Of a stretch of 56,598 nt of DNA, positions 1 to 56,598 are shown piece after piece (position 1 is the stretch's first letter; each line of letters begins with the position of its first letter). Source of the stretch: Roseibacillus sp. (lineage in GTDB: Bacteria; Verrucomicrobiota; Verrucomicrobiia; Verrucomicrobiales; Akkermansiaceae); assembly GCA_002686085.1 (NCBI GenBank), contig NZAC01000026.1, positions 2,143-58,740 of the forward strand, given 5' to 3'. Position numbers and translations under genes: made by a program. A model generated the notes under the pieces. It was not told the DNA's origin and ran no database searches. It saw nothing but the letters and a program-made list of their open reading frames with translations.

Positions 1-145
1 CAGCCCTCCTACTGATCGTCATTTTATGCCGTTTCCATCAGCGATCCGCATCCCTGACGTTTCCAGCAAGAACGTGGCGCCGTCGACTCAACGCCAGCTG
101 GGGTGGGGCAAATCAGATTACGGTTTCTATTCCTCCCAGGTCTCA

Positions 146-976
146 ATGAAAGCTTTTGGCTTTAACTCCTTTAATTCGGGTTTCCTGCTGGGAGGAACCC
201 TGATGATATATGTTGGCTGCGAAGAGAAGAGCGCGTCTAACGAGCAGGAAGCGGTTCCTCTCCAGGAAATTGTGGCTGAGAAGATTCCTTACTTCAGCCC
301 ACTGCCGGGTGAAGTCTGGAAATACAGGGTAGAAAAAGCAATTCCACTTGGGGTTCCCCTCTCTCCAGCAGATGCCCGCCGCCACACCAAATCCACCGAC
401 GCCGCCCAACTCATCACCTTTGAGCAAACGCGCAGATGCAATGGAACGCGGAAATTCCAGAGCATTACGCCAGCATTGACTACCATCGCCATTCTAGAAG
501 AGGGCAAACTACTCGGCGAAGAGCTCTACGAAATTCAAATGGACGGCTTTCTAAGCTGGGGCTGGATCCCCGATGACCTGAAAGCCGAGGAGGCACAGTT
601 GCTTAACAAAGGAGTCCCCCTCGCCAAGGCGTCCATGCGTCCGGGAGAAAGCTGGGAAAGCAACGGACGGGAACCAGGAAACCCCTTTCTCTTTAAAGTC
701 ATCGAAAGAGAAGAACTTACCGTTCCCGCAGGAACCTTTCGATCTACTCGAATCCAAATTACTCACAAAAGCAGCTCCTACAACCCCGTCACGGGAGAAG
801 AGGAGCCTACCTCTCTAAAGCGGAGCTTATGGCTCGCGAGAGACGTCGGCATCCTCAAGGAGGAAACCGTCTATTACACCGGCAGCGACGTCACGGTGAA
901 ACAAACTTCCGAATTGGTGAAATGGGTGTTGCCCGAACATCGCAATTCCGAGGTAGCCCTCCCTGCCAATCCATGA
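146..976 (+). CDS. putative lipoprotein, function unknown
   Basis: A 276-residue protein. I start it at the ATG at 146 because the following residues form a lipoprotein-like signal: a hydrophobic stretch, then a cysteine followed by acidic residues (VGCEE). An in-frame ATG at 26 would add 40 residues that do not look like an export signal. The mature part contains a PGEVWKYRVE motif and, nearer the C-terminus, a stretch of the type LTVPAGTFRSTRI, which is typical of beta-rich secreted proteins such as DUF3108-like families. It probably sits in the periplasm or on a membrane. No catalytic motif is visible. It faces panD convergently, with about 85 bases between them. Sure that it is a gene; not sure of its family. 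Confidence 0.7.
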   Translation: MKAFGFNSFNSGFLLGGTLMIYVGCEEKSASNEQEAVPLQEIVAEKIPYFSPLPGEVWKYRVEKAIPLGVPLSPADARRHTKSTDAAQLITFEQTRRCNGTRKFQSITPALTTIAILEEGKLLGEELYEIQMDGFLSWGWIPDDLKAEEAQLLNKGVPLAKASMRPGESWESNGREPGNPFLFKVIEREELTVPAGTFRSTRIQITHKSSSYNPVTGEEEPTSLKRSLWLARDVGILKEETVYYTGSDVTVKQTSELVKWVLPEHRNSEVALPANP

Positions 977-1061
977 CAGGGAGCCCCCACTGCTATTGTG
1001 GCCCAGACTTCAGGGGGCATGGTTGCCAGATTAAATCCGAAAAGACTCCTTCACCCCGCCA

Positions 1062-1409
1062 CTAGCCACTGGCTCGGAGAATATTGTTATCCTCATCAAG
1101 GACCAGCTTTCTGGCCTCAACTGGCTTCTCACATAAGCTAAATGCCATAATGGTTACCAATTCTCCCCGGCCGATCAAATGGGCCGCTCCTCCATTCACG
1201 ATAATCTTGCCGGTGCCCCGTGGACCCACCTGCACGTAAGTCTCCAACCGTGCTCCAGTCGTAATCGATGCTACCAAAACCTTCTCCCCGGAAACCAATC
1301 GAGCCTCTTCTACCAAGTCAGCAGGAATTTCAATACTTCCCTCATACTCTACGGAAGCCTCAGAAACCACCGCACGGTGGAGCTTGGATGTTAAAAGCTG
1401 CCTCAGCAT
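1062..1409 (-). CDS. panD: aspartate 1-decarboxylase proenzyme
   Basis: Converts L-aspartate to beta-alanine for pantothenate (coenzyme A) synthesis in the cytoplasm. The 115-residue length fits the family. The N-terminus MLRQLLTSKLHRA is typical, with the conserved Lys9. The self-processing site is intact: Tyr22-Glu23-Gly24-Ser25, where cleavage before Ser25 makes the pyruvoyl cofactor. The later stretch with NGGAAHL is also characteristic. No other pan genes lie nearby, so it appears to be a stand-alone gene, convergent with the upstream lipoprotein gene and divergent from the CAP-domain protein gene. Confidence 0.95.
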   Translation of the reverse strand: MLRQLLTSKLHRAVVSEASVEYEGSIEIPADLVEEARLVSGEKVLVASITTGARLETYVQVGPRGTGKIIVNGGAAHLIGRGELVTIMAFSLCEKPVEARKLVLDEDNNILRASG

Positions 1410-1507
1410 TGCCGGAAGGAAACTGGCTCTGCCTCTAAGGTCAAGACACGAAAATCCGCGTGCATCGAAACTCTTTTTGCAGCACCCTGCTACAACAACT
1501 TCTGATC

Positions 1508-2590
1508 ATGCCTTTTCGTATTCTCCTGATTCTGGCCTTCGCGTTCCCGGGACTTCTCCTCGCAGAGGAAGCCCAGGGCTCTAAGCCTCCGTCAAAGCAA
1601 GTCCTTATGAAGGCCCTCCAATGGATGCAATCCAGCATCCCGGAGCGGAGGCAAGCGGCCTACCGCAGCGTACACCTGATCGGCAAGGAGGCCGTTCCCG
1701 CATTCAGAAAGGCTCTTCAAAAGGCGAGACAATATCACGAACGGAGGCTCGCTGACGTTCTGAGCGGGAGAAACCAGAAAGGCAATCCCTACGAGGAGCT
1801 TGTCACCGTAGTCGATGAACTGCGCGAGACGCGCACCCAGGTCTATCCGCTCATGATGAAGGACTGGCAGAAAGATCGGCAGGAAATCGACAAACTCCGC
1901 GTTCAGTGGGAGAATCTGGATCGGCTCTACCAGCGAGCCTCAAAGCTCTCAAGTACGGACACCACAGCAATCGATAAGCAAATCGACGGCATTACTGATG
2001 CCTTGGTTGAGATTCACGACCAGCTCGCCCGCTTTGAAGGTCAAACCAAAGAAGAGTCCAATGCAATTAGCGCCAAAGAGCGCCGGAGATCTGCACTCGA
2101 GGAGAGTTTTGATGGCAGTAGCTACATGAAAGCCGCGGAAGTTCTCGGCGCCATGCGCGCAGAAGTAGCCACCCTGACATCGGCCAACACGCACAACGAG
2201 GGGTCAAGCTGGGCAAGTGCGCCTCAGAAAAATTTCGCCCGGATGATCAGTTATGAAAGAGCAGTCCTCGGCTTGCGCCCACTCAAGCTTGAGGAAAAGC
2301 TGAGTAACTCTGCCACCGGGCATTCGGGCGATATGGCACGACTGGGGTTCTTCTCGCATACGTCCCCTGTCCCGGGGAAAAAGAGTTTTTCCGACCGGGC
2401 AAGAAAAGCGGGCTTTCGCGGTGGGCCTTCGGGCGAGTGTATCGCCGCTGGACAAGGAAGCTTTTCCTCGGCCTACGAATCCTGGTTCTACTCGGATGGA
2501 CACCGGCACATCATGCTGGCCAAGGGCCCTTCCATCCTGGGTTTCGGGGTTGTTTCCAAGCATTGGACCCTCGTCACCGGCAGAATGTAG
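1508..2590 (+). CDS. secreted CAP-domain (SCP/PR1-like) protein
   Basis: A 360-residue exported protein. The ATG at 1508 is chosen because it starts a clear signal peptide (MPFRILLILAFAFPGLLLAEE); an ATG at 1460 would add 16 residues in front. The middle (about residues 60-230) is highly charged and helical, probably coiled coil. The last 120 residues match the CAP family: an ERAVLGLRPL helix, the GHSGDMARLGFFSH stretch with the family histidines, then SGECIAAG, and DGHRHIMLAKGPSILGFG near the end. Bacterial CAP proteins are secreted and their substrates are mostly unknown. The combination of an N-terminal coiled coil with a C-terminal CAP domain suggests it is tethered to the envelope or to a partner protein (inference). 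Confidence 0.85.
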   Translation: MPFRILLILAFAFPGLLLAEEAQGSKPPSKQVLMKALQWMQSSIPERRQAAYRSVHLIGKEAVPAFRKALQKARQYHERRLADVLSGRNQKGNPYEELVTVVDELRETRTQVYPLMMKDWQKDRQEIDKLRVQWENLDRLYQRASKLSSTDTTAIDKQIDGITDALVEIHDQLARFEGQTKEESNAISAKERRRSALEESFDGSSYMKAAEVLGAMRAEVATLTSANTHNEGSSWASAPQKNFARMISYERAVLGLRPLKLEEKLSNSATGHSGDMARLGFFSHTSPVPGKKSFSDRARKAGFRGGPSGECIAAGQGSFSSAYESWFYSDGHRHIMLAKGPSILGFGVVSKHWTLVTGRM

Positions 2591-2620
2591 TTCTGCGGGA
2601 GAGCACCCTCGCGATCTGGC

Positions 2621-4210
2621 TCATTCCTCTCCAATCTCCACCGCCAGCAAGCAAACGTCATCGTCAAAGCGCTGGCTTTCCGTAAAGGCAAGAACCCGAT
2701 CCAGTACGCGGTCGAGAAGTTGATCTACTTCTGAGCACTCCTCATCAGAAACCGCCTGAACCAGCCTGTTCTGAAGGAAGGCTTCCCCATCCTGATTCTC
2801 CACTTCGATAATTCCGTCGGTGAAGAGCATGAGCTGCTTTAACATGCTTAATTTGAGAGTTTGAGATTCATAAGTTGCATCCGGGAAGAGACCCAAGGCA
2901 GTTCCCTTCCCCCGCCCCCCCATTGGCAGCACGCCCGCTTCTCCCTCAGAACTGCGCATTATGGGAGCTGGATGTCCAGCGCTAGCATACCGTAACTCTC
3001 CATTTTCGAGATCAACCACAGCGAGAAATGCCGTAGCGAACATGGTCATCTCCGCCTCAGTCAGAATGGCAGAAAGTCCGCTGTTAAGTTGGCCAAGAAA
3101 CTCACCAGGATCCTCAGCAACCGGGTGAATACGTTCTGCGAGGCCCCGTAGCATGGATACAATGAGCGCCGACCGCACCCCATGTCCCATAACGTCGCAT
3201 ATGAATAAACCCGCGCAGTGCTCTCCAATCGGAAATACCTCAAAAAAATCTCCCGCTAAGCCCGAGATCGGTATGTAGCGATGACCAAATTTCAGTCTCC
3301 CTCTGTCAGCCCCAGCTGGAACCGTTGGATAGTCGTGAGGCAGGAGCGCTTGCTGGACTTCCCGCGCCAGTGCTAGTTCTTCCTCCATCTCGTCATTGCG
3401 CCGCTGTAATGCGGCGGCCGCCTCCGCAAGCGACTGCTGGGTTCGAACAAGTTCGGTGACATCACTGGAAACCCCAAACGTTCCAATAATCGCCCCTACC
3501 CGGTCAATCAGAGGCATTTTTGTAGTCAACACCCACGCCTCCCCTCCCGCTGCTGTGGTTTCCTTTTCGACGTAGCCCAGTATAGGCTCTCCGCTCTCCA
3601 GGATCTTGCGCTCATCACTGAGCGCTTCGTTGGCATGATCCTGGCTGAAAAGGTCTTGATCACTTTTCCCCACCACATCTTCAGGACTTCCGAAGCCGTT
3701 CCATTTGGCCATCGATTTGTTTACCAACTTGAACTTCGACTCCCGGTCCTTGAAATAGATATTCAGCGGAACGTTATCAATGAGCAGCCTCATGAGATGA
3801 CGCTCCTCAAGAAGCTCCTGCTCTACGAGCTTCCGTGGCGTAATATTAATCATCGACCCCGCCACCCGAGTTGCATGCCCCTCGGCATCACGCACGACCA
3901 CACCTCGTATCCGGAACCAATTCCATTCGCCCTCTCCATTAGCCACCCGAATTCGCGGCTCTACGGCGAGCAGGTCCTCTCCCCCCATCTTAAGAATGGC
4001 CTCGATTCTGGTCTCAAAAAGATCCCTGTCAGCTTCGTGGACCAACTCTACAGCACGGAAGAGGTTAGGCATCTCCTCCCGCCGCCGACCAAAAAAACGA
4101 AGAATACGTCCAGAGTAGTGGATCTCATCTGAGGTGAGGTTCCAGTCCCATATGCCCTCGTTGGACGCACGCAGGGCCAACTCGAGTCGATCATCACTCC
4201 GATAGGGCAT
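2621..4210 (-). CDS. PAS-PAS-SpoIIE (PP2C-type) serine phosphatase
   Basis: A 529-residue cytoplasmic signalling protein with no membrane segment. Residues about 5-130 form a PAS/PAC domain (SNEGIWDWNLTSDEI), about 140-255 a second PAS (IDNVPLNIYFKDRESKFKLVNK), about 260-290 a helical linker with the typical EVQQALLP signature, and about 305-525 an RsbU/SpoIIE phosphatase domain. Its metal-binding aspartates appear in SGLAGDFFEVF and CDVMGHG, followed by ASAGHPAP and LLMFTDGIIE. Family members dephosphorylate anti-sigma-factor antagonists in partner-switching cascades. No antagonist (STAS) or anti-sigma kinase gene is adjacent, so the target must lie elsewhere. A perfect inverted repeat lies about 44 bases upstream of its start. 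Confidence 0.92.
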   Translation of the reverse strand: MPYRSDDRLELALRASNEGIWDWNLTSDEIHYSGRILRFFGRRREEMPNLFRAVELVHEADRDLFETRIEAILKMGGEDLLAVEPRIRVANGEGEWNWFRIRGVVVRDAEGHATRVAGSMINITPRKLVEQELLEERHLMRLLIDNVPLNIYFKDRESKFKLVNKSMAKWNGFGSPEDVVGKSDQDLFSQDHANEALSDERKILESGEPILGYVEKETTAAGGEAWVLTTKMPLIDRVGAIIGTFGVSSDVTELVRTQQSLAEAAAALQRRNDEMEEELALAREVQQALLPHDYPTVPAGADRGRLKFGHRYIPISGLAGDFFEVFPIGEHCAGLFICDVMGHGVRSALIVSMLRGLAERIHPVAEDPGEFLGQLNSGLSAILTEAEMTMFATAFLAVVDLENGELRYASAGHPAPIMRSSEGEAGVLPMGGRGKGTALGLFPDATYESQTLKLSMLKQLMLFTDGIIEVENQDGEAFLQNRLVQAVSDEECSEVDQLLDRVLDRVLAFTESQRFDDDVCLLAVEIGEE

Positions 4211-4253
4211 TTTCCAGTATTCAATCGCAATGTTGCGCTAGGCTCAACACCTT

Positions 4254-4275
4254 GTTCCAGCCGATTCCCTGGAAC
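4254..4275. repeat. 7-bp perfect inverted repeat upstream of the PAS/SpoIIE gene
   Basis: GTTCCAG at 4254-4260 and CTGGAAC at 4269-4275, separated by 8 bases. It lies about 44 bases upstream of the phosphatase start (minus strand). It could be an operator half-site pair or a leader hairpin. No U-tract follows on either strand, so a terminator is unlikely. Its function is inference only. Confidence 0.4.
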
Positions 4276-4381
4276 GCGTCCGCCTGAAATGACGCCCTGT
4301 CCATCATCCTGATAAGGGATGCAGCAGGGGCTAATTTGCATTGTTCCTGACAGCCGCTATGAGTTATACGATCCCAGCACT

Positions 4382-4492
4382 ATGAAACGAAAATCCATTG
4401 AGGCCACCGCAAAGTACTTCATCTGGGGAATCTTCGGGATCTTTATCTTCGTGCTATTCAAGGTCCTCCAGATGATGGGTTTCTTTGCCTAG
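4382..4492 (+). CDS. possible 36-residue single-span membrane protein
   Basis: A short frame that opens MKRKSIEATAKYF and continues with one hydrophobic helix rich in Ile, Phe and Val, ending in GFFA. The basic N-terminus followed by one helix fits a small inner-membrane peptide with its N-terminus inside. There is no Shine-Dalgarno sequence, but a -10-like TATACG (4365-4370) with TTGTTC 18 bases upstream would give a nearly leaderless transcript. It sits alone in the 420-base gap between the divergent phosphatase and zinc-ribbon genes. Apart from this frame and two inverted repeats I see nothing else in that gap. It may be a chance frame. Confidence 0.4.
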   Translation: MKRKSIEATAKYFIWGIFGIFIFVLFKVLQMMGFFA

Positions 4493-4552
4493 GTCTCAAA
4501 CTTAGCCCGGATACGCACGCCGGGTTACCTCCGCCCGACGCTCAGTGAGACC
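4492..4552. repeat. inverted repeat enclosing a smaller hairpin
   Basis: GGTCTCA (4492-4498) and TGAGACC (4546-4552) are perfect 7-base complements. Inside them CCCGG (4506-4510) can pair with CCGGG (4520-4524). The 61-base unit begins at the stop codon of the 36-residue ORF and ends 78 bases before the zinc-ribbon gene. It is too short and lacks the T-loop for a tRNA. It may be a structured leader or a weak terminator without a U-tract. Confidence 0.3.
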
Positions 4553-4630
4553 AGAATTCTCCGTGACCCCCCGGCTCCTGCCATGCCTGGAACCAGTCAA
4601 AAATCAGCCGGAAGGCCAGACCACCCGTGA

Positions 4631-5068
4631 GTGGATTTATTTTTCTCGTTAATGCATAAACTTACCAGCAGTCGTTCTGTGCGGGCCCTACGACTAGGCG
4701 CCCTATGTCTTCTGCTACTTTGCCTGGTCCTCACCACTTCAATTGGGCTAGTGCTATCCGCTCTTTACATGGATCTGCCCGATCGGGCTCTCTTGGGGCT
4801 CTACGGACTTCTCACCAGTTTTTGCATCTTTCTGCTCTACAAGTTTTTTGCTCACTCCGCTTATTGCCCCCTTTGCCGAGGCCCGGTCCTCAGGGGGTCG
4901 CGTGCCCAGCGCAACCGGCATGCGGGACGTACATTCTGGAGCTACCGACTCCGAATTGCCCGGGATATTCTCCTCACGAACACCTTCAACTGTTCCTACT
5001 GCGGAGAAAGAACGCATTGTGTGGTCAAGCCGCGACCAGGGGCAAAGGGCTCTCCCCCAAGATCCTGA
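4631..5068 (+). CDS. small membrane protein with C-terminal zinc ribbon
   Basis: 145 residues from a GTG start at 4631; an ATG seven codons downstream (4652) is an equal candidate and neither has a clear ribosome site. Two hydrophobic helices (about residues 22-45 and 54-72) are followed by a cytoplasmic-looking basic tail with two cysteine pairs, CPLC and CSYC, about 40 residues apart. That arrangement would bind one zinc ion. The basic stretch between the pairs (RAQRNRHAGR) could contact nucleic acid or acidic lipid. I do not recognise a named family. It is convergent with the exonuclease gene. Confidence 0.65.
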   Translation: MDLFFSLMHKLTSSRSVRALRLGALCLLLLCLVLTTSIGLVLSALYMDLPDRALLGLYGLLTSFCIFLLYKFFAHSAYCPLCRGPVLRGSRAQRNRHAGRTFWSYRLRIARDILLTNTFNCSYCGERTHCVVKPRPGAKGSPPRS

Positions 5069-5097
5069 AGATCCACTGAGGACCTGAACCGTGACAC

Positions 5098-5121
5098 TTC
5101 TCCCCTCGGGCGGGGGGAGAA
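5098..5121. terminator. possible hairpin terminator between convergent genes
   Basis: TTCTCCCC (5098-5105) pairs with GGGGAGAA (5114-5121) around an 8-base loop. It lies exactly between the ends of the zinc-ribbon gene and the exonuclease gene, so it could serve both strands. No run of T follows on either side, so intrinsic termination would be weak. Confidence 0.35.
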
Positions 5122-5122
5122 T

Positions 5123-5680
5123 TCACCAGTCCACGGCAATCTCCTGCTCTAATCCAGAGCCGTCGTCAAACTTGATGTGTCCATGTTCCCGCCCATACTC
5201 GTGCAAGCATTTGGTGACCTTAACATCGTAGGCACAATATTCTGCGATGCGCATTAATGGCTCATTGCTGCCTGTAGTTTTATGCTCGCGCCACCACTTT
5301 AATGCATCCACGCCAACCGCAGTCTTGCCGGTTCCCAAAGTAGACGCGGCAACGTGCCCAAGGCCAACCCGCCGCCCGATTATCTCCTTGAGATCAGCCA
5401 TCAGATCCAGGTTAACCGTTCGAGAGCCAAGGTCCAATATGGTGTAACCTTCAAGCACTCCGTAGTCGAAGTGGAGGTGGTTGTAACCCACCACTAGGTC
5501 GGCCTTGGTCAAAAGCTGGACTAAGTCCTCCAATTCGTCCTCCGAGTAGAGCCGGTATTCCCTGGATTCTGTGCAAAAGGAACACCCCACGGAAACTCCC
5601 ATCTGACTGAGGTTTGTTGCCCCTCCAACGTCATTGAAGCTGCGCTGCGTTTCCAAATCAAAATAGACGGTACCGGGCAT
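5123..5680 (-). CDS. DEDDy-type 3'-5' exonuclease-like protein
   Basis: A 185-residue stand-alone nuclease domain of the RNase H-like / DnaQ fold. The three exonuclease motifs are visible: Exo I with Asp8 and Glu10 (YFDLET), Exo II with Asp72 (GYNHLHFDYGVL), and Exo III as Tyr148-x3-Asp152 (YCAYD), the DEDDy pattern found in proofreading domains and YprB-like nucleases. There is no polymerase or helicase domain in the protein. The GHVAASTLG segment in the middle is typical of the predicted exonuclease family fused to DEAD-box proteins in other bacteria. Substrate unknown, probably single-stranded DNA or RNA ends. It lies 34 bases behind the RDD gene and is probably cotranscribed with it and the LolC-like gene. 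Confidence 0.75.
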   Translation of the reverse strand: MPGTVYFDLETQRSFNDVGGATNLSQMGVSVGCSFCTESREYRLYSEDELEDLVQLLTKADLVVGYNHLHFDYGVLEGYTILDLGSRTVNLDLMADLKEIIGRRVGLGHVAASTLGTGKTAVGVDALKWWREHKTTGSNEPLMRIAEYCAYDVKVTKCLHEYGREHGHIKFDDGSGLEQEIAVDW

Positions 5681-5714
5681 CTGCTGTCGAGTATCCGTGG
5701 TCTCGTGCGAAGAG

Positions 5715-6491
5715 TCAACGAACCTCGCCCACCCGCTTCTTCACCTCTTCCCTGATTTCCTCGAAACGAGTATCGAGGACTGGCCGTAGGACGACAAAAA
5801 GAAGCGAAATGACTGTCAGAAATAGAAGAGAGAACCGTAACACCGCACTCACTTGGGGATTCTGGGCGACAACCCTTGTAGTCGTCATCGTATCCCACGG
5901 AGCTTCTTTACGACGAAGAAGATACCAGAGGCAGTAGACGTGACAAATGCCCGTCAAGATCGGGCTCACCATGAGGCCCAAACCAACGATGAATGCCCGG
6001 AGAGACCGAACCAACGCAGCCTGTATACTAAGACGTTTGTCGTCTGTAGTAGTTACCCGGATTCCCAGAAGATATTTTCCCGGGCTTGTTGCCAGCTTAT
6101 GAAGCATGGCCGCCTCAAGCAGCAAACAGGGAAGAAAGTAGAGATACAGGAATAGCCCGGGAGCCATCGGGACAAAGCCCTGACCTGCGACCCGCAACAA
6201 AGAGAACAAGAAGAGAAGGTAGAGCGATATATCAAACCAGCGAGCAAAGAACCTGAGAAAGGGGTAGGGCTCAATCGGAAGTGGTGGTGGGAGAGCGACG
6301 GACACATCCGCATCCGAGATCTCAAACGCTGACCGGAAGACATCCATCTCCCGCAACTTCACCCATCCATCCTGATCTTTGTGCCAAGCGAGCTCGTCGC
6401 CAGACAGCTCTCCCTCCTCAATCCGTCCTCTTACGAGGTATGTCTCAAAGGGCCCCCTTTTCCCATCCCCTTCGGCGATCCAAATTTCCAT
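5715..6491 (-). CDS. GYF-like/RDD membrane protein
   Basis: 258 residues from the ATG at 6491. The first 50 residues (MEIWIAEGDGKRGPFE, then GDELAWHKDQDGWVKL) match the GYF_2-type domain often fused to bacterial membrane proteins. From about residue 85 an RDD domain follows, opening with FARWFDISLYLLFLF, which carries the Arg and Asp that name the family, and continuing through several transmembrane helices. RDD proteins have been linked to ion transport, but most are uncharacterised. The start is 11 bases after the LolC-like stop codon, which points to translational coupling with that gene. Confidence 0.8.
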   Translation of the reverse strand: MEIWIAEGDGKRGPFETYLVRGRIEEGELSGDELAWHKDQDGWVKLREMDVFRSAFEISDADVSVALPPPLPIEPYPFLRFFARWFDISLYLLFLFSLLRVAGQGFVPMAPGLFLYLYFLPCLLLEAAMLHKLATSPGKYLLGIRVTTTDDKRLSIQAALVRSLRAFIVGLGLMVSPILTGICHVYCLWYLLRRKEAPWDTMTTTRVVAQNPQVSAVLRFSLLFLTVISLLFVVLRPVLDTRFEEIREEVKKRVGEVR

Positions 6492-6502
6492 CAAGCAGTA
6501 AC

Positions 6503-8311
6503 CTAGTAATTTCGTAGGCAGCGCGCGGGGTCACGCCGGGATGTTAAAAAGGCGGGAATCAGAGCTGCGATAACACAGAGAATTGAGGCCCCGATGCCAA
6601 CGGTAGCGACTTCCTGCATGTTGACATGAGCAGGGAGCCCATCAATGCCGTGAAATTCGGCAGGGAAAACGTCAAATCCTACCCTCTTGAGCGTCTGGTA
6701 TATCGGATCACGGAAACGCACCACAAGAAGGCCCAGTCCAACTCCAAGCAGCGCCCCCATCAAACCCACGATCGACCCTTGGAAAGTGAACACTCGAATG
6801 ACTTGCAAGGGCGTCGCCCCCAAGGCCTTCATGACACCGATCTCCTGCTTCTTCATGATGGTGATGGTGAAAATCACTGCCATGATGCAGAATGCAGAAA
6901 CCAGAACGATGAATGAGAGCGCAAAATACATCATCATCCGCTCACGAGCGATGAGCTCAACCCAAGCGCGATTCTGGTCCTGCCAGCTGCGCACAGACCA
7001 CGAGGGGCCCAACTCCTGTTCAAGCCGGGCCTTAACCTCCTCCAGCTGATAGGGGTCGGTAACCCGAACCCCAAGAGACTCGACCCCTCCCTCCATATTC
7101 TTCAGTTCCTGTCCCGTGGCGAGGGGCACGAAGACCGCGGGATGCATTACGTGCTGACTTGTCCGGAAGATTCCTACCACCTCAAGCTCCCGTGGCAGGG
7201 CAACTTCCCTCAAACCGCGCAACAATCTCCCGTCCTCTACCTCGCGGTCCATTTGGGCAAGAAGATCCAACTGCTCCAATATCCTTTGCAATGATCCTGC
7301 CTCCAGGGCAAACGTGGAGCTCTCCTCATCTCGGGTTCCTTCCTGAAGGATGATAAGAACCGTAGTCAGAATCTCTTGCTCGCTAGGTCGTATTTTCCCG
7401 TCTCGAAGCCCGTCAATGGCATCATACAGTCCTGCCAGAAATTCCCAGTCAAACACTTCTTTGTCTTCCTTAGAGACCATCTCCTGAGCGAGGTCCCGCC
7501 GAGCCTGATCAAACAGGCTGGCATGCTCTTCTGCCACCAGCTGCCGATCTGTAATTTTCCACGAATTCGCCATCTGCTGCAGGTTACGCGCAGAGTGAAG
7601 TAAGATCTTGTCTCCCACCGATATATCGAAATTTTTTGCAGTCGATTCCGCAACCACAGCCCTTTCATCAAGACCCACATCCGCAGTGCCACCATCAAGG
7701 ATAAGCTCTCCCAAAGCTGCCATCTGCTCCTCATTGGAGGTGTCGATCGCCCGGAACTCTATCGGGGCAAATCGATCCGACTTTTCAAGAATAGTAAAAT
7801 CTCTCAGCTGGGCATAGGATTCCGTCACTTCCGCGATTCCCTCCACACGCGCCTGCAGATTGCCCCACTCCCGGATCAGAAGGGGCGTTCTTGCAAGAGA
7901 AACGATGTCTTCGGAAGGAATGGCTATCGGATCCTCGAGGCCCGGCTCGAGACGCAGCGAGATTCCCGAAGGACTCCTCCCTGCCAAGGTTCCCGTAACC
8001 ATGCCCCCATCACTAGTGGTGACGATTACTCCTTCCTTCCTCAGCTCTATGTGCGGAGAAAACCCCAATAGGCGGCTTTTCACTTCTCTTTCAAACCCTG
8101 CCATTACAGCCAGCACGACAATGAGCACCATTACCCCTACCGCCACACCCAGAAGACATACCAGGGTGATAAGCGAGAAGTAGGTCCGCTTCGGGTTGAG
8201 ATAGCGGAGCGCGAGAGTCAGGCTGAAAGACTGCAAACCGATACCGGTTACTAATGCTGGTCCTCCAGCGTAGCAAGAGGCAATCTGTTCCAGCCGGGGC
8301 TTCTCTTCCAT
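6503..8311 (-). CDS. LolC/LolE-family (FtsX-like) lipoprotein-releasing permease, enlarged
   Basis: Inner-membrane subunit of an ABC system that extracts lipoproteins for transfer to the outer membrane. One N-terminal helix (about residues 40-68) is preceded by the family motif LALRYLNPKRT; three helices lie in the last 150 residues, with the FtsX hallmark KKQEIGVMKALGA. At 602 residues it is some 200 longer than the usual 400. The extra length lies in the periplasmic part: a short beta-rich stretch at about 95-145 and a helical stretch at about 250-370. A TTG about 25 codons downstream (before QSFSLTLALRYL) is an alternative start. No LolD ATPase gene is adjacent. LolC versus LolE cannot be decided. 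Confidence 0.85.
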   Translation of the reverse strand: MEEKPRLEQIASCYAGGPALVTGIGLQSFSLTLALRYLNPKRTYFSLITLVCLLGVAVGVMVLIVVLAVMAGFEREVKSRLLGFSPHIELRKEGVIVTTSDGGMVTGTLAGRSPSGISLRLEPGLEDPIAIPSEDIVSLARTPLLIREWGNLQARVEGIAEVTESYAQLRDFTILEKSDRFAPIEFRAIDTSNEEQMAALGELILDGGTADVGLDERAVVAESTAKNFDISVGDKILLHSARNLQQMANSWKITDRQLVAEEHASLFDQARRDLAQEMVSKEDKEVFDWEFLAGLYDAIDGLRDGKIRPSEQEILTTVLIILQEGTRDEESSTFALEAGSLQRILEQLDLLAQMDREVEDGRLLRGLREVALPRELEVVGIFRTSQHVMHPAVFVPLATGQELKNMEGGVESLGVRVTDPYQLEEVKARLEQELGPSWSVRSWQDQNRAWVELIARERMMMYFALSFIVLVSAFCIMAVIFTITIMKKQEIGVMKALGATPLQVIRVFTFQGSIVGLMGALLGVGLGLLVVRFRDPIYQTLKRVGFDVFPAEFHGIDGLPAHVNMQEVATVGIGASILCVIAALIPAFLTSRRDPARCLRNY

Positions 8312-8383
8312 TCAGGCCAGTAAATATGCTCACCGTGCGATTCTGTCCTTGCCTCCCCGACCCCGCTTTCCACTACTTACTGA

Positions 8384-8758
8384 ATGATCAAGTTTCTTCA
8401 TACCCGGATCCGGGTCTCTGACCCTGAAGCTTCAATTTCCTTCTACCAACAGCTGGGTTTTGAACTAGGAGAAAGGAAAGACTCCCCTCAGGGAAATAAG
8501 CTGGCCTTCCTTCACCTGCCCGGGAACGAGCACTTTCTTGAGCTGACTTACTCGCCGGGGTTTAAAGTCCAGTTTCCTGAAGACCTGATGCATACCTGTG
8601 TGGGGGTTCCGGACATTATTGAGTATTGCGGGGCCCTCGAAGCTGGGGGCATCGAAATCTGGCCCGGCCAATGGAGAGAAAAGTTCGCAGCCGGCGAGCG
8701 CAAGATGGCCTTCGTCACAGACCCTGACGGATATGAGGTCGAGATTCTTGAGAATTAG
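8384..8758 (+). CDS. VOC/glyoxalase I-like metalloenzyme
   Basis: 124 residues, the size of glyoxalase I. The fold is built from two beta-alpha-beta3 halves. The four metal ligands of the family can be placed at His6 (FLHTRIRV), Glu53 (HFLELTY), His70 (LMHTCVGV) and Glu120 (YEVEIL). The DPDGYEVEI ending is typical of lactoylglutathione lyases, which convert the hemithioacetal of methylglyoxal and glutathione to S-lactoylglutathione. The glutathione-contact region is less typical, so another VOC activity is possible. Its stop lies 11 bases from the convergent recG stop. Confidence 0.8.
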   Translation: MIKFLHTRIRVSDPEASISFYQQLGFELGERKDSPQGNKLAFLHLPGNEHFLELTYSPGFKVQFPEDLMHTCVGVPDIIEYCGALEAGGIEIWPGQWREKFAAGERKMAFVTDPDGYEVEILEN

Positions 8759-8769
8759 GCGCGCTCCCT

Positions 8770-10806
8770 TCAGAATTCCTCTCTCATCTCTTCCACCTCT
8801 TTTTTTAGACGTGGAGAGTCCTCCAGCTCTGGGTCACCTTCCAACACTTCCTCGGCCAGCTGCCTTGCCTCTCTCACCAGCTCTCCGTCAGCCAGAAACT
8901 CCGCGAAGCGCAGGTCGCTCATCCCGCTCTGCGCAGTCCCCAGCACCTCTCCTGGGCCCCGTAGAGTAAGGTCCTCTTCCGCTATTTTGAAACCGTCCGT
9001 GGTAGCCTCAAGAACCTGCAGCTTCCTGTTCCCTTCTTCATTCTTTCCATCTGTGACCAGAATACAGTAGCTCGGGTGGGAACCACGCCCAATACGTCCC
9101 CGTAACTGGTGGAGCTGCGCAAGGCCAAAACGCTCCGCGTTGTAAATCACCATCACGTTCGCGTTGGGAACGTCCACGCCGACCTCCACAACGGTTGTGG
9201 CGACCAGAACCTGAATTTCGTTATCTCGAAAACGAGACATCACCTCTTCCTTTTCCTCAGGCTTCATTTTCCCATGAAGCAGGCCCACCTCATAGTCTCG
9301 CAGGCGCTTCGCCCACTTCTCTATCTCGCCTTTGGCTGAACTCGCCCGCACTGCGTCACTTTCCTCAACAAGCGGATACACAATGTATCCCTGCCTGCCG
9401 GAACTCAGCTGCTCCCGGAGAAACTTCGTTACATCGCTCACTTTGGGCCTCTGCCGCATCCCGGTAGTGATTTTTCCCCGGCCGGCAGGGAGCTCGTCCA
9501 GAATCGAGACATCCAAATCCCCATACATGGTCAGAGTCAGCGTCCTCGGGATCGGGGTCGCTGTCATCACAAGGACATCCGGGATCAGCCCCTGCTGAAT
9601 GAGCCTGCTTCGCTGGGTCACCCCGAATTTGTGCTGTTCGTCGATGACAACCAGGCCCAGATCTTTGAAATCTACATTATCGTAGAGAAGCGCGTGGGTG
9701 CCAATTACGATCTGTGGCTCTCCCTCAAGGTCGAGATGGTCGCTCTCTTTCCTCGAACCGGTAACAAGAGCGACTCGAATCCCCAGCGGAGAAAGCCACT
9801 TACGAAATGTCAGATAATGCTGCTCCGCCAGAATCTGGGTAGGAGCCATGAGAGCTGACTGACTGCCTGACTCCACAACGAGTATCATGGCACACATCGC
9901 TACGAAGGTCTTTCCCGATCCCACATCTCCCTGTAAGAGCCGGTTCATGGGGCGGTCACTACGGAGATCTGCCGTGATTTCATGAACGCTGCGCTTCTGA
10001 GCATCTGTCAGATCAAAGGGCAGGCTTTCATGAAACGAGCGAAGAAGCGTGGTCTTCCGACCTTGGATTCTCCCCGGCTGCGAACGAAACCGTTGCCGAC
10101 GCCAGAGCACCCTTAACTGAAGCAGAAAGAACTCCTCCAAGGCAAATTTTCGTCTGGCTCTGCGAGCCTTTTCCAATTCCCCGGGGAAGTGGACATCTCG
10201 CAACATTTCTCCCCGGGAACTATCGGCAAAGACGGGATTAGGCTCCTCTTCCCGCTCAAAGTCGAGGCGCCCCAGAACCTCATGGAGCAACTCCCGAAAT
10301 CGCCGAGCTGGAATCCCTGATATATTTCGGTAAATCGGAACGATCCTTTCAAGGTGAATCGAAGAGCCTCCCTCATCCTGAACCACCTCAAATTCTGGAT
10401 GGTCCATGATCATGCGTGACCCTTGCTCCTTGGGTTTGCCATAAATGACAACCTCATGGCCCACCGCCACCATTCGGTGCAGGTAAGGCATGTTGAACCA
10501 CCGGCAGGTGAGCCTGCTGGTGGAAAGCAGGCTGTCGCCGGATCCCTCAACGACAATCTCATAAAATTGGCGGCGGCCCCCAAATCTTCTTTTCGCTGAA
10601 TCCACTACCATTCCCCGCAGACACACTGCCTCTCCAGGGACGTGCACAGGAAAGGCATCAAAACAACGCCGGTCTTCATATCGCCGGGGGAACCAGTTCA
10701 AAAGGTCTTCCACCACATGGACATTCGCTTCCCCGAGCGCCTCCACCTCCTTGGGCTCGATAAGCTTACAGGAGGACAGCGCTAGCTCTGGATTCCACTC
10801 GTTCAT
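8770..10806 (-). CDS. recG: ATP-dependent DNA helicase RecG
   Basis: Branch-migration helicase that remodels stalled forks and Holliday junctions. 678 residues, close to the family norm. The N-terminal wedge (OB) domain occupies about residues 50-160. Helicase motifs follow: Walker A GDVGSGKTFVAM, motif II DEQHKFG, motif III TATPIPRTL, and the C-terminal helicase half with VATTVVEVGVDVPNA and QLHQLRGRIGRG. The final 60 residues carry the TRG-like FKIAEEDLTLRGPGEVLGTAQSG region. An AGAGG precedes the ATG but too close to be an ideal ribosome site. It follows recJ by 64 bases on the same strand, so lpxK-recJ-recG may be one transcript. Confidence 0.95.
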   Translation of the reverse strand: MNEWNPELALSSCKLIEPKEVEALGEANVHVVEDLLNWFPRRYEDRRCFDAFPVHVPGEAVCLRGMVVDSAKRRFGGRRQFYEIVVEGSGDSLLSTSRLTCRWFNMPYLHRMVAVGHEVVIYGKPKEQGSRMIMDHPEFEVVQDEGGSSIHLERIVPIYRNISGIPARRFRELLHEVLGRLDFEREEEPNPVFADSSRGEMLRDVHFPGELEKARRARRKFALEEFFLLQLRVLWRRQRFRSQPGRIQGRKTTLLRSFHESLPFDLTDAQKRSVHEITADLRSDRPMNRLLQGDVGSGKTFVAMCAMILVVESGSQSALMAPTQILAEQHYLTFRKWLSPLGIRVALVTGSRKESDHLDLEGEPQIVIGTHALLYDNVDFKDLGLVVIDEQHKFGVTQRSRLIQQGLIPDVLVMTATPIPRTLTLTMYGDLDVSILDELPAGRGKITTGMRQRPKVSDVTKFLREQLSSGRQGYIVYPLVEESDAVRASSAKGEIEKWAKRLRDYEVGLLHGKMKPEEKEEVMSRFRDNEIQVLVATTVVEVGVDVPNANVMVIYNAERFGLAQLHQLRGRIGRGSHPSYCILVTDGKNEEGNRKLQVLEATTDGFKIAEEDLTLRGPGEVLGTAQSGMSDLRFAEFLADGELVREARQLAEEVLEGDPELEDSPRLKKEVEEMREEF

Positions 10807-10870
10807 TTCCTCTCATCGCCTTTCTTTATCCGAGGTAAAGTTACATTCGCGTTCAGGCAGCAGCTCGTTT

Positions 10871-12565
10871 TCATTGGGAACGACGGATATCTTTCACGCT
10901 CATCTGCAGGGAGAGTCGACCCCGGAAAAAATTGCGATCTATGGTAAACGCGACATCCCACGGAGGGTCGGGCAGCTCCCGTCCACCAGCTCCAAAAAAC
11001 ATCGCATCCCGTTCCACAATCCCCTGGCGGAGAGCAAGTCGAAGATGCTTGTTCTTCAAGTGGCGCGGTGAATCCGTAAGCCACACGTCGCGGGACATGA
11101 AAACCGGCTGGGGGTTACCTGAGCCAAAGGGTTGCAGGAGCTCATAACTGGCAAGAAAATCCAGCGACAGCTCCTCAAATGGAACCTCTGCATCGATATG
11201 CAGACGCGGTCGCCGGCTCTCTGCAGTGGTGTTCTTCAGCACGTAATTCCCAAACGCCTTTCGAAATTCGTCCAGCCGGTCTTCGTGTAGACTGATCCCT
11301 GCAGCCATATGGTGCCCGCCTCCTGCTTCGAGAAGCACTCTGCAGGCGTCAATCGCATCTACAAGCGAGACCCCTTCAATGCTACGGCCACTCCCTTTAC
11401 CAAACCCATCCTCCCCGAAAGAAATCACAAACGACGGCTTATGGTAGGTCCGCATCAGCTTAGAGGCGACAATACCCACTACCCCGGGATGCCATTGCCG
11501 GGATCCCACTACGATTACAGGCAGCCCGTCACTCGCTGAGCCTTCCTCAAGCAGCCCGAGAGCTTCTTCATGCATCTGCTGCTCGTGCTTCTGGCGACGC
11601 CGGTTGTGCTCGTCCAGCTGTTCGGCCATCGAGGCCGCCACCTCTTCACGATCAGTCATCAAGGCTTTCAGGGCATCCTCAGGAGCATCCATTCGGCCCG
11701 CCGCATTAATCCGAGGGCCGATTCGGAATCCGACGTCACTACTGCTGGCGTATCCGCTGACACCACTGACCTCCATCAACGCATTCAGCCCAAGATTGAC
11801 AGTCTGCGGGAGCCGCCGCAGCCCGTGACGAACCAGTATACGGTTCTCATCAACCAACGGCACAATATCCGCCACAGTCGCTACCGCTACAAGATCCAGG
11901 ATATCCTTCAGGTCTACTCCCTCGACCCGCCGCGTCTTGAGAAGTGCGTGCGCAAGCTTGAAAACAACTCCTGCCGAGCAGAGGTATCCGTAATCATCTC
12001 CCAGCTTGGGATTAACCACCGCAACCGCGGGAGGCCGCCCCCCAGGCCCGGTTTCATGATGGTCCACCACAATCACGTCGATGCCTTCCGCTGCCAACTT
12101 CTGTATCTGCTTCCCGGAAGCAGTTCCGCAATCCACCGTGATCAGGAGTGAAGGCCTCGGCTCGGAGCCAAGGCAACGTTCCGCCGCAGGATCACTGAGC
12201 CCGTATCCTTCTTCTCCTCGAATGGGGATAAACGGCTGAACCTCCAGCCCGTATTCTGAAAGAAGGCCGGAAAGAATCGTCACGGACGTGATCCCGTCTA
12301 CATCGTAGTCTCCAAAAACGCATACAGGCTCGCCGCTGTCCACAGCCTGTAGAATCCTCCTGACAGCTAGATCCATATCGGGAAGCTCAAAAGGGTCCCG
12401 CAAATCGCTAAGCCGCGGACGCAGAAATGGCTCAAGCTGTGCGGCATCCGTAAAACCACGCTGGGCGAGCAGAACACGCAGAATGAACGGCAGGCCGTGT
12501 CGCCCCGCGGCATCAGGGCTGACCCCCTCAGGCACTTCTGCTACGATCCATTCCGTTTCCTGCAT
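10871..12565 (-). CDS. recJ: single-stranded-DNA-specific exonuclease RecJ
   Basis: 5'-3' exonuclease acting on single-stranded DNA in recombination and mismatch repair. 564 residues, typical for the family. The DHH-phosphoesterase motifs are present: FGDYDVDGITS (motif I), the TVDCGT region (motif II), and VVDHHE (motif III). Later come GFRIGPRINAAGRMD and the DHHA1 nucleotide-handling segment with GVVGIVASKL and the SGRSIEGVSLVDA / GGGHHMAAG stretch. The C-terminal OB domain covers roughly the last 100 residues. It starts 53 bases after lpxK ends on the same strand. Confidence 0.95.
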   Translation of the reverse strand: MQETEWIVAEVPEGVSPDAAGRHGLPFILRVLLAQRGFTDAAQLEPFLRPRLSDLRDPFELPDMDLAVRRILQAVDSGEPVCVFGDYDVDGITSVTILSGLLSEYGLEVQPFIPIRGEEGYGLSDPAAERCLGSEPRPSLLITVDCGTASGKQIQKLAAEGIDVIVVDHHETGPGGRPPAVAVVNPKLGDDYGYLCSAGVVFKLAHALLKTRRVEGVDLKDILDLVAVATVADIVPLVDENRILVRHGLRRLPQTVNLGLNALMEVSGVSGYASSSDVGFRIGPRINAAGRMDAPEDALKALMTDREEVAASMAEQLDEHNRRRQKHEQQMHEEALGLLEEGSASDGLPVIVVGSRQWHPGVVGIVASKLMRTYHKPSFVISFGEDGFGKGSGRSIEGVSLVDAIDACRVLLEAGGGHHMAAGISLHEDRLDEFRKAFGNYVLKNTTAESRRPRLHIDAEVPFEELSLDFLASYELLQPFGSGNPQPVFMSRDVWLTDSPRHLKNKHLRLALRQGIVERDAMFFGAGGRELPDPPWDVAFTIDRNFFRGRLSLQMSVKDIRRSQ

Positions 12566-12618
12566 CTTCCAGCCTCAGCGTTGTTCTTTGGGGAACGTAG
12601 GGCGCACCCGTGACCGGC

Positions 12619-13821
12619 TCAAGAACCTATGGGATCCAGCAGAAGCCTCTCCTCCGCCCAATCCGCCACAGGCTTCTCTCTTGGCTCGACGAGATGCCCT
12701 ATGAAACGATCCCAGACATCCTGTCCATCGATGATTTCTACCTCAATCCGTAAAAAATAAATCTCCACGTCCAGCTCACTTGGCTCGAGAAAGCGAACTG
12801 CATCCTTCTCCGTAGTGACAATCAACTCGATGTCTCGCTCAACACAGCGAGTCATAAAGCGGTCGATTTCGTCCTGCCGGAATTGGTGGTGATCAGAAAA
12901 GACGCGATGGAACTCTACAGTCGCACCCAGCGTTTCCAGCAAATTCTCAAAGCTCTCCGGCACCGCGATTCCGCTGATTGCCGCAACGTATTTCCCCTGA
13001 AGCTCCTCCAAAGCAAGCCGACCCTCTCCAAAAACCTTCTCAAGGTATTTCGGCGCATGTGTCGTCTGCATTATCTCCGCAACAGGATTATAGCTTCTCA
13101 GGGAAGAAAGAAGACTCTCCTCTGTCAGCCCGTGACACTTCGTAATCATGATATGGCTCGCACGGCAGAGATTTCGAGGAGGCTCTCGTAATGTCCCCCG
13201 GGGAAGAAGGGCGCGAGCTGACGTCCCAAAAGGTGCATTCTGGTCAATGAGAACGAGATCAAACTCATGGTCGAGAGCCAAGTATTGCAACCCGTCATCC
13301 AGAACGAGAATGTCTGCCTCCATTTCCTTCACGGCGAAGCGTCCTGCCTTAACCCGGTTCTTGTCTACTACGACCTGCACCCCCTCAAGGTTCTTTGCCA
13401 GCATGTAAGGTTCATCCCCTGCGTAAACCGCGTCCAGCAGCAACTCCTCGCCATCGCTGACAATCTTTGGCAGTGCCTCGCATTCTGAGACGCCAAGATC
13501 GCCCCACTGCTGAGGCTCATCCAGCTTACGACTCTTATATCCTCTGCTTAGGATGGCGACTTTACGACCTCGCTCCCTGAGCGAGCGAGCCAGAAGCTCA
13601 ACCACCGGAGTTTTACCAGTCCCCCCGACCGTAAGGTTTCCCACACTTACCACGCGGGTGCCTAACTGGGTCTGCTGCTTCCAGCGCTTCTTGTGGATTA
13701 CCAGCCGAAACTGAACAATCATTCCAAACACATAGGAGAGCCCCCTGAAGAGCACCCGTGTGATCGCGGCGCCCAAGCCTCGAGCTCGTCCGAAAATGAC
13801 ATCGGACGCCCACTTTTCCAT
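12619..13821 (-). CDS. lpxK: tetraacyldisaccharide 4'-kinase (lipid A synthesis)
   Basis: Phosphorylates the disaccharide precursor of lipid A at the 4' position, at the inner face of the inner membrane. I start it at the ATG at 13821 (400 residues, [17 protein letters not shown]) because a GGGGAAG lies just upstream; earlier in-frame starts at 13863 and 14025 exist, the latter overlapping the divergent rph gene. An N-terminal amphipathic/transmembrane segment is followed by the P-loop [14 protein letters not shown], the LSRGYKS motif, the DDGLQ motif and the basic VDKNRVKAG stretch, all hallmarks of LpxK. Its presence argues for a lipopolysaccharide-bearing outer membrane. Confidence 0.92.
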
Positions 13822-13953
13822 ATCTTCCCCGACCTGTCCCACGTTCGCAATATAACGGACCATTAACGGACTGTGAAAGTGGGAAAGACGGAATATTAAT
13901 CTCTTGCCTGTTTCCCCCCTTGCGGCCCTCCCGCCGGTGACTACTCTCGCCAC

Positions 13954-14724
13954 ATGCCTCGTCCAGATGGTCGTGCTCCCGATCAACTCCGCCCTGTTTC
14001 CTTCGTTCCCAATGTTGCGCCGCATGCTTCTGGCTCGGTGTTAGTCAATTTTGGAAACACTCGTGTCATCTGCGCTGCCACTATTCAGGAGGATGTCCCA
14101 CGCTGGATGAAGTCACAGGCTGTTCCAGGAGGGTGGCTTACCGCTGAATACAGTATGCTTCCCTATTCAACTCATGACCGCAAATCCCGCGACATCAGCC
14201 GCGGTAAACTTGATGGACGCTCCTCGGAAATCCAACGCTTGATCGGCCGCGCACTCCGGGCGGTGACAGACTTGAAAAAACTCGGGGCCAGAACCGTATG
14301 GGTGGATTGTGACGTGCTTCAGGCAGACGGAGGCACCCGAACAGCGTCCATAACCGGTGGATGTGTTGCCGTTGCTATCGCCTTAAATCGCCTTATTGGC
14401 ACGGGGGGATTGACCGAATTTCCGCTGACTCAGTTGGTGGCGGCGGTCAGCGCGGGAGTCTGTGACGGCCTTCCCGTGCTCGATCTGAACTATCCCGAGG
14501 ACAGAGATGCTTCGGTGGACTTTAATGTCGTAATGACGGAAGACGGAAATTTTGTGGAGCTTCAGGGAAGCGGCGAGGAGAGCGTCTTTACCGCCAGCGA
14601 AATGCAGGAGATGCTCAAACTTTCCCAGAAAGGCATCGAAGATCTGGTAGGTTTGCAGCGCGAGGCGATCCTCGCCGCGGGGCAGACGCATGGAGACTCT
14701 CTACCCGATTTAGGTAGCGCCTGA
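13954..14724 (+). CDS. rph: ribonuclease PH
   Basis: Phosphate-dependent 3'-5' exoribonuclease that trims tRNA 3' ends. 256 residues, slightly longer than the usual 240. Key motifs: the opening RPDGRAPDQLRPVSF, GNTRVICAATI, the PRWMKSQAVPGGWLTAEYSMLP loop in two adjacent parts, the substrate-binding RGKLDGRSSEIQRLIGRALR, and the acidic catalytic stretch around VDCDVLQADGGTRTASITGG. The C-terminal ELQGSGEESVF is also conserved. The start lies 132 bases from the divergent lpxK start. No ribosome-binding sequence precedes the ATG. Confidence 0.96.
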   Translation: MPRPDGRAPDQLRPVSFVPNVAPHASGSVLVNFGNTRVICAATIQEDVPRWMKSQAVPGGWLTAEYSMLPYSTHDRKSRDISRGKLDGRSSEIQRLIGRALRAVTDLKKLGARTVWVDCDVLQADGGTRTASITGGCVAVAIALNRLIGTGGLTEFPLTQLVAAVSAGVCDGLPVLDLNYPEDRDASVDFNVVMTEDGNFVELQGSGEESVFTASEMQEMLKLSQKGIEDLVGLQREAILAAGQTHGDSLPDLGSA

Positions 14725-14853
14725 GCTTTTCCCCTTGTGACGGACCGGCAGAAAGTTAGTATTCGGCCTCTTGCTTGGGGCCCTCTCCTGCAGGCAAGGT
14801 TGGCCAGCGTTACCGCGCAGGGCCTAGTAAAAAACATTAAACCCGGATTACAC

Positions 14854-15555
14854 ATGAACATTGCAACAAGCAGCAGACGAAAGGGCTTTACCCTGGTGGA
14901 GCTACTAGTCGTCATCGCGATCATCGTAGCACTCGCAGCACTCGCCACACCGCAGATCTTCAAGGCCCTGAAACGCGCCGCCCTTGCGGAGGCCATCAGC
15001 AACTCAAAGCAGGTGAAGCTGGCTCTTGATTCGTTCGCCACGGATTTTGACGGTCAATATCCTAGCGAGGATACCGCCGAATATCTTTCAGAGGGAGGAA
15101 CCGGAACCACTTACTCCAATGATTATTTCAGGCAGATGTTCCTCTCTGGAGACACTGAGTCCGAGACGATTTTTTGGGTGAAGAATTCCCCTGTAGCCAG
15201 CAAAGCGGCGCCAGATGATAAGGTTAAGGAGGGGGGCCGAATTCAAGCTGCGCAGGTTCTTCAGGAAGGTGATGCTCACTGGGCCTATATCACCGACCAG
15301 ACCAACTTGGACACTGGTAGCCGGCCGATTATTCTCGATGGTTACAAGAATGGCACTTCCGAGTGGGATCCGACCACGTGGGACAACAAAGTGGTCGTCG
15401 TCAGGATTGATGGAGCTGCCAAGGCGATGCGCATGCGTCCCAGCGATCTCAAGGTGCTGGATGGATCCAAAAACGACATCCTTTCTGCCCAAGCTGATGC
15501 ATGGGATGGGGAAAGCCCAGCAGATCTCCTGAAGCAGCCCCAACCCGGGAATTAA
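14854..15555 (+). CDS. type II secretion / type IV pilin-like pseudopilin (GspG-like)
   Basis: 233 residues from the ATG at 14854. The N-terminus is a prepilin signal: a short basic leader ending RRKG, then F(12)TLVELLVVIAIIVALAALATP with Glu5 of the mature helix, which prepilin peptidase would cut after Gly11 and methylate. The rest is a long globular domain of a type common in PVC bacteria, with a DFDGQYPSEDTAEY segment reminiscent of the GspG calcium loop and a C-terminal KVVVVRIDGAAKAMRM strand. It is 129 bases downstream of rph and is followed by a strong terminator, so it may be its own unit. No other secretion gene is nearby. Confidence 0.88.
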   Translation: MNIATSSRRKGFTLVELLVVIAIIVALAALATPQIFKALKRAALAEAISNSKQVKLALDSFATDFDGQYPSEDTAEYLSEGGTGTTYSNDYFRQMFLSGDTESETIFWVKNSPVASKAAPDDKVKEGGRIQAAQVLQEGDAHWAYITDQTNLDTGSRPIILDGYKNGTSEWDPTTWDNKVVVVRIDGAAKAMRMRPSDLKVLDGSKNDILSAQADAWDGESPADLLKQPQPGN

Positions 15556-15581
15556 CTAAAAGGGAAGTTACGATTTTTCAG

Positions 15582-15615
15582 CAAGGCCGGCGTGGAAACG
15601 CCGGCCTTGTTTTTT
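15582..15615 (+). terminator. rho-independent terminator after the pseudopilin gene
   Basis: A 12-base perfect stem (15582-15593 with 15598-15609), GGAA tetraloop and a run of six T. It is placed 27 bases after the pseudopilin stop. It is the strongest intrinsic terminator in the window, and lies ahead of the convergent parvulin gene. Confidence 0.92.
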
Positions 15616-15641
15616 CATCCCGGAGTCAGTCCATGGCTTGG

Positions 15642-16703
15642 TCATAGCCCACGCTCAAGAACGTCGAAAAAAACTTCAATATGGGATTTTTCCCGCTCTC
15701 GAAGGCCCTTGCGATATTCCCTTAGCCCGTCTCTACGTTTTACCGCTTCAAGAGCAGCAACAACCTCTTTACGAGCCTCCGCGAATGTTCGTTCATTTGG
15801 CCCCCTTTTCTCAAGCACCTCCACGAGGTGCCACCCCATTGTGGTCTGAACCAGCACAGCGTTACCAGGCTCCAGCGTAAAGAGAACATTCCGAAGACCC
15901 TCAGGTATACGGTCAGGTTGTAGCCACCCAAGATCACCCCCGGTCATTCTTGTTTTTTTATCTTCGCTGAGCCGCCGGGCTAACTCATCAAATTTAGCCC
16001 CCTTCGATAGCTCAGTCTGCGCGCCCTTCAATACGGTCAGAACTTCCTCAAGCTTTTTCCCCGTCAGTCCTACGGTTGAGCGGAAAATGTGCCGCGCTCG
16101 CACTCGTTCAGGGTGAGCCAATCGTTGCTTATTTTCTTCAAACCAGATCTCTGCCTCCTGCTCCCCAACCGTGACGTCTATCATACTGAAAAGGTATTTT
16201 TCCTGCTGAATCCGCGCCGCGATCCGGTAGCGTAGTTCCTTTTCGCTCCACCCCATTTCCTCCAAGGAAGCGAGGTAAGCCCGCTCACTGGGAAAACGCG
16301 CAGTAAACAGTGCAAGTTCAGCGGCAATCTCCTCATCCGTCACCGGAACCTCGGATTGACTGAACCGGGCCTTGAGCCGGATAAGATGCAGATCAATCAA
16401 GTCGTTCAGGGCCGCACGCCGGAGAAGGAGTCTGTCCTCTCGCGGGAGACCTTCCGCCTTTCGCCCCGCCCTCCACAGGTTTTCCTCGACCCGACGATCA
16501 ACCTGAGTAAGCAGAATCGGCTGATAGTGAATCCGGGCAACCACTCCTGCATCCTTGGCAGCGTCCACGACCTCAGCGCTATCAGGAGCTCTGCGTGCTA
16601 GCGAACGCCGCAGTGGCCCCCCGATTACAAAGAGATCCGTCACCAGATACAGAATCACGACAACATAAATCACTGCCCGGGCGAGGGCACCCTTGTCCAC
16701 CAT
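15642..16703 (-). CDS. membrane-anchored PpiC/SurA-type peptidyl-prolyl isomerase
   Basis: 353 residues from the ATG at 16703 (MVDKGALARAVIYVVVILYL); a GTG at 16736 and an ATG at 16805 overlapping the upstream gene are alternatives. One transmembrane helix lies near the N-terminus. A SurA-like helical chaperone region follows (about residues 60-200, with LNDLIDLHLI and TDEEIAAELALF). The parvulin domain then runs from RARHIF through GGDLGWLQPDRIPEGL and TMGWHLVEVLE. It should fold or escort exported proteins on the periplasmic side. It follows the L,D-transpeptidase gene on the same strand with a short gap, so the two envelope genes are probably coexpressed. Confidence 0.88.
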   Translation of the reverse strand: MVDKGALARAVIYVVVILYLVTDLFVIGGPLRRSLARRAPDSAEVVDAAKDAGVVARIHYQPILLTQVDRRVEENLWRAGRKAEGLPREDRLLLRRAALNDLIDLHLIRLKARFSQSEVPVTDEEIAAELALFTARFPSERAYLASLEEMGWSEKELRYRIAARIQQEKYLFSMIDVTVGEQEAEIWFEENKQRLAHPERVRARHIFRSTVGLTGKKLEEVLTVLKGAQTELSKGAKFDELARRLSEDKKTRMTGGDLGWLQPDRIPEGLRNVLFTLEPGNAVLVQTTMGWHLVEVLEKRGPNERTFAEARKEVVAALEAVKRRDGLREYRKGLREREKSHIEVFFDVLERGL

Positions 16704-16794
16704 TGACCGTTCGGAGGCAGTTGCAGGGTCGGGCACGGCGCCTATTCTGGTCAGACCACGGCTGGTTGCCGAGCGCAAATCCAGAAGTCGCCCA

Positions 16795-17988
16795 TCAACG
16801 CACAATGACCTTGGCTCCCGGCCGAATCAAGGTCGGAAAACGCACCGCGTCCCAGTTGGCGAGTCGAATACAACCCGCGCTGAGAGATCTCCCTATGGTC
16901 CGTGGACTTGCCGTACCGTGAATACCTATTCCGGACTTTGTGAGTCCCGACCATAATATGCCAACAGGCAGGTTTGGGCCGGGAGGAATCTGCAGCACCT
17001 TGCTGCGATCCTTGTTGCGAACACCGGTATCGAGAAGCTGCTTGTCATAATACCAGCTTGGCAGCTCCAGGCAGTTCGCTATGGCCCACTCTCCATGGTG
17101 AGTTTGCTCCAGCCTGCCCGGTGTAATCGGAAACATCGCGATTAATTTTTGTGGCTCAAAATTTTCATTCTTCTCTGCGACTACTACTGCGGCACCCGGC
17201 GCGCCCGGAGAGGCTCCTTTCTCGTAGATAAAGAGATTACGCCCAATAGTATCAATCACCACTGTCCGGGCACTGAGCGTCAAATCCTCTCTGTGAGACC
17301 GCCCTTCCTTCAGATCCTCGATCAGGAATGGAGAAACGTTCGGCACCAACAGAGCCTTTCGGGGAGCTATCCCGTTGGCAACGGCTGCTCCATTTAGTTC
17401 GATCAGAAAGCTTTCGGAGGTGTGATACCGCTCCGCCATGAACTCAAGATAACTACGATATGACATTCGCTCTTCCTCTGCTTGATCCGCATATTCGAGT
17501 GGGAGATCCGGGTTGACCCAATCCGCGGCGAAATCAGGAACAACTGCAACCGCGTATGTCTCGCCCAGCATTCGATTTGCCTCTTCGCGAAGGACCTCCC
17601 AGGCATCGGGGTCGCGCCCCATGCTTCGATTGTAAGAGTGCACGGCCTTGGTAGTGAACTTACCGGGCTTTCCGTCGATAAAACCCGGACCGAACCGTTT
17701 CTCATCAAGATAGATCTGAAGTCTTACGTTGGGCGCAACAGAATTGGCCTTTTCAACACGAGCTCTGGCAGCAGCCAGATCTTTTTCATCGACCGCTTCC
17801 GCCTCTACGACAATCACGGCCTTCCCCGCGGGCTTCCCTTCAACACGAGGAGAGGGCCCCGACGCATCCGGCCGATTTGTGGGAAGGCTTCGTTCCTCCG
17901 CTTGAAGCGGCGAAGCCAAAGCCCCCAAGAGGAGCAAGGGCACCCAAAGAAGCCGCCAACAAGAGATCACGCTTTGCGTCATTTTCAT
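16795..17988 (-). CDS. L,D-transpeptidase (YkuD domain)
   Basis: Periplasmic enzyme that makes 3-3 peptidoglycan crosslinks or attaches proteins to peptidoglycan. 397 residues from the ATG at 17988; the hydrophobic WRLLWVPLLLLGALASPLQA about 10 residues in is a signal peptide. An in-frame ATG at 18111 would put 41 residues ahead of it. Residues about 75-230 include a peptidoglycan-binding-like helix pair (FGPGFIDGKPGKFTTKAV). The YkuD domain opens at VVIDTIGRNLFIYEK and carries the catalytic motif HGTASPRTIGRSLSAGCIRL, with its histidine and nucleophilic cysteine intact, at the C-terminus. Confidence 0.92.
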   Translation of the reverse strand: MKMTQSVISCWRLLWVPLLLLGALASPLQAEERSLPTNRPDASGPSPRVEGKPAGKAVIVVEAEAVDEKDLAAARARVEKANSVAPNVRLQIYLDEKRFGPGFIDGKPGKFTTKAVHSYNRSMGRDPDAWEVLREEANRMLGETYAVAVVPDFAADWVNPDLPLEYADQAEEERMSYRSYLEFMAERYHTSESFLIELNGAAVANGIAPRKALLVPNVSPFLIEDLKEGRSHREDLTLSARTVVIDTIGRNLFIYEKGASPGAPGAAVVVAEKNENFEPQKLIAMFPITPGRLEQTHHGEWAIANCLELPSWYYDKQLLDTGVRNKDRSKVLQIPPGPNLPVGILWSGLTKSGIGIHGTASPRTIGRSLSAGCIRLANWDAVRFPTLIRPGAKVIVR

Positions 17989-18175
17989 CAAGGCATTTTG
18001 AATATCGCTATAGCCATAGTAATTGGCCCGGCCCGCTTTGCCAAGTCCACTGAACAGCAAGCTCAATGGGTAAGTTCTCGCCATCCGAGCGTGTCGAATC
18101 CCTTTTTCCAAGTCCAGACACCTCGCACCACCATCAATTGCTACGTGAATAAAGGAAATTTATCTTTATCGATCC

Positions 18176-19474
18176 CTAAGCCGGAGCGATCTCGCGGTCG
18201 CGTTCCAGGCGGCCCTCCAATTCTCTGCTGACGAGGACCTCAACAAACACATCATTCCCCTCATATGATGTTTCCAACACCTTGGCCTCAGCGTGGAGAA
18301 GAGACACCAGGTCGCCCCGGTGTTGCGGTATTCGGTAGCGCCTGCGAGATACCGCCCGGGACAGATAATCGACAAACTTGTGGTGTAAGGCATCCATGCC
18401 CTCGCCGCTCCGGGCTGAAATGGAGACCGCTTCAGGAAACTGGGACTGCAAGGCCCTGCGTCGCTGGGGATCATCCACCAGGTCGATCTTATTGAGGACA
18501 GTAAGCACCGGTTTGTCTGCGGCACCAAGCTCTGTCATCACCTCCAAGGTTGTATCACAAAGGCGTTCCAGCTCGGGCTCACTGGCATCGAGAACATGCA
18601 CGAGAAAATCGGCAAGGACCGCTTCCTCCAACGTAGCCTTGAAGGACTCGACAAGGCGATGCGGCAAATTCCTCACGAATCCCACCGTGTCGGTCACCAG
18701 CAGGTCACGGCCATCCGGAAGTTCCACTCTTCTGGTAGTAGGATCCAGAGTCGCAAAAAGCATGTCCGCCTCAAGGACCTCTGAACCGGAGAGAAGATTA
18801 AGCAGGGTAGACTTTCCCGCATTGGTATAACCAACAATGGCGGCATGAGGTGCTTCTGACTTCTGCCGCTCCTTGCGCTGAGTAGCCCGTTGTTTTCTCA
18901 CTGCAGCAAGGTCCGCCTTGATTCTGTCAATCCGCTTTCGCGCCATACGACGATCAACCTCAATCTGCTGCTCCCCCATCCCGCGAGCAGCTGCAGACCC
19001 TCCTGAACCACCACCTCCTTCGCGGTCAAGGTGACCCCACATACGGGCCATGCGTGGTAGAGCGTATTCCATTCTGGCCAACTCAACCTGTAACCGTGCC
19101 TCTCTTGTCTGAGCCCTCCGCGCGAAGATATCGAGGATAATCTCCTCCCGATCAATAACGGTCATATCAGCCGCTTCTTCCCACTCCCGCTGCTGATTAG
19201 GTGCCAGCTGATTATCAAATACGATGCAATCACAACCGAGTTCCCGGGCTTGAGCAGCAACTTCCTCCGCCTTTCCCTTGCCACAGAGAAATTTCTTCTG
19301 AGTTTGCCGGGCCCTGACGAGTTGATCACCCACAACCCCTATTCCGAGCGTGCCAACCAACTCGGCCAGTTCGTTCAATAGGCTCCGTGACTCCTCCTCT
19401 TCGCGCTTATCGAAGCAAATGCGAACGAGAAGTGCCCTCTCGACCATCTGTGGTCTATCACGCACCTCAAACAC
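18176..19474 (-). CDS. hflX: ribosome-associated GTPase HflX
   Basis: GTPase that binds the 50S subunit and can split stalled or hibernating ribosomes. 432 residues from a GTG at 19474; an ATG nine codons in (19447) is an alternative. The GTG start is preferred because its VFEVRDRP opening matches the usual HflX N-terminus. The HflX-specific domain (GKGKAEEV, FDNQLAPNQQRE, ILDIFARRAQTREARLQVELA) and the coiled-coil linker come first. The GTPase domain then shows G1 GYTNAGKSTL, G3 DTVGFVRNLPHRLVESF and G4 NKID. The gene lies 187 bases upstream of the L,D-transpeptidase start on the same strand. Confidence 0.95.
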   Translation of the reverse strand: MFEVRDRPQMVERALLVRICFDKREEEESRSLLNELAELVGTLGIGVVGDQLVRARQTQKKFLCGKGKAEEVAAQARELGCDCIVFDNQLAPNQQREWEEAADMTVIDREEIILDIFARRAQTREARLQVELARMEYALPRMARMWGHLDREGGGGSGGSAAARGMGEQQIEVDRRMARKRIDRIKADLAAVRKQRATQRKERQKSEAPHAAIVGYTNAGKSTLLNLLSGSEVLEADMLFATLDPTTRRVELPDGRDLLVTDTVGFVRNLPHRLVESFKATLEEAVLADFLVHVLDASEPELERLCDTTLEVMTELGAADKPVLTVLNKIDLVDDPQRRRALQSQFPEAVSISARSGEGMDALHHKFVDYLSRAVSRRRYRIPQHRGDLVSLLHAEAKVLETSYEGNDVFVEVLVSRELEGRLERDREIAPA

Positions 19475-19529
19475 AACCCGGAAAGCATACGTCTTCGACC
19501 AATCTAATCACGCCAAAAGACCCTAGCAG

Positions 19530-19666
19530 ATGCCAGACCGCATCCGTTTACCCCTGCTGCAGGAAATGGGCCTACCCTCCCCCGCGCCAGCAAGGATCTT
19601 GCCTCCACAGGGCAATATGGGGCTCGATAGCCCCTTTCGTGGGACCTCCTGACACATTCAGGGGCT
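19530..19666 (+). promoter_or_regulatory. possible structured leader of leuCD with a Leu-containing mini-ORF
   Basis: A 40-codon frame (19530-19652) starting MPDRIRLPLLQEMGL holds six leucines. Its distal half can fold in mutually exclusive ways: GGGGCT (19619-19624) with AGCCCC (19629-19634), or that AGCCCC with a second GGGGCT (19661-19666), which itself overlaps a CCTGA/TCAGG hairpin (19648-19662). This is the geometry of an attenuator, but leucines are not clustered in a run and the U-tract is only three bases. Speculative. Confidence 0.22.
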
Positions 19667-19731
19667 ACTTGTGACTTGCCCGGAGCCATATTTCAGAGCA
19701 GGTTCCCCGTCCCCGCTACGGGTGGGACCAA

Positions 19732-21159
19732 ATGGGAAAGACCCTCTACCAAAAAGTCTGGGATGCTCACACCGTGGGCACTCTGAGCGATGGCCGCACA
19801 CAGCTTTTCATCGGCACGCACCTTATTCATGAGGTGACCAGTCCGCAGGCTTTCGGCATGATCCGGGACCTTGGGCTGACGGTGAAGTACCCCCACCGGA
19901 CCTTTGCGACCATCGATCATATCGTTCCCACCGTCAATCAGGACGCCCCGGCCGACCCCCTCGCAGCGGACATGATGACCGCCCTGCGGGAGAACGCCGA
20001 CGAGTTTGGCGTCACCTACTTTGACCTCGCCTCAGGCAAACAGGGCATCGTCCACGTGGTCGGCCCCGAGCAGGGGATCACTCAGCCCGGATCCACCATC
20101 GCTTGCGGCGACTCTCACACTGCCACCCATGGAGCCTTTGGGGCCATCGCTTTCGGTATAGGAACCACTCAGGTCCGCGACGTCCTCGCCACCCAGACGA
20201 TGGCCATGGAACCTCTTAAGGTGCGCCGCATCGAGGTAAACGGAAAACTCCGTCCCGGCGTCTACGCAAAGGACGTCACCCTTCACATCATCCGTCTCCT
20301 TGGGGCCAAGGGCGGCATTGGATACGCCTACGAGTATGCCGGCGAACTCTTCGATAACATGACCATGGAAGAGCGCATGACCGTGTGTAACATGGCTATC
20401 GAGGGAGGCGCCCGATGCGGTTACGTCAATCCCGACGAGAAGACCTTCGAATTCCTCAAGGGCCGCCCCTACACCCCTCAGGAAGACAAGTGGGACGCTG
20501 CGGTCGAGAACTGGAAGTCATTCGCCTCCGACCCAGACGCAGAATACGACCATGTGGTTAAGATCAACGCCGCTGACATCAAGCCCACGGTCACTTGGGG
20601 CATCTCCCCAGACCAGGGCATCAGTATCGACGAAACCATCCCCGATCCCAGCCAAGCTGAAACCGAGGTGGAGGCCAAATCCTTTCAAGAGGCCCTCGAT
20701 TACATGAAGCTCCCCGGCGGAACCCCCATCAAAGGCGTGAGGGTGGATGTGGCCTTCATCGGATCATGCACCAACGGCCGAATCTCGGACTTCCGCGAGA
20801 CCGCCAAGTTCCTAAAGGGCCACCAGGTCGCCGAGGGAGTACAGGCCATCGCCGTCCCTGGCTCCCAACTGACCGCTATCCAGTGCGAGAAGGAAGGCCT
20901 CGACAAAGTCTTTGAGGAAGCCGGCTTTGAATGGCGCGCCGCAGGTTGCTCGATGTGCCTCGCGATGAACCCCGACAAGCTGGTTGGCGACCAGCTCTGC
21001 GCCTCGTCCTCTAACCGTAACTTCAAGGGTCGTCAGGGCTCTCCCACAGGCCGGACCGTCCTCATGTCCCCTGTTATGGTAGCTGCCGCTGCAGTCACGG
21101 GATCCATCGCTGATGCCCGCGAGGTTTTTGACTTCGACCCTGCCACCGCAGCCGCCTGA
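19732..21159 (+). CDS. leuC: 3-isopropylmalate dehydratase large subunit
   Basis: With LeuD, isomerises 2-isopropylmalate to 3-isopropylmalate in leucine synthesis. 475 residues, family-typical. It opens [15 protein letters not shown] and keeps the aconitase-fold signatures [20 protein letters not shown] and [10 protein letters not shown]. The three [4Fe-4S] cysteines are at about residue 345 (SCTNG) and about 406 and 409 ([11 protein letters not shown]). [11 protein letters not shown] near the end is also diagnostic. A GGTGGG lies just upstream of the ATG. LeuD starts 26 bases downstream, so the two are cotranscribed. Confidence 0.97.
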
Positions 21160-21185
21160 GTCCTCCCCTCTGACTTCTTCTCAGC

Positions 21186-21788
21186 ATGGCTCTTGCAAAT
21201 ATAACCTCCGTCTCCGGAACCGCCGTCCACATCCCGGGCGCAGACATCGACACCGACCGTATCATCCCCGCACGCTTCATGAAGTGCGTCACCTTTGACG
21301 GCCTCGGCGAGTTTGCTTTCTACGATGTCCGCTTTGACCCCACCTCCGGGGAGCGGACTGACCACCCTCTTAACGAGGAGCGCTTCAACGGTGCCAGCGT
21401 CCTCCTCGCCGGCGTCAACTTTGGCTGCGGCTCCTCCCGCGAGCACGCCCCACAGTCGCTGAACAAGTATGGTTTCAAGTCCATCATCGCCGAGTCCTTC
21501 GCCGAGATCTTCTTCGGCAACTCAACCACCCTCGGCATGCCCTGCGTTACGCTCACTGCCGAACAGATCAGCCAACTCCGCGAGGCCGTCGAAGCCGACC
21601 CGACCACTGAGATCACCATCGATGTCGAGAAGCTCGAGGTTCGTTCCTCCGTCGGCCATACGTTCAATTGCGCCATTCCCGAGTCCGCCCGTGATGCCCT
21701 TATCAACGGGCGCTGGGACCCCATCCAAGAGCTCCTCGACAACGAAGAGAAAACCGCAGGCGTAGGAGAGGCTTTACCCTACGTCTAG
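21186..21788 (+). CDS. leuD: 3-isopropylmalate dehydratase small subunit
   Basis: Partner of LeuC that supplies the mobile swivel domain of the isomerase. 200 residues. The substrate-loop motif FGCGSSREHAPQSL is intact, as are PGADIDTDRIIPARFMK near the N-terminus and the FGNSTTLGMPCVTL stretch. The ATG at 21186 has no Shine-Dalgarno sequence (pyrimidine-rich upstream); it is chosen because it gives the usual family N-terminus. Convergent with a coiled-coil protein gene that ends 15 bases away. Confidence 0.97.
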   Translation: MALANITSVSGTAVHIPGADIDTDRIIPARFMKCVTFDGLGEFAFYDVRFDPTSGERTDHPLNEERFNGASVLLAGVNFGCGSSREHAPQSLNKYGFKSIIAESFAEIFFGNSTTLGMPCVTLTAEQISQLREAVEADPTTEITIDVEKLEVRSSVGHTFNCAIPESARDALINGRWDPIQELLDNEEKTAGVGEALPYV

Positions 21789-21803
21789 GTGACCGGCGTT
21801 CCC

Positions 21804-22973
21804 TCAAGGATCCCCGGAACCCGACACGCTCCTGCCTGCCGCATCATGCAGGATTCCCTCCTCGGGTCCTTTCTCGATCAGCTCTCCGGGAGCAGCAAGG
21901 AGCTGTTCTTCCCCATCTAATTTATCCGATACGCCGGTGGTCTCACGATGGGCTCTCTCCGAATGAGCAAGCTCGAGGGTGAGCCGGGCCACGGATTCCC
22001 GTGATGCCTCCCCCTCGGCGCGCACCTTTAAGATCTGCCTCCTCAGATTTTCGACCTCCCGGCAAGCCTTATCCAAGTCGTACTGAACCAGCATCCGAGA
22101 CTCTGCCATTGCGGCCTTTTGCGCGTGCAAGGCCTCAGCGCTCTTCTGGACTTGTCCCAGCTCCACAAGCGCCCTTTCCTCTCTTTCTCCAGCTCGGACG
22201 AGATCTTTCTTCAGTAATTCTACGTCTACGAGCGCCTTCACGTGCCCGGCCTTTGAAAGTCGCAACTCGTCCCTGAGATGGTCTGAACCGCCTGTCCCTG
22301 AGCTCAGTGCCAGGATCTTGGCTGTCATTTTCCTCTGTTGGCGAGCAATGGCCCTTCTCTCTTCCTCCCTACTCTCGATGAGAGTCGTAATCTCCTTTTC
22401 CAACCGTTCCCCATGCGCCCGCGCGGCCACCAACTGCTCCCGAAGATTAGCTCGTTCAATCGGATCTTTGAGCTCCTTTCGCACACGGACCAGATCTTCT
22501 CTCAAGGCGTGAAACTCCGCCTTGAAACCGGCCATCTCAACAGCCACTTCATCCGGTCTGGAAGCTGGTTTCATTCTTTGCTCTGCACGCGCTTTCCAGA
22601 TCTCGCCCTCCTGCAACGCTTGCTCCTTCTCTTTTTGCAGCTTCCTAATCTCCATCAGCATCCTGTGATTCGCCATGGTCAGGGCGCTAACTTCTCCACG
22701 GGCTGCGTCTCGCTCCTCTGCGACTGCCTCCATGGCCCGTCGGGCCTCCTGTAATCTAGCTCCCGCCCCCCGAAGATCTTTCCTGAGATCCTGCACCTCG
22801 GATTTTGATTCCTGCTCCTTGAAACACGGATCGAACCCGACAAGCACAAGCGGTGCATCCTCCACGCTAGAAATTTTAATCAAGGAGTTGAGGGTCTCGT
22901 TGCCCTCGACCCCTTCTGCGAGGACCGTATGGGCAAGGATGATCAGCGCGGATGCAACAGGGAGGCTCTTCAT
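21804..22973 (-). CDS. secreted coiled-coil protein, function unknown
   Basis: 389 residues from the ATG at 22973, which begins a signal peptide (MKSLPVASALIILAHTVLAEG). Almost all of the mature part is charged heptad-like sequence, for example ESRMLVQYDLDKACREVENL, rich in Glu, Arg, Lys, Ala and Leu, hence a long periplasmic or surface coiled coil. Two cysteine-containing segments near residue 60 are the only non-helical feature. No family recognised. It lies 144 bases after thiL on the same strand and could be the last gene of that run. Confidence 0.65.
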   Translation of the reverse strand: MKSLPVASALIILAHTVLAEGVEGNETLNSLIKISSVEDAPLVLVGFDPCFKEQESKSEVQDLRKDLRGAGARLQEARRAMEAVAEERDAARGEVSALTMANHRMLMEIRKLQKEKEQALQEGEIWKARAEQRMKPASRPDEVAVEMAGFKAEFHALREDLVRVRKELKDPIERANLREQLVAARAHGERLEKEITTLIESREEERRAIARQQRKMTAKILALSSGTGGSDHLRDELRLSKAGHVKALVDVELLKKDLVRAGEREERALVELGQVQKSAEALHAQKAAMAESRMLVQYDLDKACREVENLRRQILKVRAEGEASRESVARLTLELAHSERAHRETTGVSDKLDGEEQLLAAPGELIEKGPEEGILHDAAGRSVSGSGDP

Positions 22974-23117
22974 GGTAGAGGGGATAGTGACCAGAAAGTC
23001 GACGGACCATTTACCGCCCATGGGCAAATCTGAAAAGAACTTAATAAGGATGTCTTAAATAAATTCCCTTCCCGGTCGCTTACTCCGTCGTTCTCTCTTT
23101 CTTTCAACGAGCTGAGC

Positions 23118-24011
23118 CTATTCACGAAAATGATCCCATCCGCCCGACAGTCCTTCCGTGCCATCAGAGGACAGCGCGCCAACGGAAGTAAGCTTGAGGC
23201 TTGGAAATCTCTCCGGCCACTCAGCAAGCAACCTCTGCGAACTCCGTTCCGAAATCGCGAAGAGCAGTTCGTAGTCCTCTCCGTCCCGCAGGGCCTCCTC
23301 TGCCGTGACTCCGCGAGATCGGGGGAGAGCCTCTTCCTTCAGACGGAAGCCACACCCACTTGCCGAAGCAAGACGAGGAAGGTCCATCGCCAAGCCGTCG
23401 GAAAGGTCCATCATCGCGTGGATCCTGAAATTTCGTGACAACCAATCTGCCTCCTCGAGTCGCGGCATAAAGGTCAGATGCCGCCCCCTCTGTGATCCAC
23501 CAAGCTTTCCTGTCACAAAAAGAAGGTCGCCGGGGCGGCCCCCACTCCGCAAGACAACCTGTGAGCGCCTCGCAATTCCAGTGCCTGCCACCGAGATCAT
23601 CACTGGAGCTCCTTCCGGAAGAGAGGATGTTTCTCCCCCCACAACAGAGCAATCAAAGGTTCGCGCACATTTGTTCATCCCGCGGTAGACTTCCTCGATC
23701 CAGCGCATCTGGCAATCGGAAGGCAGCGCAAGGGTCACCATCAGGTGCCGGGGCCACCCCCCCATCGCAGCAAAGTCGCTCAGGGTTCGCGCCACGGCCT
23801 TCCAGCCTATTTTCCGGGGAGGCGCATCCGGAAGAAAGTGCACTCCACAAATAACGCAGTCCGTCTTCAGAAGCTCCACCTGTCCCCTTCCAGAGCTCTC
23901 CACAACAGCACAGTCGTCTCCCGGGCCTGTTAGTGTCTCAGGACCTGCTTCCAAAAGAGCGGTCAGCCGGGAAACCACGGCATCTTCACCATAGTGGGAT
24001 AAATCCAGCAT
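23118..24011 (-). CDS. thiL: thiamine-monophosphate kinase
   Basis: Last step of thiamine pyrophosphate synthesis: ATP-dependent phosphorylation of thiamine monophosphate. 297 residues, slightly shorter than E. coli ThiL. Motifs: GPGDDCAVV with metal-binding aspartates, LLKTDCVICGVHF, the glycine-rich RTLSDFAAMGGWPRHL, the VVGGETSS loop, and MMDLSDGLAMDLPRLA, then EEALRDGEDYELLFA in the C-terminal half. The first 26 bases overlap the end of the CPBP protease gene upstream, which suggests coupled translation. A GAGGAG in the overlap, 10 bases before the ATG, may be the ribosome site. Confidence 0.93.
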   Translation of the reverse strand: MLDLSHYGEDAVVSRLTALLEAGPETLTGPGDDCAVVESSGRGQVELLKTDCVICGVHFLPDAPPRKIGWKAVARTLSDFAAMGGWPRHLMVTLALPSDCQMRWIEEVYRGMNKCARTFDCSVVGGETSSLPEGAPVMISVAGTGIARRSQVVLRSGGRPGDLLFVTGKLGGSQRGRHLTFMPRLEEADWLSRNFRIHAMMDLSDGLAMDLPRLASASGCGFRLKEEALPRSRGVTAEEALRDGEDYELLFAISERSSQRLLAEWPERFPSLKLTSVGALSSDGTEGLSGGWDHFRE

Positions 24012-24876
24012 TTTTTTCGAACTCCTCGATCCACTCGGGATTGAATTTTAAGAGTGTCTGTATCGCAACCGTCGCCGCATTAAAGCAAAAGTGAATGGCG
24101 ATCGGAGCCCAGAGAGAACCTGTGTATTCATAAGACAGCGCAAGGAGAATGCCGAGAACCGTCAGAGGCAAAAGCGCAACAAGGTTCATGTGCACCGCCC
24201 CAAAGAGCAACCCCGATAAAATCACGGCCAATGGTAATCCCGCCATTTTTTTCACCATTGTGTAGATGTAGCCACGGAACACTACCTCCTCAGCCAAGGG
24301 CGCCCCAATACAAGCCACCACCCCCATGAGGATGAAAACCGTTGGGTCCGTTGTTTCCTGCAAAAGCTTAACACTTTCCTGTACGCCATCTCCCTCAATG
24401 AACTGCCCCAGCCAGTCATTGTATCCCACGATGTCAAGCACTGCCATGAAGGCCCACATCACGAGCACCACGGCCGGCGCATAAACCAACTTCCACCAGG
24501 TAGTCCGCCAGCGCAGCCCAAACGCCTCAGCCAGATTCACCCTGCGGAAGAGCATCAAGAGGACGAACGCGATCTGAAGAACCTGAAGCAGAAAATTAAA
24601 CATAAGCCCATAGACAAGGCCCTCCGCTGCAGCCAGTTCCGAGTCCGCCGCCTCAAACCTCGAGAGTTGAAAGAGGCCTGCGTAAAATCCGAACAACAAG
24701 GAAACCCCAACGATGTCGGGCAACCCGAATCCCCGGACCGGCACCCTTCCCTTCGGTATGGGCGGCGCATTCTCCCCTCCGAGATGCTTCACTGCATAAT
24801 ACGGAACTACCCCCAGAAAGAGGATCCCGGCACAAATGGCATACGCTATGCCAATGACTTTAAACTCAAGGTCCAT
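23986..24876 (-). CDS. CPBP-family intramembrane glutamic endopeptidase
   Basis: 296-residue integral membrane protein with about eight hydrophobic helices, of the CAAX-protease and bacteriocin-processing (Abi/CPBP) family. The catalytic motifs are visible: EEVVFRGYIYTM (motif 1, EExxxR), FGAVH (motif 2, FxxxH) and HFCFN (motif 3, HxxxN). Family members cleave prenylated or membrane-anchored substrates; no substrate can be proposed. It is divergent from the SHD1 protein gene (150 bases between starts) and overlaps thiL by 26 bases. The pairing with thiL is probably only translational convenience. Confidence 0.88.
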   Translation of the reverse strand: MDLEFKVIGIAYAICAGILFLGVVPYYAVKHLGGENAPPIPKGRVPVRGFGLPDIVGVSLLFGFYAGLFQLSRFEAADSELAAAEGLVYGLMFNFLLQVLQIAFVLLMLFRRVNLAEAFGLRWRTTWWKLVYAPAVVLVMWAFMAVLDIVGYNDWLGQFIEGDGVQESVKLLQETTDPTVFILMGVVACIGAPLAEEVVFRGYIYTMVKKMAGLPLAVILSGLLFGAVHMNLVALLPLTVLGILLALSYEYTGSLWAPIAIHFCFNAATVAIQTLLKFNPEWIEEFEKNAGFIPLW

Positions 24877-25026
24877 CCACTCTCTTCAAAAGAAAATAGA
24901 TGCTCCAGAGCCCCTTGGCGAGCGGAGGTGTATCTAAAGTTCCTCTCAGGGCTCCCCCAAAGGTGGCCGCGCACGACCCAAAATTTGATAGATCCCCCGG
25001 AGAATTCGCATACAATCCTTCCGCCC

Positions 25027-25857
25027 ATGAAATTTTCTCTTCTTCTGGTGGCCGCGATGTCTTTTCTGCCATCGACTTCGGTCAAGGCGCGCCCCTTCAC
25101 CAATGCCGAGGGCAAGACCCTAGAGGCGGAGATCGTCCGAGCTTCTGCCACCGAGGTTACCCTCAGAATGGTGAATCAGCGAACTGCGACGGTTAAGATA
25201 TCGAGCCTTAGTGACATCGATCAGGCCTATGTCCGCAAATGGGTGATCTCTCAAATTCCTTCCCTCCGGGTTACCCCTAATATGGTGCGCAAGACAACCA
25301 AGGAATCCCGCAAAAGCTTTTTTTCGACAAGCGCCAAGTATTACCTGCAGAATTATGAACTCGAGGTCGACTTCCAGAATAATGATAACACTAAGGGGCT
25401 GGATACCACGTCCCTGAAGTATATGCTCATTGGCCAATCGGTGAACGACCCTGAGAAGCACCGGATTCTCGGCGTACAGACCGAAGACTTGGAGGTGGCC
25501 GCGGGGGGAAAGCACACCGTCGTTTTTGAAAAGGAGCAGAACACATATTCGGAAGCGAGCTCCTACGGCAGCTACAAATGCATCGGCTTCGTGCTCTACG
25601 GAGTTCGAAAGAAAGACAACCGTGAGGTATATCGGTATGCATCTACGCCTCAGCTTGAGGAAGCCCTCTACTCGATCATCCAGCTAGGTGAGCGTGAAAT
25701 GGCAGATCAGAACTTTCAACCTACTGGAGAAAGAGGCCGCAGTTCTCGAAGAGAGAACTGGAAGCCGGAAGATCTCCCGGAAATTCTGGATCCTCGTCGC
25801 CGGGAAACACCTCCCGAAGACAACAAGCGCCCCTCACCACCCATCATCATCAAGTAA
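25027..25857 (+). CDS. secreted SHD1-like domain protein
   Basis: 276 residues from the ATG at 25027. A signal peptide (MKFSLLLVAAMSFLPSTSVKA) is followed by an SHD1-type domain at about residues 22-75: RPFTNAEGKTLEAEIV, then TEVTLRM and KISSLSDIDQAYVRKW. This small beta domain is very frequent in secreted proteins of planctomycetes and Verrucomicrobia and is thought to bind other proteins. The rest (about 85-230) is beta-rich without a known family. The C-terminus is basic and proline-rich. A -10-like TACAAT ends 10 bases before the ATG, so the transcript could be leaderless. Confidence 0.75.
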   Translation: MKFSLLLVAAMSFLPSTSVKARPFTNAEGKTLEAEIVRASATEVTLRMVNQRTATVKISSLSDIDQAYVRKWVISQIPSLRVTPNMVRKTTKESRKSFFSTSAKYYLQNYELEVDFQNNDNTKGLDTTSLKYMLIGQSVNDPEKHRILGVQTEDLEVAAGGKHTVVFEKEQNTYSEASSYGSYKCIGFVLYGVRKKDNREVYRYASTPQLEEALYSIIQLGEREMADQNFQPTGERGRSSRRENWKPEDLPEILDPRRRETPPEDNKRPSPPIIIK

Positions 25858-25881
25858 CGCCCTTGCTTCGAACTTGTAGCA

Positions 25882-26262
25882 TCAGGGGGAGCCTTGGTTG
25901 CGCATGAAGTCTGCTACCTGAGCGAAAAAGGCCTCTAGCCCAGTGCGCGCCTCTGGAGAAATGTCACACTCCAACATGGCAGCGCTCATGAGCTCGACCC
26001 ATCGATCTCGCTCTGCCTCCCCGATCCGGAACGACATGTGTCTCATGCGCAAACGTGGATGACCCCGCTGCTCAGTATACCGGGTGTCGCCTCCGAATCG
26101 GAAGCACAGGAACAAGTAGAGCCGCTCCTCTGCTCCCTCCATATCATGCTCCGGATACATCGGGCCCAACAGGTCATCCCCGGAAATTCGGCGGTAGAAT
26201 GCCGCAACTAGCTGTCGGAAACCTTTCTCTCCAATCTCCTGCCATATAAATGCTTCATCCAT
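25882..26262 (-). CDS. group II truncated haemoglobin
   Basis: 126 residues, the length of a 2-on-2 globin. The group II (TrHbO) signature RGHPRLRMRHMSFRI holds the proximal haem-binding His75. The distal pocket has Tyr23 (B10, AAFYRRI), and Trp88 (G8, ERDRW) is the residue invariant in this group. Such proteins bind oxygen, peroxide or nitric oxide and are tied to redox stress. The gene is divergent from the first lectin-kinase, with 103 bases between starts. No reductase lies nearby. Confidence 0.92.
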   Translation of the reverse strand: MDEAFIWQEIGEKGFRQLVAAFYRRISGDDLLGPMYPEHDMEGAEERLYLFLCFRFGGDTRYTEQRGHPRLRMRHMSFRIGEAERDRWVELMSAAMLECDISPEARTGLEAFFAQVADFMRNQGSP

Positions 26263-26365
26263 ACCGCAGAAGGGAGTTACTGATGGCTTTTCTTTTCAAG
26301 AATTCGGGCGCATCTTTCCCATGAGAAGGGTTTTGCCCAGCGCTTTCTCCATAACCTGATTCCCC

Positions 26366-29014
26366 ATGTCCACACCTCCGCAGTTCAAGGCCCCCACCAC
26401 CGAGGAGCTTCAACAGCTTCTCCCGGCCTATGATGTCCTCTCCTTTATCGCGAAGGGTGGAATGGGTGCAGTCTACAAGGCCCACCAGAAATCTCTTGAG
26501 AGGAACGTCGCTATCAAAATCCTGCCTCGTGAATTCGGGGAGGACCACGACTTCCGCAGGAGATTCGAGGACGAGGCCAAGGCCATGGCCAAACTGAATC
26601 ACCCTAATCTTATCAGCGTATACGACTTTGGAGAGGTCGACCACATGCTCTACATCGTGATGGAGTTCGTAGACGGAAAGTCCTTCCATGAATCCTTCCA
26701 CGGCAGAGCCATCGCGGAAAAGGAGGTTGCCCACCTTGTTGCCGGGATCTGCGAGGGGCTCGCCCACGCCCATGAAGCGGGCATTCTTCACCGGGATATT
26801 AAACCCGCTAATATCCTTCTGGACTCGAAGAACCGACCGAAAATAGGAGACTTCGGACTCGCTCGCTTAACAGAGGAGACGGAAGGTGAGGGCGTCATTT
26901 ACGGGACTCCCGACTACATTGCTCCCGAGGTGATCAAGAACCCTGGCGCAGTGGACACCCGGTCCGATGTGTTTTCTACCGGAGTGATTCTCTACGAGCT
27001 CCTGACAGGCAAGCTCCCTGAGAAGCGCTACATCCCAGCCTCACAGATTGAAGATGTGGACCCGCGTTTTGATAAGATCGTCAGGAGGGCAACTCACCCT
27101 TCTCCCATGCTGCGCTTCGCGGATGGAGAAGCGATGGCCTCGGATCTGAAAACGCTGCAGGAGGCTCTCGACAATCAAGTCACGGGTATCGTAACAGCCC
27201 CACCAGCGGGAATGGCCACTCCGATCACCGGGACGACACCGCCTCCGGCCCATGCGGCAGGCCCGCAGAACCAGCCTCCCATTTCCGAGGCCTCCCCTCC
27301 AGAGGCTGCTCCTGCAGCCGCACCTGAGGTTCAGGTAAACATAGGCACCAACTGGTCGCTTCTTCGTAATCTCGTCATCATCGTTGTACTTCTGGCTGCA
27401 ATCTTCGGAATGTATCGAGCCTACCAGTGGCAGAAGGAAGAAAACGCCAAGCAGCAGGCCAAGCAGCAACGCCTCACGGATCAGGCAGAAGCTGACGAGA
27501 GGCAGAGGGTTCTCGAGGAGAAACGAAACCGCGAAAGGCTGGAGGCCCTGAGAGCCGCTCAGCCAAAGCCCGTGCCAGTAGCACCCGAACCAGAACCGGA
27601 AACCCCCCTTGAAGCGCTCGAGCGACTGAAACCTTCCCTGACATCGGGAGAAGCCCGCACCGAATATCCACCCAACACCCTGATCCGTGGGACTAGCCGC
27701 TTTTTCCTCATCGAGCAGGAGCTTAGCTGGCAGCGGGCCTCCTCCTATGCCGAGGAATACGGGGGGCACCTCGCAGTCTGCCTCAACGAAGGCGAGCAAA
27801 AGTGGCTCTCCTCAAAGATCCCGGCCAACACCACAATCTGGCTCGGGGGAGGGGCCACCGGGCGGACCGCATGGGGATGGGTTGACGGCTCTCCTTGGAC
27901 TGTCCGCAGCCCCTCTCTTTCTACAGGAAATACAGCCACCTTGAGCGATCTCGGCTCCATCCGATCGCGACCGAGCGGAGAAACATTTCCCTTCTTTATC
28001 CAATGGCGTCATGACGGCACTAATCCGGGAACCCTCGAATCCCAAATCGCTCGCCTGAAGGCTTCCCTGAATAGCCCCGAGCCCATCTACCCAGCAGGCG
28101 TGGTGTCCTTTGAAAATCGACGCTATCTCGTGATTGAGAACGCAAAGACCTGGAATGAATCCAATGCCGTCGCGCAGTCCGCTCACGGACACCTCGCGGT
28201 CCCTAGCGAGAAATCCGAGGACACCTATCTCCGGAGCCTGATCAGCCGCAGCCTCGGCGACGGCAGAAGCGCCTGGATCGGAGGCAGACACAATGGGCGC
28301 GCATGGGCTTGGATTACCGGAGAAACCTGGGCGTTTTCCTCATGGGCTCAAGATGCTCCTGATGGAGACGCCGCGGTGGAAAGCGCGGTAAAGCTTCTAG
28401 CCGGCGAAAACGGGGGATGGGACGATCAAAATCCAGAAGATCATGTAGAAGCCTTCGTCATCGAATGGAGCAAGGACCGTGGCAACACGGCCCCGGCAAC
28501 TCCGGCCTCCGGAACCGGCGATTGGGCGAGCCAGCGAGCCACATTCCAGAAAAAGATCCGAACTCTGGAAGATAAGTTCGGCTCCGCGCTTCTGGAAAAT
28601 GGGAAGGGCCTTAAATCTGATCTTAACTTCTGGCTCCGTGGGTTGCGGAGCGCTGATGGGCGGGCCTACAAACCAACGATCGACCAGCTGAAGGCCAATG
28701 TAAGCGCCGAAGGAGTGATTCCACTAACCGTCCGCGACGCCATAAAGCTTCCCCTGTCTCCTCGCGGAGTCGACCTTTTGAGAAAAAGAATCGAGGCGCA
28801 ACACGCGCTGAAAGAAGCCGTGCAGGCTCAGGCAAATCAGATCCGGCAGGCCTACATCGGAACCCTTAAGCTCAAGCAGGAAGCTGCCACCAAGGCAGGA
28901 AACGCCAGTGGAGCCCGAGCCATTCTGAACGAGATCAATGCCTGTGGCGCAACGGGGCGCGCTTTTCTCGAGCATCTCGGCTCAGGGGTCCTGGATACCG
29001 CAGAAGGGCGATAA
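26366..29014 (+). CDS. membrane serine/threonine kinase with two C-type-lectin-like domains
   Basis: 882 residues. Residues 1-20 hold a short APTTEELQQLLPAY motif. A complete Hanks-type kinase follows: glycine loop at 30-36 (KGGMGAV), Lys51 in VAIK, catalytic Asp144 in HRDIKPAN, Asp162 in DFG, and GTPDYIAPEV. A proline/alanine linker leads to one membrane helix at about 332-350, then a charged coiled coil. Two C-type-lectin-like folds lie outside, at about 440-560 and 580-700 (WLGGGATGRTAWGWVDG; WIGGRHNGRAWAWITGE). The last 180 residues are helical. The layout, kinase in and sensors out, suggests detection of a sugar or wall ligand (inference). Paralogue of the next gene, 114 bases away. Confidence 0.93.
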   Translation: MSTPPQFKAPTTEELQQLLPAYDVLSFIAKGGMGAVYKAHQKSLERNVAIKILPREFGEDHDFRRRFEDEAKAMAKLNHPNLISVYDFGEVDHMLYIVMEFVDGKSFHESFHGRAIAEKEVAHLVAGICEGLAHAHEAGILHRDIKPANILLDSKNRPKIGDFGLARLTEETEGEGVIYGTPDYIAPEVIKNPGAVDTRSDVFSTGVILYELLTGKLPEKRYIPASQIEDVDPRFDKIVRRATHPSPMLRFADGEAMASDLKTLQEALDNQVTGIVTAPPAGMATPITGTTPPPAHAAGPQNQPPISEASPPEAAPAAAPEVQVNIGTNWSLLRNLVIIVVLLAAIFGMYRAYQWQKEENAKQQAKQQRLTDQAEADERQRVLEEKRNRERLEALRAAQPKPVPVAPEPEPETPLEALERLKPSLTSGEARTEYPPNTLIRGTSRFFLIEQELSWQRASSYAEEYGGHLAVCLNEGEQKWLSSKIPANTTIWLGGGATGRTAWGWVDGSPWTVRSPSLSTGNTATLSDLGSIRSRPSGETFPFFIQWRHDGTNPGTLESQIARLKASLNSPEPIYPAGVVSFENRRYLVIENAKTWNESNAVAQSAHGHLAVPSEKSEDTYLRSLISRSLGDGRSAWIGGRHNGRAWAWITGETWAFSSWAQDAPDGDAAVESAVKLLAGENGGWDDQNPEDHVEAFVIEWSKDRGNTAPATPASGTGDWASQRATFQKKIRTLEDKFGSALLENGKGLKSDLNFWLRGLRSADGRAYKPTIDQLKANVSAEGVIPLTVRDAIKLPLSPRGVDLLRKRIEAQHALKEAVQAQANQIRQAYIGTLKLKQEAATKAGNASGARAILNEINACGATGRAFLEHLGSGVLDTAEGR

Positions 29015-29128
29015 ACCCTCACCAGAAAGCTCTAATCAACTGCCCGCAGGGCTCCGAACCCGGTTTAGCAGCATTTCTGGCGCTTGCGTAAAGCTGCAAC
29101 GGAGGGCATTATCAGGTGTTGTTACCCT

Positions 29129-31780
29129 ATGACACCTGATCTCGATTTTCAGGCTCCCAGTTTAGAGGAGCTACAGCCGCACTTCCCGGCATACGAGATC
29201 ACTGCGTTCATCGCCCAAGGAGGGATGGGTGCTGTCTACGCCGCCCGGCAGGTTTCCCTCGACCGTCCGGTCGCGATCAAAATCCTTCCCCGTCAATTTG
29301 GAGCGGACCCGCAATTCCGATCGAGCTTTGAAGCTGAGGCCAAATCGATGGCTCGCCTCAACCACCCCAACTTGATTGCCGTTTATGATTTTGGGGACGC
29401 TGATGGGATGCTCTACATCATTATGGAGTTGGTTGAGGGTAAGTCTCTCCATCATTCCGCCTATGGAAGAGCGATCGACCAGGAAGAAGCGGTTCGCCTC
29501 GTAGCCGGCATTTCCCATGGTCTGGCCCACGCTCACCAGCACGGCATCCTGCACCGTGACATCAAGCCCGGAAACATTCTCCTCGGACCGGAAGCGGTTC
29601 CCAAGATCGGGGACTTCGGTTTGGCGCGCCCAGTCGGAGAAGGCCACAACCCGGACGAAATCGTATGGGGCACTCCCGGCTACAGTGCGCCCGAAGTAGT
29701 AAACAATCCTGGCGAAGTAGACCAGCGAGTGGATGTTTTTGCCGTAGGAGTTCTTCTCTATGAGTTACTTACTGCCAAAGTCCCCTCAGAGCCATGGCAG
29801 CCGCCGTCGGCAGTGAGCCAGTGCAGCCCGGAGTTTGACCGGATCATAAGGAGAGCCACTCATCCATCCCCGGAACTACGCTACGCCAAGGCAGAGGATC
29901 TCGCCAAAGAGCTGGACGAACTTGGAGACAAGTTGAAGAAGCCGGTTCTGCGCCGTGCTAAAACGGCTGCCCCAGCCGTGGCCGGTCGAAGCCATCCCCC
30001 TGTGGGAATGCGCTCCGCAACCCCTGCCATCGCAGTTCCCCAGGCAAAGTCTCAATCGGTCCCTCTCATGGGAATTCTTGCCGCCATCATCGTCCTTGGG
30101 GTGCTCGGATTTATCCTGATTGGCTCAGGGAAGGGCGGAGACGATCAAACCTCGGCAACGTCCCCAAAGCAGGAATCTCCTACCCCAAAACCCAAGCTCA
30201 AGCCCAAGCCCAAGCCCAAGCCTTCCCCCGTTGCAGAGATCCCCGAGAAGAAGGACAAGCCCGCCCCTGAGCCTGCCAAGCCCAAACCAGTTGAAAGCAT
30301 TACGCAGGCGCTGGTGAGGCTCCAAGCCAAGCTTAAATCCGGTAACCTATCCGAACTTCCCAAGGGAACCGTCAAGCGCGGAACGTCTCACTATCTTCTG
30401 ATCACCAGCGCTCGCTCATGGATTGCCGCCTCTCATTACGCGGAGGCCCATGGGGCTCAGCTGGCCGCAATGAGCAGCAAGGAGGATCTTAAATGGGCCG
30501 TTTCTGAGCTCAAGCTTACCAGCCCGTGTTGGCTGGGCCTCTCAGATTCCGGCATGGAAGGGAAGTGGTACTGGGTGGATGGGAGCGCTCCCTCGGAAGA
30601 TTTGTGGGCGGCGGGGCAGCCTGATGAAACCACCTCAGACGACGGTGGCGAGGACTACGCTGCCCTTCTCCCGGATCAGTCTCTCGATGACATGCCCGCC
30701 TCACGGAACCTGCCTTTCATTCTCCAATGGACAGAGGGAGGCAACACAGGATCTATCGCAAGACAGCTTGAAAGAGTCTCGGCCTCGCTCAAAGCCAAGC
30801 GGCCAGTTTTCCCAGCTGGCACCCAGAACATCAATGGCTCCCGCTTTCTTGCCGTTCCCGAATCCATGTCGTGGGAGCAGGCTAATAGCCTCGCGGAGGG
30901 GGCTGGAGGACATCTCGCAGTTCCTTCCAGTCAGGAAGAAGCGGATTGGATCGGCACGTCCATGCGAGAGTTACTTGACCAGGGGGAAGGGTGCTGGATC
31001 GGAGGAAGGCAGAAGGGCACCGCCACGCCCGTATGGACTTTTGTCACGGGTGAACGTTTCGACTTTGTCACCTGGGCGCCCGGGCAGCCGAATCCCGGTG
31101 ATGGTTCGGAGAAATATCTGCAATTTGGAAAAGGCGAGGATTCGGCGTTCGGCTATCTCAATGCAGCTGGAGGCCCCTCTGAAGCGCGCTTCTTCCTGGT
31201 AGAATGGTCAGCCCCCTCCCGCCGGAACATGCCGAGTGCCGGAGAAGCAAATCGCCCAGCTGGGGCCGAGGACTGGCTCGTTAAATACCGGCAGATATTC
31301 CGTGATGGCGAAAAGGCGTCCCATGAGCGCTGGAAGAGGCGACACGACAAAAACATAAAGGACTTCATTTCCGAAATGAGAAGCGAAACCAGCACGGCCC
31401 GCCGTTTTAGCCGAGAAGCGGAAAAGCTGATTGATGGAATTACCGACAACATGAAGGAACAGGGAGAAATCCCTGCTTCGCTCAACCTGCCTGACTGGGC
31501 AAGGTGGGCAGGGCGTGCCGTGGAGAAAGAACACGAGAGAGCCGTGGCCAAGCAGCAAGGCATCTGGGAGGACTACGAGACCGACTTTGAAGATGCAAAG
31601 AGTCGCTACTGCGCCCAGATTAATAAGGAAATTCGGCGGCGTCAGGCCCAAGGAGATCGCGAAGGAGCCGCCTACCTTGGACGGGAGGAGGCTGCAGCGG
31701 CGGACAAGCCCTATTTTCTCGCTATTCTCGATGGGGAATTCCCCGAGGTTCCTGACGGACTGGGTGACGACGACGAGTAG
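29129..31780 (+). CDS. membrane serine/threonine kinase with two C-type-lectin-like domains (paralogue)
   Basis: 883 residues from the ATG at 29129, the start that aligns exactly with the paralogue upstream: an APSLEELQPHFPAY N-terminal motif, Lys51, Asp144 (HRDIKPGN) and Asp162 (DFG) fall at identical positions. An in-frame ATG at 29084 would add 15 residues. One membrane helix at about 310-332 is followed by a Lys-Pro repeat spacer (PKPKLKPKPKPKPSP), likely to cross or grip the cell wall. Lectin-like domains at about 418-545 and 567-700 follow, then a basic helical tail. The two kinases have clearly diverged, so the duplication is old. Probably cotranscribed with its neighbour. Confidence 0.92.
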   Translation: MTPDLDFQAPSLEELQPHFPAYEITAFIAQGGMGAVYAARQVSLDRPVAIKILPRQFGADPQFRSSFEAEAKSMARLNHPNLIAVYDFGDADGMLYIIMELVEGKSLHHSAYGRAIDQEEAVRLVAGISHGLAHAHQHGILHRDIKPGNILLGPEAVPKIGDFGLARPVGEGHNPDEIVWGTPGYSAPEVVNNPGEVDQRVDVFAVGVLLYELLTAKVPSEPWQPPSAVSQCSPEFDRIIRRATHPSPELRYAKAEDLAKELDELGDKLKKPVLRRAKTAAPAVAGRSHPPVGMRSATPAIAVPQAKSQSVPLMGILAAIIVLGVLGFILIGSGKGGDDQTSATSPKQESPTPKPKLKPKPKPKPSPVAEIPEKKDKPAPEPAKPKPVESITQALVRLQAKLKSGNLSELPKGTVKRGTSHYLLITSARSWIAASHYAEAHGAQLAAMSSKEDLKWAVSELKLTSPCWLGLSDSGMEGKWYWVDGSAPSEDLWAAGQPDETTSDDGGEDYAALLPDQSLDDMPASRNLPFILQWTEGGNTGSIARQLERVSASLKAKRPVFPAGTQNINGSRFLAVPESMSWEQANSLAEGAGGHLAVPSSQEEADWIGTSMRELLDQGEGCWIGGRQKGTATPVWTFVTGERFDFVTWAPGQPNPGDGSEKYLQFGKGEDSAFGYLNAAGGPSEARFFLVEWSAPSRRNMPSAGEANRPAGAEDWLVKYRQIFRDGEKASHERWKRRHDKNIKDFISEMRSETSTARRFSREAEKLIDGITDNMKEQGEIPASLNLPDWARWAGRAVEKEHERAVAKQQGIWEDYETDFEDAKSRYCAQINKEIRRRQAQGDREGAAYLGREEAAAADKPYFLAILDGEFPEVPDGLGDDDE

Positions 31781-31899
31781 GATCAGTGAGTTGACCGGTC
31801 TCGAACCCGGGCTAGGCTCTCCCCGTCCGCAAAAGATCGCGTCATGGACCATCCGGTCGTTGACCCCCCTGCCTTCTTCAAGCCCTTAACGTCCGGTCC

Positions 31900-34800
31900 G
31901 TGCCCCCTGCCAAGAAAAGCACCTCGGCTTCTCCGGCCCGCCGCAAGCCCGGCAGCTCCAAACAGGCGCAGCATGACACCATCATCGTTCGTGGGGCCCG
32001 TCAGAACAATCTCAAGGGACTCGACCTGGATATTCCACTCGGCCAGTTGACCGTAGTCACCGGGCCTTCGGGCTCAGGTAAGTCTTCTCTCGCATTCCAA
32101 ACGCTCTACGCGGAGGGCCAGCGGCGCTACGTGGAGACCTTCTCTCCCTACGTCAGACAGTTCTTCGACCGAATGGATAAACCCTTGGTCGACCGGATTG
32201 ATGGGATCCCTCCCGCCATTGCCATCGAGCAGAAAAATAATGTCCGCTCAACACGCTCAACAGTCGGCACCATAACCGAGATCAACGATTACCTGAAGTT
32301 GCTTTACGCGCGTTGTGCACATGCTGTCGATCCCTCCTCAGGTGATGTTATTCGTCCAGACACCAGCGATTCCATTGCCACGTGGTGCCTCGAAAACTTT
32401 TGCGACCAGCAAGCTCTCATCCTCTTTCCTGTCGACGTTCCCCGCAACACGGAGCTCGAACCATTCTTCGCGTTTCTGCAGCAGCAAGGTTACCTTCGAA
32501 TTTTCCTCAACGGACAGGTCGTCCGGACCGACGCCCCCGAGGAGGCCGGGTTTGCCCTGCTTCCTCCCCAGCTTTACGTGATTCAGGATCGAATCCTCAT
32601 CAAAAAAGCTAACCAGCATCGAATTCTGGAGGCTCTGGAACGAGCCCTCGACCTCGGCAAAGGAACCTGCGCAATCAGCGACGAAGGAGAATCAGGCACG
32701 CCGAGATCCTTCACTACGAATTGGAGTAATCCTCTCACAGGGTTCACTGCCCGACCCCCGACTCCCGCTCTCTTCAGCTTCAACAACCCGATGGGGGCAT
32801 GCCCAAACTGCCGAGGCTTTGGCCGTGTCATCGGCATTGATCTCAACAAGGCGATTCCAGATCATTCCCGCTCCATCCACCAAGGCTGTGTAAAACCCTT
32901 CCAGGGAGAACGGGGAGAGGAGTGCCAGCGAGATCTCGAACTCCACGGAGCCCGCAGAGGCTTGGATCTCGACTGCCCCTTCTCTGACCTGAGTAGCGAG
33001 GAGCAGAGCTGGGTCCTCTACGGTGAGCGAACCAGCCCTGAGGATGCGTGGGAAAATGAGGAATGGTATGGCGTGAAGGGGTTTTTTGAATGGCTGGAAG
33101 GGCGAGCATACAAGATGCACATCCGCGTTTTCCTGAGCCGCTACCGGTCCTATACGACCTGCAGCACTTGCAGGGGCGCCCGCCTTCAACCCGAAGCCCT
33201 CTGTTTTCAGGTCGACGGACGTACTCTCCCCGAGATCTGGCGTAGCCCCGTCACAGATCTACATCAATGGATCACTCAATTTACCGAAAGCCTCCACGCA
33301 GAAGGCGGTGGGATCGATAAGACCACCAAGCTTGTCCTTTCCGAGATCTCGAACCGGTTACGCTACCTCTGTGAGGTTGGACTAGGATACCTCACTCTCG
33401 ACCGGGCTACCCGCACCCTCTCAGGAGGTGAAATTGAACGAGTCAACCTGACCAGCTGTCTTGGCGCTTCCCTGACTAACACGCTCTTTGTTCTCGACGA
33501 ACCGACCGTCGGGCTCCACCCCAGAGACGTCGGCGCCCTCATTTCCGTGATGCATGGCCTCCGCGACAAGGGAAACACACTTCTCGTCGTGGAGCACGAG
33601 GAGGCCGTGATGCGTGCTGCGGACTACATTCTGGACATTGGGCCCGGCGCCGGAGAGCAGGGAGGTGAAATTGTAGCGGCATTACCGGGACGCCGTGCGT
33701 TCCAGCCCGGCTCCCTGCGATCCTGCCCCCAAAGTTCAACCCTGCCTTATCTCCTCGGCAAACACTCGATTCCCATTCCACGCGAACGCCGAAAGCCCGG
33801 GGGCTACATCCACATTCGTGGTGCCTCCCGTCACAACCTGAGCAAGCTTGACGTAGATATTCCGCTTGGCGTCTTCGCCTGTGTAACGGGAGTTTCGGGC
33901 TCTGGAAAATCCACATTGGTTCACGATGTCCTTTACCAGAACTTGGCGGTAGCACTGCAGATAAATACCGATTCTGAACCCGCTCCGCTGCAGCAGCTTA
34001 GCGGTGCTGAGCACATCACAAGTGTGAAGCTCGTAGACCAGAGCCCTCTTTCCCGCACCCCGCGCTCGACACCAGTCGTATATCTTGGCGCCTTTGATCT
34101 CATCCGCCAGCTTTTCGCTGAAAGTCCAGACGGAAAGCTTGCCGGAACAACCCCGGGATTTTTTTCCTTTAACTCCGGGGCTGGGCGCTGCGAAAGATGT
34201 TCCGGCAACGGCTTCGAGAAGGTAGAAATGCAGTTTCTCTCGGACCTGTATCTTACCTGTCCAGAGTGCCAAGGCTCACGTTATAATCAATCCGCTCTTG
34301 AGATCCAGTTTGAGGAGAAATCTATCGCAGAGGTCCTCGCCCTCACGGTCACCGAGGCCACGTCCTTCTTTGCCCGAGGCGCCGCAGAGACAGCGCGTAG
34401 GGCCACTACCAAGGAAGCTGCCATCAAGGCTCGTATTCTTCTTATTCTAAGGCCTCTGGAGGATCTGGGCCTCGGATATCTTCGCCTCGGGCAGCCCCTG
34501 AACACTCTTTCCGGAGGTGAATCGCAACGCCTGAAGCTTTGCACCATTCTGGTGGAAGCTCTTTCCAGTCGCAAGGCTTCCCCCGAGCTGCTGGTGCTCG
34601 ATGAGCCCACTACCGGTCTGCACTTTGGCGATATTCAAAAGCTTCTTATTGTTTTCAACCGGCTGGTAGATGTCGGGCATTCGCTGGTCGTCATCGAGCA
34701 TAACCTCGATGTCATCAAATCTGCAGACTATCTAATTGATGTGGGTCCCGGAGCTGGATCTGAAGGAGGCAAAATTGTTGCGAAGGGAACACCCGAGGAG

Positions 34801-37509
34801 GTGATGAAAACTGCGACCCAAACCGCTCTCTACCTCGCCCCCCTCTTCAACAGGGAACAACTCGGAAAGGAAATAACCTGGTCTAAGAACTCTTCCAGAA
34901 ATCGGACTCAGAACACCATTCAGATTGCTGGAGCCCGGGAGCATAATCTGAAAAACGTCGATGTCACTATTCCGAGAGATACGTTTGTGGTAGTCACCGG
35001 ACTCAGTGGAAGTGGAAAATCCACTCTCGCCTTCGACATTATCTTTGCGGAAGGGCAGAGACGCTTTCTCGATTCCATGTCTCCCTATGCTCGTCAATTC
35101 GCCGAGCAAATGGAGAAGCCAGATATTGACCGCATCTCCGGACTTCCTCCCACAGTCGCGATAGAACAGCGTATTTCACAAGGGGGTGGGAAGTCCACCG
35201 TCGCAACCGTTACAGAGGTCTATCACTTTCTTCGCCTCCTTTACGCAAAACTTGGCACTCAGCATTGCCCTGAGTCCGGGGAACCCGTGATCCCCCAAAC
35301 CGAGGACGCCATCGTTGAGGCGGTCCGGTCTCATTTGCAGCAAGGATCCGTCGACATCCTCGCTCCGGTTGTTCGAGGGAGAAAAGGTTTTCATAGTGAT
35401 GTTGCTGCGTGGGCCGAGCGGCAGGGATACACCCGCCTGCTCGTGGACAACCAGTGGAAGGAAGTTGAGACATTCGAGCGACTCGAACGCTTCCAAGAAC
35501 ACGATATTGACGTCCTCATCCTGCACGTTTCGAAGACCAGCACCCGTATTTCAGCTGTTCGAGAGGCAGTAGCAACTGCCCTCCAATTGGGAAAGGGAAC
35601 CCTTCGGCTTCTCGATTCTGGCAACTTTCTGCACCCTTTCTCGAAAGCACGCGTAAGCCCAGTCACTGGCCGCTCCTTCGAGGCTCCTGATCCCGCCCAC
35701 TTCTCGTTCAACTCCCCGCGCGGATGGTGCAAAACCTGCAGAGGGCATGGAGAGGTCATGCCTAGCCGAAAGCGCTCCAGGAAGTCGAGGCGAGATTCCT
35801 TCAATTCCAAAACGGAGGCTGAAATTGACTTTGATCGGAAGCTGGACCGGGCGGACAAGGAAGATCTCGTTATTTGCCCGGACTGCCAGGGAAGCCGCCT
35901 GAACGAGATCTCCCGGGCCATCCGGATTCAGGATTATGCGATTCAGGATCTAACCATGCTCCCGGTCTCGGAGGCGGCCAACGCAGTGGAGCAATTCCAC
36001 TTTACCGGGAGAGCACGCACGATTGCTCGCGATATCATCCCTGAAATTGTTCAGCGCCTGCTTTTCCTCGAGAAAGTTGGTCTGGGCTATCTCCAACTTA
36101 ATAGATCTGCCCGAACTCTTTCAGGCGGCGAGGCTCAGCGTATTCGTCTGGCAGCCCAGCTGGGCTCTAACCTCCGGGGTGTCCTCTACGTTCTGGATGA
36201 GCCTACGATTGGGCTCCATCCCCGTGACAACCAGAAGCTCCTCGATACGCTCGAGACCCTGAGAGCAAAGGGCAATTCCCTCCTCGTGGTCGAACACGAT
36301 GATGAGACGATGGAGCGTGCAGGACATATTATAGATCTTGGCCCCGGAGCCGGACGCCATGGCGGAGAAATTGTTGCATCTGGCACTCTGGGGAAGATCC
36401 GGAAGCTGAAAAAGTCGATAACGGGCCAAGCCCTGGCCAACCCCCTCTCCCATCCTATCCGGGGCCAACGGCGGTCTTTGCCAAAAGCCTCTGCAAGAAC
36501 AGGATGGCTCAGGCTCAAGGGGTGTTCCGTGAATAATCTCAAGAAAATCGAGGTCCGGATTCCCCTCGGGCGCCTGACAGTGATCACCGGGATCTCCGGC
36601 TGCGGAAAGTCTTCTCTCATGAGGGGCACACTTGCCGAGCTCTTCAAGCGGAACCCAGACAAGACATGGGCTTCCGCTTCAGGGGTAAAATCAATCCGCC
36701 ATTGCTACGAGGTCGACCAGTCTCCCATTGGTAAGACCTCTCGATCCTGCCCCGCGACTTACGTGAAGATTTTCGATGAAATTCGTAAACTCTTTGCTCA
36801 GCTTCCGGAGGCGCGCATGAAGGGATTCGATGCCTCCCGATTTTCATTCAACAATGCGAGTGGCCAGTGCCCCGAGTGTAAAGGGAACGGGCGAATTAAG
36901 CTGGAAATGGACTTTCTCCCTTCCACGTGGACTCATTGCGAGAGTTGCAACGGCAAACGCTATAATCCTGCCACTCTTGCAATACGATACAATGGCCAAT
37001 CCATCGGCGATGTTCTCGCTATGACCATTGACGAAGCTGCAGAGTTTTTCGCCGCCCACGGAAAACTCCACAGGACCTTGTCCCTTCTTAAGGAAACCGG
37101 GCTCGGTTATCTCCAGATCGGACAGCCAAGCCCTACCCTTTCTGGCGGAGAGGCCCAGCGGATCAAGCTTGTAACCGAACTGACCCGCGGCCGGATCAGC
37201 AAAACCTCGATCAAGTCGCGAAAGACCCAGGCCAACCTCTACCTGATTGAAGAGCCATCAATCGGACTCCACCTCGAGGACGTAAAAAGACTGATCGACG
37301 TCCTTCATCGTTTAGTCGAGGAAGGACATACCGTGGTAGTGGTCGAGCACCACACCGGAATCATGGCCGAGGCAGATAATATCATCGATATGGGCCCCGA
37401 GGCCGGAGAATCCGGAGGACGTATTGTTTCGCAAGGTCCCCCGGAAAAAGTCGCCAATTCGAAAACCTCCCGAACGGCTCCCTTTCTCAGGGCAGCCCTG
37501 AAAGGTTAA
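31900..37509 (+). CDS. uvrA: double-length UvrA excinuclease subunit (four ATPase domains)
   Basis: 1869 residues, almost twice the usual 940. It consists of two complete UvrA units in tandem (about 1-985 and 1000-1869), so four ABC domains. Walker A lysines are Lys61, Lys670, Lys1040 and Lys1570. ABC signatures LSGGE appear four times, and each unit has its zinc modules (CPNC/CSTC and CERC/CPEC; CKTC/CPDC and CPEC/CESC). Walker B reads LDEP in the first three domains but IEEP (Glu1784-Glu1785) in the fourth. UvrA normally dimerises to find bulky DNA lesions and load UvrB; here one chain supplies both protomers. Chlamydiae and planctomycetes have the same fused form. GTG start at 31900. Confidence 0.95.
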
Positions 37510-37698
37510 GGGCTTGAGCTAGTTACGGAGAAGGATCCATCCTCTGATAAGATGAGATTCCCAGAACCAGCAGGGATTTTGCAAGATCCCCCAGACTTTC
37601 CCCGTAAATAAACTATCTTAGCGCCTCGTTGCTCTCTTCTGCTCTTATCTGAAAGATTTGCTTGCTCCCAGAGCAACACGGCCCATGTTCCCGCCAGA

Positions 37699-38166
37699 AT
37701 GAAAAAGATCCTCCTCATCCTTACAGCTGCGGCATTAATGATCCCGGTTTCCCGGGCCGAAGAAAAAGCGGATGCAACCAAAGCTGACGTCAAGGTCACC
37801 ATCACGGGTAACGACCAGATGAAATACGACAAAGCCGAGATCGAGGTAAAGGCGGGCCAGACCGTCGCCCTTACTTTCAAGAATATCGGAGCTCTCCCCA
37901 AGGCTGCCATGGGCCATAATGTGGTGATCCTGAAGCCCGGCTCTGATATACCAAAGTTTGCCATCGGTGGCGTAGCCAATGCGGCCGGAGACTATCTCCC
38001 TCTCGACCCTGCCCTCATCGCCCAAATTGTCGCGAAGACCAAAATTCTGGGGCCTAAAGAGGAAGAAACTATCGTTTTCAAGGCTACCGCTGCGGGGGAT
38101 TATCCTTTCCTATGCACGTTCCCGGGGCACTTCGGTGTCATGAAGGGAATACTCAAGGTCAAGTAA
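37699..38166 (+). CDS. azurin-type blue copper protein
   Basis: Periplasmic single-electron carrier. 155 residues with a signal peptide (MKKILLILTAAALMIPVSRA) and a mature cupredoxin of about 135 residues. The type 1 copper ligands are in place: His73 (GHNVVI), Cys139, His144 and Met148 in FLCTFPGHFGVMKG. The PKAAMGHN stretch is typical of azurin rather than plastocyanin. Its partner in this organism is not visible. It is followed by a clear terminator, so it seems to be monocistronic. The 189 bases before it hold no other gene. Confidence 0.93.
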   Translation: MKKILLILTAAALMIPVSRAEEKADATKADVKVTITGNDQMKYDKAEIEVKAGQTVALTFKNIGALPKAAMGHNVVILKPGSDIPKFAIGGVANAAGDYLPLDPALIAQIVAKTKILGPKEEETIVFKATAAGDYPFLCTFPGHFGVMKGILKVK

Positions 38167-38190
38167 GGAACTTTTTTACCCTGATCGAAT

Positions 38191-38221
38191 AAAGCCACGC
38201 CTCAGCGTGGCTTTTTATTTT
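38191..38221. terminator. rho-independent terminator after azurin gene
   Basis: AAAGCCACGC (38191-38200), loop CTCA, GCGTGGCTTT (38205-38214), then TTATTTT. The 10-base stem has A-rich sequence on the left, so it could also stop transcription arriving on the minus strand from the 44-residue ORF. Confidence 0.88.
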
Positions 38222-38359
38222 GTGAGCTAGCACCCAACCGGAACCTCACTTTTGCGGTCAGCATCTTCAGGGAGTGCTCTCTGCGCCCTCACCTTCGGCG
38301 CTATCCGGGCAGCTATCGTCTGCAGTTTCCTCTCCGACCGGAAAGCAATGGCCATTAAG

Positions 38360-38494
38360 TCAGGTAGGAATTCCTGCTGCAGGCAGGATCCATAGCTGCA
38401 GGGCTAGATAAAGCCCCACAATACCTCCGGCTACGAGGAACCCTCCAAGGAAACCCCTCGGTTTTCTGTGATTCCTTTCTTCGCGCGCCTTCAT
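38360..38494 (-). CDS. possible 44-residue single-span membrane protein
   Basis: A short frame with a basic head (MKAREERNHRKPRG), one glycine-rich hydrophobic helix (about residues 15-38) and a short AAGIPT tail. It would be an N-in single-pass peptide. No Shine-Dalgarno sequence. It is the only plausible gene in the 407-base gap between the azurin terminator and the next plus-strand gene; the rest of the gap (38222-38359 and 38495-38628) shows nothing I can name apart from a -10-like CATACT at 38616. The terminator behind azurin could serve it from the other side. It could be a chance frame. Confidence 0.35.
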   Translation of the reverse strand: MKAREERNHRKPRGFLGGFLVAGGIVGLYLALQLWILPAAGIPT

Positions 38495-38628
38495 GGACTG
38501 AGAAGTAAACTGTTCACTCTCAAGATAGGGCCAAGTCGTATCCTCGCTACTAGAAAAGATTTTCCCTTCCCAAAGATTCGTAGGGCTTCCTGCATTGCGA
38601 TCGGAACGGAATCTGCATACTTTGCTAT

Positions 38629-39606
38629 ATGATCAAGGGCCTTCGCCTCCTCATTGTATTCGCAGTGATGGCAGCTTCCACGGTATTCGCGCAGCACCAG
38701 CACTTTAAGAATTTGGAATGGCGAGAGCGCCTCACCGATCATTTTGCGCTGCGAGCAAAGGGAACAAACCATGATCCAGCTCGTCGCTATGCGGAAAAGG
38801 TCTGGGACGAGTGCGTCCGGGTTCTCCCCGGACTCGAAGAAGACTTCGGACAGAACAAATTCAGGACCCCAGGCGGCGCTTCGGGCTCTGAAACCGCTCC
38901 TTACCGCTTCACGGTTTACCTCGTTGGCTCAGGCCACGACTACACCACCGTTCTCGAGCAGGAACAGCAACGAAGCGGATGGGATGCGAACCAGCTCCAA
39001 TCCTGCAGGATTACTCGCAACTACGGAGACCCTCAGAACCGCTACCGGGTGCTCTGTAAAGCGGACCCCGAACGATCGGCCGGAGGAGAGACCGACCTGA
39101 CGCCCGTATTTGTCCATGGCACCGCAGCCACAATCCTTAAAGGGCGAGGCCTGTCAGGATCCATGCCCTTCTGGATGACTGCCGGATGGGGCTACTATGT
39201 GGAGCACCGCATCTTTCGGCTCTGCCGGGTGCACTACATTGATTTCAAGACCTATTACGCGAACGAAAAGGCAGATTTCAAAAGGGGGGCTACCCTTGGG
39301 GCGGATGAATCATGGCCCAGCCCGTTGAAAAAAATGTGCCGGAAAGAGATCCGGGAGACTCTCGACTCGGTATGTAAGGCCGAAATCCTTTCCCTTACAC
39401 CTAATCAGTCGGGCTATATTTTCGCCCTGACCTACTTCCTTGTAAGCACTGACGAGAATATCAAGAAATACCAGAAGCTGGTTGAGCGATCCCGCCAAGG
39501 TGAAAAAATTACCAAGTCCATTCTTCTCGAGGTCTATGGCTACGAAGACGACGCCGCTTTGGAAAAGGACTGGTATGAGTTCATGGAAAGCCGGGAATTC
39601 CGGTAG
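38629..39606 (+). CDS. secreted protein resembling a degenerate MA-clan (gluzincin) peptidase
   Basis: 325 residues with a signal peptide (MIKGLRLLIVFAVMAASTVFA). The layout resembles DUF1570/peptidase MA-like proteins: an N-terminal LTDHFALRAKG strand, YRFTVYLVGSGHDYTTVL, then a region where a metalloprotease would have HExxH followed by PxWLxEGxAxYxE. Here the corresponding parts read VHGTAATIL and MPFWMTAGWGYYVEHRIF: the first His and the WGYYVE ending remain but the catalytic Glu and second His are gone. I infer an inactive, possibly ligand-binding relative. It stands alone, with a -10-like hexamer 8 bases before the ATG. Confidence 0.65.
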   Translation: MIKGLRLLIVFAVMAASTVFAQHQHFKNLEWRERLTDHFALRAKGTNHDPARRYAEKVWDECVRVLPGLEEDFGQNKFRTPGGASGSETAPYRFTVYLVGSGHDYTTVLEQEQQRSGWDANQLQSCRITRNYGDPQNRYRVLCKADPERSAGGETDLTPVFVHGTAATILKGRGLSGSMPFWMTAGWGYYVEHRIFRLCRVHYIDFKTYYANEKADFKRGATLGADESWPSPLKKMCRKEIRETLDSVCKAEILSLTPNQSGYIFALTYFLVSTDENIKKYQKLVERSRQGEKITKSILLEVYGYEDDAALEKDWYEFMESREFR

Positions 39607-39643
39607 GCCTCGCCAAACTCCCCGTCTTGGGTGCTCAGGTCCG

Positions 39644-42600
39644 CTAGTAGTATTCTTGGAGGGGTCTCACCTTGAACTCCCGTTGCTGCAGGGAGCGAAT
39701 CGCCTTCACACTTGCGTCTGCCGCAGAAAGATTCGTGCAAAGGCTAACCTTGTTGGCCACTGCGGTGCTCCGGATGATGACCTCATCCTCCCTTGATTCA
39801 TGACTACTTGGGGTATTCACCACAAACTGGATCTCCCCATTTTTCATCATATCCAGAACGTTCGGCCGCTTCCGTTCAGCGAGTTTGTAAAGACGCTGGG
39901 CAGCAACTCCCGCTTCCTCCAAGGCACGGTGAGTTCCCCCGGTGGCAAAAAGGGTGAACCCCGCTTCAACGAATTGTGAAGCGATAGTGATTGCCTCCTC
40001 CTTGTCACGGTCACTCACCGAGATGAAGACATTTCCCTCCATTGGCAGCGGATTGAATGCGCTTATCTGGCTCTTTGCGTATGCCATCCCAAGGTCCTCA
40101 TCAATGCCCATCACCTCTCCCGTAGACTTCATCTCGGGTCCAAGAACAATGTCGATACCAGGGAATCGAGGCCACGGAAAGACCGCCTCCTTAACGTTAT
40201 AGTGAGCAGGCACAATACGCTCGGTAAGCCCCAGATCAGGAAGTTTCTCTCCTACCATGATCTTCGCCGCGATCTTAGCCAATGGAACCCCGATTGCCTT
40301 CGAAACGAAAGGAACTGTTCGGGAAGCCCTTGGGTTCACCTCGATCACGTAGAGCTCTCCATCCTTAACGGCAAACTGAATATTCATGAGGCCCTTGACC
40401 TTTAATTCTCTTGCGAGGTTGATCGCAGCCTCCTCAATCTCTGCCTCAATCTTCTCCCCCAGGCTGAAAGCAGGAATGACACAGGCCGAGTCTCCTGAAT
40501 GAACGCCAGCATGCTCAATATGCTGCATGATTGCTCCCACAACCGTGTTCTCTCCATCGGAGATACAATCAACGTCCACCTCGGTGGCACCCTCGAGGAA
40601 GCGATCTACAAGCACTGGCCGCTCCGGAGAGGCATCAACCGCCTCTCGCATGTAACGACGCAACTCCTTATCATCATAGACAATCATCATGGCCCGCCCC
40701 CCTAGGACAAAGGACGGGCGCACCAGTACAGGGTATCCGATTCTGCCCGCAACCTCGATGGCTTCCTCCTCAGAGACCGCCGTTCCCGCCTCAGCCTGCT
40801 GCAAGCCAAGACCGTCAAGCAGGGCTGAGAAATGCTTTCGGTCCTCGGCGAGCTCGATGGATGCTGGAGATGTCCCAACGATAGGGACTCCATGTCGCTC
40901 AAGATCGGCGGCAAGATTGAGAGGGGTCTGCCCTCCGAACTGAACAATCACCCCGTCAGGGTTTTCCTGATCGCAGATGTTCAGGACGTCCTCCAGCGTA
41001 AGCGGCTCAAAAAACAACTTGTCACTGGTATCGTAGTCCGTGGAGACAGTTTCCGGATTCGAGTTAACTATAATTGTCTCATAGCCCAATTCCTTCAGCG
41101 CGAACGAGGCGTGCACACAGCAGTAATCAAATTCTATTCCCTGCCCGATCCTGTTGGGTCCTCCCCCTAGGATGATAATCTTCTTCGTCTCTGAGTCCCG
41201 TGCTTCATTCTCGTCACCATAGGTCGAATAATAGTAGGGCGTGTAAGCTTCAAACTCCGCAGCACAGGTATCAACAAGGCGGTAGGTTGGAAGAATGCCT
41301 ACTCCTTTTCTCTTTTCTCTGACCGAATCCTCCGACTCCCCTCGGGCAAGAGCGATCTGCTTGTCGGAGAAACCAAGCTTCTTCGCCCGCCGCAAGTCAA
41401 GATCTGCCAGATTTGCTCCCTCGTCTGCGATTTCCTTAAGGTGCACAAGAAACCAGCGATCGATCTGGGTGGCCTCGAAAAGATCTTCGACGCTCCAGCC
41501 ATGCTCATACGCGACCTTGATCCAGTAAATCCGTTCACAGTTGGGCACGTGCAGCTTGCGCTCAATATCCTCGCGAGACGGATTTGCCGGATCCTTGCCG
41601 TCCCAACCAAATCCATAGCGGCCTGTTTCGAGTGAACGGAGAGCTTTCTGCATGCTTTCCTTGAAGGTCCGGCCGATGCTCATGGCCTCGCCGACGGACT
41701 TCATCTGGGTCGTAAGGACAGGATCTGCGGCAGGAAATTTTTCGAAGGTAAAGCGTGGCACCTTGGTCACCACATAATCGATGGTGGGTTCAAAGCTGGC
41801 CGGCGTCTCTCGAGTAATATCGTTGGGGAGTTCGTCCAGGGTGTATCCCACCGCGAGTTTGGCCGCGATTTTGGCAATCGGGAAGCCCGTCGCTTTCGAG
41901 GCCAGCGCCGAGGATCGGGAGACTCGCGGGTTCATTTCGATCACCACCACCCGACCATTTTTAGGATCCACCGCAAACTGAATGTTTGACCCCCCAGTCT
42001 CCACCCCAATTTCACGGATAACCGCAAAGGATTGATCCCGCATGATCTGGTATTCCCTGTCGCTCAAGGTCTGGGCAGGAGCTACCGTGATGGAATCACC
42101 CGTATGGACCCCCATGGGATCCAGGTTTTCGATCGAACAAATGACGACACAGTTGTCCGCGCAGTCACGCATGACCTCCATCTCAAACTCTTTCCATCCC
42201 AGAAGGCTCTCCTCAACAAGGACCTCGGTAACAGGAGAGAGGTCTAATCCTCTCGCCACGATCGTCTCGAACTCCTCCTTGTTGTAGGCGATTCCTCCTC
42301 CACTGCCGCCAAGGGTGTAGGCAGGCCGTATAATCAGGGGGAACGTTCCGATCTCCGCCGCAACACTTCGCGCATCCTCCATGGTATGGACAACGCCAGA
42401 CTGCGGAAGGTCCAGACCAATCTTGAGCATGGCCTCCTTGAAGAGCAAACGATCCTCTCCCTTGGCGATCGCATCCGCGTTAGCTCCGATCATGCGCACG
42501 TTGAGCTCCTGGAGAGCTCCACTGTGCCACAAGTCCATGGAAGCATTAAGAGCGGTCTGACCCCCAAGGGTGGGAAGGAGCGCGTCTGGCTTCTCCTTCT

Positions 42601-42835
42601 CAATGATCTTCCGAATCACCTCAGGGGTAATCGGTTCGATATAGGTCCGATCCGCAAACTCCGGATCGGTCATAATGGTGGCCGGATTGGAGTTCACCAA
42701 GACTACTTCGTAGCCCTCTTCCCGTAACGCCTTACACGCTTGCGTCCCGGAGTAGTCAAATTCACACCCCTGACCGATGACGATCGGTCCCGACCCAATT
42801 AGCAGGATTTTTTGCAGGCTCGTGTCCTTTGGCAT
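39644..42835 (-). CDS. carB: carbamoyl-phosphate synthase large subunit
   Basis: Makes carbamoyl phosphate from bicarbonate, ammonia (tunnelled from the small subunit) and two ATP, feeding arginine and pyrimidine synthesis. 1063 residues, full length. It has two homologous synthetase halves: the first opens [22 protein letters not shown], the second [22 protein letters not shown] at about residue 550. Each contains an ATP-grasp fold ([33 protein letters not shown]). The last 130 residues form the MGS-like allosteric domain ([15 protein letters not shown]). carA is not in the window. It lies 154 bases after atpC on the same strand and probably has its own promoter. Confidence 0.97.
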
Positions 42836-42989
42836 TCAGCTTGTCTGGCCTAAACTTTCGTTTTACTGCCAAGCGCCCGCCTCGGGGTCAAGACCAGCCC
42901 GAAAAAAAGATACTCTGAAGTCCCAAAACCTGCCTTTTCTGACCGGATTGTGAACAACCTCCCTGTCTGCCGCATGACCCGGAGCCCCG

Positions 42990-43406
42990 CTAAACGCGCC
43001 GGCGTTTCCGCTTCAAATTCAACTGGGCCATCGACTTGGAGATCGACGCCTGAATGGCCGCCACCTCCTCGGCGTTATCAGAGCTATCAATCTTGGCGAG
43101 GGATTCTTCCGCGCGCTTCATCGCTTCCTCCACCTTTTTCTCATCGATTTCGCTATCGCTCACCGCAAGGTCGGCAAGAATCGTAATTTTTTCCTGAGTG
43201 ACCTCGGCAAAGCCAGAACCTATGGCAAGCTCCTCTATTTTCCCGTCCACTTTATAGCGCAATTCTCCCGGGCTCACACCGGTCACTAACGGAGCGTGCC
43301 CAGGCAGGGCTCCCAGCTCTCCTTCCGATCCCGGAAGGTAGACGTTTTCCACCTCCCCGGAGAAAACCTTCCGTTCGGGAGTAACAATTTCGAGGAGTTC
43401 TGGCAT
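42990..43406 (-). CDS. atpC: F1Fo ATP synthase epsilon subunit
   Basis: Central-stalk and regulatory subunit. 138 residues. The N-terminal beta barrel is typical (LEIVTPERKVFSGEVENVYLPG, then GELGALPGHAPLVT). The C-terminal two-helix part (about 90-138) is present and ends very basic (NLKRKRRRV), which may influence inhibition of hydrolysis. Last gene of the eight-gene operon. It is one of the few genes here with a Shine-Dalgarno-like AAAGG, 8 bases before the ATG. Confidence 0.94.
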   Translation of the reverse strand: MPELLEIVTPERKVFSGEVENVYLPGSEGELGALPGHAPLVTGVSPGELRYKVDGKIEELAIGSGFAEVTQEKITILADLAVSDSEIDEKKVEEAMKRAEESLAKIDSSDNAEEVAAIQASISKSMAQLNLKRKRRRV

Positions 43407-43451
43407 TTGCTGACCTTTGTCTGGTGTCCTTGGAGAAAGGGCTTAAGGGGC

Positions 43452-45864
<2,413 letters not shown>

Positions 45865-45939
45865 TCTTCAGGTAACCGTGATCTTTTTCTATATCTATTT
45901 GCTATTGCTTGAGCAGGCGGAAGGGCACATCGGGCACCC

Positions 45940-47472
45940 TTAGCTCCACGTAGCTTTGAAATCTTTGAGAGCCGTCTCCAGTCCGCTGACGACGGGATCC
46001 GTAAGAGCCTTTTCATCGAGAATGAGCTGCAGGAGATCCTGCTTGCGGGTGGCGAGAAACTCTTCAAGCGCCTCCTGACACTCCTTGATTCTCTTCACTT
46101 CAACATCATCGAAATATCCATTCTGCATAGCCCAGAGAATGGCGACCTCCTGGTCGAGCCCCAGAGGGCTGTATTGGTTCTGCTTGAAGAGCTCCACGAT
46201 TCGCTCCCCCCGCTCAATCTTGGCCTTGGTGGCATCATCGAGGTCCGACCCGAACTGGGCAAAGGCCTGAAGCTCCCGGAACTGAGCCAGATCGAGCTTG
46301 GTTGTTCCCGATACCTTCTTGATCGCCTTGGTCTGAGCTGCAGATCCCACCCTCGAAACTGAGAGGCCGACCGAAATCGCAGGCCGGATACCTTGGTAGA
46401 ACAGATCCGTCTCGAGGAAGATCTGACCATCCGTAATCGAGATCACATTGGTCGGAATGTAGGCCGAGACGTCCCCTGCCTGGGTCTCAATGATGGGAAG
46501 TGCTGTAATGGAGCCTCCGCCCTCCGCGTCAGAGAGGCGGGCAGAGCGTTCGAGAAGCCGGCTGTGCAGGTAAAACACATCCCCGGGGTAGGCCTCCCGG
46601 CCGGATGGCCGGCGAAGCACGAGAGACACTTGGCGGTAGGCCACGGCCTGCTTGGAGAGATCATCATAGACGATCAGGACATCTTCTCCCTGATCCATGA
46701 GGTATTCCGCCATCGCGCAGCCCGCGTAAGGCGCGAGAAACTGATTGGTGGCGGAATCAGAGGCCGCGGCGGCGACCACAATCGTATTCTCCATCGCTCC
46801 AGCCTTTTCCAGCGTGGAAATTGTCCGGGCAATATTGGACTGCTTCTGCCCGATCGCCACGTAGACACAGTAAAGCGGCTTGTGGTTTTTCAGGGTCCCC
46901 TCCTTCGCAGCTTTATTCTGCTGCGCCTGCGCAATAATCGTATCCACCGCAATAGTGGTCTTGCCGGTAGAGCGGTCTCCAATAATGAGCTCTCGCTGTC
47001 CCCGCCCAATCGGAATCATGGCATCAATTGCCGCAATCCCCGTCTGCACCGGCACGCTCACTGACTTTCTCTTAATAATCCCGGGAGCAATTTTCTCGAC
47101 TGGATAATTATCGTCGGCCTGAACATCTCCCTTGCCATCCATCGGACGACCAAGGGCATCGACTACCCGGCCCAGCAGCCCTTTACCAACCGGGACAGAA
47201 AGGAGCTTTCCGGTCGTGTGGCACTCATCCCCTTCGGCGATGTGCCTGGATTCGCCGAGCATCACGACACCCACCTCGCCTTCCTCAAGGTTGAGGGCAA
47301 GGCCAAAGAGATTTCCCGGGAACTCGATCATTTCATTGAGCTGCACCTCGCTGAGGCCCTCGACCTTGGCGACGCCATCACCGATTTCCCGGACGGTCCC
47401 TACGTTGGTCTTAGCGACCCCGGCAGAGACGTTTGCGATTTCCTGTTCCAGTTCCTGAAGGATATTACTCAT
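45940..47472 (-). CDS. atpA: F1Fo ATP synthase alpha subunit
   Basis: Non-catalytic nucleotide-binding subunit. 510 residues. Walker A GDRSTGKT at 165-172; [25 protein letters not shown] is the Walker B region; the signature around [18 protein letters not shown] follows. The N-terminal 20 residues, which bind the delta subunit, are present. No Shine-Dalgarno sequence precedes the ATG. It begins 45 bases after atpH ends. Confidence 0.98.
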
Positions 47473-47517
47473 GACAGTGAGAATTGAATTTGAGAGAAAA
47501 CGTAAGTTAGAGAGTGG

Positions 47518-47910
47518 TTAAAAGGAGTTGGAAAGGCGCTCGAGGCGGGTTTTGACGCTGCCATCCCAGACATCGTTGCCGACTCGTACCCGCATTCCTC
47601 CAAGCAGTTCCGGGGTCACCTTGAACTCGAAGGTGAGGTCATCCCCATACTGGCGGGAGAGGCTGTCCTTGACCCGGTTTTGGGACGGATCGTCCAAAGT
47701 CTTGGCACTCTCGACGAGGACCTGCCGCCGCTCCATCTCAAGCCGGATCAGCCTTTTGAGCTCGTGCAGGATCGCCTGCCAGCCGCGCGGCTTGGATTCC
47801 GCGACTTTTTTAAAGACCCGGCGCAGCTTCTCATCGACTACCCGGTCTCCTTCAACGCACATGCGGAAGGCTCGTCGGGCGGTGGTTGCTGCTTCGCGGG
47901 AAATTTTCAT
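47518..47910 (-). CDS. atpH: F1Fo ATP synthase delta subunit, short form
   Basis: Joins the peripheral stalk to the top of F1. Only 130 residues against about 175-180 in most bacteria. The C-terminal part is recognisable (FKVTPELLGGMRVRVGNDVWDGSVKTRLERL). The N-terminal domain, normally a six-helix bundle that binds the alpha N-termini, is cut to roughly 75 residues: the sequence opens MKISREAATTARRAFRMCVEG. Identity rests on this C-terminus and on its position between atpF and atpA. The gene appears intact, with no frameshift, so the shortening is natural. Confidence 0.88.
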   Translation of the reverse strand: MKISREAATTARRAFRMCVEGDRVVDEKLRRVFKKVAESKPRGWQAILHELKRLIRLEMERRQVLVESAKTLDDPSQNRVKDSLSRQYGDDLTFEFKVTPELLGGMRVRVGNDVWDGSVKTRLERLSNSF

Positions 47911-47928
47911 TGTAGTAAAAATCGTCGA

Positions 47929-48495
47929 CTAGCTTTCAACTTCGGCCATCGCCTCTTCGTTGATTCGCTGCTGGTCGTCATCATTGAGAACTTTGCCCGT
48001 TACCTGAGCAGTGGTGTTCGCGACCAAGCGACCAAACTCTCGCTTGAGGTCCGCGTGCATCTTGTCCTTCTCTCCACGGGCCGCCTCTTCGGCCTTGGCG
48101 ATAATTCCCTTGGCTTCCGCAGAAGCTTCCTGAGTCTTTTTCTCGCCCATGATGGCCGCGCTTTCCTTGGCCTCCTCAATCAATCGCTTGGCACGCTCGT
48201 TGGCCTCCTGAACCGCCTCCTGGGTCCGCTGCTCACTCTCCGCAATCTGCTTCTCAATCTCTGCAAGCTTGGCTTCGCCATCCGCGATTCTCTTTTTCCG
48301 AGCATCCAGCATTTCCCTCACCGGGCCATAGGCAAACTTCTTTAACACCGCGCAGACAATGAGGAAGTTGAGCAGCTGGCATAAGAAGGTAACCGGGTAA
48401 ATCTTGAACGTGTTAAAGATCTCGGAGGCAACGTTGCCGCCTTCGGCTTCAGTCGCAGCCGCTGCTGCGAGGACCAGAATGTTATCGAGGGGCAT
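47929..48495 (-). CDS. atpF: F1Fo ATP synthase b subunit
   Basis: Peripheral-stalk subunit. 188 residues. One membrane helix at about 33-53 (VTFLCQLLNFLIVCAVLKKFAY), the usual YGPVREMLDARKKRIADGEAK, then a long charged coiled coil rich in Glu, Ala and Lys. About 30 residues precede the membrane helix, longer than in E. coli. Only one b gene is present, so the stator is probably a b2 homodimer. Confidence 0.94.
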   Translation of the reverse strand: MPLDNILVLAAAAATEAEGGNVASEIFNTFKIYPVTFLCQLLNFLIVCAVLKKFAYGPVREMLDARKKRIADGEAKLAEIEKQIAESEQRTQEAVQEANERAKRLIEEAKESAAIMGEKKTQEASAEAKGIIAKAEEAARGEKDKMHADLKREFGRLVANTTAQVTGKVLNDDDQQRINEEAMAEVES

Positions 48496-48571
48496 GAGGA
48501 AAGAGGTGAATGGAAACGAAACTCAGACTGGGAGGGAGGGCACTCCGGCGAGCGCCCTCCCTAAATTTCTG

Positions 48572-48820
48572 TTATCCGCCGAGGAAGATGGAGATGAAGA
48601 TGAGTCCCTCCGCCAATGCGGCGAAGATAATCCCAATCGTCAGGATTCCACCCTGAGCGCCAGGGTTGCGGCCTACGGCCTCAGCGGCCTTGGCGCCAAC
48701 CAAGCCCACTCCAACACCAGCTCCAACGGCAGCAAGTCCAACGTGGATTTTGCCCTCTATATTGGCCAGAAGCTCAAAAAGGGCAGGAACGTTGGCAAGA
48801 AATTGCATGAGGATGTCCAT
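48572..48820 (-). CDS. atpE: F1Fo ATP synthase c subunit (rotor ring)
   Basis: 82-residue hairpin of two membrane helices. The glycine-rich first helix (GLAAVGAGVGVGLVG) packs the ring, the loop is GRNP, and the ion-binding carboxylate is Glu71 (ALAEGLIF). The residues around it do not show the Gln/Ser/Thr set of sodium-binding rings, so protons are the expected ion. The N-terminus is about 20 residues longer than in a minimal c subunit (MDILMQFLANVPALFELL); an internal ATG at codon 5 does not change this much. Confidence 0.95.
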   Translation of the reverse strand: MDILMQFLANVPALFELLANIEGKIHVGLAAVGAGVGVGLVGAKAAEAVGRNPGAQGGILTIGIIFAALAEGLIFISIFLGG

Positions 48821-48897
48821 TGTTTCTATTGTTATTGTTTATTTCGTTCGTTTTACCGGCTTCCACGTGCTCCATGGTCCAACCGATAAGAGTGTTT

Positions 48898-49863
48898 CTA
48901 GGATTTAGCTGCAGGGGAGCCGGCTGCTGGTTCGGGTTCAGGTTCAGCGTGCCCACTCTCCTCATGGTCTTCGTCATGATGCTCACACATCAGCTTGGTA
49001 AACACGGCGCACAACAGGACGAAAACGAGGGCCTGGATCAGACCCACCAGAAGTTCCAGGAAGTAGAAAGGCAGGGCCGGTGCCCACTTGAGAAAGTCGG
49101 GCACCTTGTCCATGATCATAAGGGTTTCCAGCATGTTCTCACCAGCATACACGTTGCCGTATAGCCGGAACATCAGAGCCACCGGACGGACTGCGATGGA
49201 AATCACCTCGATGAGTCCGACAAAGAGAAAGAGAGGCACCATCAAGATCAACATCAACTTTCCGAAATCCCCCTTCGGAGCGAAAATGTGCCCGAAGAAA
49301 TTCTTGGGCCCGATCTCCGTGAACGCCCAGTAAAACCATAGGCCAAAGAAGGTCACCGACATGGCCATGGTCAAATTGAGATCCGCGTTTGCTCCTCGAA
49401 AAAACGGACGAAACTGGTCGCCAGCCGGCGCATTTTCGGCCGTCAGTCCGATCGTTCCTACCCCCGGAATCAATCCCGCCCAGTTGCAGCAAAGAATCAG
49501 GATGAAGGAGGTGGCAAAAAACCAGAACGATCTCCGCGCGAGATGTTCTCCCATGATGCCGGCGAAGAAATTAAAGAGGCTTTCAACCAACCACTCTACG
49601 AGATTCTGGAGGCCACTGGGAACCAGTTGCATTTTCTTGGTCGCCAGACGACACACAATAATGATCCCGAGTGCGACCACCCACACCATGATCATCGAGT
49701 TGGTAATTGGGATTCCGAGGGGCTTGGCCACTAACTCCGCACTCTGGGGAAGGTGGTCATGACCGGAGGCGGCAAACGCCTCGCCAAGCCCCAAAAAGAG
49801 AAAGGGGAGCAGTGCAACCAGTCTGGAGAACTGGAGGGCCACAAAGCGGGATCTCGACGGCAT
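48898..49863 (-). CDS. atpB: F1Fo ATP synthase a subunit
   Basis: Proton-channel subunit, first gene of the operon. 321 residues from the ATG at 49863; the upstream extension in frame to 50016 runs through the likely promoter and is not used. The N-terminus has a hydrophobic, signal-like helix (LVALLPFLFLGLGEAFA). The essential arginine lies in RPVALMFRLYGNVYAGENML, and the last helix in LELLVGLIQALVFVLLCAVFTKL. The C-terminal tail is acidic and His/Pro-rich (HHDEDHEESGHAEPEPEP), which is unusual. No atpI or atpZ gene precedes it. Confidence 0.93.
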   Translation of the reverse strand: MPSRSRFVALQFSRLVALLPFLFLGLGEAFAASGHDHLPQSAELVAKPLGIPITNSMIMVWVVALGIIIVCRLATKKMQLVPSGLQNLVEWLVESLFNFFAGIMGEHLARRSFWFFATSFILILCCNWAGLIPGVGTIGLTAENAPAGDQFRPFFRGANADLNLTMAMSVTFFGLWFYWAFTEIGPKNFFGHIFAPKGDFGKLMLILMVPLFLFVGLIEVISIAVRPVALMFRLYGNVYAGENMLETLMIMDKVPDFLKWAPALPFYFLELLVGLIQALVFVLLCAVFTKLMCEHHDEDHEESGHAEPEPEPAAGSPAAKS

Positions 49864-49918
49864 TTGAGGAAGAAGCTTGGCGGTGAATAGAGGGCCCCCC
49901 TGATACGGGCAAGATGAA

Positions 49919-49938
49919 TTTGTGAAATCATTCACAAA
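49919..49938. promoter_or_regulatory. CRP/FNR-type palindrome upstream of the ATP synthase operon
   Basis: TTTGTGAA-ATCA-TTCACAAA is a perfect 8-base inverted repeat with a 4-base centre. It contains TGTGA-N6-TCACA, the E. coli CRP consensus in full. Its centre is 65 bases before the atpB start on the minus strand. A -10-like GTATCA (49906-49901) lies downstream, which would put the site near -35 to -42 of a class II activated promoter, or acting as a repressor. The regulator and its ligand are unknown. No other gene is seen in the 264 bases between atpB and the DUF2207 gene. Confidence 0.55.
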
Positions 49939-50127
49939 GTCTGCCCTGACCAACTGCTGCAGACTGTCCCACCAGCAGTGATGGCCCCCGTTTTGCTCCA
50001 AGGGGCACACCAGCAAACTGCCGGTGGCTGCGGCTATGGTCCTTGAATTTCAGCCCTCGCTAACCTTTATGCAAACCCCACGAATTACCTAGCCCGAGCA
50101 GTGGGGGGCCGCCCCGGGCCTGAGCCC

Positions 50128-52761
50128 CTACCAGCCGCCTCCCCCTCCTCCTCCGCCACCACCTCCGGATCCACCGCCACCACCACCTCCTCCGCCGCCG
50201 CCAAACCCACCACCACCGGAGGAAGGCGCGCTGGCAGAGGAGCTCAAGGACCCCGTGAAGCTTCCAGAAAGATCGCTTACAAAGCCACTCATCCCCGCAC
50301 CACTCGTAAAGCCTGAATCGCTTCGGTAAAATCCCGGGCTGTAAGAACCCGAAGACGAGTCTACCCCCGACGCCTTCAGGACCTCCTCAAATTGCTCCCC
50401 CCACTGCTGCTCACAGCCGAGTGCCACCGCGTAGGGCAGGAACTCCTCAAACAGCTCAAGGGTCTTCTCCGGAGTTTCCGGTGGAGCGTAGAGTCGAAGA
50501 CGCTCTTCCTCCGCCACACTTAGGTAGCGCCGGAACCCCTCAATCTCATCCAGCAATTTTCTCCCGCGACGCGTTGGCGCCTTGATGAGGTAGTAAAAGA
50601 CATGGAACAGCACGCAGGCAAAAAGAGTACCCACCCCAGCGACCCATGAAGGAGTATAAATGTTCCAAGCGTCAGTGGAGACCATCTGCACAATCAAAAT
50701 AGAGAGCCCGACAAAAATGTAGAAGGGCCACATCAAACTCATGATCCCGTGTGATGGTCGAGTGCCGGCAAATAATCCAAAGAAGGCAATAAGCCCCCCA
50801 CCAAGAATCACCGGAAACATGGTTATCATCACATACAGCCATCCAAGTGGGAGAACAGCGGCCCCAGCAACCGAGAGGACCACCCCTGGAACAAGGTAAG
50901 GAAGGTTCCTCTTGAAGGTGACCCCATCCGCTTGTGCCTCGATCGCCTTGCGGTGCTGCTTGCGCGCCTCACCGATCCGTTCGTAATGCTCATCGTCGAG
51001 CTCTAGAGCTCTGCTCTTCGCAAAGAGAAAAGCCCAAAGTCGGCCCTCATCCAAGGTCAGCGCTGGCCCCTTAGGGCCCGGCTTGAGGTGTCCGCTCCGT
51101 TTCTTCAGGGTGTAGACTTCCTCCTTCTTTTCGATAGCGAGCGCTCTCTTATTCCCCAGCCCGATGACCCCCACACTGAAGCACGTGTTGTCATACTGCA
51201 TTTTTGTGAGATAACGAACAGCTGCCGCTGAAAGCCCTGCTGGAGGACCGTAAAGAGGAACGATGGTATTCGTTTTCGGATCGATTCCCACTCCAGCCCA
51301 GGCGCAACAATAGTAGAGCAACGCAAAGAAAAGCAGACAGACTCCCCAGACGAGGCCGGGCGCGTCGCGAAGCAGCACAAATTTTGCTTCTTCGTAGACC
51401 CTTGCTTCGAGCAGCCCCGGAGGCCACTCGAGCACCAAGGACAGGTTTTCCTTGGGATCAAACGGACGGGTAGAAGCAATAGTCGCCCCGGTCTCGGTCA
51501 GCTTGGCGTGGTAATCTTGGCCCTCCTCTTTCAGCTTCCCGGTGTAGCCCCAGATCTTGGTTCCCTTGATCCCTGCCGGCAAGGTCACTGTAGCACTGAC
51601 CTCGTCGACAGGAAACGGCCACTCCGTGCCATTGACATTCCAGTAAAGCGCATCTCGGCCTTCCTCCAAGTAGAGCTGCCGTCCCGTTCGGTAGGTAATT
51701 TCATAAGTATAGATTCCTCGCTTGAGAACTACCGAAGGGCGGCCGATACGGATTCGAATCCCTGCCCTCCCTAACGGCTTGGTCTGGTAGTTCTCTCTTT
51801 TCCCGTCGCGTAGTACAGAGAGGACTCTCAATGGATTTTTCCCTTTGCGTCCCTCTCGCAGTCGCGGGATATCACGGAAAATCCCCCGCTTGATTGCCTC
51901 ACCCAGAGCCCGGACTACGATCGTTTCCCGCACCAGCAAATCTCCCTTCCGCTCCACCTTGATATCACTATGCCATGAGAGAATCCGTTCCCCACCGAGG
52001 TCACGCAACTTAGGCCGGCGGGGCGGAGAGGCCTCGAGAACATCCTCTCGGACTTCCCTGGCCCCCTTCTCGGATTTCGAGGATCCTATCAGACCCCGAA
52101 CTTCCATCTCCAAATGCAATGTCTCACTCCGGCCCAAGGGCCGGGTCGCCACGATGGTGGCCCCTCCTTGTGTCAGGACCACCTTGCACCCCCCATTACT
52201 TTCACTCGATCGTGATCCGATCGCCCCCGAAATTCTGACGTCCTCACCCTTGACCCCCTCCGGCAGCTCAACCTCTGCGCTCACCTCGGCAAAAGGCAAT
52301 CCCCACTCCGTCCCATTGATAGGCCAGGAAAGAATCCCCTGATTCGTGAAGGCCGCCGGTGGCCCAGAGCGCCCTGACCTGACCCGGTAGGTAATCTCAA
52401 AGTCATGATCCCCTGGACCGAGGACATCCTGCCCACTATCGCCAATTAATATACGGGTCACTCCACCCGCCTTGAGTGCTGCCACCTGCCAAGGCTGCTT
52501 GGCCCCGTTCCGCAGGGCCCGGACCATCTTACCACTCGGAAACGACGGAATATCACGGAACATTCCTTCCCTCCACGTCCTCTCTTCCAGCCTGATCCGG
52601 ATAGTCTCGGTCACCAGAAGGCCACCGGTAGGCTCTACCACAATCCTACTGTGGAAGGAGAGAACCCGCCCCTCTGCGAACGCCTCTGGAAGGGCAACGC
52701 CCAGCAGCACCAGAACCATTACCAGCACTCGAAGCATCACTCTAATACCACCCCTAAACAT
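50128..52761 (-). CDS. DUF2207 membrane protein with duplicated N-terminal domain
   Basis: 877 residues. Signal peptide (VLVMVLVLLGVALPEAFAEG; an ATG at 52737 is an alternative start), then two copies of the extracytoplasmic DUF2207 beta domain, at about 28-225 and 255-470. Each copy opens with a SFHSRIVVE/SWHSDIKVE strand and contains a FRDIP motif and NGTEWPFP-type stretch. A membrane helix follows at about 482-500, then a cytoplasmic segment (GLSAAAVRYLTKMQYDNTCFSVGVIGL), two pairs of helices, and EGFRRYLSVAEEERLRL near the C-terminus. The last 40 residues are almost all glycine, ending in Trp. Function unknown in this family. Last of three tandem paralogues, 15 bases behind the previous one. 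Confidence 0.85.
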   Translation of the reverse strand: MFRGGIRVMLRVLVMVLVLLGVALPEAFAEGRVLSFHSRIVVEPTGGLLVTETIRIRLEERTWREGMFRDIPSFPSGKMVRALRNGAKQPWQVAALKAGGVTRILIGDSGQDVLGPGDHDFEITYRVRSGRSGPPAAFTNQGILSWPINGTEWGLPFAEVSAEVELPEGVKGEDVRISGAIGSRSSESNGGCKVVLTQGGATIVATRPLGRSETLHLEMEVRGLIGSSKSEKGAREVREDVLEASPPRRPKLRDLGGERILSWHSDIKVERKGDLLVRETIVVRALGEAIKRGIFRDIPRLREGRKGKNPLRVLSVLRDGKRENYQTKPLGRAGIRIRIGRPSVVLKRGIYTYEITYRTGRQLYLEEGRDALYWNVNGTEWPFPVDEVSATVTLPAGIKGTKIWGYTGKLKEEGQDYHAKLTETGATIASTRPFDPKENLSLVLEWPPGLLEARVYEEAKFVLLRDAPGLVWGVCLLFFALLYYCCAWAGVGIDPKTNTIVPLYGPPAGLSAAAVRYLTKMQYDNTCFSVGVIGLGNKRALAIEKKEEVYTLKKRSGHLKPGPKGPALTLDEGRLWAFLFAKSRALELDDEHYERIGEARKQHRKAIEAQADGVTFKRNLPYLVPGVVLSVAGAAVLPLGWLYVMITMFPVILGGGLIAFFGLFAGTRPSHGIMSLMWPFYIFVGLSILIVQMVSTDAWNIYTPSWVAGVGTLFACVLFHVFYYLIKAPTRRGRKLLDEIEGFRRYLSVAEEERLRLYAPPETPEKTLELFEEFLPYAVALGCEQQWGEQFEEVLKASGVDSSSGSYSPGFYRSDSGFTSGAGMSGFVSDLSGSFTGSLSSSASAPSSGGGGFGGGGGGGGGGGSGGGGGGGGGGGW
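50131..50226 (-). repeat. glycine-codon repeat (C-terminal tail of first-listed DUF2207 gene)
   Basis: Near-continuous CCN/GCC triplets on the plus strand, encoding runs of 10-11 glycines broken by Ser or Phe and ending in Trp. Such a triplet tract is prone to slippage and may vary in length between strains. Confidence 0.75.
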
Positions 52762-52776
52762 TTGTCTTTCAATATT

Positions 52777-54885
52777 TTACCATCCTCCACCACCACCGCC
52801 GCCGCCACCGCCGCCGGATCCACCACCGCCGCCGCCACCGCCGCCGCTCCCTCCAGACGAGGGCGCAGTGGCAGAGGAGGAAAGAGAGCCCGTGAAACCC
52901 CCGCTCAAGTCACTCATCGTGCCGCTCAGGCTGTCCGAGGACCCCGAGTAATAGCTTGGACTGTAACTGCTGTCTCCCGGGGCAATTCCCGCCGCCTGCA
53001 GAACCGAATCGAACTTTACCGCCCATTGCTGCTCACACCCCAGCGCAAGGGCATACGGCAGAAAGCGCTCAAAGAGTTCCGGGGTCTCTTCCGGCGGATT
53101 TTCAAGATTTAACCGGTCCTCCTCTGCCACGCTGAGATAAAGCCGAAATCCTTCGATCTCATCCCGCACCCGCTGGCCCAGCTTGGTTGGAGCCTTGATC
53201 AGCTGATAGAACACCTGATTCAGGACCACGGCATAGAGCGCTGCTCCGCCCACCCAGAGACTGGAATGGGCGGTCGTGAAAAAAAACAAGACTCCCCAGA
53301 TCCCACATCCAAGCAACATCCCCAGCATACCCAAAACCCCGAGGTCCTTCCCCCGCTGCACAACGCAGAGCGCCACCGCGGCTGTCAGGATAACCGTCAC
53401 GATGCTTAGGAAGCCCAGCGCGATTAAGGCCTCCCCAGAGGGGCCGGTAGCAAAAACAAAAACCAGTCCACCAAGCAGGGAGAGGAGGAGGCCCGGAACC
53501 CACCAGGCAATATTCCTCACGAAGTGAACCTTTTCCACCTGCGTGGCGAGGAGTTTCTTATGAGCTTCGTTCGCTCGCCCGATCCGAACATGGTTGGACT
53601 GCTTAAGCTTGAGCGAACCCCGTCCGAACAACTTTTTGTGAAGACCGTTCTCATCGGCAGTCAGGGGCTCCGCCAGATCCCCAGGGGAGAAATGAGACAA
53701 CGCCACATGTGTGAGCATCTTTGCGAGGGTCCCTTTCCCAATACCCTTGACCCGCAGGATGTCCTCAACCTTGCCGTAGGGGCGACCCTTCTGGATGCCT
53801 GCCGCTCGGAAGGCGGTGATTGCCTTGAGGTCCATGAGATCCTTGATCTCCCCTTCGTTGAGAAGCCCGAGCAGTTCTTCCTCCTGCGCGGGCGTTAGCG
53901 AGCTACTGGGGTGCAAAGTATATACGCTTCCGCCCTCCTCCTTCTCAATGACGGCCTGTTTCTTGGCCGCCAACCCAACTACTCCAGCACTGAAGCACTT
54001 CTTGTCATGGCCCATCTGGTCAAGATAGCGCACTGCTGCGGCAGAAAGGCCCTCCGGGGGATTATAGCGGGGAATGATGGTCCCCCTCTCAGGATCCTTC
54101 CCCACCTTGATCCACGCCCAGAGGTAATACAGGAACGCTCCCACGAGCAGAATCAGCCCGAAGGCCACCAGCGGGTGGTCCCGGAACAGCGAATCCCGCG
54201 CCTGACTGTAAGCTTGATCGTCCAGTAACCCGGGGGGCCACTCGAGCACCAAGGACAGGTTCTCTCTGGAACGAAATGGCCGGGTGGCGGCAATGGTAGC
54301 CCCAGTCGGTGTCAGGACCGCGCTGTAGGACCCTCGCTTCTTCCCGCGCGTCCCGGTGTAACCCCAGACTTTTTTTCCTCTGACTCCTTCAGGTAAGAGA
54401 ACCGTGGCACTCACACTGCTGGCGGGAAAGGGCCACTCCGTCCCATTCACATTCCAGAAGAGCACATCCCGTTCCTCCTCAAAGTAAAGCTGCCGCCCGG
54501 TTCGATAGCGGATTTCGTAGGTATAATAGGCCTCGGGTTTGAGGAAAACGTCCGCCCGCCCGATACGAATCCGGATCCCTCCCTGGCCGATACTCTCGGT
54601 CTGATAGTTTTCCTTTTTCCCGTCGCGCATCACGGAAAGCACCTCAAAGGGCTTCTTCGCTTTAAGCCCGAACTTGGTCGTCCGAAGGCGCGGGATATCC
54701 CGGTAAATGCCCCGCCTGATCTCTCTCCCCTCGGCACGAACCTGGATGGTCTCGGTCACCAGGAGGTCCCCACTCCGCTCTACAACGATTCGGCTATGAA
54801 ACGACGTAATCCGCTCGTCTGCAAGGACGTCTGGAAGGGCCGCCCCCGCGAGAAATAGAACCGCTCCCAATAATCTAACCATCAC
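52777..54885 (-). CDS. DUF2207 membrane protein with inserted helix-hairpin-helix
   Basis: 702 residues. Signal peptide (LLGAVLFLAGAALPDVLA), one DUF2207 beta domain (FHSRIVVERSGDLLVTE, then YRDIPRL, NGTEWPFPASS), a membrane helix at about 230-250, a cytoplasmic part (GLSAAAVRYLDQMGHDKKCFSAG), two pairs of helices and the EGFRLYLSVAEEDRL segment, then a glycine tail ending in Trp. Unlike both neighbours, about residues 335-390 hold a ComEA-like helix-hairpin-helix: ITAFRAAGIQKGRPY followed by KVEDILRVKGIGKGTLAKML. That motif usually grips DNA backbone non-specifically. Middle gene of the cluster, with 38 bases to the one before it and 15 to the one after. Confidence 0.85.
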   Translation of the reverse strand: MMVRLLGAVLFLAGAALPDVLADERITSFHSRIVVERSGDLLVTETIQVRAEGREIRRGIYRDIPRLRTTKFGLKAKKPFEVLSVMRDGKKENYQTESIGQGGIRIRIGRADVFLKPEAYYTYEIRYRTGRQLYFEEERDVLFWNVNGTEWPFPASSVSATVLLPEGVRGKKVWGYTGTRGKKRGSYSAVLTPTGATIAATRPFRSRENLSLVLEWPPGLLDDQAYSQARDSLFRDHPLVAFGLILLVGAFLYYLWAWIKVGKDPERGTIIPRYNPPEGLSAAAVRYLDQMGHDKKCFSAGVVGLAAKKQAVIEKEEGGSVYTLHPSSSLTPAQEEELLGLLNEGEIKDLMDLKAITAFRAAGIQKGRPYGKVEDILRVKGIGKGTLAKMLTHVALSHFSPGDLAEPLTADENGLHKKLFGRGSLKLKQSNHVRIGRANEAHKKLLATQVEKVHFVRNIAWWVPGLLLSLLGGLVFVFATGPSGEALIALGFLSIVTVILTAAVALCVVQRGKDLGVLGMLGMLLGCGIWGVLFFFTTAHSSLWVGGAALYAVVLNQVFYQLIKAPTKLGQRVRDEIEGFRLYLSVAEEDRLNLENPPEETPELFERFLPYALALGCEQQWAVKFDSVLQAAGIAPGDSSYSPSYYSGSSDSLSGTMSDLSGGFTGSLSSSATAPSSGGSGGGGGGGGGSGGGGGGGGGGGW
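52783..52856 (-). repeat. glycine-codon repeat (tail of the HhH-bearing DUF2207 gene)
   Basis: A second triplet tract, CCN/GCC on the plus strand, encoding two blocks of 9-11 glycines with a Ser between and a terminal Trp. It lies at the same place in the protein as in the two paralogues. Confidence 0.75.
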
Positions 54886-54923
54886 CCCTTACCAAAATCT
54901 GCTATTCTCTGAATTACAATCTT

Positions 54924-56598
54924 TTACCACCCAGACCCGCCGCCGCCGCCCCCCCCACCACCGGAGAAGCCACCGGAGAAGCCACCCCCTGAAGACGATG
55001 GCGCTGAGGAGGAGGCCGCCAGCGAAGAACTCAGCGAGCTCCCGATCGAGGACGCGAACGAAGACCCCAGTCCAGAAACGGCGCCCACGTAGTAACTGGG
55101 GGTCCAGTCTGAGCGCCCCGGGGACTGACCGGCGACGCGCAGAACGGAATCAAACTTTTGCGACCACTGCTGCTCGCACCCGAGGGCCAGCGCATAGGGC
55201 AGGAACTGCTCAAAGAGCTCTGGAGTCTTCTCAGGCGGGTTCTTCAAATTGAGTCGTTCCTCTTCCGCAACGCTCAAGTAATGCCGGAACCCTTCCACGT
55301 GATCCAGGATCTTGCGTCCAAGGGGGGTAGGCGCCTTGATCAGATGATAGAAAATCAGGTTCAGGAGTGCCGCGTAGACAACCCCCGTTCCCGCCCACGG
55401 TCCGGAACCAAAGACGATAAATGCGACGAAAGCAGCCCAGATAAAGAACAATGGAAGACTGATGGCCCCGTGAAAAATTACCGCCCAAACCCGGCGGGCC
55501 CGCCAACTAGTCACCAGCTTTGAGAATGAAAGAGAGGCCCACCATGTTGATACCAGAAAAAGAGGACCCACGATCAGGGCCGTCCGCCAGGCTCCTGCAG
55601 AGAAGCAGAGGACAAGAAACCCGAATACCGTGATAATCGCACCCGGAAACCACCAGCCCATGTTTCGCAAAAAGTGAGTCTTCTTAAGCTTGCGTGAAAT
55701 GCTGCCTTCATGACTCCGGCGAGCGTGCCTGATTTCCTTCCAGTTCTCATCCTCCAAGGCGAGTTCACCGCGCCCCACCAGAGCATCTTTAAGAATTCGC
55801 TCCTCAGGGGTAAGCGTGGGCGGCAGAGGGGGAGGGCCTCCAGAGGGCAGCGGGGGGGCCTGCGACCTCGCTCGAACCGTGTAGGAGCCTCCACTCTCCT
55901 TGATCGTAACCACGCCCTTCGCGGCCAGGCCTAGCACCCCAGCCGCCATACAGGTCTCGTCGTATTTCATGCGGTCGAGATACCGCACCGCTCCAGGGGA
56001 GTAACCGACGGGAGGAGCAAACTGGGGAATGATCACTCCCTTTTTCGGGTCTCTCCCCACCGCCACCCATGCTATCAGGTAATAGATCAGGGCCCCGACA
56101 AGAATCACCATGCCGAATACCATCCAAGGGTGAGCCTTGAGGAAGGAATCCTCGTTGTAAGCAGCCGCGTCCAGCAGCCCTGGCGGCCAACGCACCTCGA
56201 AGGTCGGAGACGAAGAGTCGAGCACGGATACCTCGGCCCCCTCCGAGGTCATCTCCGCCCGCGTCCCAGCGGGAACTGGACCCAACGTTCCCTCGATGTG
56301 ATCCGGTAGCGACACCGTCGCGCTTAACTCATCCACCGGAAGGCTCCCTGCCCAGACGGGTCCTCTCCACCGATAGTCACGGGTCAGTTTCCAGCGGAGG
56401 ACATCCCGGCCCTCCCGAGGCCCGAGTGACCGTCCCATCCGGTAGTGAATCTCATAGGTATGCACACCCCACTTCACGGCCCGTTCAGCCTTCAGCACAT
56501 TCCCCCGGATTTCATGAGGAACCTTCTCCCCGTTGAGTGTCAGCCCGAGAACCTCGAGCGACCTTTTCCTCTTGAGGCCCCACCGGGTGTCATCCCGA
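54924..56598 (-). CDS. DUF2207 membrane protein, N-terminus beyond the window
   Basis: The reading frame stays open to the right edge (RDDTRWGLKRKRSLEVLG at the boundary), so the start and signal peptide are missing. The 557 residues present begin inside the beta domain (about where the paralogues have RDIPRL), then GVHTYEIHYRMGRSLG, SLPVDELSATVSLPDHIEG, a membrane helix (WMVFGMVILVGALIYYLIAW), the GYSPGAVRYLDRMKYDETCMAAG segment, further helices, EGFRHYLSVAEEERLNLKNP and a shorter glycine/serine tail ending GSGW. A proline-rich spacer (LPSGGPPPLPPTLTPEE) sits where the neighbour has its helix-hairpin-helix. First of the three tandem paralogues. Confidence 0.85.
   Translation of the reverse strand, partial: RDDTRWGLKRKRSLEVLGLTLNGEKVPHEIRGNVLKAERAVKWGVHTYEIHYRMGRSLGPREGRDVLRWKLTRDYRWRGPVWAGSLPVDELSATVSLPDHIEGTLGPVPAGTRAEMTSEGAEVSVLDSSSPTFEVRWPPGLLDAAAYNEDSFLKAHPWMVFGMVILVGALIYYLIAWVAVGRDPKKGVIIPQFAPPVGYSPGAVRYLDRMKYDETCMAAGVLGLAAKGVVTIKESGGSYTVRARSQAPPLPSGGPPPLPPTLTPEERILKDALVGRGELALEDENWKEIRHARRSHEGSISRKLKKTHFLRNMGWWFPGAIITVFGFLVLCFSAGAWRTALIVGPLFLVSTWWASLSFSKLVTSWRARRVWAVIFHGAISLPLFFIWAAFVAFIVFGSGPWAGTGVVYAALLNLIFYHLIKAPTPLGRKILDHVEGFRHYLSVAEEERLNLKNPPEKTPELFEQFLPYALALGCEQQWSQKFDSVLRVAGQSPGRSDWTPSYYVGAVSGLGSSFASSIGSSLSSSLAASSSAPSSSGGGFSGGFSGGGGGGGGGSGW
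54927..54992 (-). repeat. glycine-codon repeat (tail of the partial DUF2207 gene)
   Basis: The third glycine tract, shorter and interrupted by two GFSG units. The difference in length among the three paralogues suggests the tract expands and contracts. Confidence 0.7.

Follow-up and report, generated by a model that had tools for sequence, protein, structure and literature searches.

The window analysed here (56,598 nucleotides; positions 2143-58740 of contig C26 in the 3.95-Mb genome G000) comes from a Roseibacillus (Akkermansiaceae, Verrucomicrobiota), to judge by Roseibacillus MAGs whose proteins are 97-98% identical. Between positions 50128 and 56597 it contains an array of DUF2207 genes on the reverse strand, in which the gene of interest (52777-54885, GTG start, 702 aa) is placed between a downstream paralogue of 877 aa (50128-52761) and an upstream paralogue cut by the contig end (54924-56597), all three identified from open reading frames and Pfam matches. 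Arrays of this type, seen in the window as well as in L076, L077, L079, L082 and L083, run from a LemA gene through a gene for a protein consisting of DUF2207_C only to two to four DUF2207 genes, after which ATP synthase genes come in most cases. For the array of the window, the upstream end is apparently located on contig C44, where the start of a DUF2207 gene occupies the contig end. The number of DUF2207 copies differs among Roseibacillus species, and some paralogues have two N-terminal DUF2207 domains.

The 702-aa protein is a member of the DUF2207 family, with matches to DUF2207 (PF09972, 82 bits) and DUF2207_C (PF20990, 107 bits) that exceed the Pfam cut-offs of 24.4 and 33, respectively, and with the remaining family traits, i.e. 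a large outside N-terminus, transmembrane helices and a Gly/Ser-rich C-terminus. A signal peptide precedes the extracytoplasmic DUF2207 domain (residues 25-213; 54247-54813, reverse strand, as are all features below), which is beta-rich and confidently modelled. Transmembrane helix 1 (residues 238-262; 54100-54174) leads through the KDPERG stretch into the first cytoplasmic part of DUF2207_C (residues 263-326; 53908-54099), modelled as helices 282-290 and 295-307 and strands 311-315 and 322-326, a helix-helix-strand-strand order that may be winged-helix-like. The DUF2207_C fold resumes in a second cytoplasmic part (residues 405-458; 53512-53673), defined by alignment and model, and is followed by four more transmembrane helices (residues 459-562; 53200-53511) that coincide with hydrophobic runs.

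Between the two cytoplasmic parts, residues ~329-398 (53692-53901) stand out as a clean extra block when 20 array proteins of seven genomes are aligned. The block is made up of an N-terminal helix and two helix-hairpin-helix (HhH) motifs and is delimited by comparison with the insert-free paralogues and by profile scores. In the other paralogues the first cytoplasmic part, which ends with YTL in the window proteins, runs through a short linker directly into the next helix (LTxxE). The sequence-only reading had described an HhH pair at about residues 335-390 and an unrelated linker at the same place in both neighbours, and on both counts the alignment and the profiles agree with it: the neighbours, like every other paralogue compared, have just a short linker there. 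The segment LNEGE...LAKML corresponds to residues 342-391 of the open reading frame (53713-53862). In the position table, motif 1 (residues 342-366; 53788-53862) has a degenerate hairpin, KAIT in the window and K/DGIS in three more distant orthologues, and thus deviates from the GhG pattern, while motif 2 (VEDILRVKGIGKGTLAKML; residues 373-391; 53713-53769) conforms to it with the hairpin KGIGKG, which is invariant among orthologues. The pair as originally read consequently needs one amendment: two units are present, but with LKAIT in place of LPGIG in the first, only the second has the canonical GIG hairpin.

The HhH profile match anticipated by the sequence-only reading was obtained in several ways. 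Pfam HHH_3 matched the whole protein with E = 0.0015 (19.1 bits) and the segment alone with E = 3e-4 (21.2 bits), both below the 27-bit cut-off of that family. A phmmer search of the PDB chains with the 80-aa segment retrieved the ComEA-related structure 2DUY with E = 1.2e-9, the HhH domain of the chromokinesin KIF22 (2EDU) with E = 0.0014 and ComEA (8DSS) with E = 0.009. A further HMM, for which 21 HhH domains from non-DUF2207 proteins served as input and the insert was left out, scored the segment at 66.7 bits, compared to 9.5 bits for the best of 5000 shuffled sequences and at most 1.6 bits for the insert-free paralogues, and we rejected chance resemblance on these grounds. Finally, a profile of the insert and its secreted kin (A3, see below) found 2DUY (1e-15), ComEA 8DSS (7e-12) and KIF22 (1e-10) in the PDB, with EEPD1 also among the strong matches and with L32e and TEFM as weak ones (E 0.02-0.2); the same profile matched PsbU, an HhH relative that is not known as a DNA-binding protein. 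By these computations, the insert is shown to be homologous to HhH domains.

The structural models neither prove nor refute the HhH fold, as their confidence in this region is low, and the case for it rests on the sequence profiles. The AlphaFold model of the whole protein has a mean pLDDT of 77.8 and mostly 44-70 over the insert, where it places low-pLDDT helices at 332-353, 358-366, 373-380 and 384-397 and a loop at 367-372; the turns at KAIT and KGIG in this low-confidence region correspond to the layout of two HhH units. When the insert was modelled alone, together with five orthologues, the mean pLDDT was 42.8. A Foldseek search with this model returned nothing under E 0.99, the best match being the N-terminal HhH domain of TEFM (5OL9), which at E 0.99 is not significant. 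In the VIA comparison of the insert model the matches were death-fold domains with Z under 4, and the absence of HhH families from them does not exclude such families. With the whole model, Foldseek pointed to M1 aminopeptidases and oligosaccharyltransferase subunits (E ~1e-6 to 1e-4), matches that we set aside as uninformative because their TM scores were under 0.35 and that we take to reflect a shared arrangement of beta domains.

The insert is predicted to face the cytoplasm, as had been read from the sequence. This orientation follows from the helices at residues 238-262 and 459-562, from the positive-inside rule, with basic residues on the predicted inner loops (helix 1 is followed by KDPERG, helix 2 preceded by KKLLATQVEKVHFVRN and helix 5 followed by IKAPTKLGQR, with QRGKDLG as a further such stretch), and from the published description of the DUF2207 family, according to which the N-terminus is outside and the C-terminus inside (PMC10457818); the helix and charge topology of the host protein agrees with that description.

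The distribution of the insert is narrow. It is present in six of the 15 sampled Roseibacillus genomes (G000, G106, G118, G083, G027 and G112), and no further DUF2207-HhH protein was found in the rest of the sampled family or in 387 genomes drawn from the phylum. We also surveyed 184 distinct DUF2207 proteins, some of which are incomplete or nearly duplicate one another; they belong to Verrucomicrobiota, Bacteroidota, Actinomycetota and Patescibacteria (phyla named after the records used as centres of the survey). The HhH HMM matched the Roseibacillus orthologues alone and none of the ~175 others, which rules out a wider DUF2207-HhH family within this sample of 184. A literature search that joined DUF2207 with helix-hairpin-helix returned no publication; the earlier statement that no such architecture has been described thus stands, both for that search and for the proteins sampled outside Roseibacillus, and the survey of the family it had called for places the same insert in the Roseibacillus orthologues only.

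In a tree calculated from the cytoplasmic, membrane and C-terminal parts with the insert excluded, the HhH-bearing proteins form one clade (99/97), so that a single capture followed by descent suffices to explain them; a single origin of the insert is thereby shown computationally. Its reading frame continues through six species free of stops and frameshifts, and the stretches LLNEGE, RPY and LRVKGIGKG vary little or not at all across the orthologues. Comparison of the orthologues gives dN/dS values of 0.19-0.54 for the insert; in the first cytoplasmic part and in the C-terminal domain they are lower, and in the transmembrane part they are similar or higher. Identity of the insert to L041 and L042 is 57-60%, compared to 81% and 65-77% for the flanking cytoplasmic parts. 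Computed in this way, the insert is under purifying selection. An artefact of sequencing or assembly was discarded in view of the six species, the one conserved frame and dN/dS under 1.

Two genomes illustrate how the array changes. In G027, two tandem DUF2207 copies of 629 and 695 aa (L077:1449-5466) share their N-terminus and differ in their C-terminal parts, only one of them having the insert, which suggests gene conversion between paralogues. In G046 the array lacks the HhH gene, so the gene is not essential there; its DNA identity is 94% in the LemA half and 83% over the last gene, and the flanking genes meet at a short stretch rich in Gly codons (L082:3760-3860). This junction fits a loss of the HhH gene by recombination between Gly-rich gene ends, a mechanism that we infer, and these Gly-codon-rich gene ends may drive changes in copy number.

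The nearest sequences to the module are small secreted proteins (~150-220 aa) from other Akkermansiaceae genera and from a second family of the order, which have a signal peptide and, besides a segment enriched in Lys, Thr, Ser and Pro, one ComEA-like HhH pair with the N-terminal helix that is also seen in the insert (LTPxQxxxLLxLLNxG). Members of this family include L084:4563-5078, L086:4149-4712, L087:4041-4574, L090, L092-L094 and L249-L258, and their tail is histone-H1-like; these proteins possibly bind DNA outside the cytoplasm. In the HhH tree, the insert and its secreted kin cluster together (99/97), while ComEA, 2DUY and the SNase-HhH nucleases fall outside this group, whose inner order is unsure because the alignment has 68 columns; KIF22, which has the LLNEG helix too, falls into this group on a long branch. 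The label "ComEA-like" given by the sequence-only reading is therefore apt as far as the ComEA-related matches (2DUY, 8DSS) go, but the insert is closer to the verrucomicrobial family of secreted Lys-rich HhH proteins than to ComEA itself.

Across the 15 Roseibacillus genomes, the HhH profile matched only the DUF2207 insert and a frame of SNase-HhH size (~303-397 aa). Descent of the insert from the genome's own SNase-HhH gene was ruled out by the different clade of the latter and by its missing N-terminal helix. Secreted staphylococcal-nuclease-like (SNase-like) proteins with a C-terminal ComEA-like HhH domain recur in Verrucomicrobiota, at L085:433-1380, L088:4085-5053 and L105:1477-2379 (the window genome, contig C71). 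In another verrucomicrobial family, L101:1489-2484 has a GRPY-type HhH at its C-terminus and, by prediction, a transmembrane segment; L099 and L103, from the order of the window, are short proteins in which a hydrophobic anchor accompanies the HhH.

As regards function, the reference is the central DNA-binding lysine of ComEA, K166 in Geobacillus, K164 in B. subtilis and K63 in V. cholerae; the K166A variant does not bind DNA, and in the B. subtilis and V. cholerae mutants transformation drops by more than 2 logs (PMC9747964, PMC3879209). In our position table this column is occupied by R360 of the insert (53806-53808). All four insert types have Arg there, KIF22 has Lys, and 12 of the 14 secreted relatives have Lys or Arg; of the 16 members of the SNase/2DUY group, only one has a basic residue. 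K389 aligns with K199 of the Geobacillus protein. Further points in favour of DNA binding are the invariant hairpin 2, the Lys-rich, histone-H1-like tails of the kin and the HhH motif in the C-terminal DNA-binding domain of KIF22. Several features speak against it: hairpin 1 deviates from GIG, the K195 column is Gly in the insert, T196 is not conserved, and the net charge of the insert ranges from -1 to +2, whereas two of three secreted relatives for which it was computed reach +7. The profile match to PsbU, the low model confidence over the insert, the lack of a significant fold match and the absence of the gene from G046 count on this side too. With respect to hairpin 1, the second glycine of V. 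cholerae ComEA tolerates G60A and does not tolerate G60V or G60E (PMC3879209), and the Ser/Thr of the insert lies outside this reported set of substitutions (Ala, Val, Glu). On balance, DNA binding by the insert is plausible.

We propose that one paralogue of the Roseibacillus LemA-DUF2207 array captured, once, a ComEA/Kid-type (HhH)2 module in the loop that interrupts its cytoplasmic DUF2207_C domain after the first half. The host would have remained an inner-membrane protein with an extracytoplasmic domain, with the module projecting into the predicted cytoplasmic space, where it most likely would grip the phosphates of double-stranded DNA, irrespective of sequence, by means of hairpin 1, with its R360 patch, and of hairpin 2, KGIGKG. 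Such a grip would turn the host into a weak membrane-to-DNA tether, and a captured (HhH)2 module acting as a membrane-bound non-specific tether for DNA (or protein) is the explanation that we favour overall, although tentatively. A more elaborate version, in which a sensor-like extracytoplasmic protein has gained a sequence-independent DNA clamp in the cytoplasm that ties the nucleoid to the membrane at a LemA-DUF2207 complex, is somewhat less probable. Alternatively, the HhH pair could be a protein-contact module that binds no DNA and docks a partner at the membrane, be it a soluble protein, LemA or a second DUF2207 protein, a possibility to be taken seriously even if we rather doubt it. PsbU uses its HhH for protein contact in photosystem II, and its match to the same profile, the near-zero net charge of the insert and the degenerate hairpin 1 in every orthologue can all be read in this way; moreover, membership in the LemA-DUF2207 array makes protein partners likely. 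On the other hand, the invariant Arg at the position essential for DNA binding in ComEA and the invariant KGIGKG speak against docking, as does the closest family, whose members are rich in Lys and are not known as docking modules.

That the flexible linker tolerates the insert as a nearly neutral passenger in decay is, in our opinion, improbable. Hairpin 1 does erode, most of all in the window species (AIT), the identity to L041 and L042 drops from 81% and 65-77% in the flanking cytoplasmic parts to 57-60% in the insert, and G046 lives without the gene; nonetheless, dN/dS of 0.19-0.54, the lack of stops and frameshifts in six species and the conservation of LLNEGE, RPY and LRVKGIGKG argue against decay. 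Binding of RNA or ribosomes instead of DNA is less probable still: HhH-like domains are known in ribosomal and RNA-related proteins and profile A3 touches L32e and TEFM, but these matches are weak, while the strong ones are to ComEA, KIF22 and EEPD1. Returning to the membrane-DNA tether, we thus regard non-specific DNA binding by the insert as its leading candidate function, yet as one that falls somewhat short of being probable.

As judged from the sequences, this is a real, single-origin and selectively maintained HhH insertion, whose architecture is new and whose parts are known. Its carriers are a few Roseibacillus marine bacteria, in which it affects one member among duplicated inner-membrane proteins of DUF2207, a widespread membrane family with no known biochemical role. 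A paralogue that bears an insert and keeps its scaffold whole points to a cytoplasmic loop where DUF2207 can present a cargo-binding domain, and suggests that a verrucomicrobial HhH module, found here otherwise on secreted proteins, is movable into a predicted cytoplasmic setting. If DNA binding is true, the protein would represent a simple natural membrane-DNA tether.

Among known systems, the host resembles other DUF2207 proteins (PF09972 + PF20990, such as SMU.243) in its signal peptide, outside domain, transmembrane helices, cytoplasmic DUF2207_C and Gly-rich C-terminus, and differs from all those sampled outside its orthologues in having the HhH insert; a mutant of SMU.243 in S. mutans has reduced acid and peroxide tolerance and forms less biofilm. 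The secreted SNase-HhH nucleases of Verrucomicrobiota likewise possess a ComEA-like HhH of the GRPY type, but they group with ComEA and 2DUY in one clade, do without the N-terminal helix and for the most part have no basic residue at the K166 place. In KIF22 (Kid), whose C-terminal DNA-binding domain includes an HhH motif, the match between 2EDU and the insert pairs KILDLLNEGSARDLRSL with ELLGLLNEGEIKDLMDL, including the N-terminal helix, and there is a basic residue past hairpin 1; however, KIF22 is a eukaryotic motor protein with a longer inter-motif loop and with the hairpins RIG and GIT. ComEA (of B. subtilis, Geobacillus 8DSS/8DFK and V. cholerae) and 2DUY share with the insert two HhH motifs, joined by a short loop that in the insert is modelled with low confidence, and GIG in motif 2, and ComEA also the basic residue at K166 (Geobacillus) or K63 (V. 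cholerae). Unlike the insert, which lacks GIG in motif 1 and occupies a predicted cytoplasmic loop of a DUF2207 protein, ComEA is a stand-alone periplasmic or extracellular protein of DNA uptake. The secreted Lys-rich HhH proteins (e.g. L084:4563-5078 and L086:4149-4712) have a signal peptide and a tail rich in Lys, Thr, Ser and Pro and no membrane domain, whereas the insert is tail-less, resides in the predicted cytoplasmic loop of a 702-aa membrane protein, and has a charge near zero and a degenerate hairpin 1. Nonetheless, they resemble the insert in the N-terminal helix, the HhH pair and the K-x-R-P loop, and at the place of K166 in ComEA they mostly have Lys or Arg, where the insert has Arg.
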